Positions 1 through 64,000 of a DNA stretch of 64,000 nucleotides are shown here, piece after piece. The notes beneath the pieces were generated by a model. That model was not told where the DNA came from, did no database searches, and saw only the letters and a program-made list of their open reading frames with translations. Position numbers and translations under genes: made by a program. Source of the DNA: Actinokineospora baliensis. Its GTDB lineage: Bacteria > Actinomycetota > Actinomycetes > Mycobacteriales > Pseudonocardiaceae. Within the stretch, counting starts at the first letter, position 1, and each line of letters begins with the position of its first letter. Where the stretch lies: NCBI RefSeq assembly GCF_016907695.1, contig NZ_JAFBCK010000001.1, positions 2,170,001 to 2,234,000 on the forward strand. The letters run 5' to 3'.

Positions 1-1102
1 GCGTCCACCAGGGGTGCTCGTGGTCGCGGGCGTGCGCGGCGACGTCACCGAGGTCGCGGTAGGCCGACGCGCCCAGGTCGATCGGGGCCTTGCCGCCGCC
101 CGCGGCCGCCATCCAGGAGGCCTCCAGGAACTCCTGGCCGGTGCGCACCAGGTCGTGCGCCCGGGTGCGGATCTTCTCCGGGTCGTTGAGCAGCACGTGC
201 GTGCCCGGCGGGACGACGTCGGTGAGCAGCTGCATCTGCCCGGGCACCAGCGCCGGGATCAGCGCCTCCATGCCCTCCGACGGGATCCCCTCGGCGAGCT
301 TGGTCAGCATCTCGTGCAGGTGCGCGTCGGCCTGGTGCAGCTCGGCCAGCCCGGCCGCCCTGGTCCGCACGTCCTCGGTCAGCAGCAACTCCCGGCACGG
401 CGGGGCGGTGACCTCGGCGACCTCCCCCGGCAGCGACCGCTGGTCGGCCACCGCGAACGGGCGGATCTCACTGACCTCGTCGCCCCAGAACTCCACCCGG
501 ACCGGGTGCTCCGCGGTCGGCGGGAACAGGTCGAGGATGCCGCCGCGCACGGCGAACTCGCCGCGCTTCTCCACCATGTCCACCCTGGCGTAGGCCAGGT
601 CGGCGAGCCGAGCCACCACCGCGTCGAAGTCCTGCTCCACCCCGGTCCGCAGGTGCACCGGGGCGAGCTCGCCCAGGCCGGGGGCCATCGGCTGGATCAG
701 GCTGCGGACCGTGGCCACGACCACCTTCAGGGCCCCGGCCGGGTGCTCCTCCGGGTGAGCCAGCCTGCGCAGGATCGCCAACCGGGCACCGACCGTGTCC
801 GCCCGGGGGGAGAGGCGCTCATGCGGGAGCGTCTCCCAACTGGGGAAATCCGCCACGGCATCGCGCCCGAGCAGGTCGCGGAGCACAGCGACGAGGTCGT
901 CGGACTCGCGACCGGTGGCCGTGATCGCCAGCACCGGGGTTTTGGCGGCCAGCGCGGCCACGACCAGCGGCCGGGCGGCAACCGGCCCGGAGAGCGTCTT
1001 GGTGGGAGAACCCGCCGCGTCGGTGATGGCGACGGCGGCGGGATCGGCGAGCAGGGTGGTCAGCAGGCCGTGCAGCTTCGACACGAGCGGGGTGTCCTTC
1101 AT
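1..1102 (-). CDS. mfd: Transcription-repair coupling factor Mfd, N-terminal part (runs off window)
   Basis: The minus-strand frame starts with an ATG at 1100-1102 and stays open to base 1, giving about 367 residues. The protein begins MKDTPLVSKLHGLL and contains stretches typical of the UvrB-like N-terminal half of Mfd: DFPSWETLPHERLSP, RTGVEQDF and VRGGILDLFPPTAEHPVRVE. Mfd displaces stalled RNA polymerase and recruits UvrA for transcription-coupled repair. The RNA-polymerase-interacting and translocase domains lie outside the window. A TAGGCT -10 element on the minus strand at 1124-1129 leaves a leader of roughly 15-20 nt. Position upstream of mazG and eno agrees with the order known in mycobacteria. 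Plus-strand frames over this stretch are shadows. Confidence 0.93.
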   Translation of the reverse strand, partial: MKDTPLVSKLHGLLTTLLADPAAVAITDAAGSPTKTLSGPVAARPLVVAALAAKTPVLAITATGRESDDLVAVLRDLLGRDAVADFPSWETLPHERLSPRADTVGARLAILRRLAHPEEHPAGALKVVVATVRSLIQPMAPGLGELAPVHLRTGVEQDFDAVVARLADLAYARVDMVEKRGEFAVRGGILDLFPPTAEHPVRVEFWGDEVSEIRPFAVADQRSLPGEVAEVTAPPCRELLLTEDVRTRAAGLAELHQADAHLHEMLTKLAEGIPSEGMEALIPALVPGQMQLLTDVVPPGTHVLLNDPEKIRTRAHDLVRTGQEFLEASWMAAAGGGKAPIDLGASAYRDLGDVAAHARDHEHPWWT

Positions 1103-1381
1103 GCGGGGTGAGGTCCGCCGTCCAGCCTACGGGTCGAGACCGACAGCCGTCGCGTCGCGATCCGGACCGTGGTGGTGGGGTGGGCTCGGGACCCGGGTCT
1201 GTGGTGGTGGGGTGGGGTGGATGGGGCTGGGTCGGCTCGCCTGCGGCATTGCGCTGGATCGTGGTGGGGCGGTGGGCTCGGTGGGGCTCGCGCCCCGGAC
1301 CCGTGGTGGTGCGGTGGGCTCGGTGGGGCGGGTTCGGCTCGCCTGCGGCATCGCGACCTGGATCCGTCGTGGTCGGGTGTG

Positions 1382-1523
1382 CTCGATGGGGCGAACTTGG
1401 TTTGCGCGGGGCCCCTGCGCTACCCGTGGCAGGACCGCAAAGCTGGGGCCGAAAAGCATGGCCCTGCAGCGCACAACGCTACGGATACCGCCACCCCACG
1501 CAAACCAAGTCCGCCCCATCGAG
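1382..1523 (+). repeat. Terminal-inverted-repeat element, copy A (142 bp)
   Basis: The left end begins CTCGATGGGGCGAACTTGG and the right end is its inverted copy. About 28 of 30 terminal bases pair (left 1382-1411, right 1494-1523). The interior contains GGACCGCAAAGCTGGGGCC and AAAAGCATGGCCCTG, which recur in reverse complement in copy B. The size, the long termini and the absence of a coding frame resemble a MITE-like or structured-RNA element. No clear target-site duplication is visible. Confidence 0.75.
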
Positions 1524-1768
1524 CAATTTGGGTGGGCGGCTTCCGGGGAGCGGTGATCGGGCTGGCGGGGTTGGCCCGGTGGGCTGGGTTGGCGGGGCCG
1601 GTTCGTGGTGACTGGGTTGAGTGGGCGGCTTCCGGGAGCGGTGGTCGGCTTGGGTGGGCTGGCTCGGGGGGTTGTTCTGGCACCACCGCTCCCGGAAGCA
1701 GCCCACCCAACCCAGCCCCCCGACCCAGCCCCGCCAGCCCAACCACCCGACTCCGACAGCATCACCGA

Positions 1769-1906
1769 CCACTGGACACTCGGAGTCGCTGCTGCCAACC
1801 CAACCCACCGAGCCAACCCCGCCAGCCCAACCACTGGACACTCGGAGCTTCGGTGCCATCCCAGCCGCCCTACCCCGACGCCAGAAGCAACCACTGGACA
1901 CTCGGA
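1769..1906 (+). repeat. Three direct copies of a 16-bp motif
   Basis: The motif CCACTGGACACTCGGA occurs at 1769-1784, 1831-1846 and 1891-1906, so the copies start 62 and 60 bp apart. The DNA between them also shares CAACCC/GCCAGCCC words but is otherwise divergent. Regular spacing suggests tandem duplication of a unit of about 60 bp followed by decay. No gene or known operator is recognised. Confidence 0.7.
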
Positions 1907-1924
1907 AGTCGCTGGTGCCAACTG

Positions 1925-2068
1925 CTCGATGGGGTGGACCTGTTTTGTGTGGGGTGGCGGCAGTCGTAGCGTTCCTGCGCGGACAGGGCCATGCTTTTCG
2001 GCCCCTGCTTTGCGGTCCTGCCACGGCTGTCGTAGGGGCCCCACGCAAAACAGGTCCACCACATCGAG
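1925..2068 (-). repeat. Terminal-inverted-repeat element, copy B (144 bp, inverted relative to copy A)
   Basis: The left end starts CTCGATGGGGTGGACCTG and the right end is its inverted copy (left 1925-1954, right 2039-2068; about 28 of 30 bases pair). The interior reads CAGGGCCATGCTTTTCGGCC, the reverse complement of the core of copy A. The two copies therefore face each other. Compensating changes occur in the termini: copy A has ACTTGG/CCAAGT where copy B has ACCTGT/ACAGGT. This is what conserved pairing would look like. Confidence 0.75.
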
Positions 2069-2141
2069 CCTGCAGTTAAATCGCGGATCCCCGCCAAGGT
2101 CGCCGCCAGGCGACGAGGCGATCCATCAGACGGCCTCGCGC

Positions 2142-2147
2142 TACCGT
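2142..2147 (+). promoter_or_regulatory. Candidate -10 of a leaderless promoter for the HD-domain gene
   Basis: TACCGT lies five bases before the ATG at 2153, the spacing expected when transcription starts at or next to the start codon. No ribosome binding site precedes the ATG. Confidence 0.45.
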
Positions 2148-2152
2148 GCGGC

Positions 2153-2749
2153 ATGCTGCTGAGCAGATGGGCCAGCCTGGGACTAGACGAGGCCCTAGGG
2201 CAGGCCCTAGTAGCCAGGTGGTCGGAGCCGCACCGGAGGTACCACGACCTCGCGCACCTCGAAGCCGTCCTGTCCGGTGTGGATCTTCTAGCCGAGCACG
2301 CCACCGATCCCAACCTGGTCCGACTGGCCGCCTGGTACCACGATGCCGTCTACCAGGGCGCTCCCGACGACGAGGAGCAGAGCGCGCTCCTGGCCGAGGC
2401 GGAGCTGCCCGGGGTTGGCCTCGGTGCCAGGGAGGTGGCCGAGGTCGCCCGGTTGGTCCGCCTCACGGCCGGGCACCGAACAGCGTCGGGGGATCGGAAC
2501 GGGGAGGTCTTGTGCGACGCCGATCTAGCGATTCTGGGGTCGGCGAGGTACTGGGCGTATGTCGACGCGGTGCGGGAGGAGTATCGGCATGTGCCGGACG
2601 ACGCCTTCCGGGTTGGTCGGGCTGCTGTGTTGCGGAACCTGCTCGCATTGCCCAGCCTCTACAGGACCCCCTTGGCGCAAGAGCGCTGGGAAGTCTTGGC
2701 GCGTAAGAACTTGGTTGCTGAACTAGAAGCGCGGGTGACGCTTCTCTAG
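2153..2749 (+). CDS. HD-domain metal-dependent phosphohydrolase-like protein
   Basis: The 198-residue soluble protein carries RYHDLAHLEAVL near residue 30 and WYHDAVYQG near residue 65. These are the paired His/Asp motifs of HD-type phosphohydrolases, followed by an alpha-helical body. Family members without a second domain are usually annotated as predicted metal-dependent HD phosphohydrolases, and the substrate cannot be deduced. The ATG at 2153 was chosen because a TACCGT -10 sits just upstream. The 3' end overlaps the convergent enoyl-CoA hydratase gene by 27 bp. Confidence 0.75.
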   Translation: MLLSRWASLGLDEALGQALVARWSEPHRRYHDLAHLEAVLSGVDLLAEHATDPNLVRLAAWYHDAVYQGAPDDEEQSALLAEAELPGVGLGAREVAEVARLVRLTAGHRTASGDRNGEVLCDADLAILGSARYWAYVDAVREEYRHVPDDAFRVGRAAVLRNLLALPSLYRTPLAQERWEVLARKNLVAELEARVTLL

Positions 2750-3487
2750 GAAGGCTGAGACGCCTTCTGCGTAGTCGGGGCTGTTTACTGAGGCGGAGTA
2801 CATGAAGTGGACTTCTTCGTCCTCTTCGTAGCGGCCGTCGACGATGCGGCCGACGATGTCCTTGGCGCCACGGATGGTGACCTGGGAGCGGGAGGCCATG
2901 GTTGTGGCCAGTTCCACGGCCCTCTTGACCGGTTCCGCGTGCACCTCGTTGACCAGGCCGATCCGCAGGGCGGTGTCGGCGTCGATGATGTCGCCGGTGA
3001 AGAGGATCTGCTTGGCCCAGGCGGGCCCGACCGCGTCCACCAGCTGTTTGGTCGACGGCAGGTTGAACACGATGCCGAGCTTGGACGGGGTCACCCCGAA
3101 GCGGGCGTCCGTTGCCGCGATCCGCAGGTCGCAGGCGAGGGCTAGTTCGCAGCCGCCGCCGATGCAGAAGCCGGTGATGGCGGCGATGGTGGGCTTGGCC
3201 AGGCCGGTCAGCGCCTTGGTGGCTGCCTCGATGGCGTCGGCGTAGCGGCGGGCGCCCGCCGGGTCGCGGCGCAGGGTGGAGAACTCGCTGATGTCCGCGC
3301 CTGCCGAGAAGGTGCCCTCGGTGCCCTTGATGACCAGGACCCTGGCCTCGTCGTCGGCGCGGACGCGGGCGGCGATGCCGGGGATCGCCGCCCACATCTC
3401 GTAGCTGATCGCGTTCTTCTTCGCGGGCCGGTCCACCGTGAGGGTGGCGACCGGGCCGTCGCAGGTCAGGATGAGGTGCTCGCTCAC
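2723..3487 (-). CDS. Enoyl-CoA hydratase/isomerase family protein
   Basis: The 254-residue crotonase-fold protein is expected to act on acyl-CoA thioesters. Visible features are the N-terminal strand ATLTVDRPAKKNAIS, the oxyanion-hole segment GTEGTFSAGADISEF (residues about 57-71), GFCIGGGCELALACDLRIA (about 103-121), and a C-terminal FLEKRHPRF. The acidic position after GLVNE fits the second catalytic region. Length matches the family. The GTG at 3487 was chosen over a longer frame because a TACCGT -10 sits seven bases upstream. It is a singleton; the exact substrate is unknown. It converges on and overlaps the HD gene. Confidence 0.88.
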   Translation of the reverse strand: MSEHLILTCDGPVATLTVDRPAKKNAISYEMWAAIPGIAARVRADDEARVLVIKGTEGTFSAGADISEFSTLRRDPAGARRYADAIEAATKALTGLAKPTIAAITGFCIGGGCELALACDLRIAATDARFGVTPSKLGIVFNLPSTKQLVDAVGPAWAKQILFTGDIIDADTALRIGLVNEVHAEPVKRAVELATTMASRSQVTIRGAKDIVGRIVDGRYEEDEEVHFMYSASVNSPDYAEGVSAFLEKRHPRF

Positions 3488-3494
3488 GCGGGCC

Positions 3495-3500
3495 ACGGTA
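3495..3500 (-). promoter_or_regulatory. Candidate -10 of a leaderless promoter for the enoyl-CoA hydratase gene
   Basis: On the minus strand, TACCGT is separated by seven bases from the GTG at 3487, with no ribosome binding site between. Confidence 0.45.
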
Positions 3501-3569
3501 GCCGTGGGGGAAGTTCCCAAGGTGGTGTTTGGCTAGTTAGGCCGGGGTGAGATGGGGCATTCTTCCTGT

Positions 3570-4703
3570 ATGCGCCGTACCCCCGTGGTCGTGATGTCAG
3601 CCATGTTGGTGCTCAGCTCGTGCGGTTCGAGCGGAGCGGCGGTACCCCCGCCACCGGCTGGCGGGTTAACGGTCGAGACGGTCGCCGCGGGTCTGAGTCA
3701 CGGCTGGGACATCGGGTTCCTGCCGGACGGCAAGATCCTGGTGACCCAGCGCAACGGCGAGTTCGCGTTGATCTCCGGTACCACCGTGACCCGGTTGAAG
3801 GCCGTGACCTACACGGTCCAGGTCCGCGGTGAGGGCGGCCTGATGGGCATGGTCGTGCACCCCGACTTCGCCACTTCCCGCGAGTTCACCACGTGCCAGA
3901 CCCACATGGAGAACGGCCAGCCCGTCGACATCCGGCTCGTGACCTGGCGGCTCACCGAGGACGAACAGATGGCCACGCGGGTCCGCGAGCTGCTGACGGG
4001 CCTGCCGCTCGCCTCCAGCGGTAGGCACTCCGGCTGCCGCCCCACCATCGCGGCTGACGGTGCCCTCTTGGTCGGTACCGGTGACACTGCGCGCGGTGAC
4101 GCTTCGCAGGACAAAAGGTCCCTGGGGGGCAAGGTTCTCCGCATAGACCTGAAGACGGGCGCCCCGCTGCCGGACAACCCCATCCCAGGATCTCCCGTCT
4201 ACACCTACGGTCACCGCAACGTCCAAGGCGTGGCGCTTCGGCCTAACGGTCAGGTCTTCGTCGCGGAGCACGGTCCAGATAAGAACGACGAAGTCAACCT
4301 CTTGAAGGCAGGCGCCAACTACGGCTGGGATCCGTCCCAGGGCGGCACTGTGCCCGGGTATGACGAGAGCGTCCCCATGACGGACCTGACGCGGTTCCCA
4401 GATGCGATTCCGGCCAAGTGGCAATCCGGTGAGACGACCGAAGCCATCTGCGCGGCCGCGTTCCTCACCGGGTCCCGGTGGGGTTCCTTGGACGGCACCC
4501 TCGTCATCACCGCCCTCAAGGGAGCCAAGGCGCTCTTCCTGACCCTCAACGCCAACGGTGACGTCACTTCCACTGCCATTCCGGCTGAACTGCAGGGCTA
4601 CGGCCGTCTTAGGGCCGCGCGAACGGCGCCTGACGGCTCGCTCTACATCAGTACCTCGAATGGGACTGACGACAAGCTCCTACGCATAACCCCTGCTGCA
4701 TAA
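3570..4703 (+). CDS. PQQ-dependent sugar dehydrogenase-like lipoprotein (GSDH family)
   Basis: The 377-residue protein begins with a short signal sequence ending in the lipobox-like LVLSSC, so it is probably an extracytoplasmic lipoprotein. The rest resembles the soluble glucose/sorbosone dehydrogenase beta-propeller: GWDIGFLPDGKILVTQRNG, GLMGMVVHPDF, SGRHSGCRPTI, GKVLRIDLKTG, YGHRNVQGVALRPNG and EHGPDKNDEVN. These families oxidise aldose sugars with PQQ, but many homologues have no proven cofactor, so the activity is inferred. The ATG at 3570 places the signal peptide at the N terminus. Codon 33 is the rare TTA (3666-3668). Confidence 0.85.
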   Translation: MRRTPVVVMSAMLVLSSCGSSGAAVPPPPAGGLTVETVAAGLSHGWDIGFLPDGKILVTQRNGEFALISGTTVTRLKAVTYTVQVRGEGGLMGMVVHPDFATSREFTTCQTHMENGQPVDIRLVTWRLTEDEQMATRVRELLTGLPLASSGRHSGCRPTIAADGALLVGTGDTARGDASQDKRSLGGKVLRIDLKTGAPLPDNPIPGSPVYTYGHRNVQGVALRPNGQVFVAEHGPDKNDEVNLLKAGANYGWDPSQGGTVPGYDESVPMTDLTRFPDAIPAKWQSGETTEAICAAAFLTGSRWGSLDGTLVITALKGAKALFLTLNANGDVTSTAIPAELQGYGRLRAARTAPDGSLYISTSNGTDDKLLRITPAA

Positions 4704-4788
4704 AGGCGATCAGGTAACACAGGTCGCGTACTTGGCGACTCCACTGGCGAGTGGCCTGAAAAGGCGGCTGACCAGGGGAGGAGCGGCC

Positions 4789-5103
4789 ATGGCGGGGCAG
4801 TTCTCGATCAGTCCCGATGAGGCGCGCCGGGCTCACGAGCAGTGCATGGCCCAGATCAGCAGGTTGGACTCGCTGGTCGCGGCGGCCACCGTGCACGAGT
4901 ACATCGACTACGGCGACCGCGTGCCCGCTGCCGTGATGGGTTTCGCCTTCGCCGACAAAGCCATCGCCTACCAGGGTTTCGACCACCGGGTGGCGCAGGT
5001 GCGGGCCGAGTTGTGGGACATGGCCGACCGGTTCCGCGCGATCGCCGACGGGGGCGCCGAGGCCGACCTGGAGAGCGTCCGGTGGATCGGCGGGGGTCGG
5101 TGA
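4789..5103 (+). CDS. Small ESX/WXG-like alpha-helical protein of unknown function
   Basis: The 104-residue acidic protein begins MAGQFSISPDEARRAHEQC with a good GGGGAGGAG ribosome binding site upstream. It is predicted all-helical, with no signal peptide or membrane segment. It resembles the PE/WXG-like or EspG-partner proteins found beside EspG genes in Pseudonocardiales, which is an inference from context and composition. The likely EspG gene starts at 5500, and the same-strand arrangement suggests co-expression. There is no WXG motif, so it is not a canonical EsxA/B protein. Confidence 0.55.
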   Translation: MAGQFSISPDEARRAHEQCMAQISRLDSLVAAATVHEYIDYGDRVPAAVMGFAFADKAIAYQGFDHRVAQVRAELWDMADRFRAIADGGAEADLESVRWIGGGR

Positions 5104-5499
5104 CCGGATCCACCGCCGTCCGCTGTGGACAGCGGTGCGGAGTTCGATATGCGGACCGGTGCATGTGTTGCCATCAGGTCGGGTCGACCACTCCGTCCCA
5201 TCGAGACACCCGGCCGAAAACCTCGCCGCGGGCCCGCCCGGGCCGGACCTGACGACCCCGGCGAGCGGACTGCGGTCCGCCTCGGTGCGACCAGGGCAGT
5301 TCGGCCCTACCGGAGCGCCGCCGTCGGCGACAGGGTCCGCTTGAGCACCCGCCCCGGCCCGGCGGGAGTGCCCGGCCGCAGGCCGCGCACGGCTCCTCGC
5401 GCGGGGGCGAGGACACCGGCCGCCGACCGGCGGAGACGGAGAGGACCAGGTGTTCGGCGCAGGCCGCCAGGCGGCGCCGCCCGTGATCGTGGAGCAGCA
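5104..5499 (+). other. Spacer between the two ESX-type genes, possible gene remnant
   Basis: This 396-bp stretch has open plus-strand frames, one continuous with the downstream gene, but their translations are arginine/proline-rich and match no family. It may be a decayed gene or a long leader. The only clear signal is a purine-rich GGAGCAGCA just before the GTG at 5500. Confidence 0.4.
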
Positions 5500-6243
5500 G
5501 TGACCTTGACGACCCAGCTCGGCTGGACGCTCACCCCCGACGAGTTCGGCAACGTGTGGGACCGGCTCGGCATGGACGAGTTCCCCTACCCCTTGCAGGT
5601 GGCCCGCGCGGGCATCACCCAGCGGGAGCAGGCCGAGGTCAACGAGCGGGTCCGGGCCAAGCTGCGCGCGGCCAACATCCTCGGCAGGGGCGACCGGGTG
5701 GACCCCGAGCTCGACGCCGCGCTGCGCATGCTGCACGCCCCCGAGGTCTCGGTCGACTCCGTGTGGATGGCCGAGGACGGCTCCGACTCGCCGCACCGGG
5801 TGCTGGCCGCCAGGGTCGGCGGGCGCGCGGTGATCGCCACCCAGGAACCCGGCCCCAGCGAGCACGCGGGCGGCGACGTGCTGGTCCGCGACGTCGGGAT
5901 CACCGCGCTCGCCTCGGCCGTGGTCGCCGAGCTGCCCGCCGACCGGGCGGGCCGGGTCGCGGGCGGCAGCTGGCGGGCCGAGCACGCAGAGCAGGTCCCG
6001 GTGCTCACCGAGCTGCTCGCCGCGCGCCGGTTGCGCGCCGGTCAACTCGGCGTGACCGCGCACGCCGAACGCGGCCCCTCGCTGTTCTGGTTCGACGTCG
6101 CCGACGACGGCCGGTACGCGCTGGTGCGGACCGTGCGCGCCGATGGCCGCCAGTGGGTCGACCTCGCCCCCGCCGACTCGGCCGTGCTGCGCGACCAGCT
6201 CGCCCACCTGCTGCGCCTGGGCGGCGCCGCTCACGGCCCGTAA
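5500..6243 (+). CDS. EspG-family ESX secretion-associated protein
   Basis: The 247-residue cytoplasmic protein has the N-terminal signature of EspG proteins: LTPDEFGNVWDRLGMDEFPYPL, then GITQREQAEV. A mixed alpha/beta core follows, with a C-terminal WVDLAPADSAVLRDQLAHLL helix. EspG chaperones bind PE-PPE or analogous substrates and deliver them to type VII (ESX) secretion machinery. The GTG at 5500 is preferred because the residues encoded upstream are low-complexity. No EccB/C/D/E or mycosin genes are in the window, so this is an orphan copy. It follows the small helical protein at 4789. Confidence 0.78.
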   Translation: MTLTTQLGWTLTPDEFGNVWDRLGMDEFPYPLQVARAGITQREQAEVNERVRAKLRAANILGRGDRVDPELDAALRMLHAPEVSVDSVWMAEDGSDSPHRVLAARVGGRAVIATQEPGPSEHAGGDVLVRDVGITALASAVVAELPADRAGRVAGGSWRAEHAEQVPVLTELLAARRLRAGQLGVTAHAERGPSLFWFDVADDGRYALVRTVRADGRQWVDLAPADSAVLRDQLAHLLRLGGAAHGP

Positions 6244-6296
6244 CACGAGCGGGTACTCGTCGCCGCGCCAGGGCCGCTGTGAGAGGCTTGGGCACT

Positions 6297-7289
6297 GTGA
6301 CCACCGTCATCCGCCGCCGCAGCCCCCTCATCGCGTCGTTGATCGCGCTCGGGCTGGTGCTCGGCGCCTGCGCCAGCGGGCCGAACCAGGTGAACACCGC
6401 CGCGATCGTGGGCGGCAAGACCATCGGGGTCAACGAGGTGCAAGACCTCGTCGACCGGGCGGTCAAGGTCGAACCCGCGGTCCGCGTGCTCGCCGACCAG
6501 CGCAAGCTGAACCTGGTCTCGCGCGCCGTGCTGCGCCAGCTGGTGCTGCACGAGCTGATCGCGGACTACTCGGCCAAGCAGAAGGTCACCGTCGAGCCCG
6601 CCCAGGTCACCGAGCTCGCCGAGCAGATCACCGCCTCGCTGCAGGAGTTCCCCGACGACGGCAGCGCCGCGCCGGACGCCATCGTGCAGCAGGCGGTCAA
6701 CCGGGCCTTCGACGCCGAGTACCTCGCCCGCGACTACCTGCTGCTGGCCAAGTTCGGCACCGAGCAGCTCTCGAAGCTCTCGGTGACCTTCGACTTCACC
6801 CTGGTCGCCGCCGGTGAGCAGGACAAGGCCGGGTCGCTGCGCGGTCAGGCCGTCGACAAGGCCAAGCAGATCGCGCAGAGCCCCGAGGCGGCCGCGAAGG
6901 TCATCGACGACGACGTCGCCGCCGGGGCGCAGGCCGCCAAGGGCGAGACGCTCACCCCCGCGCTGGCCCCCGAGATCGCGGGCACGGTCATCTTCGGCGC
7001 CCCCGCGGGCTCGGTGATCGCCTTCCAGCCCAACCCCGAGCAGGGCAACTGGGTGGTCGCGGTGATCCACAAGCGCGCCTTCGACGGCAAGCCAGCCGCC
7101 CAGCAGGAGAACGACGCCAGGGTGGCCACCTCGCTGGGCCGCAGGCTGCTGCAGTCCACCGGCGACGAGCTGGGCATCAAGATCAGCCCGAGGTACGGCG
7201 TCTGGGACGCCTCCGACATGAACGTCGCCGCGGACGAGTCGGTCACCGTCGGCGTGGTCTTCCCGATCAAGAACGCCAAGCAGCAGTGA
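6297..7289 (+). CDS. SurA-like N-terminal domain lipoprotein
   Basis: The 330-residue protein opens with positive residues, a hydrophobic stretch and the lipobox LVLGAC, so it is a predicted membrane-anchored lipoprotein. The following region, VGGKTIGVNEVQDLVDRAV and further helices through about residue 130, resembles the SurA-type peptidyl-prolyl isomerase/chaperone N-terminal domain. No canonical parvulin motif is evident. It probably assists folding of exported proteins (inference). The stop codon overlaps the GTG of mazG in a GTGA arrangement, so the two genes are translationally coupled. Confidence 0.75.
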   Translation: MTTVIRRRSPLIASLIALGLVLGACASGPNQVNTAAIVGGKTIGVNEVQDLVDRAVKVEPAVRVLADQRKLNLVSRAVLRQLVLHELIADYSAKQKVTVEPAQVTELAEQITASLQEFPDDGSAAPDAIVQQAVNRAFDAEYLARDYLLLAKFGTEQLSKLSVTFDFTLVAAGEQDKAGSLRGQAVDKAKQIAQSPEAAAKVIDDDVAAGAQAAKGETLTPALAPEIAGTVIFGAPAGSVIAFQPNPEQGNWVVAVIHKRAFDGKPAAQQENDARVATSLGRRLLQSTGDELGIKISPRYGVWDASDMNVAADESVTVGVVFPIKNAKQQ

Positions 7290-8203
7290 CCCCGCACCCG
7301 GGTACCGCCGTGGTGGTCCTCACCGCGGACACGGTGCCCGCGGCCGCGCTCCCCCTGCTCCGCACCGCCACCCGCGTCTACGTGGGTGGCGGTGTCGATG
7401 TCGCCCTCGGTGACGGCCCGCTCCCGGTGGACCTGGCCGACGAGGTCGCTGATCACCCGGTCGTGATCCTCACCGACGACCCGGCGTACACGCTGCCGGG
7501 CGCGCCCGTGTACCGCACCGAGGGCGCCGGGTTGGTGCGCGCCGTGCGGGTCATGGACACCCTCCGCTCTCCGGGCGGCTGCCCGTGGGACGCCGACCAG
7601 ACGCACGAGTCCCTCCGCCAGTACCTGGTCGAAGAGGCCTACGAACTCCTCGACGCCATCGACGACGGCGACCGCACCGCCCTCCGCGAGGAACTGGGCG
7701 ACGTGCTCCTGCAGGTCCTCTTCCACGCCCGAGTCGCCGCCGACGCCGCGGACGACCCCTTCGACATCGACGACGTGGCCACCGCCCTGGTGGACAAACT
7801 GGTCTCCCGCCACCCCCACGTCTTCGCCAACGGCCCCGCGGTCTGGGACGCCCAGACCCAGCAGACCCGCTGGGACGAACTGAAGCAGCAAGAAAAACAA
7901 CGCACCTCCAGCGTCGACGGGGTGGCCATGGGCCAACCCGCGGTCGCCCTGGCGGCCAAGCTGGTGCACCGCGCGGGCAAAGCCGGATTCCCAGCCGACC
8001 TGGTCCCGGAGGGCGACTCGATCGGCGAGCAGCTGTTCACCCTGGCGGCACGTGCCCGGCTCACCGGGCGTGATCCCGAGCATGACCTGCGCGAGGTAGC
8101 CCGGCGGTTCGCCGATCAGGTGCGCGCGGCGGAGAAGTCCGCCAAGGCGGCCGGGGTGGAGCTGACGGCTGAGGCCTGGCGGGCGCACTGGCCTTCAGCC
8201 TGA
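7286..8203 (+). CDS. mazG: Nucleoside triphosphate pyrophosphohydrolase MazG
   Basis: The 305-residue protein hydrolyses nucleoside triphosphates to monophosphate and pyrophosphate, cleaning the pool. The MazG core is clear: RSPGGCPWDADQTHESLRQY, then VEEAYELLDAI and REELGDVLLQVLFHA. These supply the EExxE-12-28-EXXD magnesium-binding residues. A second helical block follows (RHPHVFAN, LVHRAGKAGFPADL). About 90 N-terminal residues precede the core, as in actinobacterial MazG. It overlaps the SurA-like gene by 4 bp. Synteny with mfd and eno supports the call. The DNA encoding its C terminus appears duplicated and decayed immediately downstream. Confidence 0.92.
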   Translation: MTPHPGTAVVVLTADTVPAAALPLLRTATRVYVGGGVDVALGDGPLPVDLADEVADHPVVILTDDPAYTLPGAPVYRTEGAGLVRAVRVMDTLRSPGGCPWDADQTHESLRQYLVEEAYELLDAIDDGDRTALREELGDVLLQVLFHARVAADAADDPFDIDDVATALVDKLVSRHPHVFANGPAVWDAQTQQTRWDELKQQEKQRTSSVDGVAMGQPAVALAAKLVHRAGKAGFPADLVPEGDSIGEQLFTLAARARLTGRDPEHDLREVARRFADQVRAAEKSAKAAGVELTAEAWRAHWPSA

Positions 8204-8688
8204 GCGGTTCGGGCTACGCGGCGCGGGTACGGCTTGCCGGGAGTGATCTGGGGTAGGACCTGCGCAAGGTGGCCGGGGTGGTTCGCCGATCGGGTGCGTG
8301 CGCCAAGAGCAGGCCGAGGCGGTCGGGCGGAGTTGACGGCGGTCGTGCGGCTGTTCGGCCAGGCGCCGGTGCGGGCGACGAGGTGTTTGCCGACGCGGTC
8401 GGGTGGGATTGACGGCTGTCGTGCCGCGGGTGCACTGGCCTTCGGCCTGAGCGGTTCGGGGCTACCTGGTTCGGCTTGTCCCGATCAACTCGTCCCGATC
8501 AACGGCGCGGGCATCCACTGTGGCCGATTCCGGCTCGTGCCCGGCGAAACCGGCGCTGCGGTTGGGAAGTGGCTGACCGGGGCGGGTGCCGCTGCTCGGC
8601 GGCGCGGCGCTACGGCAGTCGGTGGACGGTGCACGGCTACGCGGTGAAAGTGGCACCGCCGGATCGCCAGTGTGGCTAACTTGGCAGG
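8204..8688 (+). repeat. Decayed tandem copy of the mazG 3' end
   Basis: This 485-bp gap contains a degenerate copy of the last part of mazG. The segment GACCTGCGC-AGGT-GCC at 8084 recurs at 8257 and is followed by GGTTCGCCGATC-GGTGCG. The gene end CACTGGCCTTCAGCCTGAGC recurs as CACTGGCCTTCGGCCTGAGC near 8431, followed in both cases by GGTTCGGG-CTAC. Frames are broken, so it is not a gene. The rest of the gap shows no recognisable feature. Confidence 0.75.
8677..8682 (+). promoter_or_regulatory. Candidate -10 of a leaderless promoter for the tricorn protease gene
   Basis: TAACTT lies six bases before the GTG at 8689. Confidence 0.4.
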
Positions 8689-11600
8689 GTGACCGACGCC
8701 TACCTGAGATTCCCCCACCTGCACGCGGACCTGATCACCTTCGTCGCCGAGGACGACGTGTGGTTGGCCCCGGTCGACGGCGGGCGGGCGTGGCGCCTGT
8801 CGGCTGACCAGGTGCCGGTGAGCAACCCGAGGTTCTCCCCGGACGGGACGAGGATCGCCTGGAGCAGCACCCGCGACGTCGAGCCCGAGGTGCACGTGGC
8901 GCCGGTCGCGGGTGGGCCCAGCGAGCGGCTGACCTTCTGGGGGGACGTCAACACGGCTGTCACCGGGTGGACCCGCGACGGCCTGGTCACCGCGAAGTCC
9001 TCCACCGGGCGCGCCTCGATCCGGGCGACCTGGGCCTACGCCGTCCCGCTCGACGGTTCGCCCGCCGAGCGGCTGCCCTACGGTCCGCTCGCCTCGCTGG
9101 ACCTGGCCGCGGACGGCGGTGTCCTGCTCGGCACGACGATCTCCCGCGAGCCCGCGTGGTGGAAGCGCTACCGCGGCGGCACGATGGGCAAGGTCTGGGC
9201 CGACCCGGCTGGCAACGGCGACTTCCGCCGCATCCTGTCCGATGTGGACGGACACATCGTCTGCCCACTGTGGGTGGGTGAGCGCGTCGCGTTCCTGTCC
9301 GACCACGAGGGCGTCGGCAACCTCTACTCGTGCGCCCCCGACGGCGGCGACCTGCGCAAGCACAGCGACCACAGCGGCTTCTACGCCCGCAACGCCAGCA
9401 CCGACGGCACCAGGGTGGTCTACCACCGCGCCGGTGAGGTCTGGGTGCTCGACGACCTCGACGCCGAGCCGAGGCGGGTCGAGGTGAAGCTGGGCGGCCC
9501 GCGCGGGTCGCGGCAGGTGTACCCGGTGCACGTCGGCCGCAACATCGGCTGGGTCGGGCCGGACCGCACCGGCAGGGCCAGCGCGGTCGAGGTGCGCGGC
9601 ACCGTGCACTGGGTGACCCACCGGGACGGTCCGGTGCGCGCGCTGTCGGTGGAACCCGGTGCCCGCGCCCGGCTGCCCCAGGTGCTGGGCGGCACCGGCC
9701 AGGCCGTGTGGGTCACCGACGCCGACGGTGAGGACGCGCTGGAGTTCGGGCCGGTCGACGGCCGCGAACCCGGTGTCAGCCCCCGCCGCGTCGCCACCGG
9801 TGAGCTGGGCCGGGTGCTGGAGTTGGCCGCGTCGCCGGACGGCAGGCGGGTCGCGGTGGTCACCCACGACGGGCGGCTGCTGCTGGTCGACGCCGACGAC
9901 GGCGAGGTCCGCGAGATCGCGAAGGCGACCGAGTCCGACCCGACCGGGCTCACCTTCTCCCCGGACTCGGCCTGGCTGGCCTGGTCGCACCCCGGCCCGG
10001 ACCCGTTGCGGCACATCAAGATGGTCAACACGACCAGCCTCACCGTGGTCGAGGTGACCCCGCTGCGGTTCGTCGACTCCGACCCGGCGTTCACCCTCGA
10101 CGGCAAGCACCTGGCGTTCCTGTCCTCGCGCAGCTTCGACCCGATCTACGACGTGCACGTGTTCGACGTGTCCTTCGCCAACGGCAGCAGGCCCTACCTG
10201 GCGCCGCTGGCCGCGCTCACCCCGTCGCCGTTCGCCCCGGTCCGCGAGGGCAGGGGGTTCTCCGGTGATTCGAGCGCCGAGGCCAAGGACACCGATGACG
10301 ACGACAAGACCCCGCGCACCTCGGTCGACCTGGAGGGCATCGCCGACCGGGTGGTCTCCTTCCCGGTGCCCGCGGCCCGCTATTCGCGCCTGGTCGCGGT
10401 CAAGGGCGGCGTCGCCTGGCTGCGCGACCCGCTGACCGGCTCGCTCGGCGACGACCTCGACGACTCCGGGTCCGCCGCCCCCCGCTCGGTGCTCGAGCGC
10501 TACGACCTGGCCAAGCTCAAGGTCGACACCCTGGTCGACGGCCTCGACGAGGTGTGGCCCAGCGGCGACGGCAGCCGGATCGTGGTGCGCGACGGCCGGT
10601 CGCTGCGGGTGCTGCCCGCCGACCGCAAAGCCGACAACGACGACCACTCCGAGGACAACATCACCGTCGACCTCAGCCGGGTCCGGGTGCGCGTCGACCC
10701 GGCGGCGGAGTGGCGGCAGTCCTTCGACGAGACCGGTCGCCTGATGCGCGACCACTTCTGGCGCGCGGACATGAACGGCGTCGACTGGGCCGGGGTACTC
10801 GACACCTACCGCCCGCTGGTCGACGCGATCGGTTCGCACGACGAGCTGGTCGACCTGCTCTGGGAGGTGCACGGCGAGCTCGGCACCTCGCACGCCTACG
10901 TCCTGCCCACCGGCGGCGGCGGCGACCACCGGCGCAGGCAGGGGCTGCTCGGCGCCGACGTCGTGCGCGACGCCGACGGGGCGTGGCGGATCAGCGCGAT
11001 CGTGCCGGGGGAGACCTCCGACCCGAAGGCGCGCTCGCCGCTGCGCGCCCCCGGGGTCGGCGTCCGCGAGGGCGACGCGATCATCGCCGTCGACGGGATC
11101 ACCGTCGACCCGCTGCGCGGACCGGCCACGCTCCTGGTCGGCACCGCGGGCACCCCGGTGGAGCTGACGGTCGAACCCAAGGGCGGCGGGGCGACCAGGC
11201 GCGTGGTGGTGGTGCCGCTGCTCGACGACATGCCGTTGCGCTACCAGGCGTGGGTCAACGACCGCCGCGCGCACGTGCACGCGGCCACCGACGGCCGGAT
11301 CGGCTACCTGCACGTGCCGGACATGGTCGCCAACGGGTGGGCCCAGTTCCACCGCGACCTGCGGTTGGAGATGCGCCGCGACGGTGTCGTGGTCGACCTG
11401 CGGGAGAACAGGGGCGGGCACCTGTCGCAGCTGATCGTGGAGAAGCTCAGCCGCCGCATCGTCGGCTGGGGCCGCGCCCGCGACGGCTACTACGAGGAGA
11501 CCTACCCGCTCGACGCGCCGCGCGGCCCGGTGGTCGCCGTCGCCGACGAGTTCTCCGGCTCCGACGGCGACATCGTCAACGCCGCGATCAAGGCGCTCAA

Positions 11601-11892
11601 GATCGGCCCGGTGGTCGGCACCCGCACCTGGGGCGGTGTGGTCGGCATCGACATGCGCTACCGGCTCGTCGACGGCACCCTGGTCACCCAGCCGAGGTAC
11701 GCGACGTGGATGGAGGGCACCGGCTGGGGCATGGAGAACCACGGCGTCGATCCGGACGTCGAGGTCGTCATGCGCCCGCAGGACCACGTCGCCGGGCGCG
11801 ACCCGCAGCTCGACACCGCCATCGAGATCGCCCTGGAGCGGCTGGCCACCACCCCCTCGGCCAAACCGCCCGCCCTCCCGCCCCTGCACTAG
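8689..11892 (+). CDS. Tricorn protease homologue (S41 serine peptidase)
   Basis: The 1067-residue cytosolic peptidase is expected to degrade oligopeptides released by other proteases. N-terminal beta-propeller repeats are visible (FSPDGTRIAWSSTRDVEPEV, SPDGRRVAVVTHDG, FSPDSAWLAW). A linker near residue 530 is acidic. A PDZ-like segment (LRAPGVGVREGDAIIAVDG) and a C-terminal S41 core follow. Catalytic signatures match tricorn: GTSHAYV supplies the Ser-His pair, DEFSGSDGD the nucleophile, and GMENHGVDPD the distal acidic residue. Length is typical. The GTG start is placed by a TAACTT -10 six bases upstream. It is probably a monocistronic gene. Confidence 0.93.
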   Translation: MTDAYLRFPHLHADLITFVAEDDVWLAPVDGGRAWRLSADQVPVSNPRFSPDGTRIAWSSTRDVEPEVHVAPVAGGPSERLTFWGDVNTAVTGWTRDGLVTAKSSTGRASIRATWAYAVPLDGSPAERLPYGPLASLDLAADGGVLLGTTISREPAWWKRYRGGTMGKVWADPAGNGDFRRILSDVDGHIVCPLWVGERVAFLSDHEGVGNLYSCAPDGGDLRKHSDHSGFYARNASTDGTRVVYHRAGEVWVLDDLDAEPRRVEVKLGGPRGSRQVYPVHVGRNIGWVGPDRTGRASAVEVRGTVHWVTHRDGPVRALSVEPGARARLPQVLGGTGQAVWVTDADGEDALEFGPVDGREPGVSPRRVATGELGRVLELAASPDGRRVAVVTHDGRLLLVDADDGEVREIAKATESDPTGLTFSPDSAWLAWSHPGPDPLRHIKMVNTTSLTVVEVTPLRFVDSDPAFTLDGKHLAFLSSRSFDPIYDVHVFDVSFANGSRPYLAPLAALTPSPFAPVREGRGFSGDSSAEAKDTDDDDKTPRTSVDLEGIADRVVSFPVPAARYSRLVAVKGGVAWLRDPLTGSLGDDLDDSGSAAPRSVLERYDLAKLKVDTLVDGLDEVWPSGDGSRIVVRDGRSLRVLPADRKADNDDHSEDNITVDLSRVRVRVDPAAEWRQSFDETGRLMRDHFWRADMNGVDWAGVLDTYRPLVDAIGSHDELVDLLWEVHGELGTSHAYVLPTGGGGDHRRRQGLLGADVVRDADGAWRISAIVPGETSDPKARSPLRAPGVGVREGDAIIAVDGITVDPLRGPATLLVGTAGTPVELTVEPKGGGATRRVVVVPLLDDMPLRYQAWVNDRRAHVHAATDGRIGYLHVPDMVANGWAQFHRDLRLEMRRDGVVVDLRENRGGHLSQLIVEKLSRRIVGWGRARDGYYEETYPLDAPRGPVVAVADEFSGSDGDIVNAAIKALKIGPVVGTRTWGGVVGIDMRYRLVDGTLVTQPRYATWMEGTGWGMENHGVDPDVEVVMRPQDHVAGRDPQLDTAIEIALERLATTPSAKPPALPPLH

Positions 11893-11918
11893 CGGCCACT
11901 GGCGGCAGGATGGGGATC

Positions 11919-12752
11919 ATGGGATTCGACAGCGAGACCAGCGCCAGGATCCAGGCCAACGAAGCCAACTGGGACGCCCGCACCCCGATCCACGTCGCGT
12001 CGCGGTTCTACGACGTGGCGGGGCGCGACCCCAGGGCGTGGTTCGCCGACTTCGAGTGGGCCGACCTCGGTGATCTGGCAGGCAAGGACCTCGTCCACCT
12101 GCAGTGCCACATCGGTGCCGAGACCATCGCGTTCCCGCCTCTCGGCGCGCGCGTGGTCGGCCTGGACATCTCAGCGGCGTCGGTGCGCGCCGCGGCGGAA
12201 CTGGCCGCTGCCAAGGGAGTCGCGGTCGAGTACGTCAAAGCCGACGTGCACTCGGCCGTGGAAGCCCTTGGCGGGTCCCGCTTCGACGTCGTTTACACGG
12301 GCAAGGGCGCCCTGTGCTACGTCCCCGACCTGGACGTCTGGGCCGGACAGGTCGCGGGGCTGCTGCGCCCCGGCGGCCAGGTGTACGTGGTGGAGTTCCA
12401 CCCGCTGCTCAACGCCCTGAGCCCGGTACCGCCACCGGACGGCAGCGAGGACCTGCTGCTGCGCCACGACTACCTCTCCGGCCGCGGTTCCGTCGAACGG
12501 GACGGAACCCGCACGTACACCGACGGTCCGGAGTTGGCTGAGGCCCAGGTCCACTACGAGTGGCAACACGGCATCGGCGACGTCGTCAACGCCCTCGTCG
12601 GTGCCGGTCTGCGGATCTCCCTGCTGCGTGAGACCGAGCAGCTCCCCTGGCCCCGATGGTCCACCATGACCACCACCGGCGGCTGGTTCTCCTTGCCGGA
12701 CGAGGCACCCCGGATCCCGCTGATCTACGCGCTGCGGGCGGTGCGGCCGTAG
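11919..12752 (+). CDS. Class I SAM-dependent methyltransferase
   Basis: The 277-residue protein has the Rossmann methyltransferase motif I variant LVHLQCHIGAETI, followed by VVGLDISAASVRAA (motif II), VKADVHSAVEAL and the FDVVYTGKGALCYVPDL strand. The ending WSTMTTTGGWFSLPDEAPRIPL is seen in a common actinobacterial methyltransferase family of unknown substrate. An in-frame ATG at 11910 is an alternative start; the one at 11919 is preferred because it follows GGATGGGG. It begins only 27 bp after the tricorn gene and may be co-transcribed with it. Confidence 0.82.
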   Translation: MGFDSETSARIQANEANWDARTPIHVASRFYDVAGRDPRAWFADFEWADLGDLAGKDLVHLQCHIGAETIAFPPLGARVVGLDISAASVRAAAELAAAKGVAVEYVKADVHSAVEALGGSRFDVVYTGKGALCYVPDLDVWAGQVAGLLRPGGQVYVVEFHPLLNALSPVPPPDGSEDLLLRHDYLSGRGSVERDGTRTYTDGPELAEAQVHYEWQHGIGDVVNALVGAGLRISLLRETEQLPWPRWSTMTTTGGWFSLPDEAPRIPLIYALRAVRP

Positions 12753-12859
12753 CGATTCCTTGACGTATCGCCGCCAATTCGGCGGGCATCACCGCTGGTC
12801 ACGGCTTTGCTCCCGGCTCGGGGGAGCGAGGCAGCGGCCGAGCACCGGTGGGGAACACG

Positions 12860-12865
12860 TAGCCT
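12860..12865 (+). promoter_or_regulatory. Candidate -10 of a leaderless promoter for the first transglycosylase
   Basis: TAGCCT ends seven bases before the GTG at 12873; there is no ribosome binding site. Confidence 0.45.
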
Positions 12866-12872
12866 GGTTTTC

Positions 12873-13694
12873 GTGGCCGCCACTCCGACTCCCCAGCCGA
12901 CCACGTTGTCCATCCCGTTGGAACCGACTCCGGGGCCCCGGCGTGGACGTGGTGTCCGGGTGCTCGGCAGGCTCGCCCTGGTCGTCTTCCTGGTGGCGTT
13001 GGCCGCGGGGACCGTCCTGCTGCTCGACGACGGGGATCCGCCGCCGCAGCCGAAGCGGTTCGCGGTGGTGGAGGTGCCGGTGCGGCGGGGGGAGGAGCCG
13101 CCGAAGGCGGGACCGGTGCCGGAGCAGGACCTCGACGGCTGGGTCACCCGGTTGTCCGAGGCGACCGACATCCCGCGGCGGACGCTGCTGGCCTACGCCA
13201 AGGCCGAGATCGCCACCCGCCAGCGCGTCCCCCGCTGCAACATCACCTGGACCGTGCTCGCTGGCGTCGGCCGCGTCGAGTCCCACCACGGCCGCTACGG
13301 CGGCGCCCAGATCAACGACGACGGCACCCTCACCAAGCCCATCATCGGCGTCCCCCTCGACGGTTCCCCCGGCGTCCAGGCCATCCCCGACACCGACGGC
13401 GGCACCCTCGACGGCGACCCCCGGTGGGACCGCGCCGTGGGCTCCATGCAGTTCCTGCCCACCACCTGGTCCCGCTGGTCCCTGCGCGCCACCGCCGACG
13501 GCACACCCCCCAACCCCCAGAACGTCGACGACTCCGCCCTCACCGCCGCCAACTACCTCTGCGCCAGCGGCGGCGACCTCAGCACCGGCAAGGGTTGGTG
13601 GAAAGCGGTCCTCACCTACAACGAGTCCACCCGCTACGCCCAATCCGTCTACAGCGGAGCGGCGGCCTACGCCCGCGAGGCAGGCACGCTGTAG
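12873..13694 (+). CDS. Membrane-anchored lytic murein transglycosylase (LpqU-like)
   Basis: The 273-residue protein has a proline-rich N terminus, one transmembrane segment (about residues 31-51) and an extracytoplasmic soluble lytic transglycosylase-type domain. The likely catalytic glutamate is in GVGRVESHHG. The family motif WDRAVGSMQFLPTTW and the late ANYLCASGG/LTYNES segments are present. It cleaves the glycan backbone of peptidoglycan during wall growth. Its position between mazG and eno equals that of LpqU in mycobacteria. The last 20 codons (YAQSVYSGAAAYAREAGTL) belong to a DNA unit that recurs five more times downstream. Confidence 0.88.
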   Translation: MAATPTPQPTTLSIPLEPTPGPRRGRGVRVLGRLALVVFLVALAAGTVLLLDDGDPPPQPKRFAVVEVPVRRGEEPPKAGPVPEQDLDGWVTRLSEATDIPRRTLLAYAKAEIATRQRVPRCNITWTVLAGVGRVESHHGRYGGAQINDDGTLTKPIIGVPLDGSPGVQAIPDTDGGTLDGDPRWDRAVGSMQFLPTTWSRWSLRATADGTPPNPQNVDDSALTAANYLCASGGDLSTGKGWWKAVLTYNESTRYAQSVYSGAAAYAREAGTL

Positions 13695-14554
13695 GCGCCG
13701 CCGCCTACGCCTTCGGGAACCGGCTGGAGTTGGCGGTTCGCACCCGCGCTGGGTGCATCCGCTGCGCCCAATCGGTCTGCAGCGGAGCGGCGGCTTATGC
13801 CCGCGAGGCTGGCGCGCTATAGGCGCCGCCTACGCTCTTTGAGCGGCGCCCGTCGGGGCGAGTAGCGCTTGCGCTTTGCCACCGAAGGCGTAGCCCGGCC
13901 ACTTGCGCCCCCGGGAACCGGCTGGAGTTGGCGGTTCCCATCCGCGCTGGGTGCATCCGCTGCGCCCAATCGGTCTGCAGCGGAGCGGCGGCTTATGCGC
14001 GGGGCTGGCGCGCTCTGAGCGGCGCCGCCCACGCCCTTTGAGCGGCGCCCGTCGGGGCGAGTAGCGCTTGCGCCTTGTCACCGAGGTGCAGCCCGGGCCA
14101 CTTGCGCCCCGGGAACCGGCTGGAGATGGCGGTTCGCACCCGCGCTGCATGCACCCGCTACACCCAGTCCGTCCACAGCGGAGCGGCGGCTTGCGCCCGC
14201 GAGGCGGGCGCGCTTAGAGCGGCGCCGCCTACGCCTGCGGAGCGGCGCAGTTCCCGGCGGGTCACGTCGGGGCGAGTAGCGCTTGCGCCTCGTCACGGAA
14301 GGTGCAGCCCGGGCCACTTCCGCCCCGGGAACCGGCTGGAGGCGGCGGTTCGCACCTGCACTGCATCCACCCGCTGCGCCCGGTCGGTCTGTAGCGGAGC
14401 GGCGGCCTATGCCCGCGAGGCGGGGCGCCATAGGCGCCGCCGCCTCCTACGCCTGCGGAGCGGCGCAATCGCCACTCGTGCCCCGGGTTGGTGACCGCGG
14501 TTCGCACCCGCACTGCGTGCATCCGCTATGCCCTGTCTACAGCGGAGCGGCAGC
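13695..14554 (+). repeat. Five decayed copies of the transglycosylase 3' end in tandem
   Basis: The gene-end unit (core CGGTCTGCAGCGGAGCGGCGG, gene version ACAGCGGAGCGGCGGCCTAC) begins in the gene at 13631 and recurs at about 13759, 13957, 14155, 14371 and 14523. Unit starts are 128, 198, 198, 216 and 152 bp apart. Between copies, CGGGAACCGGCTGGAG-TGGCGGTTC and GGCGAGTAGCGCTTGCGC also repeat. Several long frames cross the array but are broken and alanine/arginine-rich. I see no gene here. Confidence 0.85.
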
Positions 14555-15055
14555 CTATGCGGGCGGACTCGGCTGAGGAGCGGCGCAGTCGCCGGTGGGC
14601 CAGTTGGGGGCCAGCAGCACCAAAGCCTCGTCCCCGAAGGGGTTCACGCCGGGGCCCTTGGCCAGGGAGTGGGCCACCAGGGCGTGCAGGCACTTCACGC
14701 GGCCGGGCATTCCGCCTGCTGTCACCTGGGTTCCCAGCGAATCCAGGGCATCCCGCTCGTCCAAATAGGACTGGTGGGCCGCCTGGTACGCCGCCGCCAA
14801 CGCCGCGTTCTCCGCTAGGCGCTCGGTCATCTCGCGCATGATCCCGGTGGTCTCCAGGGTGGAGATCGCGGCGGCGAGGCGGGAGCACGTCAGGTAGTAC
14901 AGCGTGGGGAACGGTGTGCCGTCTTCCAGGCGCGGGTTGGTCTGGATGACCGCCGGGTGCCCGGAGGGGCAGCGCGCGGCCACGGACCTGATCGCGCGCG
15001 GCGTGCGGCCCAGCTGCTCGGCGATGGTCGCCACGTCTGCGGGGTCGATGGTCAC
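14555..15055 (-). CDS. DUF501 family protein
   Basis: The 166-residue protein of unknown function begins with GTG (15053-15055) that overlaps the ftsB stop. Family features are visible: LGRTPRAIRSVAARCPSGHP, then NPRLEDGTPFPTLYYLTCSRL, and the late GGMPGRVKCLHALVAHSLA-GPGVNPFGDEAL. The cysteines and histidine in CPSGHP and KCLHAL are conserved in the family and could bind a metal (inference). Gene order eno-ftsB-DUF501 is conserved across actinobacteria. The C-terminal tail, ending APQPSPPA, runs into the repeat array and may have been altered by it. Confidence 0.9.
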   Translation of the reverse strand: MTIDPADVATIAEQLGRTPRAIRSVAARCPSGHPAVIQTNPRLEDGTPFPTLYYLTCSRLAAAISTLETTGIMREMTERLAENAALAAAYQAAHQSYLDERDALDSLGTQVTAGGMPGRVKCLHALVAHSLAKGPGVNPFGDEALVLLAPNWPTGDCAAPQPSPPA

Positions 15056-15564
15056 CGGCCGGTCACCGAGTCCCAGAGGTTCTCGTACCAGGACTGCTGC
15101 GGCACCGGTTTTCCCTGTTCCCCTGCGGACTGCGCGCCCGCGGGGTCGCTGGGGAGCTCGACCATGTAGGGGGTTTCTCCTGGCATCACGTAGCGCAGTC
15201 TCTCGCGGGCCTGGGCGCGGATCTGCTCCGGGTCCGACAGCCGCTCCTTGCGCCGGGTGAGTTCGTCCACTTCGGCGCGCAGCTCCTGCTGCCGCTGTTC
15301 GGTGACCTCGATCTCCGAGCGCTGTGACAGGTAGTTGCGCAGCGGCACCGCCACGCTCAGGGCCAGGGCGCAGACGACGGTCGCGACGACGGCTGCCCGG
15401 CGGGTGGTGGACAGGCCGAGGATGCCCTTGCGTTTGCGCCGGGCCGGGGACTGCTGTTCCCCGGCAGGCGCCGCGGTGGTCGGGCGCGTGCGCCGCACGC
15501 GTGCGGGCCTGCGGGCGACGGGGTCCCGCCGCCCTCGGCCTCGTTCGGTGCCGCGCCCGACCAT
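15052..15564 (-). CDS. ftsB: Septum formation initiator FtsB/DivIC-like protein
   Basis: The 170-residue bitopic division protein has a basic arginine-rich cytoplasmic N terminus (about residues 1-52) and one membrane segment (VVATVVCALALSVAVPL). A leucine-zipper-like periplasmic coiled coil follows (SEIEVTEQRQQELRAEVDEL), with the conserved RERLRYVMPGETPYMV. FtsB/DivIC proteins join FtsQ and FtsL at the septum. It sits between eno (5-bp gap) and DUF501 (overlap), so the three are probably one operon. The C-terminal WYENLWDSVTG is typical of actinobacterial versions. Confidence 0.9.
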   Translation of the reverse strand: MVGRGTERGRGRRDPVARRPARVRRTRPTTAAPAGEQQSPARRKRKGILGLSTTRRAAVVATVVCALALSVAVPLRNYLSQRSEIEVTEQRQQELRAEVDELTRRKERLSDPEQIRAQARERLRYVMPGETPYMVELPSDPAGAQSAGEQGKPVPQQSWYENLWDSVTGR

Positions 15565-15569
15565 CGGTG

Positions 15570-17009
<1,440 letters not shown>

Positions 17010-17011
17010 CT

Positions 17012-17398
17012 ATGACCCAGGAGCCTGCCGAGGTGTTCGCGGCGTTCCGCCACGCGGAGTCACTGGTGGCGCGGCGCAGGCCGTTGGACGCCCTGGTCGC
17101 GTTGGCCCCGGTCCTGGCGGCGGAACCGGACGCGCCGAGCGTGCACCTGCTCGCGGGCCGGGCGTACCTGAACTCGGCGCAGTTGCTGCGCGCCGAGGAC
17201 GCGTTCCGGCGGGTGCTCGAGCTCGACCCGTCCGACCACTACGCGCGCTTCGCCCTCGGCAAGACGCTGCAGCGGCAGAGCAGGCTGACCGAGGCGCAGA
17301 CCCAGTTGCGGATGGCGGTGGCGATGAACCCGCTGCCGGAGTACCAGGAGGCGCTCGGCGAGGTCAGCGCCCGGATAGCGGTCGAGGGCGGCCGCTAG
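17012..17398 (+). CDS. Small TPR-repeat protein
   Basis: The 128-residue protein consists of about three tetratricopeptide-like helix pairs. The clearest is AEDAFRRVLELDPSDHYARF, followed by GKTLQRQSRLTEAQTQLRMAVAMNP. No signal peptide is present, so it is predicted cytosolic, with a protein-protein interaction role and an unknown partner. The ATG at 17012 was chosen; an upstream in-frame extension covers the intergenic palindrome and is less likely. It is divergent from eno. Confidence 0.8.
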   Translation: MTQEPAEVFAAFRHAESLVARRRPLDALVALAPVLAAEPDAPSVHLLAGRAYLNSAQLLRAEDAFRRVLELDPSDHYARFALGKTLQRQSRLTEAQTQLRMAVAMNPLPEYQEALGEVSARIAVEGGR

Positions 17399-17495
17399 GC
17401 GAGCGGTTTCCGGTCATCACCGGCTGTGCCCGCCCGGTGTCGGCGAAGATGTCCCGGTCCCTGTCCCGATACCGGCCGACGGGAGAATCCGGAGG

Positions 17496-17750
17496 ATGAG
17501 CATCCAAGAAGAAGCGCAGCGGTTGAACGGCGTCGCCGACCGCGTCCCGGTCAACGCCACCCAGCAGTTCCTCAGCGAGTTGAGCAACATCGGTGCCGAG
17601 GTGTCGTCGATCCTGGGCAGCACCTCCACCGCTGGCAACATCAGCAACCTGCTGCACCAGGCGGAATCGCACGCCGACGCGCTCAACCAGGCGCTGCAAC
17701 AGGCCCGCCAGGCCATCCAAGAGGCGGCCCAGCACCACCTGACCGGCTGA
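17496..17750 (+). CDS. Small helical protein of unknown function (WXG-like size)
   Basis: The 84-residue, glutamine/alanine-rich protein is predicted to form two long helices (residues about 1-40 and 48-80) around a GSTSTAGN turn. There is no signal peptide or membrane segment. Size and helical hairpin shape recall ESX substrates, but the WXG motif is absent, so family membership is not claimed. A GGAGGATGAG sequence overlapping the start supplies a ribosome binding site. No functional clue comes from the neighbours. Confidence 0.6.
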   Translation: MSIQEEAQRLNGVADRVPVNATQQFLSELSNIGAEVSSILGSTSTAGNISNLLHQAESHADALNQALQQARQAIQEAAQHHLTG

Positions 17751-17791
17751 TCCCGCCGCGCCGCCGACCGGCTCGGCTGGTCGGCGGCCAG

Positions 17792-19426
17792 CTAGGGCGA
17801 GGGCGTCACCCTGTCGACCAGTTCGCGCGCGGGGACACCCCGGGGGAGCACCCCCAGCACGCCGGACCGGTCCGCGAGCCGCGCGGCGGTGAAGGCCTCC
17901 CCGACCCAGGGCGACAGCCGCAGCAGCAAGCTCGCCTGCAGGCACAACGCGATCAGTTCGGCCACCCGCCTGGCCCGCTGCTGGTCGATCTCGGCGAGTT
18001 CGCCCCGCAGCTGGACCACCGCGGCGTCCAGGTGGCGATCCGCCCCCGCGGTGGTGGCGAGTTCGGCCCACAACGCTTCCACGGCCGCCGGTTCCCGCTG
18101 TACCGCGCGGAGCACGTCCAGCGCGGTCACGTTCCCGGAGCCTTCCCAGATCGACATCAACGGTGCTTCCCGGTACAGCCGGGGCAGCCCCGACTCTTCG
18201 ACGTAACCGTTGCCGCCCAAGCACTCCAGCGCTTCGCCCACGACGAGCGGGGCTCGTTTGCAGACGTAGAACTTGGCGGCGGGCAACGCCAGCCGCAGCA
18301 CCGGGGACGGTGTGTCCACAAGGGACGCGAGCCACATCGACAGCACCGTCGCGCCTTCGGACTCCAGTGCCAGGTCTGCCAGGACGGCGGTCATCGCGGG
18401 CTGGTCCCGCAGGAGGGCACCGAAGGCGGACCGGTGGGCGGCGTGGTGGGCGGCCTCGGTCAGCGCGGCGCGGATGTTCGAAGTGGACCCGAGCACGCAG
18501 TCGAGCCGGGTCATGGTGACCATCTCGATGATGGTGCGCACCCCGCGGCCCTCGTCGCCGACCCGCCAGCCGGTGGCGCCGGTGTACTCCAGCTCCGCGG
18601 ACGCGTTGGACTTGTTGCCCAGCTTGTCCTTCAGCCGTTGCAGGCGCAGTGCGTTGCGGGTGCCGTCGGGGAGCACCCGCGGCAGCACGAAGCACGTGAG
18701 CCCGCCCGGCGCCTGCGCCAGGGTCAGGAAGAGGTCGTTCATCGGCGCGGAGGTGAACCACTTGTGGCCGACGAGCCGGTAGGTCCCGTCACCGGAAGGT
18801 GTTGCTGTGGTTGAGTTCACACGGACGTCGGAGCCGCCCTGCTTCTCGGTCATGGACATGCCCGCGAGCAGTCCGGACTTGATCTCCGGGGCGCGCAGTC
18901 CGAAGTCGTAGGTCGGCGCGAGCAGACCCGGTTCGTAGCGCGCGGCGATCTCCGGTTCGTGGCGCAGCGCGGGGATGGCCGCGTACGTCATGGAGATCGG
19001 GCAGCCGTGGCCCGCTTCGGCCTGCGACCACAGCGTGAACGCCGCCGCGCGGCGCAGGTGCGCGTGCTCGCCCGCGTCCGCCGCCCACGGCGCGGCGTGT
19101 AGTCCATGTGCGACAGCCCGTGACATCAACCAGTGCCAGGACGGGTGGAACTCGACCTCGTCCACCCGGTTGCCGTACCTGTCGTGCGTGTGCAGCACCG
19201 GAGGGTGCGCGTTCGCCAACCGTCCGTGTTCGCGGGTTTCCTCAGCTCCGGCTTCCGCCGCGACGGCCGCGAGCGAGTCGAGCACCTCGGGTGATCCGTA
19301 CGCGCGCACCGCGCTGACCAGTGCCGGGTCACATCCGAGGGGGTTGTGGCGATGCAGTGGGGGCGTCTGGTTGACCACCTCGTGGGTGCGGTCCGGTCGG
19401 CGCGCCGGGGGCTCGGTAGCGGTCAC
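17792..19426 (-). CDS. Acyl-CoA dehydrogenase family protein (AidB-like)
   Basis: The 544-residue flavoprotein is longer than standard acyl-CoA dehydrogenases and matches the AidB/DNA-alkylation-response subgroup. Seen are NQTPPLHRHNPLGCD at the N terminus, LSMTEKQGGSDVR (FAD loop), YRLVGHKWFTSAPMNDLFL, GVRTIIEMVTMTRLDCVLGS and GLPRLYREAPLMSIWEGSGN near the flavin-binding end. It probably oxidises acyl-CoA or a related substrate using FAD. The extra C-terminal helical domain, from about residue 430, is typical of AidB. It is a singleton; the substrate is unknown. Confidence 0.87.
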   Translation of the reverse strand: MTATEPPARRPDRTHEVVNQTPPLHRHNPLGCDPALVSAVRAYGSPEVLDSLAAVAAEAGAEETREHGRLANAHPPVLHTHDRYGNRVDEVEFHPSWHWLMSRAVAHGLHAAPWAADAGEHAHLRRAAAFTLWSQAEAGHGCPISMTYAAIPALRHEPEIAARYEPGLLAPTYDFGLRAPEIKSGLLAGMSMTEKQGGSDVRVNSTTATPSGDGTYRLVGHKWFTSAPMNDLFLTLAQAPGGLTCFVLPRVLPDGTRNALRLQRLKDKLGNKSNASAELEYTGATGWRVGDEGRGVRTIIEMVTMTRLDCVLGSTSNIRAALTEAAHHAAHRSAFGALLRDQPAMTAVLADLALESEGATVLSMWLASLVDTPSPVLRLALPAAKFYVCKRAPLVVGEALECLGGNGYVEESGLPRLYREAPLMSIWEGSGNVTALDVLRAVQREPAAVEALWAELATTAGADRHLDAAVVQLRGELAEIDQQRARRVAELIALCLQASLLLRLSPWVGEAFTAARLADRSGVLGVLPRGVPARELVDRVTPSP

Positions 19427-19690
19427 TACCCGAGGGTAACTCGATCACCCGGGCAACCGGCGGGCACGCGCGCTACGTCCCCGTCATGGTCAAGAAGGCA
19501 CACCCGCGTACCCGGGGGTGAACAACGGACGGACGGAAGGGCGGCAGCCGACGACATCTGGACCCTTTTGCCGGGGTTCTGCCTGCCGACGATGACTCTG
19601 AGGCTGAGATGAGGCAGGGTAGATGACCGAAGACGCGAGCAGGGGTCTGCGCCAGCAGGCGGGCACACAACCGAGGGGCGGGTTTTCACG

Positions 19691-20935
19691 GTGAGTTCGA
19701 AGACCGGGGGCAGGAAGGTAGGCAAGCACCGGCAGCGGGTCAAGCGCAGACGCGGTGCGGTCGCCGCGGCGGGCGCGCTGCTGTTCGTACCGGTCGTCGC
19801 CGCTGGTGAGCCGGTGGACCTGGTCGGTGCGGGCGGCCCGAACGAGGTCGCGATGGCCAAGGGCATCGGCGGCGGGCTGTTCGGCCTGACCGACCCGAGC
19901 GAGGTCGGCGCGGACGGGTCGGCACCGGAGAACGCCGAGCTGGGCAAGCAGATCCTCGCGCTCGCTGGCACCCCGGAGCTGCTCAAGTACACGGCCGGTC
20001 CCGCGGTGACCTTGCCCGGTGGCCCCAACGGCATCCCGGGCACCATGTTGCAGGCCTACATGCGCGCCGCGCAGACCATGGCCACCACGACCCCCGGCTG
20101 CCACCTGGACTGGCCGCTGCTGGCCAGCATCGGCCGCATCGAGTCCAACCACGCGCGCGGCGGTCAGGTCGACGCGAACGGCAAGACCGCGCACCCGATC
20201 CTCGGTCCGGTGCTCAACGGCGGCGGCTTCGCGGCGATCAGCGACACCGACGGCGGCCGCTACGACGGCGACGCCAGGTGGGACCGCGCGGTCGGCCCGA
20301 TGCAGTTCATCCCGTCGACCTGGAAGGGCTACGCCTCCGACGGCAACGGCGACGGCCAGACCGACCCGAACAACATCTACGACGCGACCCTCGGCGCGGG
20401 CAAGTACCTGTGCTCCGGCGGGCTGGACATGGCCAACGCGCAGCAGCGCGCCACCGCCGTGTTCCGCTACAACCACTCCGACAGCTACGTCCGCACGGTC
20501 CTGATCTGGGCCGACGCGTACGCCAAGGGCGTCACCCCGCTGCCGAGCACGCCGGTCGACCGCGCCGAGCAGATGGCCCTGCCGCCCGCGGTCGAGCCCA
20601 CCCCCCAGGGCGGGACCCCGCCGGTCGAGGGCGTCACCCCGACGCAGAACCCGAGCACCCCGCCCGCGGGCACGACCACGCCGACCGGGTCCAGCGTCCC
20701 CAGCACCACGACGACGACCACGGTCCCCAGCACCACGACGACGGACCCCACGACCACCACCACGACCCCGGTCCCGACCACGACGACCACCACCCCGACG
20801 TGCGTCGAGCCCACCACCACGACGACCAGCCCGACCACCACGACCACGACGCCCGCCCCGGACCCCTGCGCGCCGGTCTCCCCGGCCGCGGTCCCCACGG
20901 GCGCGGTCGGCTCCTCCATCGAGCCGACGCCGTAG
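19691..20935 (+). CDS. Secreted lytic transglycosylase with Thr/Pro-rich tail
   Basis: The 414-residue protein starts with a basic N terminus and a hydrophobic export signal (about residues 20-40). A soluble lytic transglycosylase-like domain carries SIGRIESNHARGG with the likely catalytic glutamate, WDRAVGPMQFIPSTWKGYAS, and FRYNHSDSYVRTVL. The last 130 residues are threonine/proline-rich (TTTT, PTTT runs), probably a wall-spanning, possibly glycosylated linker. It is a paralogue of the gene at 12873 and acts on peptidoglycan outside the membrane. The GTG at 19691 was chosen because the signal directly follows. A strong terminator lies downstream. Confidence 0.87.
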   Translation: MSSKTGGRKVGKHRQRVKRRRGAVAAAGALLFVPVVAAGEPVDLVGAGGPNEVAMAKGIGGGLFGLTDPSEVGADGSAPENAELGKQILALAGTPELLKYTAGPAVTLPGGPNGIPGTMLQAYMRAAQTMATTTPGCHLDWPLLASIGRIESNHARGGQVDANGKTAHPILGPVLNGGGFAAISDTDGGRYDGDARWDRAVGPMQFIPSTWKGYASDGNGDGQTDPNNIYDATLGAGKYLCSGGLDMANAQQRATAVFRYNHSDSYVRTVLIWADAYAKGVTPLPSTPVDRAEQMALPPAVEPTPQGGTPPVEGVTPTQNPSTPPAGTTTPTGSSVPSTTTTTTVPSTTTTDPTTTTTTPVPTTTTTTPTCVEPTTTTTSPTTTTTTPAPDPCAPVSPAAVPTGAVGSSIEPTP

Positions 20936-20951
20936 GTCACCCCGGTTGTCC

Positions 20952-20985
20952 GAACCGCCCCGCTCACCTCCGAGCGGGGCGGTTC
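20952..20985 (+). terminator. Intrinsic terminator after the secreted transglycosylase
   Basis: GAACCGCCCCGCTC and GAGCGGGGCGGTTC form a perfect 14-bp stem with a 6-base loop, starting 16 bases after the stop; TCGTT follows. Confidence 0.85.
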
Positions 20986-21162
20986 TCGTTGAATGGCAAA
21001 TGGCAAAGTGCGCCACCCCGCGTCAAGTCATTGACAGCCCGTGTCGCGCACTTCCCCGAACCGGTGAATCCAGCCACCCCCGAGCGAATCCGCGTCCCCC
21101 GAAAACGCCCGACGAAAGTCTGATCACCCGGGCCCACCACAACGCTTTAAAAATCCGAAGCA

Positions 21163-21168
21163 TAGGCT
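21163..21168 (+). promoter_or_regulatory. Candidate -10 of a leaderless promoter for ppx/gppA
   Basis: TAGGCT ends seven bases before the ATG at 21176. Confidence 0.45.
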
Positions 21169-21175
21169 CGTGGGC

Positions 21176-22147
21176 ATGAGCAGAGTCGCTGCCATCGACT
21201 GCGGGACGAACTCGATCCGCCTGCTGGTCGCCGAGGCGAGCACCGGGCACGACGGGGCGACCGCGTTGCGCGACCTGCACCGGGAGATGCGCGTCGTCCG
21301 GCTCGGCCAGGGGGTCGACGCCACCGGTCTGCTCGCCGCGGCGGCCATCGCGCGGACCAGGGACGCCCTGGTCGACTACGCGGGGGTGCTGCGGCGCAAG
21401 GGGGTCGAGCGGGTGCGGATGGTGGCCACCTCGGCCACCAGGGACGCCGCCAACCGCGACGAGTTCTTCGCCATGACCGCCGACGTGCTCGGTGTCGAGG
21501 CCGAGGTCATCAGCGGGGCCGAGGAGGCGGAGCTGTCCTTCCTGGGCGCTGTGGGGGATCTGGAGCCCGAGGACGGCCCCTTCCTGGTGGCCGACGTCGG
21601 CGGCGGGTCGACCGAGCTCGTGCTGGGCACCTGGGACGGTCTTGAAGCGCGCTTCGACGGCGCCAAGTCCGTGGACGTCGGCTGCGTGCGGTTGACCGAG
21701 CGCGCGCTGACCTCGGACCCGCCGACGGCGGCTGAGGTCGCCGAGGCCGAGGCCATCGCCGATCGGGTGCTCGACGAGGCGTTCGCCCAGGTCCCGGTGG
21801 CCAAGGCGCGGACGTGGGTCGGCGTCGCGGGCACCGTGACCACCCTGTCGGCGATCAACCTGGGGCTGGCCGCCTACGACCCCGACCAGATCCACCTGAG
21901 CCGGATCCCGTTCGCCGGGATCGAGTCCATCACCACCCGCCTGCTCACCACGGGTCACCGCGAACGCGCCGCCATCGGGGCCATGCACCCCGGCCGGGTG
22001 GACGTGATCGGGGGCGGCGCCGTGGTGGTCAGGGCACTGGCCAGGCGCATCGCGCTGGAGACGGAGATCACAAGCCTTCTGGTGAGCGAGCACGACATTC
22101 TGGACGGCATCGCGCTCTCCGTCGCCGGGGTCGATGACCAGCGGTGA
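21176..22147 (+). CDS. ppx: Ppx/GppA family exopolyphosphatase / pppGpp phosphohydrolase
   Basis: The 323-residue ASKHA-fold phosphatase hydrolyses polyphosphate or pppGpp. The phosphate-1 loop is AAIDCGTNSIRLLVAE, the second loop VADVGGGSTELVLG, and a third motif GVAGTVTTLSAINLGL. Family length is about 310-330, as here, so the protein lacks the C-terminal HD extension of the long enterobacterial enzyme. An upstream in-frame GTG at 21170 is possible, but the TAGGCT -10 spacing favours the ATG at 21176. Position after the eno-ftsB-DUF501 block matches the actinobacterial order, although here two genes intervene. Confidence 0.92.
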   Translation: MSRVAAIDCGTNSIRLLVAEASTGHDGATALRDLHREMRVVRLGQGVDATGLLAAAAIARTRDALVDYAGVLRRKGVERVRMVATSATRDAANRDEFFAMTADVLGVEAEVISGAEEAELSFLGAVGDLEPEDGPFLVADVGGGSTELVLGTWDGLEARFDGAKSVDVGCVRLTERALTSDPPTAAEVAEAEAIADRVLDEAFAQVPVAKARTWVGVAGTVTTLSAINLGLAAYDPDQIHLSRIPFAGIESITTRLLTTGHRERAAIGAMHPGRVDVIGGGAVVVRALARRIALETEITSLLVSEHDILDGIALSVAGVDDQR

Positions 22148-22424
22148 CAAGCGCCAATACATCGCATAGCCGTCGCGACAATGACCTGACACCTAACCGC
22201 CAACGACAAACTGTTCGGTTACCGGTCACTCTCCGATGAGACCATCCCCCAAACGGATGAACTACGTCTGATTGTGACTCGTTTGTGACGCTCTCGATCG
22301 CCTGCTGACTCACCCCTCCGGTTAACTTCCACTCACTTTCGGAGCGGGCGGTTCCGCTCCGCGATCGACGACTGCCGTTGGCGCACCAAGCCTGAGCACG
22401 TCGAACTAGCCTGGGAGGAGACCC

Positions 22425-24095
22425 ATGCGCAAACCACGCTGGATAGCGGCAACGGTGATGCCGCTTGCACTCGCGCTCACAATCGCGGGTTGCGGCGGTG
22501 GCAGCGAGGACAACGGCAGCAGCGGCAACACCGGTGGCAGCACTGGCACCAGTGACCCCGATGGCGCCCTGTCGGCCTTCGGGACCGAGCCGGAGAACCC
22601 GCTCATCCCCGGCAACACCACCGAGAGCGGCGGCAGCAAGGTCATCCGCGCCCTGTTCACCGGTCTGACCAGGTACGACCCGGTGACCGGCGAGTCGAAG
22701 AACGCGGTGGCCGAGAAGATCGACACGACCGACTCCAAGGTCTACACGGTCAAGCTGAAGGCCGGTTGGAAGTTCCACGACGGCACCCCGGTGAAGGCGA
22801 AGAACTTCGTCGACGCCTGGAACTTCACCGCCGCCAGCCCCAACGGGCAGCAGGGCGCGAGCTTCTTCGAGCAGGTCCAGGGCTACAAGGACGTGCACAC
22901 CGAGGACCCCGACGGCACCGCTGGCCCGCAGAAGGCCCCGGAGCCCACCTCCAAGGAGATGTCCGGCCTCAAGGTCGTCGACGACACCACCTTCGAGGTC
23001 ACCCTCAACGCCCCGTTCGCGGTCTTCCCGCTCAAGCTGGGCTACAACCCGTTCTTCCCGCTGCCGGACTCCTTCTTCACCGACCAGAAGGCGTTCGAGG
23101 CCAAGCCGATCGGCAACGGGCCGTTCAAGTTCGTCTCGCGCAAGCCCAACGCCGAGATCGCGCTGACCCGCAACGACGACTACGCCGGTGACGACAAGGC
23201 GAAGTTCAAGGACCTCACCTTCAAGATCTTCGAGTCCAACGAGGCGGCCTACACCGCCATCGTCGGCGGTGACCTGGACTTCCTCGACACCATCCCGCCG
23301 ACCGGCATCGCCGGTGGCAAGTACAAGCAGGACCTGGAAGGCCGCAACGGGTCGACCCCGTACATGGGCAACCAGACCCTGACCTTCCCGTACTACGACC
23401 CGACCTACACCAACGCCGACCTGCGCAAGGCGCTGTCGCTGGCGATCAACCGCCAGGAGATCGTCGACAAGATCTTCGACGGCACCCGCATCCCGGCCGA
23501 CGGTTGGGTCAACCCGGCTGTCCCCGGCTACGCCAAGGGCCAGTGCGGCGACCTGTGCACCTACAACCCGGACAAGGCCAAGGAGTACCTGGCCAAGTCG
23601 GGCTTCAAGGGCGCGGTCAAGCTCTCGACCAACGCCGACGGCGGCCACAAGGACTGGATGACCGCCACCTGCAACAGCATCAAGAACGCGCTGGGCATCG
23701 AGTGCACCTACGAGCCGATCCCGACCTTCGCCGAGACTCGGCAGAAGATCAACGCTCGGCAGATGAACGCGATCTTCCGCACCGGCTGGATCGCCGACTA
23801 CCCGTCGATCGAGAACTTCCTCAACCAGCTCTACCGCACCGGCGCTTCCTCGAACGACGGTGAGTACAGCAACCCCAAGCTCGACGAGATCCTGGGTCGC
23901 GCGGACTCGGCGCCCAGCGTCGACGAGGCGAACAAGCTGTACCAGGAGGGTGAGCGCATCCTGGCCGAGGACTTCCCGGTCATCCCGCTGTGGAACCAGA
24001 CCGCCCAGTACGGCTGGTCCGAGCGGATCGACAACGCCCGCCTCAGCTCGCTGCGTGAACTGGACCTGACCAACGTGACGGTCAAGAAGAAGTAG
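22425..24095 (+). CDS. Oligopeptide ABC transporter substrate-binding lipoprotein
   Basis: The 556-residue extracytoplasmic lipoprotein has a signal with lipobox LTIAGC and a serine/glycine-rich linker. The SBP family-5 fold is seen in VIRALFTGLTRYDPVTGE, WKFHDGTPVKAKNFVDAWNF, NGPFKFVSRKPNAEIAL, LRKALSLAINRQEIVDKIFDG and FRTGWIADYPSIENFLNQLY. It captures peptides for the permease encoded next. The start has a GGGAGGAG ribosome binding site. It is the first gene of a five-gene operon; a hairpin after its stop separates it from the permease genes and probably keeps its mRNA more abundant. Confidence 0.94.
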   Translation: MRKPRWIAATVMPLALALTIAGCGGGSEDNGSSGNTGGSTGTSDPDGALSAFGTEPENPLIPGNTTESGGSKVIRALFTGLTRYDPVTGESKNAVAEKIDTTDSKVYTVKLKAGWKFHDGTPVKAKNFVDAWNFTAASPNGQQGASFFEQVQGYKDVHTEDPDGTAGPQKAPEPTSKEMSGLKVVDDTTFEVTLNAPFAVFPLKLGYNPFFPLPDSFFTDQKAFEAKPIGNGPFKFVSRKPNAEIALTRNDDYAGDDKAKFKDLTFKIFESNEAAYTAIVGGDLDFLDTIPPTGIAGGKYKQDLEGRNGSTPYMGNQTLTFPYYDPTYTNADLRKALSLAINRQEIVDKIFDGTRIPADGWVNPAVPGYAKGQCGDLCTYNPDKAKEYLAKSGFKGAVKLSTNADGGHKDWMTATCNSIKNALGIECTYEPIPTFAETRQKINARQMNAIFRTGWIADYPSIENFLNQLYRTGASSNDGEYSNPKLDEILGRADSAPSVDEANKLYQEGERILAEDFPVIPLWNQTAQYGWSERIDNARLSSLRELDLTNVTVKKK

Positions 24096-24109
24096 TTCAC
24101 ACCAGTTCC

Positions 24110-24154
24110 ACTCCGGGCCGGGGGTGCGGCGATCCCGCGCCCCCGGCCCGGAGT
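24110..24154 (+). promoter_or_regulatory. Strong hairpin between the binding-protein gene and the permease genes
   Basis: ACTCCGGGCCGGGGG and CCCCCGGCCCGGAGT form a 15-bp stem with an imperfect GCGGGA-like inner pairing. It lacks a T-run and lies inside the operon, so it is best read as an mRNA-stabilising or partial-termination element. Confidence 0.6.
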
Positions 24155-24170
24155 CAGGTTGGGAGAGACA

Positions 24171-25100
24171 ATGGGACGCTACGTCCTCCGACGACTACTA
24201 CAGCTGATCCCGGTGTTCATCGGGACCACCTTCCTGATCTACTGGCTGGTCTGGAGCCTTCCCGGCGACCCGTTCTCCGGCAAGTGCGGCGACCGCCCGT
24301 GCCCGGACTCCTACGTCCAGGCGATGGTCGACAAGTTCAACCTCGACGACCCGCTGGTCGTGCAGTACGGCAAGTACATGCTCAACGTCCTGCAGGGCAA
24401 CTTCGGCGAGACCTTCCGGGGCCTCGACGTCGGCGAGCTCATCGGTGAGGCCTACCCGAACACGATCCGCCTCGCGCTCGTCGCGCTGGCGATCGAGGCC
24501 GTCATCGGTTTGGCCGCTGGCATCCTGACCGGTCTGCGCGGCCGTGGGTTCCTGGACAACCTGGTCCTGGTCTCCACCCTGTTCCTGATCTCGCTGCCGG
24601 TGTTCGTCACCGGTTTCGTCCTGCAGATCACTCTCGGGTTCGAGCTCAAGTGGATCAAGACCACGGTCTCGGCGTCACCGGCGCCGTGGGAGCACCTCAT
24701 CGTGCCCGGATTCGTCCTCGGCAGCCTGTCCATGGCCTACGTGACCAGGTTGACCAGGACCTCCATCGCGGAGAACAAGCGCGCGGACTACGTCAGGACC
24801 GCGACCGCCAAGGGCCTGCGCCAGCGGCGCGTGGTCGGCGTGCACCTGCTGCGCAACTCCGCCATCCCCGTGGTGACGTTCCTCGGTACCGACCTGGGCG
24901 CCCTCATGGGCGGCGCCATCGTCACCGAGGGCATCTTCGACATCAAGGGCATCGGCAGCCTGGTCTACGACGGCATCCTCGGCAAGGAAGGGGTAACGGT
25001 CACCGGCGTCGTCACGCTGCTGGTGATGGTCTACCTGTTGTCGAACCTGCTGGTGGACCTGCTGTATGCCGTCCTCGACCCAAGGATCCGCTATGACTGA
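24171..25100 (+). CDS. Oligopeptide ABC transporter permease (OppB/DppB type)
   Basis: The 309-residue inner-membrane protein starts MGRYVLRRLLQLIPVFIGTTF, the usual DppB/OppB opening, and has about six membrane segments. The cytoplasmic EAA-type loop reads KRADYVRTATAKGLRQRRVVGVH, the contact with the ATPases. The C terminus NLLVDLLYAVLDPRIRYD is diagnostic. The ATG at 24171 has a GGGAGAG ribosome binding site. It overlaps the next permease gene by 8 bp. With the partner permease it forms the channel for peptides delivered by the upstream lipoprotein. Confidence 0.94.
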   Translation: MGRYVLRRLLQLIPVFIGTTFLIYWLVWSLPGDPFSGKCGDRPCPDSYVQAMVDKFNLDDPLVVQYGKYMLNVLQGNFGETFRGLDVGELIGEAYPNTIRLALVALAIEAVIGLAAGILTGLRGRGFLDNLVLVSTLFLISLPVFVTGFVLQITLGFELKWIKTTVSASPAPWEHLIVPGFVLGSLSMAYVTRLTRTSIAENKRADYVRTATAKGLRQRRVVGVHLLRNSAIPVVTFLGTDLGALMGGAIVTEGIFDIKGIGSLVYDGILGKEGVTVTGVVTLLVMVYLLSNLLVDLLYAVLDPRIRYD

Positions 25101-26046
25101 CCCGAGCACCGCAAGCACGGTGACGACCTCACCGGAGGAGTTCGTCACCGCCGCGGAGCACGCCGAGGTCAAGGGCAGCAAGCCCCGCAGCCTCGCCTCC
25201 GACGCCTGGCACGACCTGCGCAGGCGCCCGCTGTTCATCGTCTCGGCGGCGATGATCCTGCTCGTGCTGCTCATGGCGTTCTGGCCGAGCCTGTTCACCT
25301 CGGTGGACCCGAACTACGCCGAACTGGGCAAGAGCCGCGAGGGACCCTCCGCCGCCGCCTGGTTCGGCTACGACAACCAGGGCTACGACCTGTTCTCCCG
25401 CACGATCTACGGGAGCCGGGCCTCGATCATCGTTGGTGTGGCGGCGACCCTGCTCACCGTGCTGATCGGATCGACCTTCGGCCTGCTCGCCGGTTACTAC
25501 GGCGGCTGGCTCGACGGCCTCATGTCGCGCATCGCCGACGTGTTCTTCGGCCTGCCGTTCGTCCTCGGCGCCATCGTCATCCTGTCCAGCTTCCGCTCCA
25601 GCGGCGAGACCAGCCCGACCCAGATCATCTTCCTGGTCGTGCTGTCCATCTCGATCCTGTCCTGGCCGGTGTGCATGCGGATCATGCGGTCGGCGGCCAT
25701 CGCGGCCAAGCAGCAGGACTACGTCAAGGCCGCCCGCGCCCTGGGCGCGAGCACCTCGCGGATCATCCTGCGGCACATGCTGCCCAACGCGGTCGCGCCC
25801 GTGCTGGTCTACGCGACCATCGCGCTCGGCGCGTTCATCGGGGCCGAGGCCACGCTGTCGTTCCTGGGCATCGGCCTGCGCGCGCCGGTCGTGTCGTGGG
25901 GCGTGATGATCTCGGACTCGCGCGACGTGATCCGGGTCGCCCCGCACAGCCTGCTGTTCCCAGCCGCGTTCCTGACCGCGACCGTGCTCGCCTTCGTGAT
26001 GCTCGGCGACGCCGTGCGCGAAGCGCTGGACCCCAAGGCGAGGTAG
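25093..26046 (+). CDS. Oligopeptide ABC transporter permease (OppC/DppC type)
   Basis: The 317-residue membrane protein has an N-terminal cytoplasmic segment (DAWHDLRRRPLFIVSAAMILL) and the OppC_N layout. GYDNQGYDLFSRTIYGSRASI is typical of this family. Its EAA loop is QDYVKAARALGASTSRIILRHMLPN. The end ATVLAFVMLGDAVREALDPKA is also family-typical. Translation is coupled to the upstream permease by an 8-bp overlap. The product pairs with the OppB-type subunit. Confidence 0.94.
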   Translation: MTDPSTASTVTTSPEEFVTAAEHAEVKGSKPRSLASDAWHDLRRRPLFIVSAAMILLVLLMAFWPSLFTSVDPNYAELGKSREGPSAAAWFGYDNQGYDLFSRTIYGSRASIIVGVAATLLTVLIGSTFGLLAGYYGGWLDGLMSRIADVFFGLPFVLGAIVILSSFRSSGETSPTQIIFLVVLSISILSWPVCMRIMRSAAIAAKQQDYVKAARALGASTSRIILRHMLPNAVAPVLVYATIALGAFIGAEATLSFLGIGLRAPVVSWGVMISDSRDVIRVAPHSLLFPAAFLTATVLAFVMLGDAVREALDPKAR

Positions 26047-26050
26047 CGCA

Positions 26051-27077
26051 ATGACCACCACAAGGTCCGAAGTGGACTTCGAAGAGACCGGGCAGGTTCC
26101 CGGGGCCCCGCTGCTGGAAGTCGACAACCTGTTCGTCGAGTTCCGCACCCGCGACGGGGTGGCCAAGGTGCTCAACGGCGTCAGCTACCGGGTCGAGCCC
26201 GGCGAGACGCTCGCCGTGCTCGGGGAATCCGGGTCCGGCAAGTCGGTGACCGCGCAGACGGTCATGGGCATCCTGGACATGCCGCCGGGGTACATCACCG
26301 GCGGCGAGATCCGGTTCCACGGCGAGAACCTGCTCAAGGCGTCACCGAGGCGGCGGCGGGAGGTGCGCGGCTCTGGCATCGCCATGATCTTCCAGGACGC
26401 GCTCTCGGCGCTCAACCCGGTTTTCACCGTGGGCTTCCAGATCGAGGAGCAGCTGCGGCTGCGCAAGGGCATGTCCCGGCGCGACTCCCGCAAGCGGGCG
26501 ATCGAGCTGCTCGACCTGGTGAAGATCCCCAACGCCAAGGGCCGGGTGCGCCAGTACCCGCACGAGTTCTCCGGCGGCATGCGCCAGCGCGCGATGATCG
26601 CGATGTCGCTGGCGCTCGACCCGGAGATGCTCATCGCCGACGAGCCGACCACCGCGCTCGACGTCACCGTGCAGGCCCAGATCATGGACCTGCTCAAGGA
26701 CATCCAGGTCGAGCGGAACATGGGCCTGATCCTGATCACCCACGACCTCGGCGTGGTCGCCGAGGTCGCCGACCGGATCGCGGTCATGTACGCCGGGCGG
26801 ATTGTGGAGCAGTCGCACGCCCGCGACCTCTACCGCCGCCCCGGCCACCCCTACACCCAGGGCCTGCTCGACTCGCTGCCCCGGCTCGACCTCAAGGGCA
26901 CCGAGCTGACCACCATCAAGGGGTTGCCGCCGAGCCTGCTCAACATCCCGAAGGGCTGTCCGTTCAACCCCAGGTGCCCGCGCGTGCAGGACATCTGCAA
27001 GACCGAGGTCCCGCCGCAGCACCGGCTGGCCCCCGGTCGGCTCAGCGCCTGCCACTTCGCCGAGGAGCTGATCAGCG

Positions 27078-27085
<8 letters not shown>
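26051..27085 (+). CDS. Oligopeptide ABC transporter ATP-binding protein (OppD type)
   Basis: The 344-residue cytoplasmic ATPase contains Walker [14 protein letters not shown]-loop [11 protein letters not shown], signature [12 protein letters not shown], Walker [12 protein letters not shown] and switch histidine ITHDLG. The C-terminal oligopeptide-transporter extension has the cysteines of [18 protein letters not shown], which in this family can bind an iron-sulfur cluster. It starts four bases after the permease stop and overlaps the next ATPase gene by 8 bp. Confidence 0.95.
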
Positions 27086-28076
<991 letters not shown>

Positions 28077-28119
28077 GTCGGGGGCAGATCTCAGGGATGT
28101 TCACGAGGAGGAGTTTCGC

Positions 28120-29850
28120 GTGAATCGTCGCAAACTGGTCGGTGCCGCGCTCGCGGTACCGCTGGTGGTGTCGCTAGCCGGGCTGGTCGCGCCGACCGTG
28201 GCCAACGCCCAGCCCGCGTTGTCCGGCAAGACCGTCGAGTTCAACGTCCTGGCCGCTGACGGCGCGTCCGTCGAGTCGGTCGAGGCCGCTGTCCGCGCGG
28301 CGGGTGGCACCGTCGTGACCAGCAACAAGGCGGCGGGTCTGATCACCGCCACCGCGCCCGAGAACGGCTTCACGGCCCGGCTCGCGGGCAACAGGGCGGT
28401 CGACACGGCCGCCCGCTCGAAGTCCATCGGCCAGTCCCCGCGCGGCTCGAAGGCGGCCAAGTCCAAGGCCGTCGAGCAGGAGGCCCGCGCGGCCAAGGCG
28501 GGCAAGAAGAAGTCCCCGAAGGCGACGACGGCGGGCATGGACCCGTTGGACTCGCTGGCGTGGGGTCTGACCGCGGTCCGCTCGGACCTGGCCCGCACCA
28601 AGCAGGCCGGGGACAAGCGGGTCAAGGTCGGCATCCTGGACACGGGTGTGGACGCCTCGCACCCGGACATCGCGCCCAACTTCGACCGGGCCCTGTCGCG
28701 CAACTTCACCCGCGACATCCCGTTCGACGAGAACGGCGAGGTCGTCGACGGCCCCTGTGAGTACCGGGGCTGCGTCGACCCCGCGGACGTCGACAACGGC
28801 GGCCACGGCACGCACGTCGCGGGCACCATCGCCGCGGCGGCCGACGGCTTCGGCATCTCCGGTGTCGCGCCTGGCGTGTCCATCGTCAACATCCGCGGTG
28901 GCCAGGACTCCGGCTTCTTCTTCCTGCAGCCGGTCGTCGACGCCATGACCTACTCCGGTGACGCGGGCCTCGACGTGGTCAACATGTCGTTCTACGTGGA
29001 CCCGTGGCTGTTCAACTGTGCCAACAACGCGGCGGACACCCCGGAGCAGCGCGCCGAGCAGCGCTTGGTCGTCCGCTCGATCAACCGGGCGATGGAGTAC
29101 GCCCACCGCAAGGGCGTCAGCCAGATCGTGTCGCTGGGCAACGGGCACATGGACCTGGGCAACCCGTTGCCCGACTCCAGCAGCCCCGACTACCCGGCAG
29201 GCACGTCGTACCCGCGCACGATCGACAACGCGACCTGCTTCTCGCTGCCGATCGAGGGCCCGCACGCGATCGGCGTCAGCTCCTACGGCCCGTCGCAGGC
29301 CAAGGCCGACTACTCCAACTACGGCACCGAGCGCATCTCGGTGTCGGCCCCCGGCGGGTACTTCCGGGACGGTTTCGGCACGGACTGGTACCGCACCAAC
29401 GAGAACCTCATCCTCTCGACCTACCCCCGCAACGTGGCGCTGACCGAAGGCGCGATCGACGAGGCGGGCAACGTCACCCCGGACGGTGAGGCGCTCGGTG
29501 TGCAGAAGGCCTGCAAGGCCAACGGCACCTGCGGCTACTACCAGTACCTCCAGGGCACCTCGATGGCCTCCCCCCACGCCTCCGGCGTGGCGGCCCTCAT
29601 CGTGTCCCAGTACGGCGACTACACCCGCAACGGTGTGACCCTCGCGCCGGACAAGGTCAAGAAGGTCCTCGAGGGCACCGCCGCGGAGATCGCCTGCCCC
29701 ACCCCGCGCACGGTGGACTACACCCCCATCGGCCGCCCGGCCGAGTTCAACGCCACCTGCACGGGCTCCCCGTCGTTCAACAACTTCTACGGCCACGGCT
29801 CTGTGGACGCGTGGAACGCGGTGACCAACGGTCGCAAGTACCTGAAGTAG
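28120..29850 (+). CDS. Secreted S8 family serine peptidase (subtilisin-like)
   Basis: The 576-residue exported protease has a Sec signal (about residues 1-30) and a propeptide-like region rich in lysine/alanine. The S8 catalytic triad is GILDTGVDASHPD (Asp), DNGGHGTHVAGTI (His) and GTSMASPHASGVAAL (Ser). A GAGGAGGAG ribosome binding site precedes the GTG. A strong terminator follows the stop. It lies downstream of the peptide transporter, so extracellular proteolysis coupled to uptake is a reasonable inference. A role in maturing the nearby RiPP is possible but unsupported. Confidence 0.93.
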   Translation: MNRRKLVGAALAVPLVVSLAGLVAPTVANAQPALSGKTVEFNVLAADGASVESVEAAVRAAGGTVVTSNKAAGLITATAPENGFTARLAGNRAVDTAARSKSIGQSPRGSKAAKSKAVEQEARAAKAGKKKSPKATTAGMDPLDSLAWGLTAVRSDLARTKQAGDKRVKVGILDTGVDASHPDIAPNFDRALSRNFTRDIPFDENGEVVDGPCEYRGCVDPADVDNGGHGTHVAGTIAAAADGFGISGVAPGVSIVNIRGGQDSGFFFLQPVVDAMTYSGDAGLDVVNMSFYVDPWLFNCANNAADTPEQRAEQRLVVRSINRAMEYAHRKGVSQIVSLGNGHMDLGNPLPDSSSPDYPAGTSYPRTIDNATCFSLPIEGPHAIGVSSYGPSQAKADYSNYGTERISVSAPGGYFRDGFGTDWYRTNENLILSTYPRNVALTEGAIDEAGNVTPDGEALGVQKACKANGTCGYYQYLQGTSMASPHASGVAALIVSQYGDYTRNGVTLAPDKVKKVLEGTAAEIACPTPRTVDYTPIGRPAEFNATCTGSPSFNNFYGHGSVDAWNAVTNGRKYLK

Positions 29851-29867
29851 TTCCCGCTTGACGGACA

Positions 29868-29896
29868 AGGCCCCCCGGCTCCTGCCGGGGGGCCTT
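29868..29896. terminator. Intrinsic terminator between convergent subtilisin and methyltransferase genes
   Basis: AGGCCCCCCGGC and GCCGGGGGGCCT form a stem of about 12 bp with a 5-base loop, followed by TTCTG. It lies between convergent genes and could serve both strands. Confidence 0.85.
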
Positions 29897-29909
29897 TCTG
29901 CAGTTCCAC

Positions 29910-30653
29910 TTAGGACGCTCGTCGATAGGCGGTCAGTACGCTCCGTGCGCCGTAGAGGTTGGTGTGGAAGGGACTGTGGCCCAGGGGAGTCCAGCGCTCG
30001 GTGAGTTCGGTGAAGAACTCGCGGTCTCCGCAGACCTCCGGGTTCTGCTCACCCGCGTAGATCACCGTGTCACCCGGGTAGGCCGCGAGGGCGGCGGTGG
30101 TCAGGCCGCCCGGTGGTGGCCAGGACAGGAACAGGGCGCGGTCGCCGTGGGCGGCTGCGGTGGTCGCGGTGCCGGGGTGGACCGGGTGGAAGGGGGCGAC
30201 TCCGTCCAACCAAGCAGTGCTGGCCTGGCCGCCCGCGTCGACGGCGAGGACGTCCACGTCGAGTTGTGCCAGTTGCCAGGCCCAGTAGCCGAGGCCTGCC
30301 CCGAGGTCGAGGACCGGGCGGCCTGCCAGGTGTTCCAGCAGCCAGGTGAGGTCCCCCGGGCTGGGCAGCGACCACGCCAGCCGCCGTTGGGGGACCCACC
30401 AGCCGAAGGGGCCGTGCGGGGGCGGGAGGACTTCCACCAGCACCCCGGATCCGGGGACCGGCAGCGGTCGCTCGTGCACCGGTGCGGCCAGTGCCAGGTC
30501 CCAGTACGGGTTCACCGTCACCTGGGGCGCGTCCAGCGGCCCGCCGACCAGTGTCCGCACCGGTGCGCCGGACAGCGACACCGCGCCGGTCGCGGTCCAG
30601 TGGCGGGTGCCGATCTCCAGCAGTGCCTTGGCGTGCGCGGGGATCACAGCCAT
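29910..30653 (-). CDS. Class I SAM-dependent methyltransferase of the YcaO-TfuA cluster
   Basis: The 247-residue protein has the SAM-binding glycine-rich motif PVLDLGAGLGYWAWQLAQL near residue 115, then VDVLAVDAGG, and the late FFTELTERWTPLGH. Its N-terminal 100 residues are less familiar. The ATG at 30651-30653 lies inside the tfuA 3' end (10-bp overlap), so translation is coupled to the thioamidation enzymes. I infer that it methylates the modified peptide, for example a histidine side chain, the N terminus or the C terminus. The target atom cannot be read from sequence. It is the last gene of the cluster and converges on the subtilisin. Confidence 0.75.
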   Translation of the reverse strand: MAVIPAHAKALLEIGTRHWTATGAVSLSGAPVRTLVGGPLDAPQVTVNPYWDLALAAPVHERPLPVPGSGVLVEVLPPPHGPFGWWVPQRRLAWSLPSPGDLTWLLEHLAGRPVLDLGAGLGYWAWQLAQLDVDVLAVDAGGQASTAWLDGVAPFHPVHPGTATTAAAHGDRALFLSWPPPGGLTTAALAAYPGDTVIYAGEQNPEVCGDREFFTELTERWTPLGHSPFHTNLYGARSVLTAYRRAS

Positions 30654-31282
30654 GGTCGTCGGGTCGCGAACTCGACCAGGTCGGTGGTCTTCACCCGGTG
30701 CTCGGGTAGCCGGGCCAGCGCGGCGGCCGCCGCCTGCGGGGGCAGGTGGGCCTCCAGGGCCACCCGGAGCGCGTGGTGGGTGCGCTCGGCGTACCAGCGG
30801 TTCTTCAGCTCGGCGAGCACGGCCCGGGCCGCGGGTTCGGTCAGCGTGCCGTCCGCGACGAGCGCGGCCACCAGCGACCGGATGTGCACCATCGGCTCGG
30901 ACATCGGCCGGTGCGGCGCTTCCGCGGCGTGCAGGAGGGTCACCTCGTCGTCGCTGAAGCCGGGGTCGTCGGCGTAGCGCTGGTACACCGCGCCGAAGCC
31001 GCGCATGCCGAGGTGGCGCATCTCGGCCGCGCGGATCGCGCCCATCGAGGACAGGCCCCACACCCGCCACCCGCGGTCGAGCGCCGCGCGCAGCTCCGCG
31101 TGCCCCACCGAGGGGTAGCTGTGGAAGGTCCCGTCGACGACGACCAGCACGCCCGGGTCCGCCGAGTCGACCACCGCGGCCACGTCCCCCCGTCGCACCG
31201 GCGGCAATATCCGCGCGCTGGCGGGGAACAGCGGCGGGAGCCCGTGCGCGGTCGGTCCCAGGAACACGACGACCCCGGTCAC
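30644..31282 (-). CDS. tfuA: TfuA-like protein (thioamidation partner of YcaO)
   Basis: The 212-residue protein begins with GTG overlapping the ycaO stop as GTGA. Family hallmarks are VVVFLGPTAHG at the N terminus, VVDGTFHSYPSVGHAELRAAL, then the highly conserved GWRVWGLSSMGAIRAAEM, GMRGFGAVYQRYAD and DDEVTLLHA. TfuA proteins act with YcaO enzymes in thioamide formation, shown for methyl-coenzyme M reductase in methanogens and for thioviridamide-type RiPPs. They are proposed to deliver sulfide from a sulfur donor. Presence next to a stand-alone YcaO and a repeat-containing small peptide defines this cluster as a probable thioamide RiPP locus. Confidence 0.93.
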   Translation of the reverse strand: MTGVVVFLGPTAHGLPPLFPASARILPPVRRGDVAAVVDSADPGVLVVVDGTFHSYPSVGHAELRAALDRGWRVWGLSSMGAIRAAEMRHLGMRGFGAVYQRYADDPGFSDDEVTLLHAAEAPHRPMSEPMVHIRSLVAALVADGTLTEPAARAVLAELKNRWYAERTHHALRVALEAHLPPQAAAAALARLPEHRVKTTDLVEFATRRPWL

Positions 31283-32463
31283 CGCGCACCTGCCAGTCGT
31301 GGGCCGACCCTGGGGAGCCCGGGGTCGAACGACTCCATTCCCGGCACGATCACCCTGACCACGGCCAACGGCGAGTCCGGTTCGGACAGAACCACGCGGT
31401 AGACGTGCGGGAAGCCTTTTCGCCGCAGCATATCCAACAGATCATCCAAAGTAGACTCAACGCTCGGTGCTCGGCCCGGCGCGATGTCGGAGAACAGCAC
31501 CGCGCCTGCGTCGTCGGTCAGCTTCGCCCGCAGGGCGGCCACCGCGGCCAGTTCTTCCGTTCCCTCGGCGGCGAAGTAGCGGATCCGGTTCACCAGGTCG
31601 TCGCGGCCGCCGTGGATGCTGGTCAACCGGGACTGCGCTGCCTCGCACACCGCGCGCACGGCCGCGATGTCGCGCAGCGGGTGCAGACCCACGCCGTAGG
31701 CGATCGCGATCGGTGCCGCGTCGTCGGGTTCGAGCACCGCCGCGGTGAAGTAGGGCAGGTCGAACTCGTTGGGCGTGTGCCGCAGCGCCAAGCGCAGGCC
31801 TGCCGCGTCGATCTTGTCGACCAGTTCCCGCAGTTGCGGCGGTGGCGTGTCCACCTCGACCAGCCGGGACCCGCCGCGCACCTGCTCGAACGAGCCGATG
31901 TCGCGCTCCACCACCTCGGCCAACCCGTGCAGCGTCGCCTCGGTGACCGTGTTGCCCGAGGCCAGGCCGGTCGTGTTTGAGCCGAACAGCCGCTGACCGT
32001 CGTTGTGCCGGTAGGGCGAGAACACCAGTTCGGCGGGCAGTGCCAGTTCGGTGCCGTCGGTGATCTCGTGCGCGGTAACGCAGTCGAGCGGTCCGTGCGG
32101 GTCGACCGGCCTGCCCACAACCGGGCACAGGTCGACGAAGTCGAAAGCCGCGCCCGGCTGGTTGGCCACCGCGTGCGGGGTCGAGGCGAACGCACGGACC
32201 CGGCTGGCGCCGTACTCGGCGTGCGCGTACTCGATGGCCTCCATGACCGCGCCCACCTCGGCCTCGGCCGCCCGCACCCCCTTGCCCGCGGTGACGCACA
32301 GCGAACCGGCGACCGCGGTGGGCCGGATGCCCGCGAACACCGGGATGCCGATCCGGTCCAGCCAGGTCGTGTCGGTGACCCGGGTGATCCCCCACCGCGG
32401 CGCGACCTCCCGCGCCGCGGCGAGGGTCTCGGCCAGCGGTGCCACCCGCAGGCTCGACGTCAT
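31279..32463 (-). CDS. ycaO: YcaO-domain protein (ATP-dependent peptide backbone modification)
   Basis: The protein has about 394 residues from the ATG at 32463; a GTG at 32472 would add three. The YcaO ATP-binding motifs are visible: SLCVTAGKGVRAAEAEVGAV-MEAIEYAHAE, NTTGLASGNTVTEATLHGLAE-VVERD and VCEAAQSRLTSIHGGRDDL. The family phosphorylates amide oxygens of peptides; with TfuA the outcome is a thioamide rather than an azoline. No separate E1-like or ocin-ThiF partner and no azoline dehydrogenase is nearby, which favours the thioamide route. It starts 19-28 bp after the precursor gene and overlaps tfuA by 4 bp. Confidence 0.93.
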   Translation of the reverse strand: MTSSLRVAPLAETLAAAREVAPRWGITRVTDTTWLDRIGIPVFAGIRPTAVAGSLCVTAGKGVRAAEAEVGAVMEAIEYAHAEYGASRVRAFASTPHAVANQPGAAFDFVDLCPVVGRPVDPHGPLDCVTAHEITDGTELALPAELVFSPYRHNDGQRLFGSNTTGLASGNTVTEATLHGLAEVVERDIGSFEQVRGGSRLVEVDTPPPQLRELVDKIDAAGLRLALRHTPNEFDLPYFTAAVLEPDDAAPIAIAYGVGLHPLRDIAAVRAVCEAAQSRLTSIHGGRDDLVNRIRYFAAEGTEELAAVAALRAKLTDDAGAVLFSDIAPGRAPSVESTLDDLLDMLRRKGFPHVYRVVLSEPDSPLAVVRVIVPGMESFDPGLPRVGPRLAGAR

Positions 32464-32491
32464 GCGGTGCACGTGCTGGTCCGCGCCCGGC

Positions 32492-32857
32492 TCAGGCGGT
32501 GGCCGCGGCTGGCTCGTCGACCCCGCTGTCGTGCAGGCGCATGTGCATCGCGAAGCCTGCGCGGGTGGCGCCGTCCTCGGCGAGCGCGCCCCACAGCCGC
32601 TCGGTCGTGGGCCGCTCGACGCCGTCGTCGGTCGCGCAGAGGTGCATGTGCATGGCGAACCCGGCCCGGGTGGCGCCGTCCTCGCCCAGCGCGCCCCACA
32701 GTTGGGCCGTGGTCGGTGCGTTGTCGTCCGTGTTGTGCATCGCCATGTGCATGACGAAGCCTGCGCGGGTGGCGCCGTCCTCGGTCAGCACGTCCCACAG
32801 CCGCGCGGTGGTCGCCTCGTCGAGGGTGTAGTGCGGCTCGTGCTTCTGTGCGGTCAT
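32492..32857 (-). CDS. Putative multi-core RiPP precursor peptide with three Met-His-Met repeats
   Basis: The 121-residue peptide has a short leader (residues 1-14) and then three head-to-tail repeats: 15-47, 48-82 and 83-117. Each follows TT-x-x-LW-x-x-L-x-EDGATRAGF-[VA]-MHM. The core ends differ: MHMAMHNTDD in the first, MHMHLCATDD in the second, MHMRLHDSG in the third. Only the second contains cysteine. At DNA level the block encoding EDGATRAGF is almost invariant, while the flanks vary. The gene lies directly upstream of ycaO-tfuA, and no other function is recognisable. Repeated cores are known in thiovarsolin-type precursors. Leader/core borders and cleavage sites are inferred. Confidence 0.8.
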   Translation of the reverse strand: MTAQKHEPHYTLDEATTARLWDVLTEDGATRAGFVMHMAMHNTDDNAPTTAQLWGALGEDGATRAGFAMHMHLCATDDGVERPTTERLWGALAEDGATRAGFAMHMRLHDSGVDEPAAATA

Positions 32858-32904
32858 CGTCGATCATCCCCAGTCCGGGGAGCGCGCGCCCCCCTGTGCA
32901 CCCG

Positions 32905-32934
32905 AGGCTACGCACGGCGGAAACCGGGCCGCAA
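32905..32934 (-). promoter_or_regulatory. Candidate promoter for the precursor-ycaO-tfuA-methyltransferase operon
   Basis: On the minus strand, TTGCGG (32929-32934) and TAGCCT (32905-32910) are separated by 18 bases. Transcription would start near 32898, giving a leader of about 40 nt with a weak CTGGGGATG ribosome binding site before the ATG at 32857. Confidence 0.5.
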
Positions 32935-32962
32935 CGAAACCGGCAGCTTGAGCCCGTTGATG

Positions 32963-32975
32963 GTCCACAATGGAC
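32963..32975. promoter_or_regulatory. Small palindrome upstream of the precursor promoter
   Basis: GTCCA-CAA-TGGAC is centred about 35 bp upstream of the candidate -35 element. It is a possible operator for the XRE regulator encoded upstream (inference). Confidence 0.35.
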
Positions 32976-33030
32976 AGCGGACCCCGCCGGGGGTGACCCG
33001 GCGAGGCCCGCTGTGTGTGGTGGAGCGGTG

Positions 33031-33246
33031 TCACTCCATGGTCAGCACGAACCTCGGACGGTTGAGGCGGATCTGTCGTGCTGTTTCCTCGAGGGCGTCG
33101 GCCAGGGCATCGGCTTGTTCGGGAGAGGCCCAGCCGATGATCAGACCGGAGGCGTAGTCGCGCAGGCGCGCAGGCAGCGTGTCCAGTTTGGCGGCGAGCA
33201 GGACGATCGCCCGTGCTGTGTCGACCTGCTCCGGGGTCGCCGTCAC
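33031..33246 (-). CDS. Small hypothetical protein of the RiPP locus
   Basis: From the GTG at 33246 the product has 71 residues, begins VTATPEQVDTARAIV and is predicted all-helical. A tryptophan/glycine segment (LIIGWASPEQADAL) sits mid-protein. No signal peptide, membrane segment or cysteine is seen. A longer in-frame ATG at 33366 would add 40 glycine/arginine-rich residues and looks like intergenic read-through. It lies between the XRE regulator and the precursor on the same strand, so it could be part of the system. I do not recognise the family. Confidence 0.55.
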   Translation of the reverse strand: MTATPEQVDTARAIVLLAAKLDTLPARLRDYASGLIIGWASPEQADALADALEETARQIRLNRPRFVLTME

Positions 33247-33383
33247 ACCGTGCCGCCCCGTGCCGCGGACCCGATCTCCCCGACCACGTCCATCACCTCC
33301 TCCACCGCGGCCAACGCTAAGGTTCGTGGCGACAACGGGGATTGCCTGTGTGGCAAGGTCGCCCATTCGGCGCAGGGTGGTCC

Positions 33384-34559
33384 TCAGGACAGCAAACCCG
33401 CGCGGTAGGCCAAACCCCGCAGTTCTCGGCCGATGGCGTCGTCGCGCGCTCGCGCCAACAGCTCAGATAGTACGGAGTGCATGAATGGGTGGCGGTGCAC
33501 CCGCGCGGGTGAGATCCGTTCGGCGCGGCGCAGCATGAGCACCGCTTCGTCGCGGCGGTTGGGCATCCGGGCCAGGGCTCGGCCGAACTCGCGCCAGTAG
33601 GCGGACTTCCTGGTGGCCGACGGCAGCGCGTTCGGGTCGACGGTGCCCGCGATCCGCGCCGCCTCGGCGTGTTCGCCCGCCTCCAGCGCCACCGACATCC
33701 GCCACACGCCCACGTTCGAAGGGCCGAAGCCGAACCACAGCGCGTTGCCCTCGCCTGCGTGCCTGGCCAGGTCCTCGGCGTGGTCGAGCGCGGCCACCCG
33801 CTCGACCTGGTCGCCCTTGGCCGCCGCGACCAGCGACCGGGTGAGGGTCAGCATGCCCGACATCTGCAGCTCGGTGTTGCCGCTGGTCCCCGGGTCGGTA
33901 TCGGTGACGACCTGATCGGCCAGGTCGAACCCGCCCGCGCCGATCAACCCGAACGCGGTGCCGAACCCGCTGACCGCCAGCGACACCGGCTCGTCGAGGC
34001 GCTGCGCGGCGTCGGCGGCCAGGGTCGCGGCTTGCCAGCCGAGGTCCTGGCTGGCCCCGATGTCGCCGAGCCACGCCTGGGTGCCCTGCACGTGGGTGAT
34101 GACCAGCAGCCGCAGCACGTCGCGTTCGGCGTGGCCCGCGGCCAACGTGGTGTGCAGGTCGGAGATCAGGTCGGGTAAGAGCGCGCCGACGGTCGCGTAG
34201 TCGCACTCGCGCTGGCGGTCGAGCAGGTCTTCCGAGCGGGTGCTCAGCTCCTCGACCGTGCAGATCCGCCCGCGCCAGGCGTGCATGGCCGCGGCGAACA
34301 GGGCGAGCCGGACGGCGCCGAGCGCCCTGTCCTCCTCCGCCTCGCCGGGGGCGGCGAGCGCGACGTTGGTGATCTCCGTCGGCGCCACGTCCAGCGCCCT
34401 GGCCAGCGCCATGATCAGCGACCGCCGGTCGAGCGCCCGGTGCCCGGACTCCAGCCTGCTCAGGTAGGACGGGGAGATGCCAGCCAACCCGGCCACGACC
34501 GCCAGCGACTTGCCCCGCGCGTTGCGGATCTGCCGCAGGCGTCGCCCGATATCGCTCAC
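33384..34559 (-). CDS. XRE-family regulator with TPR-like C-terminal domain
   Basis: The 391-residue cytosolic protein has an N-terminal helix-turn-helix (residues about 5-60: IGRRLRQIRNARGKSLAVVAGLAGISPSYLS in pieces). A helical TPR-like domain of more than 300 residues follows. This architecture is common among actinobacterial regulators near biosynthetic loci, where the C-terminal part can sense a peptide or small ligand. It is the first minus-strand gene upstream of the RiPP genes and is the best candidate controller of them. The target palindrome at 32963 is only a suggestion. Confidence 0.85.
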   Translation of the reverse strand: MSDIGRRLRQIRNARGKSLAVVAGLAGISPSYLSRLESGHRALDRRSLIMALARALDVAPTEITNVALAAPGEAEEDRALGAVRLALFAAAMHAWRGRICTVEELSTRSEDLLDRQRECDYATVGALLPDLISDLHTTLAAGHAERDVLRLLVITHVQGTQAWLGDIGASQDLGWQAATLAADAAQRLDEPVSLAVSGFGTAFGLIGAGGFDLADQVVTDTDPGTSGNTELQMSGMLTLTRSLVAAAKGDQVERVAALDHAEDLARHAGEGNALWFGFGPSNVGVWRMSVALEAGEHAEAARIAGTVDPNALPSATRKSAYWREFGRALARMPNRRDEAVLMLRRAERISPARVHRHPFMHSVLSELLARARDDAIGRELRGLAYRAGLLS

Positions 34560-34597
34560 GCTTGACCCCTTCGCCGAAGGGAAGCCCAGCTGGGACC

Positions 34598-34622
34598 GCC
34601 CCCGGCCGATCCGGCCGGGGGC
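34598..34622 (-). terminator. Terminator downstream of the serine carboxypeptidase gene
   Basis: GCCCCCGGCCG and CGGCCGGGGGC form an 11-bp stem with a 3-base loop between the carboxypeptidase stop and the XRE start; both genes are on the minus strand. Confidence 0.6.
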
Positions 34623-34662
34623 ACCGCCCAGGGTACGGCGTCCGGGTCCGCGTGGTAACCGC

Positions 34663-36132
34663 TTATCCGCTAACGGTTTTGCCGATGAAGGCGGCGATGT
34701 CCTTCGACTGGCGCAATCGGGACGGTTCGTGCACGTACATCATGTGCCCGGCCTCGTAGTAGGAAACCTCGATGTTGGCCCGCAGCTCGTCGGGGATATT
34801 CAACTGCGCCAACGAGTGCTCGGTGGCGAAGTAGGGCGTGGCCCCGTCGTGGTACCCGGATGCGACATGCACCCGCAGGTGCGGGTTGGTCCGCATCGCG
34901 GCGGCGAGCCGGTCGGCCACCGTGACGTGCGCGTTCTCGAACTCCTTGAACGACCAGGATCGATTCACCTCGAGGCTGAGCACCTCGTAGGGCAAGTCGT
35001 TGGGGTAGGCCAGTTCCGTGTGCAGGTAGTGGTTTATACCAGCCGTGTAGGCGCCCATGATGGCCGCGGCGGCCGGGTCTTCACTGAACCGTTCACGACC
35101 GTAGTCGGCCTCCCAACCGGTGAACCGCCCGTCGAGGCGCCCGGTGGTTTGTTTGCGGTGGCGCAAAAGCTCGGTGAAGAAGCGGACGTGCTCGACCCGC
35201 AGGTTGACCCGCTCGACGTAGTCAGCCGAGAGCCCGGTCAGCCTGGCCAGGGTGGCCGCGGTCGTCTCCCGCTCCTGTGTGGACAGACGAGAACCCATGG
35301 CCAGCGCGTACGGGTAGTCCCTGGTGGCGAAGGCCTCCGCCTCGTCGAGCACCTCGCGCAGCGGCCGGTCGCCGTGCAGGCCGTGGTAGTGCGCGATCGC
35401 GGCGTAGCTGGGCAGGAACAGCGCGTACGGGGCGTCGTTGCCGGTGGTGAAGTCCATAGTGGCGAAGTCGAGCACCGAGGAGATCAGCACCAGCCCGTTG
35501 AGGTACATGCCGTGCCTGGACTGCAGGTGGTGCGCCAGCCCGGCGGCGCGGGTGGTGCCGTAGGACTCCCCGGCCAGGAACTTCGGCGAGATCCACCGCC
35601 CGTTGCGGCTGGTCCACAACCGGATCACCTCGCCGACGGACTCCAGGTCGGCCTGGAACCCGTGGAACTCGCCCGCCTTCTCGCCCTTGACCGCCCGGGA
35701 GTAGCCGGTGGACACCGGATCGATGAAGACGAGGTCGCTGTGGGCCAACAGGGTCTCGGTGTTGTCCACCAGGGTGAACGGCGGCGCCGCTGGCTCGCCC
35801 GCGTCGCCGGTGACCACCCGTCGTGGGCCGAACAGGCCCAGGTGCAGCCACACGCTGGCCGAACCGGGCCCGCCGTTGAACGCGAAGGTGACCGGCCTGC
35901 GCGCCGGGTCGGCGCCGTCGAGGGTGTAGGCGGTGAGGAAGACCTCGGCCTTGGGCAGGTGCCCGTCGAACGCGCCCTCGGTGCTGACCTCCTTGCGCAG
36001 GACCACCCGGCCGGTGGTCGCGGTGTAGTTGAGCTTGCGGCGGCGCACGGTCAGCGAGTGGGCGGTGCTCACCAGGTCGTCGGTGGGCTCTACCTCGGGC
36101 TTGGCCCCGCTGTCGGAGTCGGTGGATGCCAT
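34663..36132 (-). CDS. S10 family serine carboxypeptidase
   Basis: The 489-residue alpha/beta-hydrolase carboxypeptidase has the family motifs VTFAFNGGPGSASVWLHLGL (oxyanion region), FLAGESYGTTRAAGLAHHL (nucleophile Ser in GESYG), and the late VHVASGYHDGATP and SYYEAGHMMYVHEPS with the catalytic Asp and His. No clear signal peptide is visible, so localisation is uncertain. It removes C-terminal residues from peptides. It sits 104 bp upstream of the RiPP regulator gene on the same strand; a terminator between them suggests separate transcripts. A TAGGGT -10 lies six bases before the ATG. Confidence 0.9.
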   Translation of the reverse strand: MASTDSDSGAKPEVEPTDDLVSTAHSLTVRRRKLNYTATTGRVVLRKEVSTEGAFDGHLPKAEVFLTAYTLDGADPARRPVTFAFNGGPGSASVWLHLGLFGPRRVVTGDAGEPAAPPFTLVDNTETLLAHSDLVFIDPVSTGYSRAVKGEKAGEFHGFQADLESVGEVIRLWTSRNGRWISPKFLAGESYGTTRAAGLAHHLQSRHGMYLNGLVLISSVLDFATMDFTTGNDAPYALFLPSYAAIAHYHGLHGDRPLREVLDEAEAFATRDYPYALAMGSRLSTQERETTAATLARLTGLSADYVERVNLRVEHVRFFTELLRHRKQTTGRLDGRFTGWEADYGRERFSEDPAAAAIMGAYTAGINHYLHTELAYPNDLPYEVLSLEVNRSWSFKEFENAHVTVADRLAAAMRTNPHLRVHVASGYHDGATPYFATEHSLAQLNIPDELRANIEVSYYEAGHMMYVHEPSRLRQSKDIAAFIGKTVSG

Positions 36133-36138
36133 GGGCCG

Positions 36139-36144
36139 ACCCTA
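36139..36144 (-). promoter_or_regulatory. Candidate -10 of a leaderless promoter for the S10 carboxypeptidase
   Basis: On the minus strand, TAGGGT is six bases before the ATG at 36132. Confidence 0.4.
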
Positions 36145-36188
36145 GTGGCGCTGCCCGCACCCGGGGTGACGTGGTGTGATTGCCGACC

Positions 36189-36914
36189 GTGAGCACCCTC
36201 GCCGAGCTCGACCGCCGCGTCGCCGACTGCCGCGCCTGCCCCCGCCTGGTCGCCTGGCGCGAGGAGGTGGCCAGGACCAAGCGCGCTTCCTTCCGGGACC
36301 AGGAGTACTGGGGTCGCCCGGTGCCCGGCTTCGGCCCGGCGGACGCCGCGGTCGGCATCGTCGGCCTGGCCCCGGCCGCGCACGGCGCCAACCGCACCGG
36401 CCGGATGTTCACCGGTGACCGCTCCGGTGACGTCCTGTACGCCGCCCTGCACGCCGTCAGGCTGGCGTCGCAGCCGACCGCCACCCACGTCGGTGACGGC
36501 CTCGAATTGTTCGGGGTCCGCATCACCGCCCCGGTGAAGTGCGCACCGCCCGCCAACAAGCCGACACCGCAGGAGCGCGACACCTGCCGGTCGTGGCTGG
36601 AGCAGGAGTTGGCGCTGCTGCGGCCGACGCTGCGCTCGGTCGTCGTGCTGGGCGCTTTCGGCTGGCAGGCGCTGCTGCCGGTCCTGGACCCGGTGTGGTC
36701 GGTCCCGGTCCCGCGCCCCCGCTTCGGCCACGGCGTCTCGGTCACCCTCGCCGCGGTCGACGGCGGAGCCCCGCTGACCGTGTTCGGGTGCTACCACGTG
36801 AGCCAGCAGAACACCTTCACCGGCAGGCTCACCCCGGCCATGGTGCGCGACGTCCTGCGCGCGGCGGCGGAATCCGCCGGGATCGCGCCCCGCTGGGCCG
36901 AACAGCCGCGTTGA
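36189..36914 (+). CDS. Family 5 uracil-DNA glycosylase (UdgB-like)
   Basis: The 241-residue enzyme removes uracil and related bases from DNA. The family opening VADCRACPRLVAWREEVA supplies two cysteines of the iron-sulfur cluster; APVKCAPPANKPTPQE and RDTCRSW supply others. The substrate loops are GLAPAAHGANRTGRMFTGD, which is a family-5 type without the family-1 Asp, and the late VFGCYHVSQQNTFTGRLT. This CYHVSQQNT form is typical of family 5. The GTG at 36189 is preferred; a TTG at 36180 would add three residues. Confidence 0.9.
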   Translation: MSTLAELDRRVADCRACPRLVAWREEVARTKRASFRDQEYWGRPVPGFGPADAAVGIVGLAPAAHGANRTGRMFTGDRSGDVLYAALHAVRLASQPTATHVGDGLELFGVRITAPVKCAPPANKPTPQERDTCRSWLEQELALLRPTLRSVVVLGAFGWQALLPVLDPVWSVPVPRPRFGHGVSVTLAAVDGGAPLTVFGCYHVSQQNTFTGRLTPAMVRDVLRAAAESAGIAPRWAEQPR

Positions 36915-36998
36915 CACCCGTGGTTATGATCGGGGCAGGCGCTACCGCCGCGCTCGTGGGGGAAAGTGATCCAGGCGGGTTTGGGTGAGGTAACCACA

Positions 36999-37193
36999 GT
37001 GACCGCGCTTGTCGTTCTGCTCGTCGTGTGCGCGTCGTGGGGGTTTGTTTTCCTGTTGCTCCGGTGGCTGCTGGCGAAACCGGTGCGCGAGATCAGGATC
37101 AGCGTCCGGGCGTTGCCGCTACCGGCGCTCGAGGTCGTGGTGGTATCGGATGGCAATTCCGGGAAAACGGGAACGGCTATTCGGCGGCGGTGA
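36999..37193 (+). CDS. Small single-pass membrane protein
   Basis: The 64-residue protein starts VTALVVLLVVCASWGFVFLLL, one transmembrane helix, followed by a basic cytoplasmic-type tail ending TAIRRR. A GGTGAGG sequence precedes the GTG. It has no recognisable family. It is on the same strand as the uracil-DNA glycosylase but separated by 84 bp, and converges on the XRE/DUF5753 gene. Confidence 0.5.
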   Translation: MTALVVLLVVCASWGFVFLLLRWLLAKPVREIRISVRALPLPALEVVVVSDGNSGKTGTAIRRR

Positions 37194-37249
37194 CGCTCGG
37201 TGTCGGTGGCGGTCCGATGTGGGCCGCCACCGGCGTCGCGTTGGGACTG

Positions 37250-38095
37250 TCAGCTTTCGACAAGCGCCCGCAGCAGGGCGGTCGTGTCGGACTCGGACAG
37301 GGCGAGCTGCTCGATCGCGAGGAACCTCTCCCAGGCCGCGGTGACCACGTCGTTGTCGCCGGTGGCCAGGTAGTCCTTGCCAGCGGCCTCTTCGAACAGG
37401 ACGGTGTCGCCGATCTCGTCGTCGAGTTCGAGCAACATGAAAGCGCCGCCGATTCCCGGGTGCGCGCCCGCGTCGAACGGCACGACCCGGACGGTGGTGC
37501 AGTCCTGCGCCGAGCGCGACAGCAGCGCCCGCAGCTGCCCGCGCATCACCTCGGGGCCGCCGATGCCCCGGCGCACGGCAGCCTCGTCGATCAGCGCGAC
37601 CAGCTTGGGGCGGTCGCTCTCGAACCGGTACTGCCGCTGCAGCCTGCACTCCACGGCCAGGTCGAGCTCCACACCGGAGTAGTAGGTGCCCAGCACGGCC
37701 CTGGCGTAGTCGGCGGTCTGCAGGTGCCCGGGGACCAGCACCGGGTGGTACTGGTGGATCGCGGCGGTGGACCCCTCGTAGGCCAGCAGGCGGCGGAACG
37801 GCTCGCTGGTGACCGCGTCGTAGCGGGCGTACCAGGGCTGCTCGCGGCTCTCCTTGGCCACCTCGACCAGGTCCGCGATCACCTCTTGGTCGTTCATGCC
37901 GTACTCGGCCAGCAGCGCGCGCAGATCGGTGGTGGACACCCCGACCGCCGCCTTCTCTATGCGAATCAGTTTCGACACCGACCAGTCCATGGTGGCGGCG
38001 ACCTCGGGCTGGGTCTTGCCCGCCTGCTCGCGGAATGTCCGCAGGAGTCGACCGAGCTGGCGCTTGGAGAAGCGGGGGTCTCGTTGTCTTGGCAT
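37250..38095 (-). CDS. XRE-family regulator with DUF5753 domain
   Basis: The 281-residue protein has an N-terminal helix-turn-helix (LGRLLRTFREQAGKTQPEVA, then MDWSVSKLIRIEKAAVGVS) and the DUF5753 domain (YEGSTAAIHQYHPVLVPGHL, TADYARAVLG, CRLQRQYRF, VRRGIGGPEVMRGQL). Such proteins are very common in actinomycetes and are usually encoded with a small DUF397 protein, as here at 38471 in the divergent direction. The ATG at 38095 was chosen because the frame upstream is arginine/serine-rich. Direct repeats over its promoter suggest autoregulation. Confidence 0.9.
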   Translation of the reverse strand: MPRQRDPRFSKRQLGRLLRTFREQAGKTQPEVAATMDWSVSKLIRIEKAAVGVSTTDLRALLAEYGMNDQEVIADLVEVAKESREQPWYARYDAVTSEPFRRLLAYEGSTAAIHQYHPVLVPGHLQTADYARAVLGTYYSGVELDLAVECRLQRQYRFESDRPKLVALIDEAAVRRGIGGPEVMRGQLRALLSRSAQDCTTVRVVPFDAGAHPGIGGAFMLLELDDEIGDTVLFEEAAGKDYLATGDNDVVTAAWERFLAIEQLALSESDTTALLRALVES

Positions 38096-38134
38096 CGTGC
38101 GACTCCGAGGGGACGTTCGGCTACTGGGTGTCAT

Positions 38135-38168
38135 ACTATAGAGCGAGTGCCACCCGGCAGAGTGCCAC
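38135..38168 (-). promoter_or_regulatory. Promoter with GAGTGCCAC direct repeats upstream of the XRE/DUF5753 gene
   Basis: A minus-strand -10, TATAGT (38135-38140), precedes the ATG by about 40 bp. GAGTGCCAC occurs at 38145-38153 and 38160-38168, 15 bp apart, covering the spacer and -35 region. This spacing and location fit a repressor operator. Confidence 0.5.
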
Positions 38169-38470
38169 TTGGCTGACCGCCACCGCGCTGCGCGTCTGGG
38201 GGCGTTTGGCAAGGTAGCACGGCTGGGACCGGTTTCGCTGCCCCTTCGTTCACCTCGCAATGACAAGTTTGGCCACTCCGCCGGTATCACCTCTACGCGA
38301 GTTGTGACTACTCTCAGTAGAAGATTCGGTCAGTGGTGATCCGACCCGCGTGCCCTGCGTTCGGTGCAAGGGTGCTACCCGGCCAGCGGATTCACGGGTC
38401 GCCGACAATCGCGGAATAATGCCCGGGTATTGCGCCCCCGCATGGGGGAGCCGAACTCGGAGGGGCTTTG

Positions 38471-38644
38471 ATGACCGTCGTGCTGCTGGAGTGGCGAAAG
38501 AGTACTTACAGCGAAAGCAACAATTGTGTTGAACTCGCCAGGTGGTCCGGTGGGAATTCCGTCCGAGATTCGAAGAACCCGGGCCGGAAATTGGACATCT
38601 CGCGGCGGACGGTGCGCAGGCTGCTGGCCTTCGTGCGGGGGTGA
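38471..38644 (+). CDS. DUF397 domain protein
   Basis: The 57-residue protein is too short for most ORF thresholds but is clearly recognisable. It opens MTVVLLEWRKSTYSESNNC, the standard DUF397 start (W-R-KSTYS-NNCVE), followed by CVELARWSGGNSVRDSKNP. In place of the usual F-W-F ending it has a basic helix, ISRRTVRRLLAFVRG. DUF397 genes pair with XRE-DUF5753 regulators and may act as their partners or antagonists. The pair here is divergent with about 375 bp between, which is looser than usual. A GGAGGGGCTTTG ribosome binding site precedes the ATG. Confidence 0.85.
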   Translation: MTVVLLEWRKSTYSESNNCVELARWSGGNSVRDSKNPGRKLDISRRTVRRLLAFVRG

Positions 38645-38701
38645 GCGCGGTGCGCGGGTAATCACTGGTAGCCGGGTCGGTCGTCGGGCAAGCTGGCGGC
38701 C

Positions 38702-39376
38702 ATGTCCCCGCGCCTGGGTCCGCCGCTGGTCGCGACCGCGTTGCTGCTGCTCGCGGTCGTCGCAGCCCGCGGCGGCTCGGCCATCCCGTCGGGTCAGGTC
38801 GGTGCCGCCCCGGCGGACCCCGACCCGCCACCCCCGCCACCGACCGACTCGGGTGCCGAGTCGCCCAACGGGGTGCTCGACTTCATCAGCGGCATCTCCA
38901 CCGGCCTGCTGCTGCTCGTCGTCGCGGTCATGCTGCTCATCGGCGCCGTCGGCCTCCTGGCGGGCCTGACCCGCCGCCGCACCCGCGCCGCCCTCCCCGA
39001 ACTCGACTGGCCGAGCACCCCAACCGACCCCGACGGCGCCACCGCCGTGCCGCACCTGCTCGCCGCCACCCGCACCGCCCGGCTCGCCCTCACCGCGAAC
39101 CCCCAAGGCACCCCCACCGACGCCATCGTCGCCGCCTGGCTAACCCTCGAATCCGCCGCGGCCACCCTCGGCACCCCTCGAGCCGCCCACGAAACCCCCA
39201 CCGAGTTCACCCATCACCTCCTCACCACCCACGCCGCCGACCCCACCGCCCTCCACTCCCTCCGCGGCGCCTACCACCGAGCCCGCTTCAGCCCAACCGC
39301 GGTGATCACCCCCGCAGACATCGCCGCGGCCGCCCAAGCCCTCACCCGCCTAGAACACTCCCTGGCCACGAGATGA
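38702..39376 (+). CDS. DUF4129-domain membrane protein
   Basis: The 224-residue protein has an N-terminal signal/anchor, a proline-rich extracytoplasmic stretch (DPPPPPPTDSG), a second membrane segment (GLLLLVVAVMLLIGAVGLL), and a cytoplasmic C-terminal DUF4129-like helical domain. In that domain, IVAAWLTLE and ETPTEFTHHLL are the typical W-x-x-LE and TP-E motifs. Such proteins accompany MoxR and DUF58 genes. It is the first gene of the module that runs to 42664 and probably acts as a membrane component of it. Function is inferred from the family only. Confidence 0.8.
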   Translation: MSPRLGPPLVATALLLLAVVAARGGSAIPSGQVGAAPADPDPPPPPPTDSGAESPNGVLDFISGISTGLLLLVVAVMLLIGAVGLLAGLTRRRTRAALPELDWPSTPTDPDGATAVPHLLAATRTARLALTANPQGTPTDAIVAAWLTLESAAATLGTPRAAHETPTEFTHHLLTTHAADPTALHSLRGAYHRARFSPTAVITPADIAAAAQALTRLEHSLATR

Positions 39377-39419
39377 CTCCCAGGAGCTCGCCCCGGCCCC
39401 ATCTCTCCCCGGTGGCGGC

Positions 39420-39894
39420 ATGACCACCAAGAGCGTTGCCCTCGGCATCGTTGCGGCGGTCGTCGTCGCTGTCGTAGCTGTGTGGTTGGGTGGGGTTCCG
39501 GTGTTCTGGGCGGTTGCCATCGCTGTGCCCGCTGGGTTGGTGACCGGTCTCGGAGTCCTGCTGGCGGGTCCGCTCGAGCCCGTCTGGTCCGCGTTGCCCG
39601 ATGAGATCGGGTCCGGTACCCAGCCCCAGGCCGCCACCCTCGCCGCCCGCCTGGCCGAGGCCGAGCACGACCAGCACCGCTTCCGCTCCCGCATCCAGCC
39701 CCGCCTGCGCACCGCCGTCGCGCTCGCCCTCAACGTGTCCGATGTGGACATGGCCCGCGAGCGCATCGGCCAGGAGCTGTACCGCCTGATCGCCTCCCCG
39801 ACCGCCACCATGCCCACCCCGCAGCGGCTGGTCGAGCTCCTCGAACCCGTTCTCGGCGACCACAAGTCCGCCGAAAGTCCACTGTGGAGGAACG

Positions 39895-39908
<14 letters not shown>
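39420..39908 (+). CDS. Hypothetical membrane protein of the MoxR-DUF58 module
   Basis: The 162-residue protein has two closely spaced membrane helices (about residues 5-27 and 29-48). A cytoplasmic helical region follows (LAARLAEAEHDQHRFRSRIQPRLRTAVALAL in pieces). It is found in this position in many actinobacterial MoxR clusters, but I know no function. The 3' end overlaps the moxR start by 14 bp, so it is translationally coupled to it. Confidence 0.7.
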
Positions 39909-40832
<924 letters not shown>

Positions 40833-40836
<4 letters not shown>

Positions 40837-42158
40837 ACCGGATCCAGCGGTGGGCGACCGCGCGGCGGACGGCGGGGCGGTCGGGGTGGCGTGGCACCGA
40901 CGCCCTGTTCCGCGGTGCCGTCGGTGGGCTCGGACTGGTCGGTGTCGGCGTAGTGACCCACCACGTCGACCTCGTGCTCATCGGTGCACCGCTGCTGCTC
41001 GGCACGATCGCCGCGCTCGCGGTCCCCACCGGCCCGGCCCCCACGCCGAAGCTCGACCGGTTGCCCGCCACCGTCGAGTCGGGCGACCGGACCAAAGCCG
41101 CGATCACCGTCACCGCGGGCCCCGGCGTCGAGTTCCTCGCCATCCGCCTGCCCTCGCCGGACCGCTCCGCCATCGGACCCGTCCACCTCCTGCCCGGCAG
41201 CGCCACCACCATCCGCGCCGCGCTCCGCTGGAACGCCTGGGGCGAGGGCGTTGACCTGCGCCCGGACCACCTCGCGGCGAGCAGGGACGCGCTGCTGATC
41301 AACGGACCGGTCGTCGGCACCGAGAGCCGCCGGACCGTCCTGCCGCCGGTCACCCCGCTCATCCCCGGTCCGCTGCCGCCCCGCGCGTCCGGCTTGGTCG
41401 GCGCCCACCGCGCCCGGCGCCCGGGTGACGGCGTCGAACTGCGCGCCGTGCGGCCGTTCCAGGCTGGCGACCGGCTGCGCCGCATCGACTGGCGGGTGAC
41501 CCTGCGCGCGGGCGCGGCCACCGGCGAGCCCCTCGCGCTCCCGCACGTGCGGGAGCGGCACGCCGAGGTCGACGCGGACCTCGTGCTGGTGCTCGACTCC
41601 CTGGTCGACGTCGGTGCCGAGCTGGGCGACTGGTCCACCGCCGCGCCCGGGGTCGCGGTCCGCCCCGGCGGCAGCCTCGACACCGCCGTCCGGTACGCGG
41701 CCTCGCTGGCGGCGGGCTACCTGCGCCAGGGCGACCGGGTCGGGTTGATCGACCTGGGCCGCCCGCAGCTGTCCGTGCCGCCCGGGGTTGGGCACCGGCA
41801 GCTCGTCCGCCTCCGCCACCAGCTCGTCGCCTGCTGCCGCACCGCGGGCTGGTCGTCGCGCCCGGTGCTGCTGCCGAGGCAGGTCCCGCGCGGCGCAGTG
41901 GTCGTGTTCCTCTCCCCGTTCCTCGACGACGCCACGGTGACCGCCGCGACCACCACCGCCCGCCGCCACCTGGTGATCGCCGTCGACACCCTGCCCGCGC
42001 CGCTGGTCGCCGACCCCGACGCGCCGTGGGGCGACGCCGTCCGGCTGATCATCGCGGGTGAGCACCGGGCGCGGCGCGATGCGTTGCGCGCCAACGGGGT
42101 CGCGGTCGTCGACACCGCCGACGCGGTCGCCTCGGTGCTGCGGCGGGTGCGCTCGTGA
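40833..42158 (+). CDS. DUF58 domain protein
   Basis: The 441-residue protein has two N-terminal membrane helices (about residues 24-62) and an extracytoplasmic beta-sandwich-like stretch. The DUF58 core is SGLVGAHRARRPGDGVELRA, then VRPFQAGDRLRRIDWRVTLR with the R-IDW motif. A degenerate VWA-like region follows (DADLVLVLDSLVDVG, LRQGDRVGLIDLGRP). It is the usual MoxR partner. Overlaps of 4 bp with moxR and with the following gene show a tight operon. Confidence 0.9.
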
Positions 42159-42664
42159 GCACCCTCGACGTCGGTCGCGGCCGGTCCGCGTGGTGGTTGC
42201 GCGGTGCGGCCGGGGGCGCCTGCGCGGGCATCCTGCTCGACCTCGCGCTCAGCGGTGTGTCCACCATCATGCTCGCCGTCGCGGCCCTGCTGTCCCTCGC
42301 CGCCGTCCTGCTGCCCGCCTCACCCGCCCCGCTGGTGCTCATCTGCACCGCCGCGCTGCTGCTCACCCTCGACGGCGGCGACCCGCTGCGCCCGGCCGTC
42401 CTGGTGCTGATCCCGCTGGTCCACGCCCTGCACCTGGCCTGCGCGCTGGCGGGCCTGCTGCCCAAGGGGGCCCGCTTCGACCCGGCCGCGCTGCGCCCGA
42501 CCCTGCGCCGCGCCGCCGCCGTGCAGGCCGCCGCGCTCGGGTTCGCCGCGGTGGCCGCCGTGGTGCCGATCACGCGTACACCCGAACCGGTGGAGTTGAT
42601 CGCGTTACTGTCGATCGCCGGTCTCGCACTGCTCGTGATCGTTGCTCGCCAGCGCCGCCGCTGA
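42155..42664 (+). CDS. Hypothetical integral membrane protein of the MoxR-DUF58 module
   Basis: The 169-residue, strongly hydrophobic protein has about five predicted membrane helices and no recognisable catalytic motif. A GTG start overlaps the DUF58 stop (GTGA). It is conserved in position as the last gene of actinobacterial DUF4129-MoxR-DUF58 clusters (inference from gene order); the role is unknown. Confidence 0.7.
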   Translation: MSTLDVGRGRSAWWLRGAAGGACAGILLDLALSGVSTIMLAVAALLSLAAVLLPASPAPLVLICTAALLLTLDGGDPLRPAVLVLIPLVHALHLACALAGLLPKGARFDPAALRPTLRRAAAVQAAALGFAAVAAVVPITRTPEPVELIALLSIAGLALLVIVARQRRR

Positions 42665-42766
42665 CCCCGCGATGGGCGTCACACCTGCGGAAATCCCCCA
42701 GCGACCGGGGTCACACCAACACAGGGGCGGCGCGCGGGCACCCCGCACCAGTGCCACCATGAACGC

Positions 42767-44092
42767 ATGGCGCATGGAAAGTCGGAGCCCACCCGGATCC
42801 TGATCCTCGGTGGCGGCTACGTCGGGCTCTACACCGCGCTCGGCCTGCAGCGGAAGCTGCGCTCCGGCGAGGCGTCGGTGACCGTCGTCGACCCGCAGCC
42901 GCACATGACCTACCAGCCGTTCCTGCCCGAGGCCGCCGCTGGCGCGATCGAGCCGAGGCACGTGGTCGTGCCGCTGCGCCGCGCCCTCAAGCGCTGCCAC
43001 GTGATCACCGCGCGGACCACCGCCATCGAGCACGCCCGCAAGGTCGTCACCATCGAGGCGCCCGACGGCCACACCGAGGAGTTGGGCTACGACGTGCTCG
43101 TCGTGGCGCTCGGCTCGGTGGCCCGGCTGCTGCCCATCCCCGGCCTGATCGACCACGGCATCGCCTTCAAGACCATCGGCGAGGCGATCTACCTGCGCAA
43201 CCACGTGATGAGCAAGCTCGACGAGGCCGACAGCACGCTCGACCCCGAGCTGCGCAAGCGGTTGCTCACCTTCACCTTCGTCGGCGGCGGCTTCGCGGGC
43301 ATCGAGGCGCTCGGCGAGCTGGAGGACATGGCCCGCTTCGCCACCCAGTACTACAAGAACGTCCAGCCCGACGACCTGCGCTTCGTGCTCGTGGAGGCCG
43401 CGGGCCGGGTGCTGCCCGAGGTCCGCGAGAGCCTCGGCGTGTACACGGTGATGCAGCTGGAGAAGCGCGGCATCGAGGTCTACCTGTCCACCCTGGCCAA
43501 GTCGTTCGAGGGCGGCCACGTCGTGCTCTCCGACGGCACCGAGTTCGACAGCGACACCATCGTGTGGACCGCCGGGGTCAAGTCCAACCCGGTGCTGGCC
43601 GCCTCCGACCTGCCGCTGACCAAGCAGGGCCGCCTGCGCGCCACCGCCGCGATGCGGGTCGAGGGCCTGTCGGACGCCTGGACCGCTGGCGACTGCGCCG
43701 CGGTGCCCGACCTGTCGCGCACCGAGCAGGACCCGACCGCGATCTGCGCGCCCAACGCCCAGAACGCGGTCCGCCAGGCCAGGTTGCTGGCCCGCAACAT
43801 CGTCACCGCCCTGCGCGACGGCGAGCCCAAGGACTACTTCCACAAGAACATCGGCTCCGTGGCCAGCCTCGGCCTGCACAAGGGCGTCGGCGACGTCTTC
43901 AACATCAAGGCCAAGGGCTTCCTGGCCTGGGCCATGCACCGCGCCTACCACGTCAAGGCCATGCCGACCTTCAACCGCAAGGTCCGCATCACGCTGGACT
44001 GGTTAACTGGCGGCCTGTTCCGGCGCGAAGTGATCTCGATGGGCCAGATCAACGACCCCAAGGCGGAGTTCGCCAGGGTGTCCAAGGGCTGA
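42767..44092 (+). CDS. ndh: Type II NADH dehydrogenase (NDH-2)
   Basis: The 441-residue peripheral-membrane flavoenzyme passes electrons from NADH to menaquinone. FAD-binding motif RILILGGGYVGLYTALGL is at the N terminus. The NADH-binding motif FTFVGGGFAGIEALGEL starts near residue 168, and AWTAGDCAAVPD near residue 304 is the second FAD contact. The quinone-facing AQNAVRQARLLA follows. A C-terminal amphipathic region (FNRKVRITLDW) likely anchors it. Codon 413 is TTA (44003-44005), rare in this genome type. The short UAA-anticodon tRNA lies 90 bp downstream. Confidence 0.93.
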   Translation: MAHGKSEPTRILILGGGYVGLYTALGLQRKLRSGEASVTVVDPQPHMTYQPFLPEAAAGAIEPRHVVVPLRRALKRCHVITARTTAIEHARKVVTIEAPDGHTEELGYDVLVVALGSVARLLPIPGLIDHGIAFKTIGEAIYLRNHVMSKLDEADSTLDPELRKRLLTFTFVGGGFAGIEALGELEDMARFATQYYKNVQPDDLRFVLVEAAGRVLPEVRESLGVYTVMQLEKRGIEVYLSTLAKSFEGGHVVLSDGTEFDSDTIVWTAGVKSNPVLAASDLPLTKQGRLRATAAMRVEGLSDAWTAGDCAAVPDLSRTEQDPTAICAPNAQNAVRQARLLARNIVTALRDGEPKDYFHKNIGSVASLGLHKGVGDVFNIKAKGFLAWAMHRAYHVKAMPTFNRKVRITLDWLTGGLFRREVISMGQINDPKAEFARVSKG

Positions 44093-44182
44093 CCGGCAAA
44101 CGGCCCAGCCCCGGTTGGGCCACCCGGCCGGAGTTGTCACAAACCCGTCCCGAGGCCGCTCGTCGCGCCTTAGGCTGCCGCT

Positions 44183-44256
44183 GCCCCCGTAGCCCAACAG
44201 GCAGAGGCAGCCCCCTTAAAAGGGGTCGAGTGCCGGTTCGAATCCGGTCGGGGGCA
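44183..44256 (+). tRNA. tRNA with UAA anticodon but short variable loop (predicted Leu codon UUA)
   Basis: A 74-nt cloverleaf folds cleanly. Acceptor GCCCCCG/CGGGGGC pairs perfectly and the discriminator is A. The D-arm is GCC/GGC with GG in the loop. The anticodon stem is GCCCC/GGGGT with loop CTTAAAA. The T-arm is GCCGG TTCGAAT CCGGT. T33 puts TAA at 34-36, reading UUA. The variable loop is only five bases, whereas ordinary bacterial tRNA-Leu, including bldA, has a long variable arm. Aminoacylation identity is therefore uncertain. CCA is not encoded. Confidence 0.85.
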
Positions 44257-44509
44257 CAAAAGCAGGACAGCAGTCCGCTAGGGACGTCTCTTGGCGATCG
44301 TCCACTGGCCCACAGTCGCGGCGGTGATTCACCACCGCCCCCCGAGGTGTGACGTCCGTCCACTCGGGTGGTCCGGACGCTGTCCGAGTTCCGAGCGCCC
44401 GTGTCCGGGCGCCGGTCGTGTCGAGTTGTCGGCAGGCCGCGCGCCCGGGCTCGTGGCGTCCACTGTGGAGAGACCGTCGTCGCTGGGGGTGGCGGCTAAG
44501 CTCGGCCGG
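44257..44509. other. Spacer between the tRNA and the MerR gene
   Basis: About 250 bp without a convincing gene. A TAAGCT -10-like hexamer at 44497-44502 lies seven bases before the MerR GTG, consistent with a leaderless transcript. Confidence 0.4.
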
Positions 44510-45259
44510 GTGGCCGAGTACCGGATCGATGACCTGGCGCGGGCGGCGGGGACGTCGGTGCGCAATGTGCGGGTCTACCAGGATCGGGAGTTGTTGCCGC
44601 CGCCGACCAGGCGGGGGCGGGGGGCGGTGTACTCCGACGCGCACCTGGCCCGGTTGCGGTTGATCCTCAACATGCTCGAGCGCGGGTACGCGTTCGCCCA
44701 GATCAAGGAGATGCTCGACGCCTGGCGGGCCGGGCACAGCTTGGCCGATGTGCTGGGGTTGGAGGAGGCGACCGGGGCGGCTGGGGCGCACGAGCAGCCC
44801 GCGGTGGTGTCGATGGCCGACCTGGCCCGCATGTTCGGCACCCAGTTGACCCCCGCGAACCTGCGCACCGCGCTCAAGCTGGGCATCCTGCAGCGCCGCG
44901 GCACCCAGTTGGTCGCGCCGAGCATGAAGCTGCTCGAAGCGGGCCACGAGCTGGTCAAGCTGGACGTCCCGCTGGCCGAGGCGCTGGTGCTGGCCGCGCA
45001 GCTGCAGGCCGAGTCGGACCGGATCACGGCGTTGCTGGTCGGGTTGGTCCGCCAGTACGTGCTGGACCCGAAGGGGCCGGACTGGCTGCCCAGCGGCGAC
45101 GAGCTGCCGCGGTTCGCCGATGTGGTGTCGCGGCTGCACCCGCTGGTCATGTCCGCGGTCGGCGCGGCGGTGGACCGCTCGGCGCGCCGGGTCATCCCGG
45201 AGGTGATGGGGGACCGGTTGATCGCCCTGGCGGAGCGGGCCAGGGACCTTGCAGAGTGA
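44510..45259 (+). CDS. MerR-family transcriptional regulator
   Basis: The 249-residue protein has an N-terminal winged helix typical of MerR: YRIDDLARAAGTSVRNVRVYQ, DRELLPPPTRRGRGAVYSD and HLARLRLILNMLERGYAF-QIKEML. A long C-terminal helical domain without metal-binding cysteines follows, so it probably senses an organic ligand. Its stop codon lies in an inverted repeat that precedes the EphD-like gene. It is likely to control that gene and perhaps itself. The GTG at 44510 is set by a TAAGCT -10 seven bases before it. Confidence 0.88.
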   Translation: MAEYRIDDLARAAGTSVRNVRVYQDRELLPPPTRRGRGAVYSDAHLARLRLILNMLERGYAFAQIKEMLDAWRAGHSLADVLGLEEATGAAGAHEQPAVVSMADLARMFGTQLTPANLRTALKLGILQRRGTQLVAPSMKLLEAGHELVKLDVPLAEALVLAAQLQAESDRITALLVGLVRQYVLDPKGPDWLPSGDELPRFADVVSRLHPLVMSAVGAAVDRSARRVIPEVMGDRLIALAERARDLAE

Positions 45260-45288
45260 CAATGGCGATTGTAACGTTCGTCATTGTC
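45258..45288. promoter_or_regulatory. Inverted repeat overlapping the merR stop, upstream of the EphD-like gene
   Basis: GACAATG (45258-45264) and CATTGTC (45282-45288) flank a GATTGTAACGTTCG centre, 22 bp before the downstream GTG. It is a candidate MerR operator within the promoter of the hydrolase/SDR gene. Confidence 0.5.
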
Positions 45289-45309
45289 GCGTAAGCAGAG
45301 GGAGTCACC

Positions 45310-47031
45310 GTGGCCAGTGCACCAGCCCCGCGCCGCAGCGCGGTGACCAGCGGAGACGTCGAGCTCGCGGTGTTCAGCGAAGGTGACCCCGGCGAGCCAA
45401 CGATCCTGCTCGTGCACGGCTTCCCGGACACCCACCGGCTCTGGGACGGCGTGGCCGCGCGACTGGCGGGCGACTACCACGTGGTCCGCTACGACGTGCG
45501 CGGCGCGGGGGAGTCCAGCGCCCCGCGCAAGACCGCCGCCTACCGCACGGACCTCCTCGCCGAAGACCTGTTCGCCGTCGCCGACGCGGTCAGCCCGAAC
45601 CGGCCAGTGCACGTCGTCGCGCACGACTGGGGGTCCATCCAGTCCTGGGCCGCGGTGACCGCCCCGCGCGCCAAGAGCCGGATCGCCTCGTTCACCTCGA
45701 TCTCCGGTCCCAGCCTCGACCACGTCGGCCAGTGGCTGCGGCGCAGGCTCGCCCACCCGAGCCCGGCGAACCTGCGCAAGGTCATCACCCAGCTCAACCA
45801 CTCCTGGTACATCGCGGTGTTCCACATCCCGGTGCTGCCCGCCCTGGCTTGGCGAACCGTCATCGGTCCCCGCTGGCACCACCTCCTGCGCCTCGTCGAG
45901 GGCATAGAAACCGCCCCCGCCCCCACCACCGGGGTGGACGCGGCGCGCGGCGTGCGGTTGTACCGGGCGAACATGCTGACCAAGCACCCGAAACCGCGTG
46001 AGACCGAGGTTCCGGTCCAGGTCGTCATCCCGACTAGGGACCGGTTCGTCACGCCAGGTCTCGCTGAAGATCTAGAGCGTTGGATCCCGAGGCTGTGGCG
46101 GCGTCGCGTCGCTGCCGGGCACTGGGTTCCTCTGTCGCACCCGGATGCGTTGGCGCGCATGGTGGACGAGTTCGTCGGCCACGTCCGCGGCGCTCCGATG
46201 ACCCGGGGACTGCAACGCGCTCGAGCGGGCGTGCGGTTCACCAACCACCTCGTGGTCATCACCGGCGCGGGCAAGGGAATCGGTAGGGCCACGGCTCTCG
46301 CCTTCGCCGCGTCCGGTGCGGAAGTGGTCGTCGCTGACATCGACGTCGAAGCGGCCAAGCGCACCGCAGAAGAGATCGGACCAGCGGGCTACGCCTACCA
46401 GGTCGACGTGTCCGACGCCGAGGCCGTGCTCCGCTTCGCGCAGGACGTCGCCGGCGAGCACGGCGTGCCGGACGTGGTGGTCAACAACGCCGGGATCGGG
46501 ATGGCTGGGCCGTTCCTGGCCACCACGGACCGGGATTGGCGCCGGGTCACCGACGTCAACCTGCTCGGCGTGGTCAACGGGTGCCGCGAGTTCGGCGCGC
46601 TCATGGCCGAAGCGGGCGAGGGCGGGTACATCGTCAACGTCGCCTCGGCCGCCGCGTACACGCCGAGCCGCTCGCTGTCCGCCTACGCCGCGAGCAAGGC
46701 GGCTGTCCTGGCGTTGTCGGATTGCGTGCGCGCGGAGTTCGCCGCGCACGACATCGGGATCAGCGCCATCTGCCCCGGGGTGGTGGCCACCGACATCACC
46801 AACACGACCACCTTCGCGGGCGCGGATGCCGTTGAGCAGCAACGGTTGCGGCAACGGGCGAGCAAGGCGTACGCCAGGCGCGGGTTCACCCCGGAGCGGG
46901 TCGCCGAGGAGATCGTCCGGGCCGTGCGCGAGCGGATCCCGGTCCTGCCGGTCACCCCCGAGGCCAAGCTCGCCCGCATCGGCGCGCGGTTCGCCCCCGG
47001 ACTGATGCGCCGCTTGGCCCGCCTGATCTAA
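45310..47031 (+). CDS. Alpha/beta-hydrolase - short-chain dehydrogenase fusion (EphD-like)
   Basis: The 573-residue two-domain protein matches the architecture of mycobacterial EphD. The N-terminal half is an epoxide-hydrolase-type alpha/beta hydrolase: LLVHGFPDTHRLWD, VRYDVRGAGESS and VAHDWGSIQSW with the nucleophilic Asp. The catalytic His is probably in AAGHWVPLSHPD. The C-terminal half, from about residue 310, is an SDR: VVITGAGKGIGRATAL cofactor loop, VNNAGIG, and SAYAASKAAVLALSD with Tyr-x-x-x-Lys. It may act on lipid or xenobiotic epoxides followed by redox (inference). It is probably under control of the adjacent MerR. Confidence 0.92.
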   Translation: MASAPAPRRSAVTSGDVELAVFSEGDPGEPTILLVHGFPDTHRLWDGVAARLAGDYHVVRYDVRGAGESSAPRKTAAYRTDLLAEDLFAVADAVSPNRPVHVVAHDWGSIQSWAAVTAPRAKSRIASFTSISGPSLDHVGQWLRRRLAHPSPANLRKVITQLNHSWYIAVFHIPVLPALAWRTVIGPRWHHLLRLVEGIETAPAPTTGVDAARGVRLYRANMLTKHPKPRETEVPVQVVIPTRDRFVTPGLAEDLERWIPRLWRRRVAAGHWVPLSHPDALARMVDEFVGHVRGAPMTRGLQRARAGVRFTNHLVVITGAGKGIGRATALAFAASGAEVVVADIDVEAAKRTAEEIGPAGYAYQVDVSDAEAVLRFAQDVAGEHGVPDVVVNNAGIGMAGPFLATTDRDWRRVTDVNLLGVVNGCREFGALMAEAGEGGYIVNVASAAAYTPSRSLSAYAASKAAVLALSDCVRAEFAAHDIGISAICPGVVATDITNTTTFAGADAVEQQRLRQRASKAYARRGFTPERVAEEIVRAVRERIPVLPVTPEAKLARIGARFAPGLMRRLARLI

Positions 47032-47414
47032 AGCCTGCCCGGCCGCAGGATCCCCGCGGCGAGCACGAGCAGGCTGCCGAACAACGTGTTCCACGCCCCC
47101 ACCTGCAGGTCACCCAGGTCGACGACCTCGCGAGCCTGGACGACCCACACGATCATCGTCGCCGCGAGGATGACGCCGCCGAGCTGCAGGATCCCCTTGG
47201 CGCGGACCATGCCCACGACCGCGAGCAGCACCCCGATCGCCAGCGGCAGCGTCAACGACCCGAGGGCGGACGCGCTCTCCCTGGTGACCCCGCTGAACAG
47301 GTCCGAAAGCGGCAGCGTGGTGCCCGTGCGGTCCTCGTACCACGGCCGGAACGCGCCGAAGCCGACCACGGCAACCCCGACCAGGCACAGCAGCCACGAG
47401 ATCAGTGCGCGCAC
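47028..47414 (-). CDS. Small integral membrane protein, four predicted helices
   Basis: The product from GTG 47414 has about 128 residues and alternates hydrophobic helices with a short extracytoplasmic loop (RPWYEDRTGTTLPLSDLFSG). No family with known function is recognised. The start is supported by a minus-strand TAGAGT -10 (47422-47427) seven bases upstream. The gene converges on, and overlaps by 4 bp, the EphD-like gene. Confidence 0.7.
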   Translation of the reverse strand: MRALISWLLCLVGVAVVGFGAFRPWYEDRTGTTLPLSDLFSGVTRESASALGSLTLPLAIGVLLAVVGMVRAKGILQLGGVILAATMIVWVVQAREVVDLGDLQVGAWNTLFGSLLVLAAGILRPGRL

Positions 47415-47440
47415 GAGATCGACTCTAGGGGCAAACAAGA

Positions 47441-47470
47441 GGGGCGCCCAACCGTCCGGTCGGGCGCCCC
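47441..47470 (-). terminator. Terminator downstream of the Bax-inhibitor-like gene
   Basis: GGGGCGCCC and GGGCGCCCC form a 9-bp stem with a 12-base loop, 20 bases beyond the stop of the minus-strand gene at 47490. Confidence 0.75.
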
Positions 47471-47489
47471 ACTTGTGGTGACTGGGTGA

Positions 47490-48314
47490 TCAGTCGCTGC
47501 TCTGCAGCATGTACAGCAGGCGCAGGATCTCCAGGTACAGCCAGACCAGGGTGGTCATCAGGCCGAAGGCCACGTACCAGGCGAACTTCGACGGCGTGCC
47601 GGAGCGGATCATCTGGTCGGCCATGTCGAAGTCGAGCAGGAAGTTGAACGCCGCGATGCCGATGAACAGCAGGCTGATGCCGATGCCCAGCGGGCCGGCG
47701 TCGCGGATGCCCATGTTCACGCCGAACATCGACAGCACCAGGTTGACCAGCATCAGACCGGCGGCGCCCACGGTGGCGCCGATGATCCACTTGGTCAGCT
47801 TCGGGGTGACCTTGACCGCGCCGGTCTTGTAGACGACCAGCATCGTGATGAACACCAGCGCCGTGCCCAGGATCGCCTGGAACGCGATGCCGGGGACGAA
47901 CATCTCGAAGACGCCGGTGATGGCACCGAGGAACAGGCCCTCGGCCGCCGAGTAGGTCAGCACGAGCGCGGGGCTCGGGGTCTTCTTGAAGATGATGACC
48001 AGCGAGATGACCAGGCCGACCAGCGCACCGATGATCATCGGCGGGTAGGGGCTGCTGATCGTCCTGCTGAGCACCAGCACCGCGGTGATGATGCCCACGA
48101 CGAGGGCGACACCGAGGGTGGCCGCGGTCTTGGTGACCACGTCGTCGACGGTCATCGGGCGGTCGCCGGTGCCCGCTGGCGCGCTGGGGGCCCCGTACCC
48201 GGGCGGGTAGCCCTGGTCCTGGTAGCCCTGGGCCTGGGGCTGGAAGCCCGCGTACCCGCCGCCGTACCCGCCTTGGGGTAGGTTGCGGAAGGCGGGGTTG
48301 CTGGTAGAACGCAC
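47490..48314 (-). CDS. Bax inhibitor-1/YccA family membrane protein
   Basis: The 274-residue protein has a glycine/tyrosine/proline-rich cytoplasmic N terminus (YGGGYAGFQPQAQGYQDQGY) and seven membrane helices. FQAILGTALVFITMLVVYK and LLYMLQSSD at the end are typical of the actinobacterial BI-1/YccA branch. The family includes calcium-leak channels, but bacterial roles are poorly known. An AGGAGGATCAG ribosome binding site precedes the GTG at 48314. A terminator follows the stop. Confidence 0.88.
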   Translation of the reverse strand: MRSTSNPAFRNLPQGGYGGGYAGFQPQAQGYQDQGYPPGYGAPSAPAGTGDRPMTVDDVVTKTAATLGVALVVGIITAVLVLSRTISSPYPPMIIGALVGLVISLVIIFKKTPSPALVLTYSAAEGLFLGAITGVFEMFVPGIAFQAILGTALVFITMLVVYKTGAVKVTPKLTKWIIGATVGAAGLMLVNLVLSMFGVNMGIRDAGPLGIGISLLFIGIAAFNFLLDFDMADQMIRSGTPSKFAWYVAFGLMTTLVWLYLEILRLLYMLQSSD

Positions 48315-48724
48315 CTGATCCTCCTGGGCCTGGATGGCGCCTGCTGACGGTCAACGATCGACCCGGCCGACCGGTTCCCGCTGGGTAAAACCCACTTTAC
48401 CCACATCTGGCCCAACGCCGGGCGCACACCACCGATTCCCGCACGTCGCACCGAGGGTGACCGACCGGGCCGAACCCTACGCCGTTCGGTACCCCGCTCC
48501 CCGGTTGGCCCCAGTGCCCACCTGCGGGAACGCCGCTGGGTAACCATGATCATCTCCACCCGTTGGCGGATTGCCCGGCCCCGTTCCCACCTAGCAGGCT
48601 CGCACGAGGTGCGCGCCCCGGTCCCCACCCGTTGCCCATGGCGGGCCGCACCGCCAGGAGTTCCACGCACTTCAAGCGCCGTCGGCCGTGCGCTGCCGCG
48701 GCGCGGCAAGGAGCCGACCGAACA
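48315..48724. other. Divergent intergenic region between the BI-1 and surface-protein genes
   Basis: A 410-bp gap with no convincing gene; small frames on both strands are arginine/proline-rich. It must hold both divergent promoters. I see AAAACCCACTTTACCC near 48388 as a low-GC patch but cannot assign hexamers with confidence. Confidence 0.4.
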
Positions 48725-50197
48725 ATGCGGCGATCCACACTCGGTGCCCGGTTGACCTCGGCGCTGGCCACGGTGGCCACCCTCTCGGCCGCCTTACTCG
48801 TCACCGGGGCCACGCCCGCCTCGGCCGACTACCAGAAGGGCATCGGCGTCGGGGTGGCCCCCCAGCCCTACCAGGGCGCCCCCTCGAACGCGACGGAGGA
48901 CTGGCTCGGGTCCTACGTGGTCAACGGCAAGCAGGTGTGGTGCGTCAAGTTCGCCTTCAAGGAGCCCGACACCAACGAGGTCTACAAGCCCGGTGACGTC
49001 CTCAAGACCAAGTACGGCGCCGACCTAGACCCGGTGCAGGCCGCCGACATCTCCTACCTGCTGCTGCGCTACGCCGACACCAAGGACGCCACCGAGGCGG
49101 CCGCGCTCGCGCACCTGCTGCACCAGTGGACCGCGGCGCCGCGCACCCCGGCCGACCTGAACGCCGCCACCAACGGCTACCGCACCATCGCCTACGACAT
49201 CGCCTTCCACGAGAACGAGCTGCGGGCGAAGGCCCCGGACGTGCTCACCGCGGCGGGCAGGCTCAAGGCAGACGCGACCGCCAACCACGGTCCGTGGAGC
49301 ACCGCGCTGACCAAGCCGACCAAGCCGCAGGTCATCGGCACCCCCGACACCTGGACCATCGAGGTGCTCGGCAAGGGCGGCAGCGGCGTCGGCAAGGTCC
49401 CGGTCAAGGTCACGCTGGTCGACGCCACCTCGGGCGGCAAGACCGAGCTGACCGCGACGACCAAGGACGGCGGTGGCGGCATCGCGCTGGAGGTCGTGCC
49501 GACCGGGCCGAAGCCGTCGGTGTCGATCTCCCTGCTCGGGCCAGCCGACCAGCCGGTCGTGCAGCACGCGGTCAAGGACGGCACGCAGAGCGTGGTGTCC
49601 ACCGGCGGCGAGAAGGAGCTCAAGGCCGCCGCCGACACCACCGCGGTCACCGCGCCCGGGTCGGTCGCGGTCGCCAAGGTCGACGAGAAGACCGGCCAGG
49701 GCATCGCCTCGGTGTCGCTGCGGGTCACCGGCGCCGACAAGACCACCCCCGCCGTCGACCAGGACGGCAAGCCGCTCGTGGGGACCGACGGCAAGGCGCT
49801 GGTCGTGGTGACCGGTGCCGACGGCAGGGCCGCCGTGCCCAACCTGCGCACCCCGCAGGAGATCTGCGTCACCGAGGTCGCCGCGCCGCCGGGCTACGAG
49901 CAGTCGTTCGACGCCGCCAACCCGCCGTCGGCCTGCGGGAAGATCGAGCCGGGCAAGACCGTCGAGCTCAAGCTGGTCAACAAACCGAACGTGCCCACGG
50001 TGCCCAAGACGATCCCCGCCGGTGACACCCCGGCCGCCGCGGCCGCCATGGTCGACGGCGGCGGTCCGTCGGTCGGGCTGCTCGTCGCCCTCAGCGCGCT
50101 GCTGCTGTTCGCCGCCGGTGCGGGCACGGTGCTGGTGCGCCGCGGCCGCGGGCCCGTGGTGGTCAGCCGCCGGATGCGCAAGGACTGGGGACACTGA
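48725..50197 (+). CDS. Secreted surface protein with thioester/SpaA-like domains and C-terminal anchor
   Basis: The 490-residue protein has a Sec signal (LATVATLSAALLVTGATPASA) and an N-terminal domain with YVVNGKQVWCVKFAFKEPD, a Cys-containing segment like Gram-positive thioester or adhesin domains. At least one SpaA/prealbumin-like beta domain follows (VAKVDEKTGQGIASVSLRV, TPQEICVTEVAAPPGYE). A C-terminal membrane helix and basic tail end it. That pattern is of a sortase substrate, but no LPXTG is present; TIPAGDTP precedes the helix. The next gene encodes a class F sortase six bases later, so anchoring by that enzyme is a good inference. Confidence 0.8.
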   Translation: MRRSTLGARLTSALATVATLSAALLVTGATPASADYQKGIGVGVAPQPYQGAPSNATEDWLGSYVVNGKQVWCVKFAFKEPDTNEVYKPGDVLKTKYGADLDPVQAADISYLLLRYADTKDATEAAALAHLLHQWTAAPRTPADLNAATNGYRTIAYDIAFHENELRAKAPDVLTAAGRLKADATANHGPWSTALTKPTKPQVIGTPDTWTIEVLGKGGSGVGKVPVKVTLVDATSGGKTELTATTKDGGGGIALEVVPTGPKPSVSISLLGPADQPVVQHAVKDGTQSVVSTGGEKELKAAADTTAVTAPGSVAVAKVDEKTGQGIASVSLRVTGADKTTPAVDQDGKPLVGTDGKALVVVTGADGRAAVPNLRTPQEICVTEVAAPPGYEQSFDAANPPSACGKIEPGKTVELKLVNKPNVPTVPKTIPAGDTPAAAAAMVDGGGPSVGLLVALSALLLFAAGAGTVLVRRGRGPVVVSRRMRKDWGH

Positions 50198-50203
50198 CCG
50201 GGC

Positions 50204-50959
50204 ATGGCTCGTCGTAGCTCACCGTTCGCCCCGCCCGCCGCCGCGGGCGGGGTGGGCGTGCTCGTGGTCCTCGTCTGCGGGCTGACCTTCACCACACCCA
50301 CCTACGTCGGCGGCCTGCCGTTGCCCAGCGACGGCGGCCTGCAGCGGGTCGCCGTGGAGCGGGCCGCCGCCGACAGCGACGCGGCGCTCGCGGGCATGCG
50401 CACGCAGATCAAGCCCAAGGTCGCCGAGCCGACGCCGACCAGCGCGCCGCCTGCCCCGCAGCCGCCTCCCACCTCGACCACCAAGGCCGCGCCCGAGCCG
50501 CCGCGCCCGGCAGAAGCCGGGCAGCGGCCGGGCACGCTCCGGCTGGCCCAGGGTGGAACGGCGACCCTGGTCCGCAAGGAGTTGGGCCCGGACGCGACGC
50601 TGCCGGTGCCCAGCGGGGTCCGGGAGGCCACGTGGTGGGGCGCTGGCCTGGACGCCAGGGCGGGCGCGTCGGTGTTCGCCGGGCACGTGAACTGGAAGGG
50701 CAAGACCGGGCCGTTCGCCGAGCTGTGGAGCTCGCGGGCCGGGGACCTGGTCTCGGTGGTCGACGACCGCGGCACCCAGTGGCGGTACCGGGTGACCCAG
50801 GTGGAGACGGTCAGCAAGCACGACCTGCCAGCCAGGGCCGAGGAGTTCTTCGGCCAGACCGGCCCGCACCGCGTGGTCCTGGTGACCTGCGGCGGCCAGT
50901 GGGTCGGCGGCCCGGAGGGCTACGAGTCGAACCGGGTGGTCATCGCGGTCCCGGTCTAG
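50204..50959 (+). CDS. Class F sortase
   Basis: The 251-residue protein has a signal-anchor, a proline/threonine-rich stalk and a C-terminal sortase fold. Catalytic residues are visible: His in VFAGHVNWKGKTGPF, Cys in VVLVTCGGQWV and Arg in GYESNRVVIAVPV. Class F sortases of actinobacteria attach or process surface proteins. It starts six bases after the surface protein gene and probably acts on it. The degenerate sorting signal of that substrate is notable. Confidence 0.92.
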   Translation: MARRSSPFAPPAAAGGVGVLVVLVCGLTFTTPTYVGGLPLPSDGGLQRVAVERAAADSDAALAGMRTQIKPKVAEPTPTSAPPAPQPPPTSTTKAAPEPPRPAEAGQRPGTLRLAQGGTATLVRKELGPDATLPVPSGVREATWWGAGLDARAGASVFAGHVNWKGKTGPFAELWSSRAGDLVSVVDDRGTQWRYRVTQVETVSKHDLPARAEEFFGQTGPHRVVLVTCGGQWVGGPEGYESNRVVIAVPV

Positions 50960-51115
50960 ACCTGACGCCTGAGCACTGCCGACCCGAACCGGGTGACCCT
51001 GGTTCGGGTCGGTTTGTCTCGATCGGGGGGATGTCGAATTACCGATGGCAACGACCTCACCGGACAGGCGTCTATCCGAACGGGAGCACCGAGCGGCGAC
51101 AGGGGAGGGACGCGA

Positions 51116-52243
51116 ATGGTGGCCAGGAGGCGTTGGGAGATAGTGGTTGTCGGGATCGCGCTGGTTCTGGCCTTTGTGGTCCTCGTGGTCGTCGGCACGA
51201 TTCGTCCGGAACGGTCCGGTCACGTCGTACAGGGATCGCCGAGTCCCCAGGCATCGGCCGGGCCGCCGGTGTGGATGCGGAAGTTGAACCCGGGGGAGAA
51301 ACCGCCGCAGTTCGTCCTGTTCTCTTTCGACGGCGCCGGGTCCCACGAGCACTGGCAGCGCTTCTTACCCCTCGCGCGCAGCGTCAACGCGCATTTCTCC
51401 GGATTTCTGTCCGGTATCTACATGCTCACCGACGCGGAGAAGACCGCCTACACCGGGCCGGGCCACAAACCCGGCCGCGCGTCCATCGGTTTCGGCGGCA
51501 CCGCCGATGACGTCCGCCTGCTCATCGGGGACCTCAACACCGCGCTCGACCAGGGCCACGAGGTCGGCACCCACTACAACGGGCACTTCTGCCAGGGCGC
51601 CGAACCCAGCGTGGGGCGCTGGGACGCCGCGCAGTGGAACGACGAGCTGGACCAGTTCTTCGCCTTCGTCGACAAGGGCAGGGCGCAGGGGCTGCGGCTG
51701 GACCCCAAGACCGTCAAGGGCGGCCGCACGCCGTGCCTGGAGGGCCGCTTCGACGTGCTGATGCCGGTGCTGGCGGCCCGCGGCATGACCTACGACTCGA
51801 GCCAGGTCTCCGACGGCCTCGCCTGGCCCACGACGCAAGGCGGGGTGTGGGAATTTGCCATGCCCTCGGTTCGGGTGCCAGGAGTCCGCTACAAGAAGAC
51901 AATCATGATGGACTACAACTTCTGGTACCTGCTCAACAAAGCGAAGGACGAGCCCGCCAGGGCGCCGGAGTTCACCGGCGTCGTGCTCGACACCTATGAA
52001 CGCGCTTACCAGGCCGCGTTCGACGGCAACCGGGCGCCGATGGTGGTGGGGAACCACTTCAACAACTGGTCCGGCGGCGCGTTCCTGGCGGCCACGGAGA
52101 AGTTCATGGGATCGGTGTGCGCGAAGCCCGAGACCGTGTGCGCCTCCTACTCCGAAGTCGTCGAATGGCTGTCGTTGCAAGACCCCGCGGTGCTCGACGC
52201 GTGGCGGAAACTGCCCAACGCGCAGATCCCCCAACCGAGCTGA
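51116..52243 (+). CDS. Membrane-anchored polysaccharide deacetylase-like protein
   Basis: The 375-residue protein has one N-terminal membrane segment (VVVGIALVLAFVVLVVVGTI) and an extracytoplasmic NodB-like region. FVLFSFDGAGSHEHW resembles the catalytic Asp motif, and GHEVGTHYNGHFC the metal-binding His motif of carbohydrate esterase family 4. The remaining CE4 motifs are not clear, so activity is uncertain. An AGGGGAGGG ribosome binding site precedes the ATG. Codon 84 is TTA (51365-51367). It is on the same strand as the sortase, 156 bp away. Confidence 0.72.
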   Translation: MVARRRWEIVVVGIALVLAFVVLVVVGTIRPERSGHVVQGSPSPQASAGPPVWMRKLNPGEKPPQFVLFSFDGAGSHEHWQRFLPLARSVNAHFSGFLSGIYMLTDAEKTAYTGPGHKPGRASIGFGGTADDVRLLIGDLNTALDQGHEVGTHYNGHFCQGAEPSVGRWDAAQWNDELDQFFAFVDKGRAQGLRLDPKTVKGGRTPCLEGRFDVLMPVLAARGMTYDSSQVSDGLAWPTTQGGVWEFAMPSVRVPGVRYKKTIMMDYNFWYLLNKAKDEPARAPEFTGVVLDTYERAYQAAFDGNRAPMVVGNHFNNWSGGAFLAATEKFMGSVCAKPETVCASYSEVVEWLSLQDPAVLDAWRKLPNAQIPQPS

Positions 52244-52271
52244 TCACATTCGGGTGGTCCCGCTTGCGTTG

Positions 52272-52290
52272 GATAATGATAACCGATACC
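52272..52290 (+). promoter_or_regulatory. Fur/Zur-like AT-rich box upstream of the CooC-like ATPase
   Basis: GATAATGATAACCGATACC matches about 15 of 19 positions of the classical Fur box consensus. It is a striking AT-rich island 41 bp before the GTG at 52331. Control by a Fur-family metalloregulator is inferred. Confidence 0.45.
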
Positions 52291-52330
52291 AGTAGTGGGT
52301 CAGGATCCACCAGCACCACCGGAGACCCAC

Positions 52331-53290
52331 GTGAAGATCGCCTTCGTAGGCAAGGGCGGCAGCGGCAAGACGACGCTCGCGTCGCTGTTCCTGCGCCACC
52401 TCGCCGCCGAGACCCCGGCACCCCCGCTGCTGGGCGTCGACGCCGACATCAACCAGCACCTGGCCGCCGCGCTGGGCGCGCCGGAGGACCACGACCAGCC
52501 CACCCTCGGTGAGCACCTGACCGCCATCAAGGACCACCTGCGCGGCGACAACCCCCGCGTGCTCTCGGCGGCCGACATGATCAAGACGACCCCGCCCGGC
52601 CGGGGCTCCCGGCTGATCGGGATCGCGGGCGACAACCCGCTCTACGACCGGTTCGTCCGCCCGGTCGGCGGGGTGCGGCTGGCCGCGACCGGCCCGTTCG
52701 CCGAGTCCGACCTGGGGGTCTCCTGCTACCACTCCAAGGTCGGCGCGGTGGAGCTGCTGCTCAACCACATGGTCGACGGCCCGGGGGAGTACGCGGTGGT
52801 CGACATGACCGCGGGCGCGGACTCCTTCGCCTCCGGCCTGTTCACCCGGTTCGACGTCACCTTCCTGGTGTGCGAGCCCACGCTGCGCAGTGTCGGGGTG
52901 TACCGGCAGTACCTGGAGTACGCCCGGGACTTCGACGTGCGCGTCGCCGTGGTCGGCAACAAGGTCATCGACGGCGACGACGTGGCCTTCCTGCGCCAGC
53001 ACGTCGGCGCCGACCTGCTGGCCTGGGTCGGCCGCTCCGACCACGTCCGGGCGGCCGAGCGCGGCGAGATCCGCCCGGTCGAGGCCCTGGAGCCCGACAA
53101 CCGCGACGCGCTGCGCTCGATGCGCGCCCTGGTCGACACGGTCGAGAAGGACTGGGCGAAGTTCCACCGGCAGACCGTGCAGTTCCACCTGCGCAACGCC
53201 TCGGCGTGGGCCAACGGCCGGGCGGGCCGCGACCTGGCCGAGCAGGTCGACCCCGAGTTCGTGGCAGGCCCGGTCCCGCTGGCAGGCTGA
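52331..53290 (+). CDS. CooC/MinD-like P-loop ATPase
   Basis: The 319-residue cytosolic protein starts VKIAFVGKGGSGKTTLAS, the deviant Walker A of the SIMIBI class (GKGGSGKTT). Then come LLGVDADINQHLAAALG, VVDMTAGADSFASGLFTRFD (switch II) and VAVVGNKVIDGDD. CooC-type proteins insert nickel or handle metal cofactors, while MinD relatives have other roles. No carbon monoxide dehydrogenase, hydrogenase or urease genes are in the window. A Fur/Zur-like box before the start hints at metal-linked function (inference). A CCGGAGACC ribosome binding site precedes the GTG. Confidence 0.82.
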   Translation: MKIAFVGKGGSGKTTLASLFLRHLAAETPAPPLLGVDADINQHLAAALGAPEDHDQPTLGEHLTAIKDHLRGDNPRVLSAADMIKTTPPGRGSRLIGIAGDNPLYDRFVRPVGGVRLAATGPFAESDLGVSCYHSKVGAVELLLNHMVDGPGEYAVVDMTAGADSFASGLFTRFDVTFLVCEPTLRSVGVYRQYLEYARDFDVRVAVVGNKVIDGDDVAFLRQHVGADLLAWVGRSDHVRAAERGEIRPVEALEPDNRDALRSMRALVDTVEKDWAKFHRQTVQFHLRNASAWANGRAGRDLAEQVDPEFVAGPVPLAG

Positions 53291-53437
53291 GCCGCCAGGC
53301 GGGTCAACGGCTCCCGGCAGGCAGGTGCCGCGCCCGCGGCATCCCGGGGCTGTTGCGCCGCTGCGCGGATATGCCCCGGCGGAGTGACGCGTCACCTGTC
53401 CGAGCGGCCTTCATGTTGCCGTTCGTACCCGCCCCGG

Positions 53438-53443
53438 TACGGT
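53438..53443 (+). promoter_or_regulatory. Candidate -10 of a leaderless promoter for the DivIVA-like gene
   Basis: TACGGT lies seven bases before the ATG at 53451. Confidence 0.4.
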
Positions 53444-53450
53444 CGTCGGC

Positions 53451-54329
53451 ATGGGCCCCCAGCAGGATCACCCCGAGTTCAGCGTGGCGCGGCACGGGTA
53501 CGACCGGACGCAGGTCCGCCGCTACGTCGACCGGCTCGTCGAGGAGCACGCGGGCACCACCGCCGAGCGGGACGAGGCCAGGGCGCGCGCCGAGGAGCTG
53601 GAGGGGCAGCTGCAGTTGGCGCGCCGCGAGATCACCGCCCTCACCGAGCGCCTCGACAAGATAGGCAACGCCGCCGCGGCCTCGTCGGCCCCCAACGCCG
53701 CCGAGCGCGCCGCCCGCACCATCGCCACCGCCGAGGCCCAGGCCGGTGAGATCGTCGCCCGCGCGCAGTCCGCCGCCGACACGGCCTGGTCGGCGGCCGA
53801 AGCCGCCTCCGCCGAGCTGCGCGAGCGCTACCGCACCCTCTTCGCCGACGTGGAGAAGCGCCACACCGAGCTCCACGAAGCCCACGTCGGGCTGATGGCC
53901 GAGGCCAAGGCCAAGTCCGAAGCCATGACCACCGCCGCCACAACCCGCCAACGCACCACCGACGACCAGGCCGAGCGCGACCGCCAGCGCCAAGAGCAGC
54001 AGTTCCAACAAGAGCTGGCCACCCGCCGAGCCGCCCTGGACGACGAAACCACCACCCGCCGGGCAGAGTCCGAAGCCGAAGCCACCCGCCGCATCACCGA
54101 AGCCACCGACGAAGCCGCCAAGCGGATCGCCGCGGCCACGAGCCAGGTGGAACAGCTGACCGCCCTGCGCGAACAACTAGCCGGACGCCTGCGCGGCACC
54201 TCGGACCTGCTCAACCAGAGCGCGCAGCTGCTGGAGCCCATCGAAGCCGAAATAGACCTGGACCCCGTCAACACCGAGGCCCCCACGGCCAAGAACCTCC
54301 CCATCCCCCAGAAAGCCACCCAGCCCTAG
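53451..54329 (+). CDS. DivIVA-like coiled-coil protein
   Basis: The 292-residue protein begins with a DivIVA-type lipid-binding segment (FSVARHGYDRTQVRRYVDRL). A long charged coiled coil follows from about residue 35 to 240, very rich in Ala, Glu, Arg and Gln. No signal peptide is present. Proteins of this kind scaffold polar growth or division in actinobacteria, but the main Wag31/DivIVA gene usually lies near the ftsZ cluster, so this is probably a paralogue. Confidence in the DivIVA-like domain is good; the role is inferred. Confidence 0.78.
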   Translation: MGPQQDHPEFSVARHGYDRTQVRRYVDRLVEEHAGTTAERDEARARAEELEGQLQLARREITALTERLDKIGNAAAASSAPNAAERAARTIATAEAQAGEIVARAQSAADTAWSAAEAASAELRERYRTLFADVEKRHTELHEAHVGLMAEAKAKSEAMTTAATTRQRTTDDQAERDRQRQEQQFQQELATRRAALDDETTTRRAESEAEATRRITEATDEAAKRIAAATSQVEQLTALREQLAGRLRGTSDLLNQSAQLLEPIEAEIDLDPVNTEAPTAKNLPIPQKATQP

Positions 54330-54900
54330 CCGCTCGCCCCGCGCACCCCCCACCCGACGCCCGGCTTCGGCTGTCGCGGGTCCCCCGGTGGACGGCCAAG
54401 CGGGTTCGCTGCCGCGAACAGGGTGGCCTCGATCAACCCCTGCCGCGGTGTGCCAAGTGAGTAGCAGGTGTGCCAAGGCTTCCGCTGCTCCTTGTGGCGC
54501 CCGTGCGGGCAGGGCTGTGGCTTCGACCAACGGCCCCTTGACCTTCGGTGGGGTTGGTCCCGTTTACCCGCTGAGTACCAGCTGCGGCGGACGGCGGCTT
54601 GGTCCAGGTCTGTGCTGTGGTGGTGCCAGAGGACGACCGGTGTGGCCGAGGCTTGGCTGTGACCTCGGTCAGTCTCCGTTCGGCCCCCGATCAGGCGTGG
54701 TCTTTGCTCGCCCGGGTATCGGCTGCCGCAGGTGGCGATTCACTCTGGGCCCCAGCTGCCGTTGTGGGCCAGGTGCGCGGCCGGTGTGGTGCGGCCGGGA
54801 TGAAGCTGGCGCTCGGTCTGGGCCTCAGCTGTCGCGGTGTGCCGGGTGGCAGGCCGAGGTTTCCGCTGCTCCTTGGTCGGGCTGGGTCTTGCTCCGAGTC
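54330..54900 (-). repeat. Decayed copies of the prenyl synthase 3' end
   Basis: A 570-bp gap beyond the stop of the prenyl synthase. The gene end, read on the plus strand as AGCTGTCGCGGTGTGCCAGG (from 54902) and followed by CCTCCGCTGCTCCTGG, recurs in degenerate form. One copy lies at about 54824-54890 (CAGCTGTCGCGGTGTGCCGG, TTCCGCTGCTCCTTGG) and one at about 54440-54545 (CTGCCGCGGTGTGCCAAG, TTCCGCTGCTCCTTG, then GGCTGTGGCTTCG). A weaker third copy is near 54752. Open frames here are tail-copy artefacts. Confidence 0.75.
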
Positions 54901-55908
54901 CTAGCTGTCGCGGTGTGCCAGGTGGGTGGCCAGGGTGGCCAGGGCCTCCGCTGCTCCTGGGTGGGGGTTTGCCCGCGTCAGCAGAGTTGTGGCTTCGGCC
55001 AGCCTCCGCTCTGCTTCCAGCTGGGCCCAGTCCCGTCCACCCGCTGACTGGATCAGGTGGGCGGCGTGTGTTTGCTCCGACTCGGTCAGCGCTCGGTCTC
55101 CCCGGTAGAACGCGGCCAATTCGACGCCCGCGGCGGTTCCGGAGTTCAGGGCGGCGACCACCGGCAGGGTCTTCTTGCGGTTCACCAGGTCGCCGCCTGG
55201 TTTTCCGGTCGTGCCGGGGTCGCCCCAGATGCCGAGGAGGTCGTCGACCAACTGGAACGCAAGTCCCAGTTGTTCGCCCATCTCGCGCAGCGCGGCGATC
55301 TGGCCCGTGGTCCCGCCGCCGAGCAGCGCCCCCAATGCGCACGCGCACCCCATGATCGACCCGGTCTTGCCAGCCGCCATCGCTTCGCACTCGGCGACGG
55401 TGACTTCCGTGCGGTGCGGGAAATCGGCGTCCGCGCTCTGGCCGTCCATGAGCCACCACAGGGCGTCGGTGAGGATCGGCAGGGAGCGGTCGGCGTGGGG
55501 GGCGGCCGCGAGGACGCGCAAGGCCAAGGCCCACAAGGCATCCCCGGCCAGTAGTGCCGCGGGGACGCCGAAGACCGTCCACGCGGCACCTCGGTGTCTG
55601 CGGGTCCGGTCGCCGTCCATGATGTCGTCGTGGAGCAGGGAGAAGTTGTGCACCAGCTCCACCGCCACCGCCGCGGGGATGGCCGAGGTGGGGTCACCGC
55701 CGACGGCGCGGGCGCAGAGCAGGGCGAGGGCGGAGCGGACCATCTTGCCGCTGTCGGTGTGCACGGGGCTGCCAAAGGCGTCGGACCAGCCGAAGTGGTA
55801 GCACGCTATTCGCCTCATGGGGTACGGCATGGCCGCCACGGCAGCACGCAGCGCAGGCAGCACGGCACCACGGCTCTCGGTCAGCACCTGCTCGACACCC
55901 GGGCTCAT
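54901..55908 (-). CDS. Polyprenyl diphosphate synthase (FPP/GGPP synthase type)
   Basis: The 335-residue class I prenyltransferase condenses isopentenyl diphosphate with an allylic diphosphate. The first aspartate-rich motif is LLHDDIMDGD with RTRRHRG after it. The second is FQLVDDLLGIWGD, followed by GKPGGDLVNRKKTLPVV. The residues before the first motif (AVELVHNFSLLHDD) lack large aromatic residues at the fourth and fifth positions, which allows a product longer than C15 (inference). It is divergent from the terpene synthase and probably supplies its substrate. Its 3' end has decayed tandem copies downstream. Confidence 0.9.
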   Translation of the reverse strand: MSPGVEQVLTESRGAVLPALRAAVAAMPYPMRRIACYHFGWSDAFGSPVHTDSGKMVRSALALLCARAVGGDPTSAIPAAVAVELVHNFSLLHDDIMDGDRTRRHRGAAWTVFGVPAALLAGDALWALALRVLAAAPHADRSLPILTDALWWLMDGQSADADFPHRTEVTVAECEAMAAGKTGSIMGCACALGALLGGGTTGQIAALREMGEQLGLAFQLVDDLLGIWGDPGTTGKPGGDLVNRKKTLPVVAALNSGTAAGVELAAFYRGDRALTESEQTHAAHLIQSAGGRDWAQLEAERRLAEATTLLTRANPHPGAAEALATLATHLAHRDS

Positions 55909-56307
55909 GGCTCGCGCTTCCCCGTCGACTCCGCTAGCGACCCCTGAATGATCCCGTGCAGCTGCACAGTCCCCGGTGATCTTTTCGGGTGATCTCCTCG
56001 CCGGTATGCCCCGAATGGCCCAAACAGTTGCCGCGCACCGTAGGGGCGCGGCCGCCGCGCAGGTGAAAGCTGTTCACACCCGGGTGGCGCGTGCCCGCCG
56101 AAGGGCAGGCTAAGGAAGTCGTGGTCACTGACCGGCTCGACGTCGACCCGGTCACCCGGCCAAGATCACCGGAGTGGCGCAACCGGCAGCGGCACACGGT
56201 GACGCCCGTGCGTCCGCACAGGTGAACCGGTGCGGCATCCGCATGAGCGAGATGGAGCGAAACAATCCACCGCGTTTACAATTGAACTATAAAATGGAGG
56301 AGTTGGT
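55909..56307. promoter_or_regulatory. Divergent control region of the prenyl and terpene synthases
   Basis: The 399-bp region has no convincing gene. Its right end is AT-rich, with a TACAAT -10 candidate at 56277-56282 and TATAAA at 56288-56293. A GGAGG ribosome binding site (56296-56300) is seven bases before the TTG start. Promoter hexamers for the minus-strand synthase are not clear. Confidence 0.5.
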
Positions 56308-57390
56308 TTGAAAGATTCTCCCCATCCGGCGGTCGAACTTCGTTACGGAATGTCCTACCGGCTGCCCGCGCTGCCGACCCACTGCCCGCTCGCGCTGCAC
56401 CAGGACTACCCGGCCACCGCGCCCCGGGTCCTGGCCTGGCTGCGCCCCTACCTGGTCGACTACTTCGGCGAGTCCGAACAGGACAGTCGGATCACCGACC
56501 GCTACCTCCGCCAGGACCTGCACCGGTGGGGTGCCCTGTGCCTGCCGCACACCCGGCCGGACCGCTTCTTCGTCCAGCAGCTCTGGATGAACACCGCGGC
56601 ACTGGTCGACGACGCCTTCTCGGCGCCGTGGCTGCGCGAGCCCGCCGCCCGCGCCCGGCTCGCCGGTGAGCTGTGCACCGCGCTCGGGGCCGACGACGCG
56701 GGCGCGAACCCGTTGGTCCGGCTCGTGCGCGACGTGCACCGGCTGATGCTGCCCACAGGTGATTCGGTCGGCGGGCGGATGGTCGAAGCGGGCCGGGCGG
56801 TGGTGGTCAACAACGCCACCGAGAACACCGTCGAGGACCTGACCGACCTGGACGCCTACCTGGGCTCCAGCCGCCGGGTGAACGCCTACGGCTTCTGGAT
56901 CCTCGCCGTCGCCGAGTGGTCCCTCGGCATCGACCTCGGCGACATCGCGGCGGAAGACCCGTTGGTGCGCCGGGCGTGCACGCTCGCGATCGACCACTGG
57001 ATCCTCGTGAACGACCTCTACTCGTTCGCCAAGGAACTGGAAGAGGGCGAGACCAGCAACGCCGTGTGGGTCCTCTTAGGACAAGGTGCTCCCCTCCAAG
57101 AGGCCCTCGACGCCATAGCCGCCCGCGCCGTCGCGACCGAGCAGCGCTTCATCGCCACCCGCGACAAGATCGCCACCGGACCGCTGCGGCACCGCACCGA
57201 CCTGTCCCGCTTCCTGGTCGAGGTCGGCCACATGATCACCGGAAACCTCCGGCACGCCCGCGAGAGCACCCGCTACCACGGCGACAACCGCACCCTCACC
57301 GACGACCTCGCGGGCAGCCCCGTCCCAGAACCCCGAACCCTCACCCGGCTCGGAACCGCCCACCAACCCCTCACCAACCCAACCCGCTAA
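56308..57390 (+). CDS. Class I terpene synthase
   Basis: The 360-residue cyclase has the metal-binding NSE motif NDLYSFAKELEEGE (Asn/Ser/Glu present), the pyrophosphate-sensor region LDAYLGSSRRVNAYGFW, and a C-terminal TRYHG matching the Arg-Tyr pair. The first metal motif is ALVDDAFSAPW: two aspartates but Ser in place of the usual final acid. That variant may change metal binding. The start is TTG behind GGAGG. Codon 257 is TTA (57076-57078). With the divergent prenyl synthase it forms a two-gene terpenoid locus; no P450 is nearby. Product chain length is unknown. Confidence 0.88.
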   Translation: MKDSPHPAVELRYGMSYRLPALPTHCPLALHQDYPATAPRVLAWLRPYLVDYFGESEQDSRITDRYLRQDLHRWGALCLPHTRPDRFFVQQLWMNTAALVDDAFSAPWLREPAARARLAGELCTALGADDAGANPLVRLVRDVHRLMLPTGDSVGGRMVEAGRAVVVNNATENTVEDLTDLDAYLGSSRRVNAYGFWILAVAEWSLGIDLGDIAAEDPLVRRACTLAIDHWILVNDLYSFAKELEEGETSNAVWVLLGQGAPLQEALDAIAARAVATEQRFIATRDKIATGPLRHRTDLSRFLVEVGHMITGNLRHARESTRYHGDNRTLTDDLAGSPVPEPRTLTRLGTAHQPLTNPTR

Positions 57391-57402
57391 CCCCGGCCCC
57401 CA

Positions 57403-57855
57403 CCCCGAGTTGTCCACAGCCCGCCCCGGCATCCACCGCACCCAACCCGCCCCTCCCGGTAGGCTGTATCTCGGGGGCAACTCAGCTCAATTGGATCTTG
57501 CAGCCACCCCGAAATGCGCCACTGAACTGCGAATATGCCACCGGAGCGGCACTGGCCAAGTGGCCGCCACCGCACCCCAGCGCGAACCTCCAACGACGAG
57601 AGTTATCCACAGGCCGCCTCGCCGCTCACCGCGTCGAGGCCGACTCTCTCGGTAGCCTGGGATTCGGGGGCTGCTCACATCGATTCGATCTTGCCTCGGG
57701 CCGTGGAGCACTCGAAACCCAGCTGACGCCCCGCCTCTCGCCGGGCTTCCGAGCACCCGCCCAGAGTTGTCCACAGCCCGCCTCACCACTCGCCCCGCCC
57801 AACCCGCCCCTCTCGGTAGGCTGGATACGGGGGCTGCTCAGCGCGATTCGATCTT
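57403..57855 (+). repeat. Triplicated ~97-bp unit with DnaA-box-like sites
   Basis: Three degenerate units lie at 57403-57501, 57598-57694 and 57762-57855. Each starts with a TTGTCCACA or TTATCCACA nonamer (57410-57418, 57603-57611, 57767-57775) and continues CAGCCCGCC-like. Each then has a CGGTAG-CTG block followed by CGGGGGC and ends with CGATTC/ATTGGATCTTGC. The remaining bases of this gap hold no gene; open frames are low-complexity. Confidence 0.75.
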
Positions 57856-57883
57856 GCCCGCCGCCCGCCGCCCGCCGCAAACG

Positions 57884-59734
<1,851 letters not shown>

Positions 59735-59751
59735 CCCCCGCTTGAGCGCAC

Positions 59752-59790
59752 GAGTGTGGCCCCCGTCCCGGTTGGACGGGGGCCACACTC
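59752..59790 (+). terminator. Terminator after hpd
   Basis: A perfect 17-bp stem (GAGTGTGGCCCCCGTCC / GGACGGGGGCCACACTC) with a 5-base loop starts 18 bases after the stop. Confidence 0.85.
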
Positions 59791-59863
59791 AGCTACTACT
59801 CAGGTGCGTTCGGGACCGGGCGGGTACGCTCGCCCCCAGGGCGTATTCACCTCGGGGAGAACC

Positions 59864-60112
59864 ATGGCCGCACGCAGGACGATGCCACTGGCTGGCGCTG
59901 CCGCGGCTGCTCTGGTCCTGGCGGGCGTCGCGGTGTTCACCGTGAGCAACGCGGGCTGCGCGAGCGCGGGCGAGTTCGTCCAGCGCCCGCAGGGCCTGGA
60001 ACTGGTGGGCGGCTGCGTCGACCCGGCCGACCTGCCCGCCGCGCCCAGCACGCCCACGTCGGAGACCGACGCGGGCCGGGCCGTCGAGCGCTTCCACCAG
60101 ATCAGCCCGTGA
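59864..60112 (+). CDS. Small exported protein of unknown function
   Basis: The 82-residue protein has a basic start and one hydrophobic segment (LAGAAAAALVLAGVAVFTV) that can be a signal peptide or anchor. A short tail follows with two cysteines (ASAG, GGCVDPADLP). A GGGGAG site precedes the ATG. No family is recognised. A terminator follows seven bases downstream. Confidence 0.6.
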   Translation: MAARRTMPLAGAAAAALVLAGVAVFTVSNAGCASAGEFVQRPQGLELVGGCVDPADLPAAPSTPTSETDAGRAVERFHQISP

Positions 60113-60118
60113 CCCGCC

Positions 60119-60143
60119 GCGGGGCCTCACGACGAGGCCCCGC
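60119..60143. terminator. Bidirectional terminator between the small exported protein and metB
   Basis: GCGGGGCCTC and GAGGCCCCGC form a 10-bp stem with a 5-base loop between convergent genes. Confidence 0.75.
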
Positions 60144-60152
60144 TGACGAGGT

Positions 60153-61310
60153 CTAGTCCAGTGCCTTCAGCAGGTCGGTCACCAGGTCCGTGCTGTCCTC
60201 GATGCCCACCGACAGCCGCAGGATGTCGCCCGCGACCTGCAGCGGCGACCCCGTGGTGCTGGCGTGGGTCATCTTGCCGGGGTGCTCGATCAGCGACTCG
60301 ATCCCGCCGAGCGACTCCGCCAGCAGGAACAGCCGGGTGCGGGCCGCCACGGCGAGCGCGGCCTCTTCCCCGCCCGCGACGGAGAACGACACCATCCCGC
60401 CGAACCGGCGCATCTGCTTGGCGGCGATCTCGTGCCCGGGGTGCTCGGCGAGGCCGGGGTAGTAGACCCTGGTCACCTTGGGGTGGCCGACCAGCGTCTC
60501 CACGATCCGCTCGGCGTTGTCGCTGTGCCGCTCCATGCGCAGCGCCAGGGTCTTGGCGCCCCGCAGCACCAGCCACGCGTCGAACGGGCCGGGCACCGCG
60601 CCCGCGGCGTTGCGCAGGAAGGCGAACTGGTCGCGCAGTTCGTCGTCGGAGGTGATCAGCGCCCCGCCGACCACGTCGGAGTGCCCGCCGAGGTACTTGG
60701 TCGTCGAGTGCAGCACGACGTCGGCGCCGAGGCCGAGCGGGGACTGCAGGTACGGGGTGGCGAAGGTGTTGTCGATGATCAGCCGGGCGCCCGCCTCGGC
60801 GGCGATCGCGGCCAGCGCGGCGATGTCGACGACGCCGAGCAGCGGGTTGGTCGGCGTCTCCGACCAGATGACCTTGGTGGTCGGGCGGACCGCGGCGCGG
60901 GTGGCGTCGAGGTCGCCGAGGTCGACCGCGGTGTACTCGACGCCCCACTGGGTCAGGACCTTGTCCAGCAGCCGGAACGTGCCGCCGTAGGCGTCGTTGC
61001 CGAGGATCACGTGGTCGCCGGGCCTGGTGATCGACCGCAGCGCGACGTCGGAGGCGGCGAGGCCGGAGGCGAAGGCCAGGCCGTGCTTGCCGCCCTCCAG
61101 CGCCGCGAGCGCCTGCTCCAGCGCGGTGCGGGTCGGGTTGGCGCTGCGCGAGTACTCGTACCCGCCCTCGCGCAGGCTGCCGACACCGTCTTGGACGAAG
61201 GTCGAGGTGGCGTAGATGGGCACGATCACCGCGCCGGTGTGCGGGTCGGGCTCCTGCCCAGCGTGGATCGCGCGGGTCTCGAACCCCCAGCGCGCAGTCT
61301 CGTCAGCCAT
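60153..61310 (-). CDS. metB: Cystathionine gamma-synthase
   Basis: The 385-residue PLP enzyme of transsulfuration joins O-succinyl- or O-acetyl-homoserine with cysteine. Motifs are FETRAIHAGQEPDPHTGAV, YATSTFVQDGVG, YSRSANPTRTALEQALAALE, VIWSETPTNPLLGVVDI, and SSTTKYLGGHSDVVGGAL with the PLP lysine as LHSTTKYLGGHSD. The C-terminal SLGGIESLIEHPGKMTH is typical. The ATG at 61310 has a TAGCCT -10 seven bases upstream, so it is probably leaderless. Neighbourhood with cystathionine beta-synthase matches the mycobacterial order. Confidence 0.94.
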   Translation of the reverse strand: MADETARWGFETRAIHAGQEPDPHTGAVIVPIYATSTFVQDGVGSLREGGYEYSRSANPTRTALEQALAALEGGKHGLAFASGLAASDVALRSITRPGDHVILGNDAYGGTFRLLDKVLTQWGVEYTAVDLGDLDATRAAVRPTTKVIWSETPTNPLLGVVDIAALAAIAAEAGARLIIDNTFATPYLQSPLGLGADVVLHSTTKYLGGHSDVVGGALITSDDELRDQFAFLRNAAGAVPGPFDAWLVLRGAKTLALRMERHSDNAERIVETLVGHPKVTRVYYPGLAEHPGHEIAAKQMRRFGGMVSFSVAGGEEAALAVAARTRLFLLAESLGGIESLIEHPGKMTHASTTGSPLQVAGDILRLSVGIEDSTDLVTDLLKALD

Positions 61311-61317
61311 GCCGTCC

Positions 61318-61323
61318 AGGCTA
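61318..61323 (-). promoter_or_regulatory. Candidate -10 of a leaderless promoter for metB
   Basis: On the minus strand, TAGCCT lies seven bases before the ATG at 61310. Confidence 0.45.
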
Positions 61324-61332
61324 CGGGGATCC

Positions 61333-61358
61333 GGCTCCCAGCCCACTACCTGGGAGCC
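61333..61358 (-). promoter_or_regulatory. Perfect 9-bp inverted repeat over the metB promoter
   Basis: GGCTCCCAG and CTGGGAGCC with an 8-base loop lie directly upstream of the metB -10. It could be an operator or the terminator of the upstream minus-strand gene; no T-run follows on the minus strand. Confidence 0.5.
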
Positions 61359-61406
61359 TTCCCACTATGAGGAATATTTCACCGATCGAGTGACCTGCGC
61401 CTGGTG

Positions 61407-61925
61407 TCAGTAGCGGCGCGCGCCCCGCAGCCACCGACCGGTCGGCGGCAAGATCGCGAACAGGAAAGCCAGCAGGGCGGCGGCAGCTCCGACGGCGAGC
61501 AGGATCGTGTAGGTGTCGTTGAACTCGAAGAGGGCCTGGAAGTAGTCGCTGACCGACAGGCCGATGCCGCGCAGCATCTCCGAGACCACGGGCTCCAGCG
61601 GCAGCGATGCCGCGCCGAGGATCGCGCTGATGGCTACGACGGGGGCCCCCGCCCGGCGCCGCGCGAACAGCATGATCGCGCCGATCAGTGCCAGCGCGGC
61701 GATCGCGAGCCTGCCGATCAGGATCGACTGCATCCCGGCCGGGAGGTCGAAAACGTTGCCGTAGGAAGGGAACTCGGCGAGGAAGTACGCCGAGGCGCCG
61801 CCGATGCCACCCGCAACGGCCAAAGAGGACAGTCCAGCTAGGACAGCCGTGGCCGGGCTGCTCTGCGCCAGCGGGTAGGACGGGTGGAAAGCCTGCTGCT
61901 GCGGGTACTCGGACTGGTAGTTCAT
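61407..61925 (-). CDS. Integral membrane protein of unknown function
   Basis: The 172-residue protein has a tyrosine/glutamine-rich N terminus (NYQSEYPQQQAFHPSYP) and four predicted membrane helices. It ends with a basic tail, GRWLRGARRY. Size, topology and N-terminal composition resemble the larger neighbour at 62009, suggesting related function. The ATG at 61925 is used; the terminator of the neighbour lies upstream, so it has its own promoter. Confidence 0.75.
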   Translation of the reverse strand: MNYQSEYPQQQAFHPSYPLAQSSPATAVLAGLSSLAVAGGIGGASAYFLAEFPSYGNVFDLPAGMQSILIGRLAIAALALIGAIMLFARRRAGAPVVAISAILGAASLPLEPVVSEMLRGIGLSVSDYFQALFEFNDTYTILLAVGAAAALLAFLFAILPPTGRWLRGARRY

Positions 61926-61966
61926 GGTTCCCCCTCGCGTCTCGCGGTGACGAACCCTGAGACGCC

Positions 61967-61997
61967 GATGGGCCCCGGCTGGTTGCCGGGGCCCATC
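61967..61997 (-). terminator. Terminator after the Pro/Gln-rich membrane protein gene
   Basis: GATGGGCCCCGGC and GCCGGGGCCCATC form a 13-bp stem with a 5-base loop, 11 bases past the minus-strand stop at 62009. Confidence 0.85.
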
Positions 61998-62008
61998 GAT
62001 TCACTTCA

Positions 62009-63247
62009 TTAGCTCCACTGCTGCGGGGGCTGCTGTCCGGGGGGCTGCTGCCCGTAGCCACCCTGCGGCGGCTGCTGCCCGTAACCCTGCTGCGGCGGCG
62101 GGAAGCCGGGCGGCGGGGTCTGCGGCGGCGGGCCGTACCCGGGCGGCGGGGGCGGCTGCTGGCCGTAGGGCTGACCGTAACCCTGCTGCGGTTGCTGCTG
62201 CTGGGGCTGGCCGAAGGGCTGCTGCGGCTGGCCGAAACCACCGGGCGCACCGGGGCCGCCGGTGCCACCGCCGCCGCTGAGCGAGCTCAGCGGCGAGCTG
62301 CCCAGCAGGTAGTCCTTGGTCTGCGGGAAGAACGCCAGCGCACCGGCACCCGCGATGATCAGGCCGAACACGAACGACGTGGTGATGCTGCCGCCGAAGG
62401 TGAAGGTGATGCCGTTGAGCAGCGAGCCGAGGAGCACGACACCGCCACCGCCGACGACCAGGAAGTGCGCGATGTTCAGGTTCCGCTTCAGCGCCAGCAG
62501 CACCGCGCCCGCGGCGGCCACGCCGCCACCGGCCAGCTGCAGCAACGAGAACAGCACGTTGATACCGCTCGGGCAGGCGATGCTGACCGCGAAGGCGCTG
62601 TCGTTGTAGGCCGAGCACGCGCTGCTGACCGACGAGATGGTGGACGTCAGCGAGATGCCCATGATCAGCGTGATCACGCCGAGCAGCGCCACGACGCCGA
62701 GCACGATCAGCGCGATCATGCCGGTGTTGGCGGGCTGGCCCGCGCGCGGCGCACCGCCGAGGCCGGGCTGCTGCGCGAAACCGCCCTGCTGCGGGTACCC
62801 ACCGGGCTGCTGGCCGTAGCCGGGCTGCTGCTGGCCGAACCCGCCGGGCTGGCCGTACTGCTGCTGCGGCTGGCCGTAGGGCTGCCCGAACCCGCCGGGG
62901 GGCGATGCGGTGTCGGCCGCGCTCGGCGGCGGGTTGTAGGGCGGGTTCTGCGGGACCGAGCCCGGCGGCACCATCTGGGTGGCGTCACCCTGGCCGGGGC
63001 GCACGACCTGCGTGCGGTCGACGCCGTCGTCCTCGCTGCCAGGGGGGTTCTGCCCCGGGCGGATGGCCTGCGTCCGCTCGACGCCGTCGGCGCCGGTGTT
63101 GTCACCGGGCGGCGGCGCGTAGTGCGGCTGCTGCGCCGGGTAGCCACCCGGCTGCTGGCCGTACGGCTGGTCCTGACCGGGTTGACCAGGCCACTGCTGG
63201 GGCTGACCGCCCTGCCATGGCTGGTTCGGCGGTTGGGGAGCACTCAT
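62009..63247 (-). CDS. Pro/Gln/Gly-rich membrane protein (Pra-like)
   Basis: The 412-residue protein has a long cytoplasmic N-terminal region rich in Pro, Gln, Gly and Tyr (PGQDQPYGQQPGGYPAQQP). Two VERTQAIRPGQ/VDRTQVVRPGQ elements resemble FHA-ligand TQ motifs. Four membrane helices follow from about residue 180 to 320, then a second Gln/Pro-rich tail. Its position between cbs and metB equals that of the mycobacterial proline-rich antigen gene. A threonine-phosphorylation role for the TQ sites is inference. The ATG at 63247 is preferred over a GTG at 63259. Confidence 0.78.
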   Translation of the reverse strand: MSAPQPPNQPWQGGQPQQWPGQPGQDQPYGQQPGGYPAQQPHYAPPPGDNTGADGVERTQAIRPGQNPPGSEDDGVDRTQVVRPGQGDATQMVPPGSVPQNPPYNPPPSAADTASPPGGFGQPYGQPQQQYGQPGGFGQQQPGYGQQPGGYPQQGGFAQQPGLGGAPRAGQPANTGMIALIVLGVVALLGVITLIMGISLTSTISSVSSACSAYNDSAFAVSIACPSGINVLFSLLQLAGGGVAAAGAVLLALKRNLNIAHFLVVGGGGVVLLGSLLNGITFTFGGSITTSFVFGLIIAGAGALAFFPQTKDYLLGSSPLSSLSGGGGTGGPGAPGGFGQPQQPFGQPQQQQPQQGYGQPYGQQPPPPPGYGPPPQTPPPGFPPPQQGYGQQPPQGGYGQQPPGQQPPQQWS

Positions 63248-63366
63248 CGGGTTTCCCACCCCTTTTGACCTGGTGTGTCAGCTGGCAACGCGGATAACAC
63301 TGCCGGTAACGCTATCTGATGCGCTATCCGGGTGTAGTTCGTGCCTCGCCGGGTGACCATGCGGCG

Positions 63367-63999
63367 TCACCGCCCGGCGAGGAAGCCGAGGAGATCTTGC
63401 CTCGTGACCACCCCGGCGGGCTTGCCGTCAACGAGGACGAGCGCGCCATCGGCGTCGGTCAGCGCCTTCATGGCCATCGACACCTGCTCGCCTGCGCCGA
63501 TCGTGGGCAGCGGGCCGGACATGTGGCGGTCGAGCCGGTCGGCCAGGGCGGCCTTGCCGGTGAACAGGGCGTCGAGCAGGTCGCGCTCGTTGACCGCGCC
63601 GACGACCTCGGCCGCCATGACCGGCGGCTCGGCGTTGACCACCGGCATCTGGCTCACGCCGAACTCGCGCAGGATCGCCACGGCGTCGGCGACGGTCTCG
63701 GTCGGGTGGGCGTGCACGAAGTCCGGGATGGTGTTGCCCGACGCGCTCTTGCGCCGCAGCACGTCGCCGACCGTGGCGCCGGAGTGCTCCGGCGGCAGGA
63801 AGCCGTACTGCGCCATCCACGGGTCGTTGAAGACCTTCGACAGGTAGCCGCGGCCGCCGTCGGGCAGGAGCACCACGACGACGTCGTCCGGGCCGAGCTG
63901 CTTGGCCAACCGCAGCGCCGCGGCCGCCGCCATGCCGCAGGAACCGCCCACCAGGAGGCCCTCTTCGCGGGCGAGCCTGCGGGTGATCTCGAAGGACTC
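63367..63999 (-). CDS. cbs: Cystathionine beta-synthase, C-terminal part (5' end outside window)
   Basis: The minus-strand frame is open to the window edge; about 211 residues are visible. The catalytic-domain end EEGLLVGGSCGMAAAAALRLA (phosphate-binding GGSCG) is followed by DVVVVLLPDGGRGYLSKVFND. Two CBS domains follow (VGDVLRRKSASGN... to NERDLLDALF, and MSGPLPTIGAGEQVSMAMKALTD in part). It makes cystathionine from serine and homocysteine with PLP. The CBS pair probably binds an adenosyl ligand. The arrangement cbs - Pra-like - metB supports the assignment. Confidence 0.93.
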   Translation of the reverse strand, partial: ESFEITRRLAREEGLLVGGSCGMAAAAALRLAKQLGPDDVVVVLLPDGGRGYLSKVFNDPWMAQYGFLPPEHSGATVGDVLRRKSASGNTIPDFVHAHPTETVADAVAILREFGVSQMPVVNAEPPVMAAEVVGAVNERDLLDALFTGKAALADRLDRHMSGPLPTIGAGEQVSMAMKALTDADGALVLVDGKPAGVVTRQDLLGFLAGR

Positions 64000-64000
64000 G

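Follow-up and report, generated by a model that had tools for sequence, protein, structure and literature searches.

A YcaO-TfuA island in Actinokineospora baliensis carries a tripled precursor peptide and probably makes sulfur-modified peptides

Results

Four minus-strand genes lie head to tail at positions 29910-32857 of the window, the 64,000-nucleotide stretch of the Actinokineospora baliensis genome analyzed here. They encode a 121-aa peptide with three repeats, followed by YcaO, TfuA and a protein resembling SAM methyltransferases (Table 1). All four were found with open reading frames, as an earlier note made from the DNA letters had claimed. The spacing it described (19-28 bp or overlaps) held in part, as the sole gap is one of 19 bp between the precursor gene and ycaO, while ycaO and tfuA overlap by 4 bases, tfuA and the methyltransferase gene overlap by 10, and there is no 28-bp gap. 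The four genes fill the minus strand between the island edges, and other listed ORFs there overlap them. A promoter and terminator scan detected nothing.

DNA of five cluster-free congeners aligns with the window up to 29831-29904 and resumes at 32964-32973, marking the edges of an accessory island that is carried by 2 of 16 congeneric genomes. A second Actinokineospora species has the same four genes at the same site, with the three enzymes 63-67% identical. The flanking blocks are non-adjacent in two of the five cluster-free congeners. Because the flanking subtilase and HTH regulator are widespread in congeners of which one carries the cluster (1/15), we rejected both as cluster parts: the subtilase, outside the island, has matches of 74-95% in 13/15 congeners, and the HTH regulator has matches of 56-93% in 11/15, some possibly at other genomic places. 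An S10-peptidase-like gene, present in all six stretches compared (five of them cluster-free), and putative oligopeptide ABC transporter genes (24159-28076, assigned by eye) also lie beyond the island edges. The island holds no ThiS/ThiF-like, protease or exporter gene, and Pfam and NCBIfam searches of the four genes found no dehydrogenase, lanthipeptide-like enzyme or decarboxylase, in agreement with the earlier note.

Table 1. Features of the island and its precursor in window coordinates
Feature	Position	Strand	Size or detail	Basis
Accessory island	29905..32963		~3.06 kb; four genes + ~0.1 kb upstream	
Class I SAM methyltransferase-like protein	29910..30653	-	247 aa	weak Pfam matches, motifs, predicted fold
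TfuA, sulfur-delivery partner	30644..31282	-	212 aa	PF07812, E 1.6e-35
YcaO, amide-activating ATP-dependent enzyme	31279..32472	-	397 aa	PF02624, E 6e-62
Precursor, three leader-plus-core units	32492..32857	-	121 aa	ORF, repeat test, unit profile with three matches
Unit 1	32735..32824	-	LDEATTARLWDVLTEDGATRAGFVMHMAMH (aa 12-41), core AGFVMHM, Gly33	unit profile, repeat test, core alignment
Unit 2	32636..32713	-	TTAQLWGALGEDGATRAGFAMHMHLC (aa 49-74), Gly66	unit profile, repeat test, core alignment
Unit 3	32531..32608	-	TTERLWGALAEDGATRAGFAMHMRLH (aa 84-109), Gly101	unit profile, repeat test, core alignment

The YcaO matched PF02624 with 210.3 bits (cut-off 25.7) and MJ1094 in the PDB (E 4e-34). 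Its best NCBIfam match, the McrA-equivalog model TIGR03266, gave 233.4 bits, below the cut-off of 365, and the SagD model gave 105 bits, also below its cut-off. The N-terminus MHRMTSSLR is common to relatives, and the motifs MEAIE, SGN, ERD and QSR, which we take to be ATP-binding residues, are invariant or nearly so across them. This conservation, together with the four open frames and the matching island in a second species, makes it very unlikely that the cluster is decaying and has lost its function, a reading otherwise consistent with its patchy carriage and with a frame-interrupted precursor gene in at least one relative (L013). Since the inner branches of the YcaO tree are weak and two of its rows are very long (L065 and L018, the latter with a match whose length in bases is not divisible by three), only the Actinokineospora/Allokutzneria clade was used, with support of 100/99.

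TfuA, the sole PF07812 match in the genome (121.9 bits, cut-off 30), matched 6xp8 in the PDB (E 1.1e-20), and Ser79 of its SMGA motif is invariant in 10 aligned TfuA. For the third enzyme, all Pfam matches were sub-threshold (Methyltransf_25, E 0.13) and the best sequence match was a weak one to the cypemycin N-terminal methyltransferase (E 0.0075). GAGxGY and NPYW are nevertheless invariant in 10 aligned family members, including the A. baliensis protein, and the predicted model (pLDDT 78, pTM 0.83) has methyltransferase folds as its PDB likenesses. This model resembles class I methyltransferases. The enzyme's substrate was not narrowed by sequence or fold searches.

The precursor is built of repeats, as had been claimed: its best 24-aa self-match is 21/24, compared to at most 11/24 in 300 shuffles. 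Pairs of units show 4-6 differences over 24 residues, yet all three share EDGATRAGF and MHM unchanged, despite 2-7 synonymous codon differences per pair. The extended cores read AGFVMHMAMH, AGFAMHMHLC and AGFAMHMRLH, and the AGFxMHM cores are free of Cys, Ser and Thr. A Cys follows the unit 2 core, and Thr or Ser occurs slightly further on in the units. Searching directly with the 121-aa peptide matched only itself among 32 candidates, and no NCBIfam family matched at E <= 1.

The relatives of YcaO provided a route to the precursor family where this direct search had returned only the query. Of 19 relatives, drawn from two phyla, 18 have a single short peptide of similar kind encoded upstream of ycaO (LDxxTxxxF...L.DE..xRAGFVAH...); eight of these supplied seed units for a unit profile, and the other ten are nine from Pseudomonas and one from Allokutzneria. 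Profile searching found 77 family members. The family occurs in Actinomycetota and Pseudomonadota, with single-unit forms in Streptomyces, Pseudomonas and others. The relatives' precursors are one unit, and 69 of the 77 are 46-64 aa as annotated. The unit profile, whose seed included the 121-aa precursor's own three units, matched that precursor three times (E 3e-52 in all). The precursor is a relative-type unit tripled, with a leader-like half and a core each time. The proposal of three cores per precursor stands as three probable cores, but each repeat also includes a leader-like part and is nearly one whole relative precursor.

After filtering at 75% identity, the core alignment has 40 rows, including the three A. 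baliensis units, with Ala in 39, Gly in 39, Phe in 31 and His in 35. AGF occurs in 67/77 family proteins and AGF..H in 63/77, and AGF..H is absent from five of the 19 relatives (L005, L006, L007, L010, L020). Of the 63 AGF..H proteins, 55 have a Ser no more than two residues beyond the His, and in the 40 filtered rows this column is Ser in 22 and Ala in 11. The S. xanthochromogenes relative has two Cys. At least one relative (L013) has a frame-interrupted precursor gene.

In three genome sets the family precursor was seen only beside YcaO-TfuA: in 4/4 precursor-bearing genomes among 297 of the host's taxonomic family, 4/4 among 298 Pseudomonas genomes, and 10/10 among 11 carrier genomes. The note had named homologues of the peptide occurring without YcaO/TfuA as evidence against its reading, and none appeared in these sets. 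Gene content around the pair varies, with a TfuA-family ORF in 20/20 compared loci, HExxH-hydroxylase-like families in 14, MFS families in 13, and ThiS-like and ThiF/rhodanese-like families in 12 (Pseudomonas and Glaciimonas). The description of the cluster as minimal consequently fits the Actinokineospora/Allokutzneria branch but not loci elsewhere, and the four-gene form is one branch of a wider family.

Discussion

The co-conserved precursor next to the pair, along with the Pfam matches of YcaO and TfuA, supports the earlier assignment of a YcaO-TfuA RiPP cluster, with a precursor family spread over two phyla. The island probably makes sulfur-modified peptides from a tripled building block that is carried singly in related clusters. 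We put a probability of 0.7 on this whole explanation, including the thioamide, methylation and peptide release described below.

Each unit would consist of a leader-like recognition part (TT..LW..L.ED, preceded by LD in unit 1 only) and the core RAGFxMHM. YcaO would phosphorylate a core backbone amide oxygen, and TfuA would deliver sulfide taken from a thiocarboxylate carrier of ThiS type whose gene lies outside the island. The ThiS-like and ThiF/rhodanese-like families at 12 of 20 loci are what the TfuA sulfur route described in PMC13185837 and PMC13063428 would predict. The outcome would be one thioamide per unit, most likely on the conserved Gly preceding Phe, as in the thio-Gly of McrA, a YcaO-TfuA product in which Gly465 precedes Phe466 (PMC5589413). 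This site is a guess, since thioamides in other systems are on Pro, Asn or Met. The methyltransferase would then probably methylate the core, perhaps on the conserved His or on an N-terminus freed by cleavage, and host proteases cutting the linkers could release up to three closely related peptides per precursor (AGFVMHM.., AGFAMHM..).

Some of the three units might be inert duplicates or extra docking sites, given the 4-6 differences over 24 residues between them and the absence from units 2 and 3 of the leader Asp found in 37 of 39 filtered rows having a letter there, but the constancy of EDGATRAGF and MHM through synonymous change makes this unlikely. It is also unlikely that the 121-aa peptide is instead kept intact, as a modified small protein whose three Met/His motifs might, for example, bind metal. 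The island has no protease or exporter, the flanking subtilase lies outside it, and the repeat units make up most of the peptide; however, relatives' precursors are single units, MFS families in 13/20 loci match the usual RiPP layout, and thiovarsolin release needs no cluster protease (PMC6511847).

Cores rich in Ala-Gly-Phe and His, the absence of Cys, Ser and Thr from AGFxMHM, and the ThiS/ThiF-like genes of Pseudomonas favor backbone thioamidation over azolines. YcaO proteins perform several reactions, and a cyclodehydratase making azolines from Cys, Ser or Thr, or another YcaO reaction, could find substrates in the Cys after the unit 2 core, the later Thr/Ser, the two Cys of the S. xanthochromogenes relative and the Ser common after His in relatives. 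Against this stand the mixed Ser column, the TfuA-family ORF at every compared locus and the higher score of the thioamidation model over SagD (both below cut-off), making such chemistry very improbable here. Ser chemistry in relatives is possible, because Ser so often closely follows the His (55/63 proteins, 22/40 rows).

A more speculative reading, which we consider a long shot, is that in the Actinokineospora/Allokutzneria branch the family's core, AGFVAHQSNN, has become a thioamide core rich in Met and His (and Cys), giving a three-product or three-site Cu(I) ligand tuned by methylation. Cu(I) would be bound by thioamide sulfur, thioethers and imidazoles, and tripling leader plus core would let one gene supply three ligands or a single metal binder with three sites. 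Elsewhere in the branch the cores are AGFVMHMGM (G465) and AGFILHLD (L004), and the lack of Met in the latter disfavors a branch-wide copper role.

For the preferred thioamide reading, the ~35-aa unit offers a sequence handle on a putative thioamide-RiPP family of Actinomycetota and Pseudomonadota. Nature provides precursors with one unit, three units or a duplicated core, alongside related enzyme pairs, and this set allows YcaO-TfuA recognition and sulfur placement to be tested directly. The four-gene version is compact enough for heterologous reconstitution.

Comparison with known systems

Thioviridamide-like clusters are large, with further machinery including decarboxylase and lanthipeptide-like genes, and a modified His occurs in the class. 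The present island, with four genes and neither of those two types by Pfam/NCBIfam, has in common with these thioamitides the YcaO-TfuA pair that forms their thioamides (PMC6511847). The thiovarsolins likewise have YcaO-TfuA, a repeating precursor and no cluster protease, but with an APR/GPR core with thioamidated Pro and the heme-oxygenase-like enzyme VarO (PMC6511847). Neither APR nor GPR occurs in the 121 aa, none of the four genes is VarO-like by Pfam/NCBIfam, a methyltransferase is present instead, and the repeats include the leader-like part. The std cluster of Streptomyces thermodiastaticus likewise thioamidates a short conserved core (on Asn) by YcaO-TfuA, and differs in its SNKEWQE core, MNIO and carbamoyltransferase, none of which is in the island (PMC13174530).

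The McrA system shares the enzyme pair and a modified Gly before Phe, as in AGF, but its substrate is a large archaeal enzyme (PMC5589413). This parallel is loose, since scores against the equivalog models are well under their cut-offs (TIGR03266, above; NF033432, 130.7 vs 235.2).

Literature searches found no match to the conserved core strings and, among the papers examined, none on the chemistry of the AGFxxH precursor family. The claim of novelty is weakened, because the Pseudomonas form was already listed in 2021 as a putative, uncharacterised 'YcaO cluster' (PMC8719888). The order precursor-YcaO-TfuA is common to both, and the gene list in that paper fits our L008-type loci, whose YcaO is 45-48% identical to that of A. 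baliensis. From this order we infer that the two belong to one precursor family, the passage describing the Pseudomonas cluster giving no precursor sequence. The Pseudomonas form has a single-unit precursor and extra HExxH-hydroxylase-like, ThiS/ubiquitin-like, ThiF-like, MFS and spermidine-synthase-like genes, the last with no similarity to the A. baliensis methyltransferase.

A four-gene cluster at a variable site

The earlier note had claimed four minus-strand genes (repeat peptide, YcaO, TfuA and methyltransferase) at 29910-32857, and the open reading frames together with the YcaO and TfuA Pfam matches bear this out (see table).

Genes of the cluster, in order of transcription
Gene product	Position in window	Strand	Order	Remarks
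Precursor peptide	32492-32857	minus	first	121 aa
YcaO	31279-32472	minus	second	Pfam match well past cut-off
TfuA	30644-31282	minus	third	Pfam match well past cut-off
Methyltransferase-like protein	29910-30653	minus	last	Pfam scores below cut-offs

The precursor gene is separated from ycaO by 19 bp, and overlaps of 4 bases (ycaO/tfuA) and 10 bases (tfuA/methyltransferase) join the remaining genes. Sequence comparison matched the solved YcaO MJ1094 (E 4e-34) and the solved TfuA 6xp8 (E 1.1e-20) to the window's enzymes. GAGxGY is invariant in the methyltransferase family (n=10, including the window's protein), the model of the protein (mean pLDDT 78, pTM 0.83) resembles class I methyltransferases in structure comparison, and Allokutzneria albata is the named source of a close homologue. 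The genome is a single 7.68-Mb contig in which a genome-wide search found one TfuA, the window's own; a second YcaO lies within an 895-aa ORF (G000:C1:6221311-6222294, locus L070). A perfect, GC-rich hairpin of 13 bp (29867-29896) sits where the methyltransferase and subtilase genes converge and looks like a bidirectional terminator; a consensus terminator scan gave no report of it. The whole is a real, intact and probably functional YcaO-TfuA RiPP cluster.

A YcaO match at E <= 1e-60 was present in two of 16 genomes of the genus. The second bearer, G011, has the same four genes in the same place, with enzymes 63-67% identical to the window's and a precursor 41% identical over 51 aa. Five cluster-less congeners align to the window up to 29831-29904 and resume at 32964-32973, with no alignment between. 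The flanks face each other in three of them, G015, G005 and G009, where the site holds a 325-aa ORF, a 454-aa ORF that looks caspase-like by eye, and no ORF passing the script's filter, respectively; in G008 and G003 the flanks do not face, the regulator block being inverted with other genes between. The site (29905-32963; compared stretches L052-L056) adjoins a subtilase gene and is variable in the genus: three species hold different ORFs or a short spacer there, and two have rearranged flanks.

A family of precursors linked to YcaO

Direct searching with the 121-aa peptide returned only its self-match (~5.8 billion proteins, 32 candidates scored). YcaO relatives 45-65% identical to the window's were found at 19 loci in Actinokineospora, Allokutzneria, Actinomadura, Actinoallomurus, Streptomyces, Kitasatospora, Glaciimonas and Pseudomonas. 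At 18 of the 19, a profile built from units of these loci and the window detected a precursor unit upstream of ycaO (E 1e-21 to 1.3e-11; next best match 0.18); eight of these 18 were sources of seed units, the other ten being nine Pseudomonas and one Allokutzneria. At the nineteenth, L005 (Actinomadura), a 58-aa ORF opposite ycaO (5658-5834, minus) has a leader-like motif (SLDPRTTERVANFLDD / LDPRTTERVANFLDD) and a quite different tail, and was not listed by the unit profile. With a second profile, from 11 single-unit precursors, 77 of 1063 candidate proteins passed E <= 0.01, and Lentzea, Micromonospora and several Streptomyces are among the named matches. AGF occurs in 67 of the 77 and AGF..H in 63, and annotated length is 46-64 aa in 69. 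This search reached proteins of not much over 100 aa, so the family may hold other multi-unit precursors. Loci L067-L069 form a second Pseudomonas branch with AGFVIHESNN cores, whose YcaO shares more identity with the window's (56-57%) than with the YcaO of L008, another Pseudomonas locus (51%).

Among 297 genomes of the window's taxonomic family, the precursor-unit profile A3 matched in four, all side by side with YcaO; YcaO matched at E <= 1e-40 in five, the fifth being distant (36% identical). In the genus of the L008 genome, four of 298 genomes had a precursor match, each with YcaO and then TfuA starting downstream, TfuA clipped by the locus end. Whole-genome searches of 11 carriers, covering 11 of the 19 loci, gave exactly one precursor match in ten, always at the cluster by coordinates, and none in the eleventh, the L005 genome. 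The earlier note had proposed checking co-occurrence, and no peptide was found without YcaO at the thresholds used in these 297 + 298 + 11 genomes, which are samples after loose first-look filters rather than complete censuses. In a phylum sample of 396 genomes, YcaO matched at E <= 1e-80 only in the window's own genome. The system is rare and patchy.

Triplication of leader and core

That the precursor is built of repeats, as previously claimed, is upheld by a best 24-residue self-match of 21 versus a maximum of 11 in 300 shuffles. Its three units share 18-20 of 24 residues pairwise, with EDGATRAGF and MHM unchanged throughout. At the DNA level, 11-15 of 72 bases differ between any two units, and each pair has 2-7 synonymous codon changes. 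Nearly the whole unit is tripled, leader-like half and core in every copy, with LD in unit 1 only. In contrast, relatives' precursors have a single unit, in which LD..T...F...L.DE leads into (R/H)AGFVAH and the tail after it varies. The closest also carry one unit each: AGFVAHMSM in L003 (A. terrae), AGFILHLD in L004 (Allokutzneria) and AGFVMHMGM in G465, a genome of the same genus as L004. The YcaO tree groups the window with these nearest single-unit relatives (support 100/99). Such triplication of leader plus core is unusual.

The S. xanthochromogenes precursor (L006:5731-5898) has its core alone doubled (GIQNVC-MYA-GIQNVC) after one leader-like part, another route to multiple cores within the family. 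In Pseudomonas frederiksbergensis SI8 (L013:5690-5868), leader and core fall in two different reading frames, either a sequencing error or a real loss.

Predicted chemistry and known systems

Single-linkage BLAST clustering of 20 loci (the 19 relatives and the window), with family names taken from L007, L008 and L011, placed an HExxH family in 14, MFS in 13, ThiS-like and ThiF/rhodanese families in 12 (those of Pseudomonas and Glaciimonas), a spermidine-synthase-like family in 11, and the methyltransferase family in three (window, L003, L004). Scanned HExxH members match aKG-HExxH peptide beta-hydroxylase, above cut-off for L007 and L011 and below it for L008.

YcaO would activate a backbone amide, and TfuA is described as freeing sulfide from ThiS thiocarboxylate (PMC13185837, PMC13063428). 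Across 40 rows filtered at 75% identity, including the window's three units, the core residues are Ala in 39, Gly in 39, Phe in 31 and His in 35. The window's AGFxMHM units contain no Cys, Ser or Thr, so azolines are disfavoured in its peptide; this argument is weaker for the relatives because Ser frequently follows closely on their His (22/40 filtered rows, with Ala in 11; 55/63 unfiltered). Considered together with the ThiS/ThiF-like genes that the clusters of Pseudomonas carry, thioamidation of the window's precursor peptide appears likely. Our first-choice candidate site is the Gly before Phe, because it is near-invariant and the thio-Gly of McrA likewise directly precedes Phe (PMC5589413). 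Known sites differ, with thioamides on Met in uL16, Pro in thiovarsolins (PMC6511847) and Asn in std (PMC13174530), which qualifies this choice. The conserved His would be a natural target of the relatives' HExxH enzymes, because one HExxH enzyme hydroxylates both Asp and His (PMC12636437); the window's methyltransferase may perhaps act on it too.

Among the papers examined, none was found giving the chemistry of this precursor family; PMC8719888 lists a Pseudomonas 'YcaO cluster' of the relatives' gene order, an entry that does not give its chemistry. Repeat precursors with a YcaO-TfuA pair, as in the window, are already known from the thiovarsolins.
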